22,905 bases of DNA from a virus. Both the position numbers and the translations under genes were made by a program. The notes below the pieces were generated by a model. That model ran no database searches. It was not told the DNA's origin and saw only the letters and a list, made by a program, of their open reading frames with translations. Positions 1 to 22,905 of this stretch are shown in pieces. Where the stretch lies: the IMG/VR virus record IMGVR_UViG_3300009159_000341, positions 1 through 22,905 of that record; one strand, 5' to 3'. The number at the start of each line of letters is the position of its first letter. Within the stretch, counting starts at the first letter, position 1.

Positions 1-2955
1 GCATCAATTGGATCAATTGGTGATTATGCTATAATTGCATGCTCAATCTACACACCTGCATATTTTAAAAGGTACGACAATACTTGGGTACAAGTTGGTA
101 CCAATTCATGGAAAGCCGCTTGGCCTACGTTAACTGGTACAAATGCTCCTACCTCATTGACTGCTGGGGCAAATATGTATATCAATGGTACATTGATCAC
201 AGTTGGTGCCACCGCAACTGTGGCAGGACTTGCCAATGTGATTAATTTAAATGCTACTATGATCACAAAAGGAATTACAGCACGAGCAGTTTCAAACGTG
301 TTGTATCTTTATGGTAATAGTGCATCCAGCAGTGATAATTCTAGTTTGACTTCTGACGGTCTTGTTACTGTTGACCCTGGAACAAATCTTGGACCTGAAT
401 TATTAACAGCACTGGGATTGACTGCTGGCACTTATGCCTGTCCTCAATATTACCCAGGGTACAGTTATCAACAACCCAAATGGATTGCTGGACAAGACTT
501 AACTACCAATGGCGGACCACGGCCAACTGGATCTGTATGGCAAAATTTAAGTGTTGCGAATAGTGGTATGAATATTGTGACAAAACAATACAGTGCGGCC
601 TTGGCAACTTGGATTGCACAAAGTTGCCCACTTTATAATTTCGACAGCACTGCAAATTATTATTATGACCCCACTGGCGGCGGCAAAAATATTCCTGTGG
701 GAACATTGTATGCACAATATAGTGTGCTTGACTGGGACGTAACACCATTTACTCTGGCAGAACCAACAGCCTCTTTTACCGTACTGGAAAGATATGCACT
801 AGGAGCCACAGTGGTTACTGGAAGCGAAGTAGTAAGTTCTGGAACTCCGTTTACAGTTGGTGATCAATTCCAAATCATATCAACAGTGGCAGGTAGTCCT
901 TCTGGCACCACTAATTCAGCTACTATTACCATTGGTGGTACAGGAACTGCATCAGACTTTGTAACAGCCGTGAGTGCTCAATCAGCTAGTTTACCTGGCA
1001 TTACTGCTGAAGTAAATTCAGCAGGTAAGATCGTGTTTACTTGCAGTTTTGGCGGCACGTTTAGTTTACAAGACCTGACAACAACAACATCCCCTTCGTC
1101 GTTGGTAAATGGAACTGCTATTGCTGATGCAGGATTTAGTACATGGAATCCCACAACCAAAACAGGAACAGTTGGCATCAGACCAAGTACCACAGTACCT
1201 ACACAATTGATATGTTCTAACTGGGTGCAATTACCAACATTTACATATACTTCAAGCGACACAACTCCAGATCAAGATCCGGCAGATGGTAGAGTATGGT
1301 ATTACAGTTCAGTAAGTGACGCTGACATCATGATTCAAGATGATGGTTCATGGATGGGATATCAAAATGTCAGCAATGATGTTCGCGGTTACGATTTGAC
1401 AATGACCAATGCTACTGGTCCTATTATTAGTGCCACAGCACCGACTACACAAACAGATGCATCCGCATCGCCTTTAACATACGGTGACTTGTGGATTGAC
1501 ACAAGCGATTTAGAAAACTATCCCAAATTGTATCGTTGGCAAGCAGTCAGCGGTGTTGATCAGTGGGTAGAAATTGATACTACAGATCAAACCACACAAA
1601 ATGGTATTTTGTTTGCCGACATCCGTTGGTCAACAAATGGTACTACTGATCCTGTGGCAGATCCATTCCCAAGCATTGTAGATCTATTGACCAGTGATTA
1701 TCATGATCCAGATCAACCAGATGCTACTCTGTATGCACAAGGAACGCTGTTGTTCAACACACGTCGTAGTGGTTATAATGTTAAAACTTTCCAGATGGAT
1801 TATTTTACCACAACTGCCACTGATTATGCAATTGATGCATATTCAACATCCACTTCTTACGTGGTAAATGACTTTGTGAGTTACAACAACGGTATCTATG
1901 TATGTGCTACTGCCACATCGGGCACTTTTAACTCTGCTGATTGGGATTTAATTAATCTTAATACTTGGTTGACTGCAAGCGGAAACAAAAGCAATGGTTC
2001 CATGTGGTCAGGCCGTTTGGCACAACGTCAAATGGTTGTTCAAGCTATGAAATCAGGCATTGACACCAGTGTAACAGCACGTGAAGAGCAAACTCAATAC
2101 AATATTGTTGCTACACCTGCATACCCTGAGTTGACACCCAACATGATTGCACTCAGCAATGAGCGTAACAACACATTGTTTGTTGTGGGTGACACACCAA
2201 TGCGGTTGGGTCCAGATGGCACTAGTCTGGTAGCATTTGCTACCAACAATGGCGGATTGGGACAACCCAACGGCGATGGCAATATTTCCACAAGTAACTA
2301 TTGCGGTGTGTTCTATCCCAGTTGCCAGACAACTGACCTTGGCGGCAACACAGTTGTTCAACCCCCAAGTCACATGATGGTTCGCACAATTCTTCGCAGT
2401 GATGCCGCAAGTTATCCATGGTTTGCACCAGCAGGCACACGTCGTGGTGTGGTTGACAATGCATTGGCCATTGGTTATATTGAAGCAACTACAGGTGAAT
2501 TTAAACAGATTGGTGTAAGTCAATCAGTACGTGACATCCTGTATGAGCGTAATATTAATCCTATTACGTTTATTCCGGGAATTGGTATCACTAACTTTGG
2601 TAACAAAACTAGTACCGCAACAACCACAGCACTTGATCGTATCAACGTGGCACGACTGATATGTTTCTTGCGTGGCAGATTAGAAGAAATTGGTAAACTG
2701 TATTTGTTTGAGCCTAATGACACAATCACACGTAATCAAATTACCAATAGTGTTAACAGTTTGATGATTGACTTGGTTGCTAAACGAGCACTGTACGACT
2801 ACTTGGTTGTTTGTGACTTGAGTAACAATACACCAGCACGTATTGACCGCAATGAATTGTGGGTTGATATTGCTATTGAACCAGTAAAAGCAGTGGAATT
2901 CATCTACATTCCGTTGCGTATTAAAAACACTGGTGCGATCGCTGCCGGGCAGTAA
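1..2955 (+). CDS. gp18: Tail sheath protein gp18, 5' end cut by window edge
   Basis: Contractile tail sheath subunit. The frame is open from base 1 (the first in-window ATG, at 157, is internal), so at least 984 residues are present, against about 660 in T4 gp18. The last ~150 residues carry the family signature: a stretch reading LYLFEPNDTITRNQITN, then RALYDYLVVCD and VDIAIEPVKAVEFIYIPLRI, which in sheath proteins forms the conserved core and the arm that links neighbouring subunits. The middle is rich in Ser, Thr, Gly and Asn and looks like beta-sandwich insert domains exposed on the tail surface. One insert (bases 1837-1953) resembles a small carbohydrate-binding module. It is followed by the tube gene, as in T4. 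Family assignment is firm; the function of the inserts is inference. Confidence 0.93.
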   Translation, partial: ASIGSIGDYAIIACSIYTPAYFKRYDNTWVQVGTNSWKAAWPTLTGTNAPTSLTAGANMYINGTLITVGATATVAGLANVINLNATMITKGITARAVSNVLYLYGNSASSSDNSSLTSDGLVTVDPGTNLGPELLTALGLTAGTYACPQYYPGYSYQQPKWIAGQDLTTNGGPRPTGSVWQNLSVANSGMNIVTKQYSAALATWIAQSCPLYNFDSTANYYYDPTGGGKNIPVGTLYAQYSVLDWDVTPFTLAEPTASFTVLERYALGATVVTGSEVVSSGTPFTVGDQFQIISTVAGSPSGTTNSATITIGGTGTASDFVTAVSAQSASLPGITAEVNSAGKIVFTCSFGGTFSLQDLTTTTSPSSLVNGTAIADAGFSTWNPTTKTGTVGIRPSTTVPTQLICSNWVQLPTFTYTSSDTTPDQDPADGRVWYYSSVSDADIMIQDDGSWMGYQNVSNDVRGYDLTMTNATGPIISATAPTTQTDASASPLTYGDLWIDTSDLENYPKLYRWQAVSGVDQWVEIDTTDQTTQNGILFADIRWSTNGTTDPVADPFPSIVDLLTSDYHDPDQPDATLYAQGTLLFNTRRSGYNVKTFQMDYFTTTATDYAIDAYSTSTSYVVNDFVSYNNGIYVCATATSGTFNSADWDLINLNTWLTASGNKSNGSMWSGRLAQRQMVVQAMKSGIDTSVTAREEQTQYNIVATPAYPELTPNMIALSNERNNTLFVVGDTPMRLGPDGTSLVAFATNNGGLGQPNGDGNISTSNYCGVFYPSCQTTDLGGNTVVQPPSHMMVRTILRSDAASYPWFAPAGTRRGVVDNALAIGYIEATTGEFKQIGVSQSVRDILYERNINPITFIPGIGITNFGNKTSTATTTALDRINVARLICFLRGRLEEIGKLYLFEPNDTITRNQITNSVNSLMIDLVAKRALYDYLVVCDLSNNTPARIDRNELWVDIAIEPVKAVEFIYIPLRIKNTGAIAAGQ

Positions 2956-2956
2956 T

Positions 2957-2991
2957 TGAAACAAGGGGCTGATTTTTCGGCCTCCGTTTCA
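2957..2991 (+). other. Intergenic hairpin between sheath and tube genes
   Basis: An imperfect inverted repeat starts two bases after the sheath stop. The outer stem is TGAAAC paired with GTTTCA; the inner stem is GGGGCTGA paired with TCGGCCTC (two G-U pairs), with a TTTT loop. No T-tract follows, so it is not a classical terminator. It may slow transcription, mark an RNA processing site or protect the sheath mRNA end, setting different sheath and tube levels. Confidence 0.6.
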
Positions 2992-2993
2992 GG

Positions 2994-2999
2994 TAAATA
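2994..2999 (+). promoter_or_regulatory. Putative T4-type late promoter for gp19
   Basis: TAAATA core (context GGTAAATAA) in the 66-base gap before gp19, matching the 3' part of the T4 late element TATAAATA read by the phage sigma gp55. It is followed by AGGAGA at 3008-3013, a good ribosome-binding site 8 bases before the tube start. The upstream bases are non-consensus, so confidence is moderate. Confidence 0.5.
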
Positions 3000-3021
3000 A
3001 ACATATTAGGAGATATATTAA

Positions 3022-3672
3022 ATGGCAAGTGCATCACTCAACAGAATGACAGTCCCATTAGCGAGCGATCAAAGCTCTAGTGTACAGGGCTTGTTAATGC
3101 CCAAACTCAAATATAGATTTAGAGTTAGTTTTCAAAATTTTGGAACCGGTGCGGCCACAACAGAATTGACTAAACAAGTAATCAGCGTTGCAAGACCCAA
3201 TCTAACATTTGAAGAAATTGCATTACCCATCTACAATTCAACATTGAAGTTGGCCGGACGTCACACCTGGGCAGATATTGCATGCTCAGTGCGTGATGAT
3301 GCATCAGGAAGTGTTATGACCCTAGTTGGCGAACAACTTCAGAAACAAATGGACTTCTTGGAACAAGCGTCAGCCGCGGCTGGTATTGATTACAAATTCT
3401 TAACCAGCATTCAGGTGCTTGATGGTGGAAATGGTGCAGACACACCCACTGTTCTTGAAAATTGGGAATTGTATGGTTGTTACCTTAAAGGTGCCGACTA
3501 TGGTGAATTAAATTATGGCACCAACGAAGCAGTTACAGTTAATATGACTATTGCTTATGACAATGCCTCACAAATGCCGACCGAAACTAGTCCTGGCGGT
3601 GTTGGCAGTATTGCTACAGGCCTTGGACGTACCGTAGGTGGTGCTGTAACAGGTATTGGCACCGGCGCTTAA
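3022..3672 (+). CDS. gp19: Tail tube protein gp19
   Basis: Major subunit of the inner tail tube through which DNA leaves the head. It has 216 residues (T4 gp19 has 163). The N-terminal third has the typical tube start, LKYRFRVSFQNFG at about residues 29-41, where the chain begins the beta-sandwich. A second conserved block is IYNSTLKLAGRHTWADIACSVRDD, around residues 73-96. The C-terminal ~30 residues are a glycine-rich extension beyond the usual family length. The start at 3022 follows AGGAGA with 8-base spacing. It lies directly after the sheath gene, the same order as in T4 and its marine relatives. The high expression expected for a tube protein fits the dedicated late promoter and strong ribosome-binding site. 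Confidence 0.9.
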   Translation: MASASLNRMTVPLASDQSSSVQGLLMPKLKYRFRVSFQNFGTGAATTELTKQVISVARPNLTFEEIALPIYNSTLKLAGRHTWADIACSVRDDASGSVMTLVGEQLQKQMDFLEQASAAAGIDYKFLTSIQVLDGGNGADTPTVLENWELYGCYLKGADYGELNYGTNEAVTVNMTIAYDNASQMPTETSPGGVGSIATGLGRTVGGAVTGIGTGA

Positions 3673-3682
3673 AGGCTAACCA

Positions 3683-4816
3683 ATGCCAACATTTGGCCAA
3701 CAATTTTGGCAAGGGTTTACGCAAACCGAGACCTTGCGTGATTATACTCACGCAAGCAAAGTCTTTACCCCAAACTCATTTGAACTTAAACCTCGGTATA
3801 AGTTTCTTTTTCACGTGAGTTTTACAATTAATAACAACATACCCGGCCTAGCAAACTTTTTAGGTGTCACTGGACAAAAAAATCTAAGTTATGTGGTCAA
3901 GACTGTGGATTTACCAAAATTTAATATACAAAACGAAACTCTCAATCAGTACAATCGTAAACGTGTGGTGCAGACCAAGATCAATTATGATCCTGTAAAC
4001 ATTACATTTCATGATGATTCAGGTGACAATGTTCGTAAAATGTGGTATGCCTACTACAATTACTACTACAAAGACGCCGCACAAGATTATCTTGCCCCAG
4101 TAGGAACATCTCTTGGACAGTCAGGAAATAAAGTAACTGGTTTTGGATACAATGCAAGAGACATATACAGCAACAGTAGAATTGCAAATGTAAATGACTG
4201 GGGATATATTGGTGAAGGATTCAATGATGGTCCCAATGGTCCCAGCGGTAAGCCTCCTTTTTTCTATGATATTCAAATTTACGGATTTGATCAACACAAG
4301 ACAGCAACCTATGTATTGATCAATCCGCTAATCACTGCATGGAATCACGATCAATACAATTACAGTGAAGGTGCTGGTACCATGCAAAATAGCATGACCA
4401 TTGCTTACGAAACAGTAAAATACTACGGCGGTGCAGTGTCGAGCAGTCAAAACAGTGGAGATCCCAATGCTCATGGATTTGCTGACCCAGATCACTATGA
4501 TAAAACATTGAGCCCTATCAGCAGACCAGGATCAAGAAACACAGTCATGGGTCAGGGCGGACTATTAGATGCGGCAGGAGGTATCTTGGAAGACTTATCA
4601 CCAAACAACTTGCCATTGGGCTTGATTGGTGCCGCACAAAAAGCCGGCACTGCTTACAATACATTCAAAGGCAAGAATATTGCCAGTATGGCACTGAATG
4701 AAACTGTAGCAATTGGTACCAAAGCGGTACAACAAGCTATACCTGGACAAGTAAGGTCCATGCAAGCTCGCCAGACAGGAATGACTTTCCCGACGCCAAC
4801 TAACCCAATTAACTAA
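3683..4816 (+). CDS. Tail-tube-like virion structural protein
   Basis: A 377-residue protein starting 10 bases after gp19. Residues ~37-56 (LKPRYKFLFHVSFTINNN) resemble the start of the tube fold in gp19 (LKYRFRVSFQ), and later parts (VVKTVDLPKFNIQNETLN; INYDPVNITFHDD) look like the beta-strand pattern shared by tube and tube-initiator proteins. The middle is rich in Tyr and Asn; the C-terminal ~100 residues are low-complexity with Gly/Pro/Asn. In T4 the tube fold is also used by baseplate cap proteins gp48 and gp54, so this could be a tube-end, tube-initiator or minor tube protein. The role is inferred from fold-like similarity and position; no specific T4 counterpart is assigned. Confidence 0.65.
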   Translation: MPTFGQQFWQGFTQTETLRDYTHASKVFTPNSFELKPRYKFLFHVSFTINNNIPGLANFLGVTGQKNLSYVVKTVDLPKFNIQNETLNQYNRKRVVQTKINYDPVNITFHDDSGDNVRKMWYAYYNYYYKDAAQDYLAPVGTSLGQSGNKVTGFGYNARDIYSNSRIANVNDWGYIGEGFNDGPNGPSGKPPFFYDIQIYGFDQHKTATYVLINPLITAWNHDQYNYSEGAGTMQNSMTIAYETVKYYGGAVSSSQNSGDPNAHGFADPDHYDKTLSPISRPGSRNTVMGQGGLLDAAGGILEDLSPNNLPLGLIGAAQKAGTAYNTFKGKNIASMALNETVAIGTKAVQQAIPGQVRSMQARQTGMTFPTPTNPIN

Positions 4817-4825
4817 TAATCGATT

Positions 4826-5188
4826 ATGAGCAGTATCAATTACACAAATTACAATGTTGATCAAACTGTGCGAGTGTTTGACAACTTTTACAAGTACGAT
4901 GTCAACATACCCGTTGACGAATATGATTCTGTCAACAGTTATTTTAAAAGTGTCATGACCACAAAACAAGCCGCTGACAATTTTACAGTAAGTTTGTTCC
5001 AAGTAGCTGAAAATACAAAGATACCGGCAATGACCTTGCTTCAAAGTTTTCAAACTGACAATACCGGGTTGAATCTCAATCTCAACATGGCCTACTATCT
5101 CAATTGCATACGCAATCGTGCCACGTTGTTGGGAGTAGGATCACCGGTTGCACCAAACTTTTATGCCGCTAGAAATGTGGTGCAATAA
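4826..5188 (+). CDS. Small conserved phage protein, probably tail/virion
   Basis: A 120-residue protein of unknown function. It begins 9 bases after the tube-like gene and its stop overlaps the gp4 start in a TAATG junction at 5186-5190, so translation of the two is probably coupled. No signal peptide, membrane segment or catalytic motif is visible. The pattern is mixed alpha/beta: an aromatic N-terminal part (VFDNFYKYDV) and a Leu/Asn-rich region (TGLNLNLNMAYYLN). Its position between tail and head-completion genes suggests a structural or assembly role. That is inference from context only. Confidence 0.6.
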   Translation: MSSINYTNYNVDQTVRVFDNFYKYDVNIPVDEYDSVNSYFKSVMTTKQAADNFTVSLFQVAENTKIPAMTLLQSFQTDNTGLNLNLNMAYYLNCIRNRATLLGVGSPVAPNFYAARNVVQ

Positions 5189-5619
5189 TGGCACACTGGG
5201 CACAAGGCACATACACTGTAGTTAATCGTGCCAAGTACGTGGGCAATGGTGAACCACGCTACAGATCAGGTTGGGAATTTAGTTTTATGAAGTTTCTAGA
5301 TTCAAACGATGCTGTGCTACAATGGGCTAGTGAATCAATTGCTATCCCATATCGTCATCCGTTGACAGGCAAAATGTCAAGATACATCCCGGACTTTTTG
5401 ATCACTTATCGCACCAAAAATAATCAAATGCGGGCCGAACTGATTGAAATCAAACCCAAAAAGCAAAGTGTAATTGAATCAAAAATGAGCTCCAAAGACC
5501 GGGCTATAGTTGCTATTAACTACTGTAAATGGGTGGCCGCCCAGAAGTGGTGCAAACAACAAGGATTAACTTTTCGTGTGATTACAGAACAAGACATGTT
5601 TCACAACGGTCGAGCGTAA
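5188..5619 (+). CDS. gp4: Head completion nuclease-like protein gp4
   Basis: A 143-residue homologue of the T4 head-completion protein (gp4/gp50 type), which acts on filled heads before tail joining. It has a TnsA-like PD-(D/E)XK nuclease layout: an early acidic residue E30 in RSGWEF, D69 in RYIPDF, then E87 and K89 in LIEIKPKK. All the expected catalytic residues are present, so it may trim or cut DNA at the packaged end. A basic segment follows the active site (KPKKQSVIESK), and WVAAQKWCKQQ near the C-terminus matches the helix that follows in this family. It shares a TAATG junction with the gene before it and is followed 16 bases later by gp16, putting a head-completion nuclease beside a packaging gene. 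Confidence 0.82.
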   Translation: MAHWAQGTYTVVNRAKYVGNGEPRYRSGWEFSFMKFLDSNDAVLQWASESIAIPYRHPLTGKMSRYIPDFLITYRTKNNQMRAELIEIKPKKQSVIESKMSSKDRAIVAINYCKWVAAQKWCKQQGLTFRVITEQDMFHNGRA

Positions 5620-5623
5620 GCCA

Positions 5624-5630
5624 CTAAATA
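5624..5630 (+). promoter_or_regulatory. Putative late promoter CTAAATA before gp16
   Basis: CTAAATA ends only 5 bases before the gp16 ATG at 5636. If spaced as in T4, where transcription starts about 6 bases after the element, the RNA would begin at or next to the A of the start codon. The short inverted repeat GCCA/TGGC (5620-5623 and 5632-5635) flanks the motif. No Shine-Dalgarno sequence lies between it and the ATG. Confidence 0.55.
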
Positions 5631-5635
5631 TTGGC

Positions 5636-6124
5636 ATGACACGCAAACTTCAAGAACTCTTTGATCTGCCCCCGACCACACAAGAAGTAGACACAGCCGT
5701 GCCCGCTCTTCCCACCAATAGAGAAACACTCAGAACACTAGACGATGCTATTGACAAAATCGATGCTGCCTTGCCCGATGTGCGTGGGCTGGATGCTACT
5801 GATCAAGAAATGGATGAACTCAGTAACATGGCCAAAGACAGTTACAAAGATCTCATGGACTTGGGTTTTCAAGTGGACTCAAGATTTGCCAGTGAAATAT
5901 TTGGAGTAGCCAGCAATATGCTGGGACATGCTATCACAGCAAAAACAGCCAAACTGGACAAGAAACTTAAAATGATTGATTTACAATTAAAGAAAATGCG
6001 ATTGGATCAAACAGCCAACAAAGATCCCGAAGCTACACAGACAGCACACGGCATGGTTTTGAGCCGTAACGATTTACTTGAGCGTTTGATCAAAGGTAAA
6101 GACCAAAACGCACAAAAAGAATAA
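5636..6124 (+). CDS. gp16: Terminase small subunit gp16
   Basis: DNA-packaging regulator that in T4 forms rings and stimulates the gp17 motor. Its 162 residues almost equal T4 gp16 (164). The N-terminus MTRKLQELFDLPP and the central block around residues 45-100 (ALPDVRGLDATDQEMDELS, then DLMDLGFQVDSRFASEIFGVA) are the conserved T4-superfamily gp16 core, which forms a long antiparallel coiled coil. It is followed by a lysine-rich helix (KTAKLDKKLKMIDLQLKKMR). In T4, gp16 and gp17 overlap; here gp17 lies about 7.6 kb downstream. The ATG at 5636 is set by the conserved N-terminus, although it has no ribosome-binding site. Confidence 0.88.
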   Translation: MTRKLQELFDLPPTTQEVDTAVPALPTNRETLRTLDDAIDKIDAALPDVRGLDATDQEMDELSNMAKDSYKDLMDLGFQVDSRFASEIFGVASNMLGHAITAKTAKLDKKLKMIDLQLKKMRLDQTANKDPEATQTAHGMVLSRNDLLERLIKGKDQNAQKE

Positions 6125-6127
6125 ATA
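6121..6127 (+). promoter_or_regulatory. Putative late promoter ATAAATA before 6146 gene
   Basis: ATAAATA overlaps the gp16 stop codon and lies 18 bases before the next ATG. It matches seven bases of the T4 late consensus TATAAATA (context AATAAATA). AGGA at 6134-6137 would be the ribosome-binding site in the short leader. Confidence 0.65.
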
Positions 6128-6145
6128 TACAACAGGATACTGAAC

Positions 6146-6751
6146 ATGAAACCATTTGCAAAATACCTAGCCGAATCGGAACGTACATATAACTACCGCA
6201 TCAAAGTGGTCGGCGATGTGCCCGCAGGCTTTTTCAAACAACTTCGAGACAAGTGCTCGCAATTTGACATTGTCAAAATGGGCGATGCCAAAAGCGCACC
6301 AGTGCGTAAAGTGATTCCAGACTTTCCAGCTTTCCCCAATCAGCCCATGAGCATTGTGGACGTGGAATTTCGTTATCCAGCAATTGAACCACAAATCAAA
6401 CAGTTGGCACAATTGTTGGGTATGGATCCCAATCGTGTTGTGATGATGACCACGCCATACGAAGAAAGCATGGACACTGAGAGCGATAAGATTGCGGATC
6501 AAAACAAAGACTTGTTGGATACTCCATATCCTGCTCCGGATGCTGAACAAAAAGCACTCAAGAAAGATTATGCAACTGGTCCTTATGACCATGCGGTATT
6601 AAAAAATGCATACCGTTCAGATTTCACAGTAGCTGGAGGTAAGACACCACCTGCTAAAACCACAAATGAATTGCCAATGGGAGATAAGAGTCCTATGAGT
6701 AATATCAAGCGTCAACCCAAGCCAGCCACTGGCGCAAACCCAAGAGGATAA
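6146..6751 (+). CDS. Virion-associated protein with capsid-targeting-like N-terminus
   Basis: A 201-residue protein of unknown function. It starts MKPFAKYLAESERTYNYRIK. The first ten residues resemble the T4 capsid-targeting sequence (MKTYQEFIAE), and LAE followed by Ser fits the gp21 prohead-protease rule of a hydrophobic residue, any residue, Glu, then a small residue. A compact domain (about residues 12-105) follows, containing RIKVVGDVP and SIVDVEFRYPAIEPQI. The C-terminal half is a disordered, Lys/Pro/Asp-rich tail ending in KRQPKPATGANPRG. Similar proteins occur in marine T4-like phages as structural proteins (from memory). It has its own late promoter, so it is probably a head-inside protein. 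Function is inferred. Confidence 0.65.
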   Translation: MKPFAKYLAESERTYNYRIKVVGDVPAGFFKQLRDKCSQFDIVKMGDAKSAPVRKVIPDFPAFPNQPMSIVDVEFRYPAIEPQIKQLAQLLGMDPNRVVMMTTPYEESMDTESDKIADQNKDLLDTPYPAPDAEQKALKKDYATGPYDHAVLKNAYRSDFTVAGGKTPPAKTTNELPMGDKSPMSNIKRQPKPATGANPRG

Positions 6752-6757
6752 TATAAA

Positions 6758-9169
6758 ATGACATTTTTCTATGACTTAAACAAAAAGCTGGACGAGATTC
6801 GTGCTACACCATCAACTACACACGGTCAACTCAATGAGCAGGCAGTGTCTGCTACTCAACCCAAGAGTAAGTTAGCACAAACACTCAACGAGCGTGACAT
6901 GGGCAAACACAACAATGCTACTACAGGTTTTGCGGCTTTGGCCAAGAAAACAGGTGGCGGTGAAAAAGGCGCACGTATTGCTGGAGCACAGTTGGCAAAA
7001 ATGCGAGCCAAAGGACAAGTTGAAGAAAGTGGCATGGAAGAAAGTGCTTTCCAGGCAGCCATTGGTAAAAAGAAATATGGCGATCAAGGTATGAAAGCCT
7101 TGCAAAAAGCAGGCCGTGATCATGCTAGTGCTTCGACCATGAGCAACATTCGCAACAAGTATGACAAGTATGATGAGAGCATGGCAGATGAAGGCAATGC
7201 ATTTTCGGGTGCAGTAGTTAAAGCCAAAGCTGATGGTATTCAACCTGGTGAAAAGATTCGTGTTGGTGGCAAAGAAATGCCGCTTAAAGAAAAAATGTCA
7301 CCAGCTAAGGCACAAAATTTTGCTGCACTAGCACCTCCCAAAGACAAAATTACTTTTGCCGACAAGATTGCTGGCGCTAAAAAAGAAGTTGACGAAATGC
7401 TAGGTGATGTGGCCGCAGAAGCAATTAAAAGTGCATTAAGTGGCAAACAAAAACAACTTGACAAAAACAACAACGGCAAACTAGATGCCAATGACTTTGC
7501 TATGCTTCGTAAAGGCGGCAAGAAAGAAGTTGCTGACGAAGAAAATGATTTCACAGCACACAAGCGTCCTCAAGTTGAAAAGCCTAAAATTGGCACAATC
7601 ACACATGGACACAAACATGATACCAAGCACACAGCCACAGGCCGCATGGTAACACGTCGTACAGATGCACAAGGCAACAGCGTTGGTGCCGAAGATGATA
7701 CTGCCACAGACAATGCACCACGTGGACGTGGTCGTCCAAAAGGTGCCAACAAAGGACCCGAGCGTGTGACAGCTAATGCTACCAAGCACAAAGGCGGCCG
7801 CAAAATGGCTGACGAAGAATTTGATCCAGCTGATCGCGGTGAATACGATCAAGAAGGCGAAATGGCCAAAGATGACATCAAGACTATTGTACGTCATGCA
7901 CAGGCTTTGGAAAAGATTCTAGGCGATAACGACAACTTGCCAGAATGGGTACAATCTAAACTGGCCAAGATTGAAGGCATGATGACTTCGGTGGATGACT
8001 ACATGCAAAATCAAAACAGCGAAACAACAGATGAATCACGTACAGAAGTCAAAGACAAACAAGGCCAAGTTACCAGCTGGAAAGAAGAAGGTGATTGGAA
8101 AAAATCTCCCAAGAGAAGTCCAGAATCTGCTCGTGGCAAAGTAACACATGCAAGCGACAAAGCACGTCGCGAAACAGAAAATTTAAGCAAAGAAAAAACT
8201 TCTACTCGTGACGACCATGCTGAAAAAGCCGGTAAAAAAGTCGCCAAAGACATTGAGTACGACGAAGGTCACAAAGGTAAAGACGATGACAAGGCAGAAA
8301 AAGCCGGCAAAAAAGTTACCAAAGACATTGAGTACGACGAAAAGAAAGACAAACCTAAAAAAGTCAAAGAACAAGGCGGAACAGATACCCCCACAGCATC
8401 AAGTGGTTTCAGCTACGGACAAGGCATTTATGATTCAATGAGTCGTGAACTTGAAAACATGATTGCTGAAAGCATGAATGTTAGCATGAACATGAGTACA
8501 GATCCCAATGGCGGTCCAGAAAAAAGCCTAACTGTTACTGCAACAGATGATGATGCATTGACACTGGGCATGTTGCTGAAAAACGCTGGCATGGGCGGTG
8601 AACACCCAAACGTTGAAGGCGGTACTGAAGTAGAAGTACACAGTGCAGAAGACCTTGCTGATCAAATTCGTCAAGCCGAACACAATCATGATGGAGCATC
8701 ATTTGGTGGTGAAGAAGTGTGCGATGCATGCGGACAAGCACCTTGTGGATGCGACTCAGTTGATGAAGCCTATGGCGACACCGACGAAACATTAAACAAT
8801 CCTGATTGGCCCACAAATACCGAAACCAATGCAGATGCATTGCAATATTCGGGTGGATTAGATGGACCCAAATCAACTGGACAAACAACTATTCCTGTTA
8901 TTGCAGGACAAGATGAGCGTATGGGTGCAGATGATTTGCATCGTTTGCGTGAAATGGCTGGCCTTACTCGGGAAGGCAAAGTTGTTGATGCACTCAAATC
9001 AGGTGCTAAAAAAGTTGTCGACACACTCAAAGGTCCTAACGATGATGAGTTGTTGTCAAAATTAGAAAAAGAAACTGGTGGCAAACGTCCTGAAAAGAAG
9101 GATGACAAAAAAATGGAAGAAAGTATCTTCTCATTGACCAACCAATGGAAAACTTACAAGGCTCAATAA
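6758..9169 (+). CDS. Large charged internal head-type protein with EF-hand loop and AT-hook
   Basis: An 803-residue, low-complexity protein rich in Lys, Glu, Asp and Ala, with no enzyme domain I recognise. Visible elements in order: a canonical EF-hand calcium loop DKNNNGKLDAND at residues 235-246; an AT-hook-like PRGRGRPKG at 321-329, which in other proteins binds the minor groove of AT-rich DNA; two copies of a 15-residue repeat starting EKAGKKV at 489 and 514; and a cysteine cluster C655-x2-C658-x4-C663-x-C665, possibly metal binding. Sites such as IAE-S (in MIAESMN) fit prohead protease cleavage. AAGAGGA at 6742-6748 is the ribosome-binding site. The size, charge and late head-gene context suggest a protein packed inside the capsid with DNA, perhaps a core or DNA-condensing protein. 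This is inference. Confidence 0.6.
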   Translation: MTFFYDLNKKLDEIRATPSTTHGQLNEQAVSATQPKSKLAQTLNERDMGKHNNATTGFAALAKKTGGGEKGARIAGAQLAKMRAKGQVEESGMEESAFQAAIGKKKYGDQGMKALQKAGRDHASASTMSNIRNKYDKYDESMADEGNAFSGAVVKAKADGIQPGEKIRVGGKEMPLKEKMSPAKAQNFAALAPPKDKITFADKIAGAKKEVDEMLGDVAAEAIKSALSGKQKQLDKNNNGKLDANDFAMLRKGGKKEVADEENDFTAHKRPQVEKPKIGTITHGHKHDTKHTATGRMVTRRTDAQGNSVGAEDDTATDNAPRGRGRPKGANKGPERVTANATKHKGGRKMADEEFDPADRGEYDQEGEMAKDDIKTIVRHAQALEKILGDNDNLPEWVQSKLAKIEGMMTSVDDYMQNQNSETTDESRTEVKDKQGQVTSWKEEGDWKKSPKRSPESARGKVTHASDKARRETENLSKEKTSTRDDHAEKAGKKVAKDIEYDEGHKGKDDDKAEKAGKKVTKDIEYDEKKDKPKKVKEQGGTDTPTASSGFSYGQGIYDSMSRELENMIAESMNVSMNMSTDPNGGPEKSLTVTATDDDALTLGMLLKNAGMGGEHPNVEGGTEVEVHSAEDLADQIRQAEHNHDGASFGGEEVCDACGQAPCGCDSVDEAYGDTDETLNNPDWPTNTETNADALQYSGGLDGPKSTGQTTIPVIAGQDERMGADDLHRLREMAGLTREGKVVDALKSGAKKVVDTLKGPNDDELLSKLEKETGGKRPEKKDDKKMEESIFSLTNQWKTYKAQ
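8222..8341 (+). repeat. Two 45-bp in-frame direct repeats inside the 803-residue protein
   Basis: Units at 8222-8266 and 8297-8341, offset by 75 bases, encode EKAGKKVAKDIEYDE and EKAGKKVTKDIEYDE. They differ by one residue and a few silent bases. This is an internal duplication in a charged, probably disordered segment. Being in frame, it changes only protein length. Confidence 0.85.
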
Positions 9170-9170
9170 T

Positions 9171-9341
9171 ATGTCAACACAACCTTTTACAACAGGCTTA
9201 ACAACACCCCCTGTGATTAATCCTCATAGCCCAGCCTCTAATGGATATAAACAACAACCTGTGTATATTCCTGGAGTGTTGGATCAAACACGCAACTTGT
9301 TTCAACCAGTTGTTAGCGAACCACCTAAGGACGCAAAATAA
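9171..9341 (+). CDS. Small Pro/Thr-rich protein of 56 residues
   Basis: A short gene that fills the only gap between 6758-9169 and 9341-9670. It starts one base after the previous stop (weak AAGG at 9158-9161 upstream) and ends in a TAATG junction with the next gene (TAA 9339-9341, ATG from 9341), a coupling used several times in this window. The product starts MSTQPFTTGLTTPPVINPHS and contains QQPVYIPGVLDQTRNLFQP. It has no membrane segment or signal peptide and looks extended and Pro-rich, as a virion linker or peptide might. Real-gene status rests on exact packing and the start/stop overlap. Function unknown. Confidence 0.7.
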   Translation: MSTQPFTTGLTTPPVINPHSPASNGYKQQPVYIPGVLDQTRNLFQPVVSEPPKDAK

Positions 9342-9670
9342 TGGCCGCCGTTCAAGTTGTTAATACCACAGGTAGCGTGGCCTGGACCACAGACAAAGTA
9401 GAATTTGCTACTACGACCGCCAACGTCACATTTCAAGTTAGTTTAACACAAACAACATGGACTAACACCAATGGCATCACAGCAAATACTACAATGGCAA
9501 CAGGCAATTTGTATGCCAACGTTATTCAAGTTCCGGGAAACTCTGTACAACAATATTATGTTGGATCAGGTAATTTTTTAAATATTGTGGCCGGATCTGG
9601 ATTCTCAGCCACAGCAATGGGCACCAACACATCTGGAACATCCGGTGTGTACGGATCAACCTCAAGTTAA
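9341..9670 (+). CDS. Small beta-rich putative virion surface protein
   Basis: A 109-residue protein, strongly enriched in Thr, Val, Asn, Gly and Ala, with alternating hydrophobic/polar residues (VTFQVSLTQTTWTN; NLYANVIQVPGNSVQQYYVGSG). This suggests a small beta-sandwich or beta-barrel. There are no cysteines, no signal peptide and few charges. The C-terminal ~25 residues are Ser/Gly/Thr-rich and probably flexible. It is coupled to the 56-residue gene by TAATG. The composition is like head decoration or fibre proteins, but no family is recognised. A decoration role is a guess. Confidence 0.6.
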   Translation: MAAVQVVNTTGSVAWTTDKVEFATTTANVTFQVSLTQTTWTNTNGITANTTMATGNLYANVIQVPGNSVQQYYVGSGNFLNIVAGSGFSATAMGTNTSGTSGVYGSTSS

Positions 9671-9672
9671 TT

Positions 9673-10059
9673 GTGCGAGCTCAAGAGTTTATTGCCGAAG
9701 ACGCTGGCAAGCGTGGCGGAACAAGAGCTGCGGCCAACCACGAATTTGAAAGAGCACATCCCGGTCTAGTGGGTCCAGGCGGCAAGGGAGATGTGTATTG
9801 GGGTCGTTATTACGATCACTATCGTGTGGCCACATTGGCCGGCATGGATCTAGATGAATTAGAAAATTCAAAAGACATAAATTTCTTTGGCAATTTGCCT
9901 ATTTTTAGTGCCTACACAGAACATGATCGTAAAAAACTCATAGCAATCATGAAAAAACTAGGTATGAAACCCAAAGATTTTATCAGCCACGGCAGTCACG
10001 AACCTGACTACGTGAATCACTCAAGCCCTGTCACAGCCTTCAAAGGCTACAAAAAATAA
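9673..10059 (+). CDS. Capsid-targeted internal protein, FKGY family, copy 1
   Basis: A 128-residue protein starting at a GTG two bases after the previous stop. The start is fixed by the N-terminus MRAQEFIAEDA, which closely matches the T4 capsid-targeting sequence (MKTYQEFIAEA) that sends internal proteins into the prohead. IAE followed by a residue would be cut by the gp21 protease. The middle has a Tyr/Arg-rich helix (YYDHYRVATLAGMD). The end, NHSSPVTAFKGYKK, is a tail shared with the two copies at 10937 and 11329. No catalytic motif is visible. It is probably packaged in the head and perhaps injected, as are T4 internal proteins I-III. Targeting is inferred from the motif. Confidence 0.7.
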   Translation: MRAQEFIAEDAGKRGGTRAAANHEFERAHPGLVGPGGKGDVYWGRYYDHYRVATLAGMDLDELENSKDINFFGNLPIFSAYTEHDRKKLIAIMKKLGMKPKDFISHGSHEPDYVNHSSPVTAFKGYKK

Positions 10060-10061
10060 TC

Positions 10062-10940
10062 ATGTGCATAATCCTTGCCAAATACTTTGACGGTATTGGA
10101 TGGACCGGTGCCAAAAATCGCGACCGTAACTATACTCCTGCATTGGATTTTATCGAAGACAACAGCCACGGTATTCAACGCATGATGATGCATGATCAAG
10201 TGACCGGCTACAAAGAAGGTGTAAACAACCTTGGCATCAGTATATTAAACACCAGTCTAGATGTGTATGATGACGAAAGAGAAGTTGAAGCTGGAACTAC
10301 AGAATCCAGCCCCGACGGGAAAATTATTGCCGAAGCATTGTTACAAAACACTGTGCAGGATGCAGTCAAGTTACTGATCAAAAGAAAATTAGGCGGTTGT
10401 ACTATTGTTTTTGATCAAAATGAACTGTATCTAATAGAAGCTAGTGACTGGGATGGCAAAAAACCATTTGAACATATTGTTAAAAAAATCCCTAACTCCG
10501 AAACAGTAACAAGAACTAACCATGGCATTTGGTTACCCGAAGCAGGATATCAACGCCGACCCAACAACCGGAGTGAAACTCTAAGCAGAATTAGCAGTGA
10601 AACCCGCCTTGCACTGGCCGAAGCAGTGGTGGCCACTGCCGAAGAACCCGAAGATCTAGTGGATGGCATGTGTCAAGTGTACATAAACGATCCTCAACTA
10701 AATATAATGCGGACCAGCACAGAAGGTAAAAAAATGCGTACTACTAGTCAGCAATTGTGTGTTCCTAGAGAACGAACACTATATTGTCGCCCAGTTAGCA
10801 GTCATTTGCAGTTTGATTTCTGGGGGCTAAATCGACCAGATACTGATGTTTGGGTAGAGATATTGAGTAATCGAGCATTGTGGCAGAATGTCAAAGGTGA
10901 TCCTCCGTTTGGGCACATGAAATTGAAAGATGTAGAATGA
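10062..10940 (+). CDS. N-terminal-cysteine Ntn-hydrolase-like amidase
   Basis: A 292-residue protein resembling the cysteine Ntn-hydrolases (penicillin V acylase / acyltransferase C45 / NRDE-like group), which cleave linear amides using the N-terminal Cys freed by Met removal. Seen here: Cys2 directly after Met; NRDR at residues 19-22 (an Arg/Asp pair expected in the active site); the G-V-N-N-L-G turn at 53-58; LIEASDW at 124-130; and TNH at 152-154, matching the Asn-His block of C45-like enzymes. No signal peptide is present, as the Cys2 mechanism without a propeptide requires. The gene sits between two capsid-targeted paralogues and its stop overlaps the next start (ATGA). The substrate is unknown; acyl-amides such as N-acyl signals or peptides are possible. 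NRDE/TANGO2-like proteins are the main alternative. Confidence 0.7.
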   Translation: MCIILAKYFDGIGWTGAKNRDRNYTPALDFIEDNSHGIQRMMMHDQVTGYKEGVNNLGISILNTSLDVYDDEREVEAGTTESSPDGKIIAEALLQNTVQDAVKLLIKRKLGGCTIVFDQNELYLIEASDWDGKKPFEHIVKKIPNSETVTRTNHGIWLPEAGYQRRPNNRSETLSRISSETRLALAEAVVATAEEPEDLVDGMCQVYINDPQLNIMRTSTEGKKMRTTSQQLCVPRERTLYCRPVSSHLQFDFWGLNRPDTDVWVEILSNRALWQNVKGDPPFGHMKLKDVE

Positions 10941-11332
10941 GAGCAAAAGAATTTGTAGCAGAAGCAAAATTTGGTAGTGCCCAGGACATTCCTGCGGATT
11001 TTAAAAAACTTCCAAAAGCTCATGCATCGGCTATGAAAGGTATGATCAGCATGCCCGACATTTCAATGACCAAACAAGGCGGCAGTCCTTATACACAATG
11101 GCGTTTCGGTATTGCCATGGCAGGTGCTCCAGATTATCCTACAGAACCCGCTGGTGCGTTTGCCGGAGATCCGCTGTTGGCAACATACAGTGATGCTGAT
11201 TTGGACATAATCAATGCCGCGGCCAAATCAGTAGGAGCCGGAGAAGTCAAAAAATTAACTGACAATCGTAGTACCGAAGCCGAGCATGTAAACAAAACAA
11301 GTCCAGTAACAGGATTTAAAGGTTACAAATGA
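10937..11332 (+). CDS. Capsid-targeted internal protein, FKGY family, copy 2
   Basis: A 131-residue paralogue of the 9673 and 11329 products. The N-terminus MRAKEFVAEAK matches the capsid-targeting pattern, with VAE-A as the expected protease cut. A shared core motif is YTQWRFGIAMA at residues ~54-64, comparable to YQIYRLGVAMA in the next copy. The C-terminus NKTSPVTGFKGYK is the shared tail. The start overlaps the stop of the Ntn-hydrolase gene in an ATGA junction, and its own stop overlaps the next start the same way, so the three genes form a coupled unit. Function unknown; packaging into the head is inferred. Confidence 0.72.
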   Translation: MRAKEFVAEAKFGSAQDIPADFKKLPKAHASAMKGMISMPDISMTKQGGSPYTQWRFGIAMAGAPDYPTEPAGAFAGDPLLATYSDADLDIINAAAKSVGAGEVKKLTDNRSTEAEHVNKTSPVTGFKGYK

Positions 11333-11706
11333 GAGCCCGTGAGTTTATAACTGAAGAAGCAAAATTGCCCCCAGAGCAGGCAGATCCTATGAATCATGTG
11401 TTTGTATTACCCGGGGTGACATCTAGTGATCCGTATCAAATATATCGACTGGGAGTTGCAATGGCTCGTGCTAGAAGTGATGCTGGGCCCGACAAAATTC
11501 CCAACATGCCTGAATGGTCAGCAGAAGCTGCATTTGGCGAAGATGCTGTGATTGCCGGATTTGATGATAGTGTTGGACCAATTATTGATCAAGCATTAAA
11601 AATGGCCGGCTTGCCTGCTAAAAAAATACAAATAAGCACACCAAACAGCCTAGAACCTGCATCAATAAACCATACTAGTCCTGTAAAGCAATTTAAAGGT
11701 TATTGA
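11329..11706 (+). CDS. Capsid-targeted internal protein, FKGY family, copy 3
   Basis: A 125-residue third paralogue. It starts MRAREFITEEA (capsid-targeting pattern with ITE-E), carries the shared YQIYRLGVAMARA block at residues ~44-56, an acidic helix region (FDDSVGPIIDQALKMAGLP), and the tail NHTSPVKQFKGY. It begins in an ATGA overlap with copy 2. The TTTAAAGGTTACA at the end of copy 2 supplies an AAAGG ribosome-binding site for this gene. Together with copies 1 and 2 it suggests tandem duplication followed by strong divergence, with only the two ends conserved: the targeting end and the FKGY end. Confidence 0.72.
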   Translation: MRAREFITEEAKLPPEQADPMNHVFVLPGVTSSDPYQIYRLGVAMARARSDAGPDKIPNMPEWSAEAAFGEDAVIAGFDDSVGPIIDQALKMAGLPAKKIQISTPNSLEPASINHTSPVKQFKGY

Positions 11707-11712
11707 ATCGCC

Positions 11713-11747
11713 TGTAACTAAATATACACATATATTTAAAGGTTACA
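11713..11747 (+). promoter_or_regulatory. Hairpin hiding the nuclease ribosome-binding site
   Basis: Inverted repeat: outer stem TGTAAC (11713-11718) with GTTACA (11742-11747); inner stem TAAATATA (11719-11726) with TATATTTA (11731-11738); loop CACA; three-base bulge AAG at 11739-11741. This makes 14 base pairs. The AAAGG ribosome-binding site (11738-11742) lies in the right arm. The left arm contains the late promoter. RNA read through from upstream can fold; RNA started at the late promoter near 11730 cannot. Confidence 0.65.
11718..11724 (+). promoter_or_regulatory. Putative late promoter CTAAATA for the nuclease gene
   Basis: CTAAATA followed by TA, 24 bases before the nuclease ATG, the clearest motif placement in this window. 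Expected start of transcription near 11730 leaves a leader of about 19 bases carrying AAAGG. Confidence 0.65.
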
Positions 11748-11748
11748 C

Positions 11749-12564
11749 ATGAAATTACTTTTATCCGTGATTCTAGCACTAGTTGGTTTCCCTAGTCATG
11801 CCTGGGATCAACGAGCCCCACTCTCTCCACAAGCCTGTGCCATACACTCACCATATGGTTTTGCACAAACAGCGAGACCTGCTGTTCCTATTTGCCGTGA
11901 AGCATACTTTGTGGCCTATGATGCACCTGTAAAGATTCCAGTGTATGTTGCTTATACTCTAACTCCTCCCAATGCATTAGGTTGCGTAGCACGTACCAAT
12001 GCATTTGTTGCTGATCAAAGTGTTCCAGGCGGTGCCAGACCTGATGACTATTCGGGCACAGGATACGACAAAGGACATGCCGCTCCGGATGGCGACTTGA
12101 GTTGGAGCCAACAAGTAGAATACGAATCATTCCTAATGACCAACATGTACCCACAACACGGAAGTCTCAATCGTGGCATTTGGAAACTGTTAGAAACAGC
12201 AGTACGTGGTTGGACAGTACAACTTAATCAACCCTACACCATTTATGTTGGTGCAGTATATGATGGTAGTGACCCCACAATTGGTAATGGTGTTATTGTA
12301 CCACATGGTTACTACAAGATTGTGATCAACAATGCCACAAAACAAATTGCAGGTTGGGTATTCCCACACACTAAACCATATGTTAATCTAGGTAACGACT
12401 TGACTAAATTTCGTTTGCCAGTAAGCCAAATACAAACGCAGGCCAAGGTGCATTTTGCATTTCCCCCAGGAGCTATTGAAATCAACCCAGGTCAAGAGTG
12501 GCCTGTGGACTTTGGTGCATTGACCAATGCCAAGCGAGCCAAATGTGGAAAAACCGCAGAATAA
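11749..12564 (+). CDS. Secreted DNA/RNA non-specific endonuclease (NUC/EndoG family)
   Basis: A 271-residue His-Me-finger nuclease that cuts DNA and RNA with a bound Mg ion. Residues 1-18 form a signal peptide (Lys, a hydrophobic stretch LLLSVILALVGF, cleavage after SHA), so the product should reach the periplasm or exterior. The active-site block is YDKGHAAP at 106-113: H110 corresponds to the general base of the DRGH motif, with Lys in place of Arg. TNMYPQ (131-136) and LNRGIW (140-145) follow; N141 is the expected metal ligand and E149, eight residues later, the supporting Glu as in the Serratia enzyme. The four cysteines in the mature chain may form disulfides. It has a dedicated late promoter. 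Possible roles: digesting released or competing DNA, or acting with lysis. Confidence 0.85.
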   Translation: MKLLLSVILALVGFPSHAWDQRAPLSPQACAIHSPYGFAQTARPAVPICREAYFVAYDAPVKIPVYVAYTLTPPNALGCVARTNAFVADQSVPGGARPDDYSGTGYDKGHAAPDGDLSWSQQVEYESFLMTNMYPQHGSLNRGIWKLLETAVRGWTVQLNQPYTIYVGAVYDGSDPTIGNGVIVPHGYYKIVINNATKQIAGWVFPHTKPYVNLGNDLTKFRLPVSQIQTQAKVHFAFPPGAIEINPGQEWPVDFGALTNAKRAKCGKTAE

Positions 12565-12628
12565 TTATCCGGTCTATCCTGAGGACAATGGATACGACCG
12601 TTTTAGAAACCCTTACAGCCCTGTATAA
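12527..12628 (+). CDS. Possible small ORF of 33 residues
   Basis: The frame overlaps the nuclease 3' end and stops 3 bases before the radical-SAM ATG, giving MPSEPNVEKPQNNYPVYPED and a tail ending FRNPYSPV. The Tyr/Pro/Asn composition looks more protein-like than chance and resembles the Pro-rich 56-residue product at 9171. The ribosome-binding site is weak. A rival frame (from 12588, after GAGG at 12581-12584) encodes only 15 residues and ends in an ATGA junction at the radical-SAM start. Either could act as a coupling leader. Only one is likely to be real. Confidence 0.4.
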   Translation: MPSEPNVEKPQNNYPVYPEDNGYDRFRNPYSPV

Positions 12629-12631
12629 CGC

Positions 12632-13762
12632 ATGAGCAATTTCTATTGTGCCGCTCCTTGGCGTGGGCTTCACATCAATCCCAAGGGCAATGTCAAAACT
12701 TGTTGTGCCGGCAACCCTAACATGCTGGGCAGTCTTGAATCAAATACAATAGAAGAGATATTAAATTCTGATCTCATGGGCGAAATACGACAAAGTTTAG
12801 CACAAGGTCAACCACACAAAGAGTATTGTAGTAATTGCATAAAAGCAGAAAGACTTGGCGGCGGGTCAGAACGTAATTGGCATAATAATACAAATCCCGA
12901 CTTTGATTATACCACAGCCGGCGATCAATATCATTATCCTGTTATTTTTGATGTGCGTTGGAATACCACGTGCAATTTAAGTTGCAATTATTGTAGTCCT
13001 ATTTGTAGTAGCAAATGGGCCAGCATTAAAAATATCCCAGTTAAATCAGGCACACGACCTTATTACGAACAAGTATGTGATTTTTTAGAACAACATCGTG
13101 ATCACATACATGAAGTAGCACTGGTCGGCGGGGAACCTTTGTTGCTACCAGAAAATGAACGTCTATTAGATGTTATTCCAGAGTCAGTTATCGTTACACT
13201 AATTACAAATATGAGCGTAGACTTAGAAAAAAATAAAATATTTAAAAAGTTAAGTCAACGTAAACGAGTCGGATGGAGCATGAGCTTTGACAATATTGAA
13301 CAACGTTTTGAATATGTTAGATATGGAGCCAACTGGAACTTGCTACAACAAAATCTACAAACTGTTAAATACCTTATGCAAAACAATGGTCATTGGGGAG
13401 GAATACACGCAGTTTATAACATTTATAATGCCACTAGACTTTGTGAATTTAGACAATTTGCCGAAGATAATAAAATAACAGTATTATGGCAACATTTATT
13501 TCAACCTGAATATCTAGACACAGGGTTACATGGCACTAAAATAGCCAAGTTGGCTATAGATGAAATACACAAATTTTATCAATTAGAAATTGCTACAGAT
13601 GTTGAACGTGTGTTTTTTGATCAGGCCTTAACAAAATATAACCAAGCTCAAGATAATCCAGCAATGCAAACAAAATTTCAAAAACACATACGTGATATTG
13701 AAACTGTTTATCATCCTGATAAGGCAGGTGAGTTTGCACGTTTATGGCCGGAGTTGATATGA
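12632..13762 (+). CDS. Radical SAM protein with N-terminal twitch/SPASM-like cysteines, copy 1
   Basis: A 376-residue radical S-adenosylmethionine enzyme. The cluster motif is CNLSCNYC (C114, C118, C121), with SAM-contact GGEP at 166-169. Before the core lies an auxiliary Cys region: C6 in YCAAPW, C24-C25, C66 and C69, with GSLESNTIEEILNS between, the pattern of twitch/SPASM domains that hold a second iron-sulfur cluster, here N-terminal instead of C-terminal. It is a clear paralogue of the 20532 gene (shared FDVRW or IDVRW before the motif, SSKWA after it, EYVRYG/EYIRHG, ANW/GNW). The stop overlaps the gp17 ATGA, so it is tied to the packaging motor gene. Substrate unknown; relatives modify peptides or sugars. 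Confidence 0.85.
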   Translation: MSNFYCAAPWRGLHINPKGNVKTCCAGNPNMLGSLESNTIEEILNSDLMGEIRQSLAQGQPHKEYCSNCIKAERLGGGSERNWHNNTNPDFDYTTAGDQYHYPVIFDVRWNTTCNLSCNYCSPICSSKWASIKNIPVKSGTRPYYEQVCDFLEQHRDHIHEVALVGGEPLLLPENERLLDVIPESVIVTLITNMSVDLEKNKIFKKLSQRKRVGWSMSFDNIEQRFEYVRYGANWNLLQQNLQTVKYLMQNNGHWGGIHAVYNIYNATRLCEFRQFAEDNKITVLWQHLFQPEYLDTGLHGTKIAKLAIDEIHKFYQLEIATDVERVFFDQALTKYNQAQDNPAMQTKFQKHIRDIETVYHPDKAGEFARLWPELI

Positions 13763-15354
13763 TAGCAGGAATGAAATCAAATACACTTGATACAGTATTG
13801 GTCAAAGCACCACACCGCAAAGAATCGTTTACTGATCAAGAACTTGTGGAATTTGCTAATTGTGCCCATCCAGTGACTGGACCATTGTACTTTATGGATC
13901 ATTTTTTCTGGATCCAACATCCCACACGTGGTAAAATGTTGTATCAGCCGTTTGATTACCAACGAAGATTGATTGAAACCTATCACAACAATAGATACGG
14001 AATTGCATTGATGCCCAGACAAACAGGCAAGTCGACCAGTGCTGCTGGATATTTGTTATGGTATTCTATGTTTGTGCCAGATTCGACTGTGCTAATTGCC
14101 GCACACAAATACACAGGGGCACAAGAGATCATGCAACGTATTAGATACGCATATGAATTGTGTCCCAATCACATTAGAGCAGGAGCCACAAGTTACAACA
14201 AAGGTAGTTTAGAATTTGACAACGGAAGTCGTATTGTATCAGCAACAACTACGGAAAACACCGGACGTGGTATGTCTATATCATTGCTGTACGCTGACGA
14301 ATTTGCATTTGTGCGACCCACCATTGCCCAGGAATTCTGGACTTCGATTAGCCCTACACTAGCAACAGGCGGTAAAGCAATTATCACAAGCACTCCCAAC
14401 TCAGACGAAGATCAATTTGCTCTGCTTTGGAAAGGTGCAAACAAAATTGAAGACGAGTACGGCAATCTTAGACCCAATGGGTTAGGAATAAATGGATTCA
14501 AAGCATTTAGATCACGCTGGCAAGAACATCCAGACCGTGATGAAAAGTGGGGACATGAACAACTGGCCCAACTAGGCGAAGATCGTTTTCGTCGAGAAAT
14601 GGAATGCGAATTCATTATCAAAGATGAAACACTAATTGCACCTACTAAGCTGATTGATCTAGAAGGAATTGAACCCAGCAAAAAAACTGGACAAGTGCGA
14701 TGGTATCGCCCTATTGATCCTGAAAAAATGTACATTGTGGCACTAGACCCTAGTTTAGGCACCGGAGGTGATCCTGCGGCTATACAAGTGTTCGAAGCTG
14801 ACACTACAGAACAAATAGCAGAGTGGAGACACAACAGAACTGATATACCTACACAGGTACGTATACTGGCAGATATTATTAAAGAGTTAAATTTTGTGGT
14901 CAAAGACGAAAAACGAGTTTACTATTCAATAGAAAACAACACCATTGGTGAAGCCGCACTGATTAGTATTGCTGAATATGGGGAAGAAAATATCCCTGGG
15001 TACTTCCTTAGCGACAATTCAGTCAGTGGTACAAATGGGAGAAGATTCCGCAAGGGATTTAACACCACAAACAAAGCAAAAATCACAGCCTGCAACAAAC
15101 TTAAAATTCTAATAGAATCTGGGCGTATGAAAATACACAGTAAACCTTTAATAAGCGAGCTCAAAACATTTGTGGCACATGGAACTAGTTATGCAGCCAA
15201 GCCCGGGGAAACTGATGACCTAGTAATGGCCAGCTTGTTGGCCACTAGAATGTTAATATTGCTCCAAAGTTATCACAGTGAACTTGATACTCACTTGAAG
15301 GATCATGCAGACAATATCATTGAGCCTTTTCCATTCATTGCATTGATGCGATGA
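13759..15354 (+). CDS. gp17: Terminase large subunit gp17
   Basis: ATP-driven DNA-packaging motor with a headful nuclease. Residue numbers count from 13759. ATPase: Walker A in PRQTGKST at ~86-93, Walker B LLYADE with D180-E181, coupling motif ITSTPN near 214. Nuclease (RNase H fold): D330 in ALDPSLG, E392 in SIEN, D486-D487 in GETDD. Both halves are intact and the 531-residue length is near that of marine homologues (T4: 610). The best start is 13759, in an ATGA overlap with the radical-SAM stop and after GGAG at 13750-13753 with 5-base spacing; 13744 is an upstream in-frame ATG without such a site. Confidence 0.96.
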   Translation: MIAGMKSNTLDTVLVKAPHRKESFTDQELVEFANCAHPVTGPLYFMDHFFWIQHPTRGKMLYQPFDYQRRLIETYHNNRYGIALMPRQTGKSTSAAGYLLWYSMFVPDSTVLIAAHKYTGAQEIMQRIRYAYELCPNHIRAGATSYNKGSLEFDNGSRIVSATTTENTGRGMSISLLYADEFAFVRPTIAQEFWTSISPTLATGGKAIITSTPNSDEDQFALLWKGANKIEDEYGNLRPNGLGINGFKAFRSRWQEHPDRDEKWGHEQLAQLGEDRFRREMECEFIIKDETLIAPTKLIDLEGIEPSKKTGQVRWYRPIDPEKMYIVALDPSLGTGGDPAAIQVFEADTTEQIAEWRHNRTDIPTQVRILADIIKELNFVVKDEKRVYYSIENNTIGEAALISIAEYGEENIPGYFLSDNSVSGTNGRRFRKGFNTTNKAKITACNKLKILIESGRMKIHSKPLISELKTFVAHGTSYAAKPGETDDLVMASLLATRMLILLQSYHSELDTHLKDHADNIIEPFPFIALMR

Positions 15355-15358
15355 CACG

Positions 15359-15365
15359 CTAAATA
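15359..15365 (+). promoter_or_regulatory. Putative late promoter CTAAATA before 15373 gene
   Basis: CTAAATA (context GCTAAATATACTACT) ends 7 bases before the next ATG and follows the gp17 stop. The predicted RNA would have a leader of about 2 bases and no Shine-Dalgarno sequence. Confidence 0.58.
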
Positions 15366-15372
15366 TACTACT

Positions 15373-17379
15373 ATGGCAACAACGAATTCTATCTCACAAC
15401 AATTGCTGGACCTGCTGGCAACCCGTAATTTCCATCCCGAAATGCTGGATCAAATGGGACGTCCTTGTGATGCCGACGATGCCAAAACATTCACATTTGA
15501 ATACACAGCCGGTTCGGGCAAAAACTACGGTACCATGGTTATTGTACTGGACTCAGACAACGAAATGAAAGTCATGTACGGGGACAATTTGGGTCGTACC
15601 ATGGAAGGTGACGACAAATCAGAATTCTTTGATTTTTTACAACATCTAAATCGTAAAGCCACACAGAATCGTTGGACACATAGTACGCAAGATATCAGCC
15701 AACTCAAGCACACCATGCAAGGGTTGGCAGCCATACAAGAAGGCCTGTTTGAAGGCTACTATGGCAACCGCAAAATCAGTTATGCTGGAGAACCCACTCA
15801 AGCAAGATTAATGATCAAGCACAGCCAGCCCTTGGGAGAAGGTGATGCTAGATATCGTTATGTGGAAAGCATTTATATTGAAACTGCTGATAATGAGCGT
15901 TTCAAACTTGGCTTCAAAAGCCTAAGTGGTGCCAGAGCCATGTTGGAACATGTGCGTCAAGGTGGCAAACCCTATGACATACGTGGTAACCACATTACAG
16001 AAACTGTAACAGAAATTGCTGTGTTGAGTAGATTCAATAGAGCGAGTGCAAACCGCATCTTAGAAGGTGTCACACAAGAGCTGGTGACAGAAGCACAAGC
16101 CTACTATCAATCTCTGCGTGAGAACCTAAAACACATGGCTTCGGGTCGTGGGTACAAAACATATTTTGAATCGTGGCATCCGGCTACCATTAGCGAACAA
16201 GATGGTGTTGTTGACAACATCAAAACGCTGTTCATTGAACAGAGTATCGATAGCCGTATCGAAGCGGCATTACCACTGCTGGCCAAGATTCAGCAAAGAG
16301 GAAACGAAATGAAAGAAGCACAAATATTTGAAAACTGGATCGACAGTTTGAGCGAGGGCACATGGAATTTGCCAGAAACTCCCGAACAGTTGGACAAACT
16401 GCACACACTCATGGCCAGTGAATTAATTGTTGGACCTGATGCTACCAATGCAACAGAACAACTGTATGACTTGGTTGGCGACGATGAGTTGTTTGATCGA
16501 CTACACACTCTTGCAGATCAAGATCCCAGAGCCAATGCCTGGAACGATACAGAAGTCATGCAACGTCTACAAGAATTAGGGATCGAAGCACCTGCTCCTG
16601 CCGTACCACAACAACCTGCACCAGATGCCGCGGCAGCACCTGCTCCGGTAGCACCACAACAGCCTGTGGCAGAATCATGGCATGGTATCACAGATCCTGC
16701 ATTACTTAAAGATTTAATTGGCGATGCACAAGTAATGGACTATGATGAGTTTTATAACGAACACAGTCGTTTGCTCGATGATCCAAAAGGATTCTGGAGC
16801 AATTATCACAATCAAGTAGATGAACAAACGGTAACATTTGAAGACATCAACAGCATACGCAACCTAGCAGGCTTGCCTGTGGCAGAAAGTCGCTTGATGG
16901 ATAGCACAGGCGAAACGCTACAACACATCATGGGACGTTTCAAACACGAAGTCCGAAACTTTGAAGATGGTGGCGAAATGCACGATGACTTGTATCATGC
17001 CCTGTACGACTACTACAGTGACAACGGCGAAATGCCGTATGGTACACAAAAAGCTCGCGATGGCGATCCTTATGAATGGGTAGCAGATCGTTTTGCCAGC
17101 GAGTTGGGAATCAATGAAACCCTCATCTCCCCAATAGCCATGCCAGTTACCACAGAAGCCAGCACCTGTAACATGACCACAGAAGGTGAATACTGTCCTG
17201 AACACGGCTTGGCCGAGTGCGGAATGGGCATGCCAACAGGTATCATGGGAGAAGAGTTGGACAAACCACCACATGATGATGCTATAAATTACAATGCCGC
17301 TGTTACAGGTTCATATTATGAATCTAAGGAAGGCGATGCTGTTCTGGCAAGAATAAAATCACTGGCTTTGCTCAAATGA
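15373..17379 (+). CDS. Large putative virion protein with Cys-rich C-terminus
   Basis: A 668-residue protein of unknown function. The N-terminal ~230 residues look folded and mixed alpha/beta (FEYTAGSGKNYGTMVIVLD; RYVESIYIETADNERFKLGF). Residues ~410-440 are a Pro/Ala/Gln-rich linker. The C-terminal part has NLAGLPVAES, then a cysteine segment CNMTTEGEYCPEHGLAECG near residues 597-615, perhaps metal-binding, and ends in SYYESKEGDAVLARIKSLA. Similar tails recur in structural proteins of marine T4-like phages (from memory). The many short (L/I)xE sites could be prohead-protease cuts. It is late-expressed by its CTAAATA and lies downstream of gp17. A capsid-interior or tail role is inferred. Confidence 0.6.
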   Translation: MATTNSISQQLLDLLATRNFHPEMLDQMGRPCDADDAKTFTFEYTAGSGKNYGTMVIVLDSDNEMKVMYGDNLGRTMEGDDKSEFFDFLQHLNRKATQNRWTHSTQDISQLKHTMQGLAAIQEGLFEGYYGNRKISYAGEPTQARLMIKHSQPLGEGDARYRYVESIYIETADNERFKLGFKSLSGARAMLEHVRQGGKPYDIRGNHITETVTEIAVLSRFNRASANRILEGVTQELVTEAQAYYQSLRENLKHMASGRGYKTYFESWHPATISEQDGVVDNIKTLFIEQSIDSRIEAALPLLAKIQQRGNEMKEAQIFENWIDSLSEGTWNLPETPEQLDKLHTLMASELIVGPDATNATEQLYDLVGDDELFDRLHTLADQDPRANAWNDTEVMQRLQELGIEAPAPAVPQQPAPDAAAAPAPVAPQQPVAESWHGITDPALLKDLIGDAQVMDYDEFYNEHSRLLDDPKGFWSNYHNQVDEQTVTFEDINSIRNLAGLPVAESRLMDSTGETLQHIMGRFKHEVRNFEDGGEMHDDLYHALYDYYSDNGEMPYGTQKARDGDPYEWVADRFASELGINETLISPIAMPVTTEASTCNMTTEGEYCPEHGLAECGMGMPTGIMGEELDKPPHDDAINYNAAVTGSYYESKEGDAVLARIKSLALLK

Positions 17380-17380
17380 G

Positions 17381-17387
17381 ATAAATA
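17381..17387 (+). promoter_or_regulatory. Putative late promoter ATAAATA upstream of gp32
   Basis: ATAAATA immediately after the 15373 stop codon. Together with the sigma-70 promoter a few bases on, it could keep gp32 and its cassette active late. A second match, CTAAATAA, lies at 17468-17475. Confidence 0.5.
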
Positions 17388-17390
17388 CAC

Positions 17391-17419
17391 TTGACATGTA
17401 GACAAAAAGCGCATATACT
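17391..17419 (+). promoter_or_regulatory. Strong host sigma-70 promoter for gp32
   Basis: A perfect TTGACA box (17391-17396), 17-base spacer, and TATACT (17414-17419; five of six bases match TATAAT). Transcription would start near 17426, giving a leader of about 90 bases. This is the only near-consensus host promoter I see in the window, and it marks the change from late structural genes to replication genes. Confidence 0.8.
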
Positions 17420-17440
17420 ACTACAGTGTTTGCGTTTTTT
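17404..17440 (+). terminator. Terminator-like hairpin overlapping the gp32 promoter
   Basis: AAAAAGCGCA (17404-17413) pairs with TGCGTTTTTT (17431-17440) over ten positions, one of them G-U, with the T-tract in the right arm. The 17-base loop is long for an intrinsic terminator. It would end transcripts from the 15373 gene, and the -10 box lies in the loop. Confidence 0.5.
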
Positions 17441-17518
17441 CACTTGTGTCACAGGCAACAACACAATCTAAATAATTAGATAGGCATTTACATAGGCAAC
17501 TTATTAAGGAGAAAAACT

Positions 17519-18502
17519 ATGGCATCGTTACAAGAAATTAGAGCACGTTTACAGGCATCAGAGAACAAAGGTGGAGCATCCACTTCAAGTTACGACAATG
17601 CAATTTTTCCGTTCTGGAGTTTAGAAGACGGGCAATCGGCAACATTACGATTTATCCCAGACGGCAACACAAAAAATACTTTCTTTTGGCAAGAACGAGC
17701 AATGATTCGTTTACCATTCAATGGTATCAAAGGAGAGATGGATTCCAAACAAGTTATGATACGTGTACCTTGTGTGGAGATGTGGCAAGAAGCCTGCCCA
17801 ATCTTGGCAGAAGTACGCACCTGGTTCAAGGACAAGAGTCTTGAGGACATGGGTCGTAAGTACTGGAAAAAGCGTGATTACATTTTCCAGGGCTTTGTAC
17901 GTGAGAATCCTCTCAATGAGGACAAGACACCAGAAAATCCAATTCGTAGATTCATCATTGGTCCACAAATTTTTACAACTATCAAAGGAGCCTTGATGGA
18001 TCCTGAGTTGGAAGAATTACCAACAGACTACTTGCGTGGCCTGGACTTCCGTATCACCAAAGGAAGCAAAGGCGGTTTTGCTGACTACAACTCCAGCAAA
18101 TGGGCTCGTAAAGAGTCAGCACTTACTGAAGTGGAACAGGCCGCAATTGAACAATATGGTCTTGTGGACTTGAGTACATTGTTGCCCAAGAAGCCCACAG
18201 ACGTTGAGCTCAAGGTCATCAAAGAGATGTTTGAAGCATCAGTAGATGGACAACCTTACGACACAGAGCGTTGGGGTCAATACTTCCGTCCTGCTGGTGT
18301 ATCAGCACCTGCTGGTGCCAGTGTTGATGCAGAAGAATCTGCACCGGTTAAGCCTGCACTCAAGGTAGCCGCACCAACACCTGCTGTTACAAGCGACTTT
18401 GATGAAGATGAGGCTCCGGCCGCATCAGCACCAGTATCGGCCAAGCCAGCACAAAAAGCTGAAGACATTTTGGCAATGATTCGAGCTAGACAGCAGAAGT
18501 AA
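17519..18502 (+). CDS. gp32: Single-stranded DNA-binding protein gp32
   Basis: Replication and recombination protein that coats single-stranded DNA and works with UvsX, encoded downstream. Its 327 residues compare with 301 in T4. The N-terminus MASLQEIRARLQ is the cooperative-binding segment; FPFWSLEDGQSATLRFIPDG begins the OB-fold core, with MIRLPFNG and WKKRDYIFQGFV further on. The acidic segment DFDEDEA and the final ILAMIRARQ match the protein-interaction tail. The T4 zinc site (one His, three Cys) is only partly matched: I see C85 and C93 in the expected region (VPCVEMWQEACPIL), without the third Cys or a nearby His, so zinc may be absent. AAGGAG at 17506-17511 precedes the ATG. The ~90-base leader holds two ATAGGCA repeats (17480 and 17492), possible autoregulatory sites. 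Confidence 0.92.
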   Translation: MASLQEIRARLQASENKGGASTSSYDNAIFPFWSLEDGQSATLRFIPDGNTKNTFFWQERAMIRLPFNGIKGEMDSKQVMIRVPCVEMWQEACPILAEVRTWFKDKSLEDMGRKYWKKRDYIFQGFVRENPLNEDKTPENPIRRFIIGPQIFTTIKGALMDPELEELPTDYLRGLDFRITKGSKGGFADYNSSKWARKESALTEVEQAAIEQYGLVDLSTLLPKKPTDVELKVIKEMFEASVDGQPYDTERWGQYFRPAGVSAPAGASVDAEESAPVKPALKVAAPTPAVTSDFDEDEAPAASAPVSAKPAQKAEDILAMIRARQQK

Positions 18503-19122
18503 TGCGAACAGCTCTGGACACAGAGCTGTTTCCAAACATGTGTGAAGTGGTAGAAATACCACTTCACCATCAATGGGTTTATCTAATTCAGAAAAACGGA
18601 AACAGCAGTTTGCGGATTCAGCAGTCAAGAGATAATCTTGCTGTGTTTACTAATGACGAAATCTCGGTGCTTGATTATGTAGATGTCTATATACGCAATC
18701 CTCGAGCTAGATACGTCAGTGGAGTAAACACCTACTTGCAACATCTTCAACGCGATCACCCTGAATTGGATTTTTCTACCACATTGTGGTTTGCTAAACG
18801 ATATAAATTTTTAAACACACACTATTTGCCACAGTTCCATTGGTTGGCAAATCTTTCTCGTTACATTCGTAGCGATGCAAAAATACGCATCAGAGACTTT
18901 CGAAATTTTGGTAACATAACTGATTTTAAATTTCGAGCAGAAATAACTCCCCCAACAAAAGACTTTGTAACTGAGTTACTAAAAAATAATCATGACATTG
19001 AACTATGGTTGTATCTAGACCAAATTCTATTGGATCTAGCAGGTCAAGAATTTACATGGACTGAACTCTTAGCCCACTATCAACGCAATCATAAAAATAT
19101 TATACAACATGTATTGCCCTAG
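18502..19122 (+). CDS. Sulfotransferase-like protein
   Basis: A 206-residue protein resembling PAPS-dependent sulfotransferases. WVYLIQKNGNSSL (residues 25-37) matches the 5'-phosphosulfate loop of the type usually written PK-x-G-T/S-S, and IRNPRARYVSGVNTYL (64-79) matches the 3'-phosphate motif RxPxxRxxSxY. The rest is helical and rich in Tyr, His and Phe. It starts in a TAATG overlap with gp32, so it is coupled to it, and overlaps the next gene by 14 bases. Two strong hairpins cover the first ~22 codons. An alternative start is Met13 (18538). The product may sulfate a glycan or small molecule. The chain is shorter than most cellular relatives and the substrate is unknown. Confidence 0.65.
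   Translation: MRTALDTELFPNMCEVVEIPLHHQWVYLIQKNGNSSLRIQQSRDNLAVFTNDEISVLDYVDVYIRNPRARYVSGVNTYLQHLQRDHPELDFSTTLWFAKRYKFLNTHYLPQFHWLANLSRYIRSDAKIRIRDFRNFGNITDFKFRAEITPPTKDFVTELLKNNHDIELWLYLDQILLDLAGQEFTWTELLAHYQRNHKNIIQHVLP
18507..18567 (+). other. Two perfect tandem RNA hairpins after gp32
   Basis: First: AACAGCTCTG (18507-18516), loop GACA, CAGAGCTGTT (18521-18530), ten perfect pairs. Second: GTGAAGTGGTA (18542-18552), loop GAAA (a GNRA tetraloop), TACCACTTCAC (18557-18567), eleven perfect pairs. They start four bases after the gp32 stop and lie inside the next gene's first codons. No long T-tract follows. Likely roles: protecting the 3' end of gp32 mRNA, or damping expression of the downstream cassette. 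Confidence 0.85.
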
Positions 19123-19993
19123 ATTAGATCATTTTGTCCGCTTCAATTCTGACGGTTCTGTGAGCCGTTGTGGACACATGGTCGAAGCACCACACTTTGA
19201 TTCCTTAGAACAAATGGAAAACAGCAACTGGTTACATGAAATTAAAAAACAGTTTGCACAAGATCAGTGGCCCGTAGAATGTGTACGATGCCAGGAAGTT
19301 GAAATTACCGGGACAGACAGCATAAGAGTATATGCTATCAAACTAGATCAAAATGAAACACAATCAGATTATTTACAAGTTGGTGGAGTGTTAGACAATG
19401 TGTGCAATGCCGCTTGTCAGACTTGTAGTCCCGATTGTAGTACCAGGATTGGTTCGTTATACGGAAAAACTTTTCCCATTGTAAACAACAGTAAACAATT
19501 TCAAAGTTTGCCACAACAACGTATTCGACACTTAGACATCAATGGTGGTGAGCCTAGTTACAGTAAAAATTACAAAAAGATACTGGCTAACTTGCCGCCA
19601 AACCTCAAAACACTTAGACTTAACACAAATTGCAACATAGTATTATCAGAATTAACCGAGATAGTCAATCGTGGTATTGAAGTCACAGTTACAGTGAGTT
19701 GTGATGGAATTGGCGACATGCATGAATTCATGCGTTGGCCCATTAAATGGGATACATTCTATAAAAACTTGATGACGTATAAGTCCATGCCTGTTGCACT
19801 AAATTTATGGACTACTGTGAGCATTCTAAATGTAAAAGATTTGCCCAACATACAGGCATTTGCCCAGGAACACAACATTGACCATAGTTATGCCTATCTA
19901 AAACATCCAGCGGTGCTAGATGTCAATAATGATGATCAAGAATCAATCAACACATACATACAGAAACAAAAGCAATTGAGAGGCATGGTATGA
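19109..19993 (+). CDS. Radical SAM protein with N-terminal auxiliary cysteines, copy 2
   Basis: A 294-residue radical SAM enzyme, shorter and more diverged than the other two here. Core motif CNAACQTC (C99, C103, C106) and NGGEP at 145-149; TNCNI and VTVTVSCDGIG provide later core strands. The N-terminal auxiliary cysteines are C3 (YCPRL), C21 (RCGHM), C58 and C61 (ECVRC), the same order as in copies 1 and 3. Starts inside the sulfotransferase gene (14-base overlap) and ends in an ATGA overlap with the dehydrogenase gene. No C-terminal SPASM domain follows. Substrate unknown; the neighbours suggest a multi-step modification pathway. Confidence 0.82.
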   Translation: MYCPRLDHFVRFNSDGSVSRCGHMVEAPHFDSLEQMENSNWLHEIKKQFAQDQWPVECVRCQEVEITGTDSIRVYAIKLDQNETQSDYLQVGGVLDNVCNAACQTCSPDCSTRIGSLYGKTFPIVNNSKQFQSLPQQRIRHLDINGGEPSYSKNYKKILANLPPNLKTLRLNTNCNIVLSELTEIVNRGIEVTVTVSCDGIGDMHEFMRWPIKWDTFYKNLMTYKSMPVALNLWTTVSILNVKDLPNIQAFAQEHNIDHSYAYLKHPAVLDVNNDDQESINTYIQKQKQLRGMV

Positions 19994-20535
19994 AAATAGC
20001 AATCACCGGTGACACAGCTGGAATAGGGCAGGCTCTAGCAAAATGCTATGCTGACCGTGGGCACAACATTGTTGGACTCAGTCGACGCAACGGGCACAAC
20101 ATACGTGTGATACCAAAAATTGCAGACCTAGTAGAACCTTGCGATATGTTTGTTAACAATGCACAAGCAGGATATGCTCAAACTGAATTGCTATTCGAAA
20201 TAGCAAAACGTTGGAAAGGTACAGGTAAAAAAATTATAGTAATTAGTACCATAATGACACAAGATCCCGTGAGTGTGTTGCCTGGATTAGAAATGGACGC
20301 TTACCGTATTCAAAAAACAACTCTTGAAGAAGCAGTCAAACAACTACGCTATCGTGGTCTGGGAATTTCTATTACTATAGTGCGTCCGGGTAACATAGCC
20401 ACCAGTCCAGATAAAACTGTGCCGCCGGCCGCTGATGTCAATACATGGGCTGGGTTTTTAATGCAAACACTAGACACAGCACATGCTAATGGGTTGGCAA
20501 TTCCTGATATTTCTTTAGGCCCAGCATACCAATGA
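19990..20535 (+). CDS. Short-chain dehydrogenase/reductase
   Basis: A 181-residue Rossmann-fold NAD(P)-dependent oxidoreductase. Visible motifs: the cofactor loop TGDTAGIG (6-13), SRR at 31-33, which favours NADP, NNAQ (56-59) in place of NNAG, a Ser in VISTIM (S86), the catalytic pair Y105-x3-K109 in AYRIQK, and RPGNI (132-136). It is complete in catalytic residues but shorter than the usual ~250, lacking part of the helices between strands and the C-terminal substrate lid. ATGA overlaps at both ends tie it to the radical SAM genes. Likely reduces or oxidises an intermediate made by its neighbours; this is inference. Confidence 0.85.
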   Translation: MKIAITGDTAGIGQALAKCYADRGHNIVGLSRRNGHNIRVIPKIADLVEPCDMFVNNAQAGYAQTELLFEIAKRWKGTGKKIIVISTIMTQDPVSVLPGLEMDAYRIQKTTLEEAVKQLRYRGLGISITIVRPGNIATSPDKTVPPAADVNTWAGFLMQTLDTAHANGLAIPDISLGPAYQ

Positions 20536-21683
20536 CCCCCAAGGATATGTTAACCAATCCATATTTTTGTCCAATGCCTTGGACTGGCTTGATGTATAAT
20601 TTTAATGGTTCAGTTAAAAATTGTATTCGCAGTGCCGGTCCGTTGGGAAATATTAAAGATCAACCTATTGAACAAATTTTACTCGAAAACAATCAAGTTA
20701 GACAACAACAAATTACAACTCAACAGCCCGTAGAAACATGCCATACTTGTTATGATCTAGAGCACGGTAAAAAAGGATTTGACATTATTAGTGATCGAAT
20801 TTTTTATATACGTGAATTAAAAAATACACCCGTTGACACATACCAAGTTGGTAACTTTGATTTAAAAACAATAGATGTGCGTTGGACCAATTTGTGTAAT
20901 TTTGCCTGTGTGTATTGTGGTCCAGAGTTTAGTAGCAAGTGGGCCGATGAATTAAAAATTCATCCCAGTGTGCCCGATGCTCAACAACTTGATGAGTTTA
21001 AAAATTACATTTATGATCATGCAGGACAACTCAAACATGTGTATCTAGCAGGTGGTGAACCTTTGTTGATGAAAGAAAATTTGGTACTGCTAGAGAAATT
21101 AGATCCTGGGGTAAACATCAGGATAAACACTAACCTAAGCAAAGTTGATACTCGAGTATTTGATGAAGTTTGCAAATTTCAAAATGTGCATTGGACTGTG
21201 AGTGTAGAAACCATAACTGAAGAATTTGAATACATTCGTCACGGCGGCAACTGGACAGATTTTTTGGACAACCTATCAGTCATTAAACAATTGGGTCACA
21301 AGATATCGTTTAATATGTTGCATTTTTTGTTAAATTACAATTCAATTTTTGATTGTGTTGATTTTTTAACAGCTCAAGGATTCCATAATAATAGTTTTGT
21401 AATCGGGGCACTTTTAAAGCCTGATTACCTAAATATTAGACATTTGCCTGAAACTGTGTTAAACTCTGTAAAGAACATATTACAAGATAAAATCAACCAA
21501 ATGCCCGGGTATCTTCTTGAAGATGGTTATCGAAATATGTTACGATATGTTGATATTCCGTTTGATAAAAATATCAAATTATCAATTGATAAATTATCAA
21601 AACTAGATCAACGCCGGGGTGTAGATAGCAAGACAATTTTTAAAGATTTTTATAAGGACATAAATCATGGGAAAACCATTTGA
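20532..21683 (+). CDS. Radical SAM protein with N-terminal twitch/SPASM-like cysteines, copy 3
   Basis: A 383-residue radical SAM protein, close paralogue of the 12632 gene. Auxiliary Cys: C13 in YFCPMPW, C31, C70 and C73 (CHTC), with GPLGNIKDQPIEQIL between. Core: CNFACVYC (C122, C126, C129), SSKWA directly after, AGGEPLL at 173-179, and RINTNLS. The C-terminal third is AT-rich and helical, with no second cysteine cluster. It starts in an ATGA overlap with the dehydrogenase stop, and its last 17 bases overlap uvsX, which uses AAGGA inside this gene as its ribosome-binding site. Substrate unknown. Confidence 0.85.
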   Translation: MTPKDMLTNPYFCPMPWTGLMYNFNGSVKNCIRSAGPLGNIKDQPIEQILLENNQVRQQQITTQQPVETCHTCYDLEHGKKGFDIISDRIFYIRELKNTPVDTYQVGNFDLKTIDVRWTNLCNFACVYCGPEFSSKWADELKIHPSVPDAQQLDEFKNYIYDHAGQLKHVYLAGGEPLLMKENLVLLEKLDPGVNIRINTNLSKVDTRVFDEVCKFQNVHWTVSVETITEEFEYIRHGGNWTDFLDNLSVIKQLGHKISFNMLHFLLNYNSIFDCVDFLTAQGFHNNSFVIGALLKPDYLNIRHLPETVLNSVKNILQDKINQMPGYLLEDGYRNMLRYVDIPFDKNIKLSIDKLSKLDQRRGVDSKTIFKDFYKDINHGKTI

Positions 21684-22725
21684 CGTAAGCAAGTTCCGCA
21701 AGGAAATCACCAAAAGTATTGACGGGTTGTCAATTGGCTTTAACGATCCAACAGATTGGATTAGCACAGGCAACTTTGCTTTGAACTATCTCATCTCAGG
21801 AGACTTTAATCGTGGTATTCCACTGGGCAAGGTGACTGTGTTTGCTGGTGAATCTGGTGCAGGTAAAAGTTATATCTGTTCAGGCAACATTATCAAGAAC
21901 GCACAAGATCAAGGTATCTATGTGGTGTTAGTTGATAGCGAAAATGCTCTTGACGAAGATTGGCTCAAAGCACTTGGGGTTGACACAAGCGAAAGCAAGT
22001 TACTCAAGTTGAGCATGAGCATGATCGACGATGTGGCCAAGACTATATCAACGTTTATGAGCGACTACAAAGCATTGCCAGATGGCGAGCGTCCCAAGGT
22101 CATGTTTGTGATTGACTCGTTAGGTATGTTGTTGACACCCACAGACGTTAATCAGTTTGACGCAGGTGAAATGAAAGGTGACTTGGGTCGTAAACCCAAA
22201 GCACTCACAGCACTTGTTCGCAATTGCGTAAACATGTTTGGTAGTTACAATGTGGGATTGGTTTGTACCAACCACACATACGCAAGCCAGGACATGTTTG
22301 ATCCGGATGACAAGATTTCAGGTGGACAAGGCTTTATCTATGCGTCAAGTATTGTTGTGGCCATGAAGAAACTCAAGCTCAAAGAAGACGAAGATGGCAA
22401 TAAAATTACAGACGTTACTGGTATCCGTGCCGCTTGTAAAGTAATGAAGACACGTTACTCTAAACCGTTTGAAGGTGTGCAAGTTAAGATTCCTTACGTA
22501 ACAGGAATGAGTCCGTATTCAGGGCTTACTGACTTGGCCGAGAAGAAGGGCATGCTCAAGAAAGACGGCAATCGTCTGGCGTTTACCACTAGTGATGGCG
22601 AAATTATTAAACAGTTCCGCAAAGCATGGGAAGCCAATGAAGGCGGTTGCTTGGACAAAGTTATGGAAGACTTTGGAAAACAGAAATCAGAGGTAAGTAT
22701 CGTTGAGGAGACCAACGATGAGTGA
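21667..22725 (+). CDS. uvsX: RecA-like recombinase UvsX
   Basis: Strand-exchange ATPase that forms filaments on gp32-coated single-stranded DNA and drives recombination-dependent replication. 352 residues (T4: 391). Walker A GESGAGKS at 61-68; catalytic Glu E92 in VDSENALD; Walker B VMFVIDS with D150; and the later GQGFIYASSIVVAMKK stretch (about residues 220-235), which corresponds to the RecA core segment after the L2 region. All key residues are intact. The ATG at 21667 lies 8 bases after AAGGA (21654-21658), inside the 3' end of the radical SAM gene. The next gene begins 8 bases before its stop. In T4 this gene is not beside gp32, so here the two DNA-binding partners flank the metabolic cassette. 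Confidence 0.95.
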   Translation: MGKPFDVSKFRKEITKSIDGLSIGFNDPTDWISTGNFALNYLISGDFNRGIPLGKVTVFAGESGAGKSYICSGNIIKNAQDQGIYVVLVDSENALDEDWLKALGVDTSESKLLKLSMSMIDDVAKTISTFMSDYKALPDGERPKVMFVIDSLGMLLTPTDVNQFDAGEMKGDLGRKPKALTALVRNCVNMFGSYNVGLVCTNHTYASQDMFDPDDKISGGQGFIYASSIVVAMKKLKLKEDEDGNKITDVTGIRAACKVMKTRYSKPFEGVQVKIPYVTGMSPYSGLTDLAEKKGMLKKDGNRLAFTTSDGEIIKQFRKAWEANEGGCLDKVMEDFGKQKSEVSIVEETNDE

Positions 22726-22905
22726 AGCAATAGCAAGTGAAATTTGGAACGAACTCAAGCGATACGTAAACACCGTGGATCGTGCAGAAGCGGCAGAAAC
22801 TATTGTAAGCGTACTAATCGATCACGACAGTGATGTAGAGGATATTCGCGATGCATTTAAAGGCGACAGCGATATCAAACGTGCTTTGACTGCATATCTC
22901 GACAA
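22718..22905 (+). CDS. Small conserved protein, 3' end cut by window edge
   Basis: An open frame from ATG 22718 to the window end, 62 codons visible, starting MSEAIASEIWNELKRYVNTV. GAGGAG at 22705-22710 is a strong ribosome-binding site 7 bases away, inside uvsX, and the start overlaps the uvsX stop by 8 bases. The product is acidic and helical (VLIDHDSDVEDIRDAF; KGDSDIKRALTAYLD). Similar small proteins lie beside replication genes in marine T4-like phages (from memory), without a known role. Confidence 0.75.
   Translation, partial: MSEAIASEIWNELKRYVNTVDRAEAAETIVSVLIDHDSDVEDIRDAFKGDSDIKRALTAYLD

Follow-up and report, generated by a model that had tools for sequence, protein, structure and literature searches.

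Gene content of the gp32-uvsX interval

The window, a stretch of 22,905 nt from the IMG/VR virus record IMGVR_UViG_3300009159_000341, carries four enzyme-type genes between a gp32-like gene and uvsX. The six genes form an overlapping run on the + strand in the order gp32, ST, rA, SDR, rB and uvsX, and the features considered here are as follows.

12632-13762, + strand, third N-terminal-twitch radical SAM (rSAM) gene, outside the cassette and overlapping the start of gp17 (NF033640, 220.6 bits)
17391-17419, + strand, sigma-70-like promoter TTGACA-N17-TATACT ahead of gp32 (from a pattern match alone; 11 of 12 positions fit the consensus)
17519-18502, + strand, gp32-like single-stranded DNA binding protein (phrog_1192, E=1.8e-66), left border of the cargo site
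18502-19122, + strand, ST (ORF1), 206 aa, putative PAPS-dependent sulfotransferase (fold, alignment)
18592-18612, + strand, 5'-PSB-like loop KNGNSSL of ST
18694-18723, + strand, 3'-PB-like motif RNPRARYVSG of ST
19109-19993, + strand, rA, 294 aa, predicted N-terminal-twitch rSAM enzyme (fold, paralogy to rB)
19403-19426, + strand, rSAM cluster motif CX3CX2C of rA (CNAACQTC), C99-x3-C103-x2-C106
19990-20535, + strand, SDR, 181 aa, predicted Rossmann oxidoreductase (motifs, Epimerase profile, PDB SDR chains)
20532-21683, + strand, rB, 383 aa, second predicted N-terminal-twitch rSAM enzyme (NF033640, Pfam Radical_SAM)
20895-20918, + strand, rSAM cluster motif CX3CX2C of rB (CNFACVYC), C122-x3-C126-x2-C129
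21667-22725, + strand, uvsX recombinase (phrog_97, E=3.5e-67), right border of the cargo site

The gp32 stop codon TAA (18500-18502) runs into the ST start codon ATG at 18502, ST and rA overlap by 14 nt, the rA/SDR and SDR/rB junctions each have a common ATGA (at 19990 and 20532), and rB, ending at 21683, overlaps uvsX, starting at 21667, by 17 nt. These overlaps, the gene coordinates and the gp32 and uvsX flanks had been proposed by an earlier sequence-only reading and proved correct to the base. Neither an intergenic gap nor a + strand terminator was found between gp32 and uvsX, and the promoter probably drives gp32, the cassette and uvsX as a single unit. The same genes were found in two IMG/VR contigs from other samples (L024 and L003) with 100% protein identity across the common stretches, and the window is therefore not an assembly chimera. 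The carriers of the cassette are uncultured, T4-related phages, and jumbo phages are their closest relatives in culture. They belong to a large family of bacterial viruses from lakes and oceans, for which the evidence comes from uncultured fragments.

Predicted enzymes of the cassette

The catalytic motifs of the four proteins, claimed from the sequence to be intact, were all located, and their residues show little or no variation among 49-61 divergent homologues. In an alignment of 59 ST members, K31, N32, G33 and S35 of the 5'-PSB-like loop are at least 90% conserved, while in the 3'-PB-like motif, which fits the RNPYxRxxS of Sulfotransfer_2 proteins, R65, R70 and G74 are invariant and P67 and S73 at least 90% conserved. 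When the AF2 model of ST (pLDDT 90) was compared with the PDB, sulfotransferases filled the top 30 fold rows (best Z 6.1; Z 3.5 at the first unrelated row), and the best matches were the glycan sulfotransferases heparan sulfate 3-O-ST and NDST. The Foldseek E is only 0.098, so that support for a PAPS-sulfotransferase-like fold is moderate. Like heparan sulfate 3-O-sulfotransferases, NDST and Sulfotransfer_2 (PF03567) proteins, the modelled ST has a P-loop PAPS fold and an RxPxxRxxS motif, and its HYxPQ motif resembles their HWxxQ; unlike them, it has 206 aa and shares only ~10% identity. ST had no Pfam match above cut-off, including to PF03567, which is matched weakly by six of the 59 relatives (best E 0.011); hhalign against five Sulfotransfer_2 members covered the 3'-PB alone (probability 40%, E 3e-4), and the ST profile had no meaningful match among PDB sequences. 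Relatives of ST were found neither in cultured phages nor, at the sensitivity used, in 84,980 bacterial and archaeal genomes. From its fold and PAPS-loop motifs, ST is likely to be a PAPS-dependent sulfotransferase. No strong candidate for a PAPS-synthesis gene was found in the carriers, and PAPS must therefore be supplied by the host. For APS kinase, 3 of 12 carrier records gave weak and partial P-loop matches, which were rejected as evidence of PAPS synthesis.

Both rA and rB carry four putative twitch cysteines upstream of the CX3CX2C motif (C3, C21, C58 and C61 in rA; C13, C31, C70 and C73 in rB), with all seven cysteines of rA invariant in 52 sequences and all those of rB invariant in 49, and a GGEP motif at residues 146-149 and 174-177, respectively. 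Against the N_Twi_rSAM family NF033640 (cut-off 170 bits), rB scores 227 bits and, like the third rSAM gene of the window, combines an N-terminal twitch with an rSAM core, whereas rA scores 147.7 bits and falls outside the family. An hhalign comparison (99.5%, E=4e-23) identifies rA and rB as paralogues. The AF2 model of rA (pLDDT 93.4) matches rSAM folds in the PDB with E down to 8e-8 and Z up to 12.4, so that structure prediction returned the expected sulfotransferase-like and rSAM folds for ST and rA. By motifs, predicted fold and paralogy rA is assigned as an rSAM enzyme, and rB by motifs and its Pfam Radical_SAM match (62 bits). PADLOC gave generic viperin-core matches only, and a prokaryotic viperin identity was rejected. 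In cultured phages, rB has only rSAM matches of 22-25%, in large Vibrio phages. Its bacterial N-twitch relatives are distant (23-33%), and their gene neighbourhoods, which had been suggested as a guide to function, did include 11 rSAM matches among 70 neighbours, with three glycosyltransferase matches, yet were too mixed and the relatives too distant for a function to be transferred. Many more N-twitch rSAM genes are present in the same phages than the sequence-only reading had noticed.

SDR is assigned as a short-form SDR-type oxidoreductase by its motifs TGDTAGIG, NNAQ, YRIQK and RPGN, whose residues are invariant or at least 90% conserved among homologues, and by its matches to Pfam Epimerase (26.9 bits, cut-off 20.9) and PDB SDR chains. 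It departs from classical members in having N-A-Q in place of N-A-G and 181 aa rather than ~250 aa. The count of four genes is right for the window, but about four in ten cassettes hold a fifth gene between rA and SDR, which the window lacks. In 28 sequences of its product, H101, H186 and R198 are invariant and the D position of HxD varies; two of the 28 match Asp_Arg_Hydrox weakly, and no meaningful PDB match was found. The fifth gene probably encodes a 2OG-Fe(II) oxygenase.

Conservation of the cassette and exchange of cargo

Among the loci that could be judged, ST has gp32 upstream in 122/122 and rA downstream in 128/128, SDR precedes rB in 137/137, and rB is followed by uvsX in 123/124. 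A search for the same gene order, proposed as a check on the cassette, was thus strongly favourable, and the order is not due to chance. All four genes are under purifying selection, with dN/dS of 0.05-0.15, although some dS values are near saturation. Pairwise distances among the four proteins are weakly correlated (r=0.15-0.48), indicating that parts of the cassette have been swapped.

The gp32-uvsX interval is a cargo hotspot at which the cassette is one allele. In an unbiased sample of 59 uvsX-sampled contigs with gp32 also visible, the slot held the full cassette in nine, ST-rA only in two, other cargo in 31 and nothing in 17. No lone cassette element was found in the slot among these contigs, and the cassette homologues did not occur separately and at random. 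In the cultured relatives Phosso, Atu_ph07, CBB and Vibrio 2.275.O, gp32 and uvsX are adjacent and the slot is empty. On the uvsX tree, the 12 cassette rows require 12 changes of cargo state (shuffled mean 11.3) and are thus unclustered, and identical UvsX proteins were found with different cargo. The alternative cargo includes SGNH hydrolases, Asp/Asn-hydroxylase, hexapeptide acyltransferase, desaturase and AMP-ligase. The sequence-only reading had not noticed the exchangeable site; its proposal of one pathway stands as far as a conserved, coupled enzyme module is concerned, but not as a fixed cassette. The shared DNA expected at the junctions of unrelated cargo types was not found beyond an HGKTI/YGKTI end overlapping uvsX, and because only two other cargo genes have this end, we claim no mechanism of recombination. 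A cytidylyltransferase-cupin gene follows uvsX in a cluster comprising 66 loci.

Possible function and relation to known systems

We propose, with a probability of about 0.5, that the cassette is a mobile, internally conserved four- or five-gene tailoring module in the gp32-uvsX hotspot, whose likeliest substrate is a glycan or an activated sugar. The genes would be translated with gp32 and uvsX during replication. Using SAM-derived radicals and an auxiliary [4Fe-4S] twitch cluster, rA and rB may catalyze C-H oxidation or rearrangement on one hydroxylated substrate; SDR may carry out an NAD(P)-linked oxidation or reduction, the 2OG oxygenase of some phages may add a hydroxyl, and ST may transfer sulfate from host PAPS to a hydroxyl or amine. 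The substrate could be a host surface polysaccharide or a virion or receptor decoration, and the purpose may be competition with other phages or escape from recognition, which would explain the fast cargo turnover. The link to glycans is a best guess from neighbouring genes and guilt by association. Long related records contain 9-15 rSAM genes each, and next to their other N-twitch rSAM clusters lie a tail-fibre-like gene and, judged by eye, genes for glycosyltransferases, SGNH hydrolase and NodU-type carbamoyltransferase. More tentatively, and with clearly lower confidence, the twitch rSAMs, SDR, 2OG oxygenase and ST may constitute a new phage pathway to a sulfated, radically rearranged sugar or similar compound, swapped as an allele of the cargo locus.

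The swapping of parts implied by the weak distance correlation, together with the two contigs carrying ST-rA without SDR-rB, would also fit four independent auxiliary genes gathered in a permissive slot with no common pathway. This is unlikely, because the replaced parts keep their roles, the order was kept through the swaps and no element stands alone in the unbiased sample, all of which point to a functional set. A RiPP-like system, in which the rSAMs would crosslink or epimerise a peptide of ribosomal or virion origin and the remaining enzymes would complete its maturation, is suggested by the peptide maturases SkfB and SuiB among the closest PDB relatives of rA in sequence and fold. We regard it as quite unlikely, since the cassette contains no precursor-peptide gene and its overlapping genes leave no space for one, the rA fold also matches the non-peptide enzymes MoaA, BlsE, NifB and viperin, and the recurring companion genes seem to encode enzymes of the carbohydrate or lipid type.

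Some phage thymidine hypermodification pathways include rSAM enzymes, and the cassette sits within the replication-recombination core; DNA or nucleotide hypermodification against host nucleases could thus account for its retention beside gp32 and uvsX. This role, also listed by the sequence-only reading, gained no support and appears improbable: the thymidylate-synthase-type dUMP/dCMP hydroxymethylase (PF00303) is absent from eight long related records, which are partial (the control worked), and many sister phages have the slot empty or filled with unrelated enzymes. A PF18723 search was uninformative, as no control matched. The weak matches of rB to pVip (38.5 bits, 2.2e-10) and the fast exchange at the site might indicate a viperin-like anti-competitor system making chain-terminating nucleotides. 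The far higher score of rB on NF033640 and the position of its four-Cys N-terminal twitch outside the pVip match, which covers the generic rSAM core only, make this the least credible reading.

Hotspots and rSAM-rich phages are already known. T4-like phages have hyperplastic regions and gene cassettes (PMC2984593), and pelagimyophages have a hypervariable host-recognition island (PMC7029224); as in the present phages, core synteny is broken by exchangeable host-related genes and rSAM cassettes are gained and lost, and Syn9 and P-SSM4 carry 2OG dioxygenases beside uvsX/uvsY. The present case differs from T4-like hyperplastic regions in its precise gp32-uvsX site and its ordered ST-rA-(2OG)-SDR-rB block. 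The T4-like environmental phage TARA_ERS488813_N000010 has 12 rSAM genes (PMC5332604), comparable to the long records here. In that study, however, rSAM genes were treated as Fe-S protein consumers, sulfotransferases are unmentioned and no description of a gp32-uvsX module was found; neither module nor slot was found in the papers searched.

Uncultured T4-like phages are rich in radical SAM genes, and the role of phage sulfotransferases remains unclear (PMC10580990). The cassette offers a compact, strictly ordered set of four to five genes kept by selection, with empty-slot sister phages as a natural control, and its function can therefore be tested by expression in a laboratory host. Although it belongs to the core synteny of these phages, the gp32-uvsX junction is an address for rapid cargo exchange and would be useful for mining further host-manipulation genes. 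If the sulfated-sugar pathway is true, its exchange would parallel, in phages, the switching of O-antigen gene clusters.

Gene layout and enzyme assignments

The window, an IMG/VR virus record of 22,905 bases, comes from a T4-related phage, whose closest cultured relatives are a PA5oct-type jumbo phage for gp17 (53%) and the jumbo Sinorhizobium phage Phosso for UvsX (67%). The sequence-only reading had described four overlapping genes between gp32 and uvsX, and re-reading the sequence reproduced the genes, overlaps and motifs exactly to the base:

18502-19122, ST (ORF1), sulfotransferase-like protein, 206 aa
19109-19993, rA, radical SAM (rSAM) protein, 294 aa
19990-20535, SDR, 181 aa
20532-21683, rB, radical SAM protein, 383 aa

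One near-consensus promoter pattern precedes gp32 (pattern match), and no terminator-like site was found on the + strand at 17300-22905, so that gp32-ST-rA-SDR-rB-uvsX is likely a single transcription unit.

Profile matches place rB among the N-terminal-twitch radical SAM proteins (227 bits to NF033640; 62 bits to Pfam Radical_SAM). Its paralog rA (hhalign 99.5%, E=4e-23) scores 147.7 bits against NF033640, under the family cut-off of 170, and the rA AlphaFold model (pLDDT 93) has exclusively radical SAM enzymes as top structural matches. Four N-terminal cysteines, CX3CX2C and GGEP are invariant in both, a pattern that would fit an auxiliary cluster. Though short, the SDR protein retains SDR motifs. 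Bacterial homologues of the N-twitch rSAM proteins are distant.

Family searches with ORF1 returned no significant match. The leading 30 structural matches of its AlphaFold model (pLDDT 90) are all sulfotransferases, with a modest fold score (best Z 6.1; first unrelated match, Z 3.5). In the family alignment the invariant residues sit in two PAPS-binding motifs, and aligning the ORF1 family profile with five Sulfotransfer_2 proteins from bacteria weakly picked out RxPxxRxxS again. The modelled fold, motif invariance and profile match together suggest that ORF1 is sulfotransferase-like, outside any Pfam family. Long carrier records hold one ST copy each, only in the gp32-uvsX interval (the slot).

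Conservation and variants of the cassette

The set is present in more than 120 contigs, which are fragmentary sequences of uncultured viruses. The proposed search for the same gene order in viral contigs found it retained: where the flank is present, gp32 lies upstream of ST in 122/122 loci, rA downstream of ST in 128/128, SDR upstream of rB in 137/137 and uvsX downstream of rB in 123/124, counts that show placement rather than prevalence because loci were gathered by ST or rB similarity, and in which a few contigs retrieved by two queries are counted twice. The dN/dS against relatives is 0.11–0.15 for ST, 0.05–0.07 for rA, 0.10–0.14 for SDR and 0.07–0.10 for rB, with dS near saturation in some comparisons. 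Distances among the four proteins are only weakly correlated (r 0.15–0.48), which argues that the parts are swapped and the order is retained.

About four loci in ten carry an additional, fifth gene (50 genes) that separates rA from SDR and encodes an HxD..H..R protein resembling 2OG-Fe(II) oxygenases, a candidate member of that group. A second SDR and a divergent rB occur together in seven loci, and an SGNH-hydrolase-like gene lies between rB and uvsX in five. In variant cassettes (contigs L046-L049, L058), an unrelated small protein takes the place of ST and a 25–27% divergent rSAM replaces rA, SDR and rB still being at 64–69%.

The gp32-uvsX slot and wider radical SAM content

A second sampling, by uvsX similarity, gave 59 contigs with both gp32 and uvsX, of which nine carry the full cassette, two ST-rA only and 31 other cargo, with gp32 directly adjoining uvsX in the remaining 17; no cassette element occurred singly among them. 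The empty slot is probably ancestral, since gp32 and uvsX adjoin in cultured jumbo relatives. On a quick-method UvsX tree the cassette shows no clustering (12 changes for 12 carriers, against a shuffled mean of 11.3), and identical UvsX proteins accompany different slot states in two contig pairs (L229/L230, L203/L204). Because uvsX adjoins the slot and could recombine too, the tree shows cargo decoupled from uvsX rather than an exchange rate.

Among the other cargo are GDSL/SGNH hydrolases, an Asp/Asn-hydroxylase, a hexapeptide acyltransferase, a desaturase, an AMP-binding ligase and several unknown families. The commonest, an unknown family of 260–360 aa, also occurs within rSAM gene clusters of long records; slot examples, by contig, are:

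L179:6213-6995
L198:6083-6988
L237:1327-2142
L269:13517-14608
L270:4694-5773

N-twitch rSAM model regions number 9–15 per record in five long cassette-bearing records and 0, 2 and 8 in three long cassette-free ones. Two rSAM clusters in the long records follow tail-fibre-like genes and are surrounded by genes that, by eye, look like glycosyltransferases, an SGNH hydrolase and a NodU-type carbamoyltransferase. A third N-twitch rSAM gene in the window (12632-13762) overlaps the gp17 start, an arrangement recurring in several relatives (L089, L125, L136, L144). About 260 bases downstream of uvsX, at a place just past the window end, many loci carry another rSAM gene and a cytidylyltransferase-cupin fusion (for example L006:5193-6482, L017:10691-11554); the fusion, assigned by Pfam, belongs to a cluster of 66 loci.

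Possible function and other window genes

The cassette is a coherent, selected, site-specific and exchangeable enzyme module. The single pathway proposed from the sequence would be a tailoring pathway with a sulfated end product. The fold neighbours of ST are heparan sulfate sulfotransferases, and these, together with the kinds of enzyme that occupy the slot and occur in other rSAM clusters, point tentatively to a glycan substrate, by association and not proof. We therefore put the whole statement, an exchangeable tailoring module with a glycan as its likeliest substrate, at about 0.5, and the glycan part by itself somewhat short of even odds. Multi-rSAM T4-like phages are known, one with 12 rSAM genes (PMC5332604); rSAM cassettes occur in a pelagimyophage host-recognition island (PMC7029224), and 2OG genes adjoin uvsX in cyanophages (PMC2984593). 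The full-text literature searched, which took in no preprints and few subscription journals, contained no description of the module or slot.

Three small window proteins (9673-10059, 10937-11332, 11329-11706) share an N-terminal MRAxEF(I/V)xE stretch. The (I/L)xE head of T4 internal proteins is a capsid-targeting and prohead-protease signal; the three resemble it and are candidates for head packaging and injection. A DNA/RNA non-specific endonuclease (11749-12564; PF01223, 3e-39) starts with a signal-peptide-like stretch at its N-terminus. The protein at 10062-10940 begins MCIILAKYFDGIGWTGAKNRDRNY and is perhaps an Ntn-hydrolase, its AAT match being sub-threshold only.
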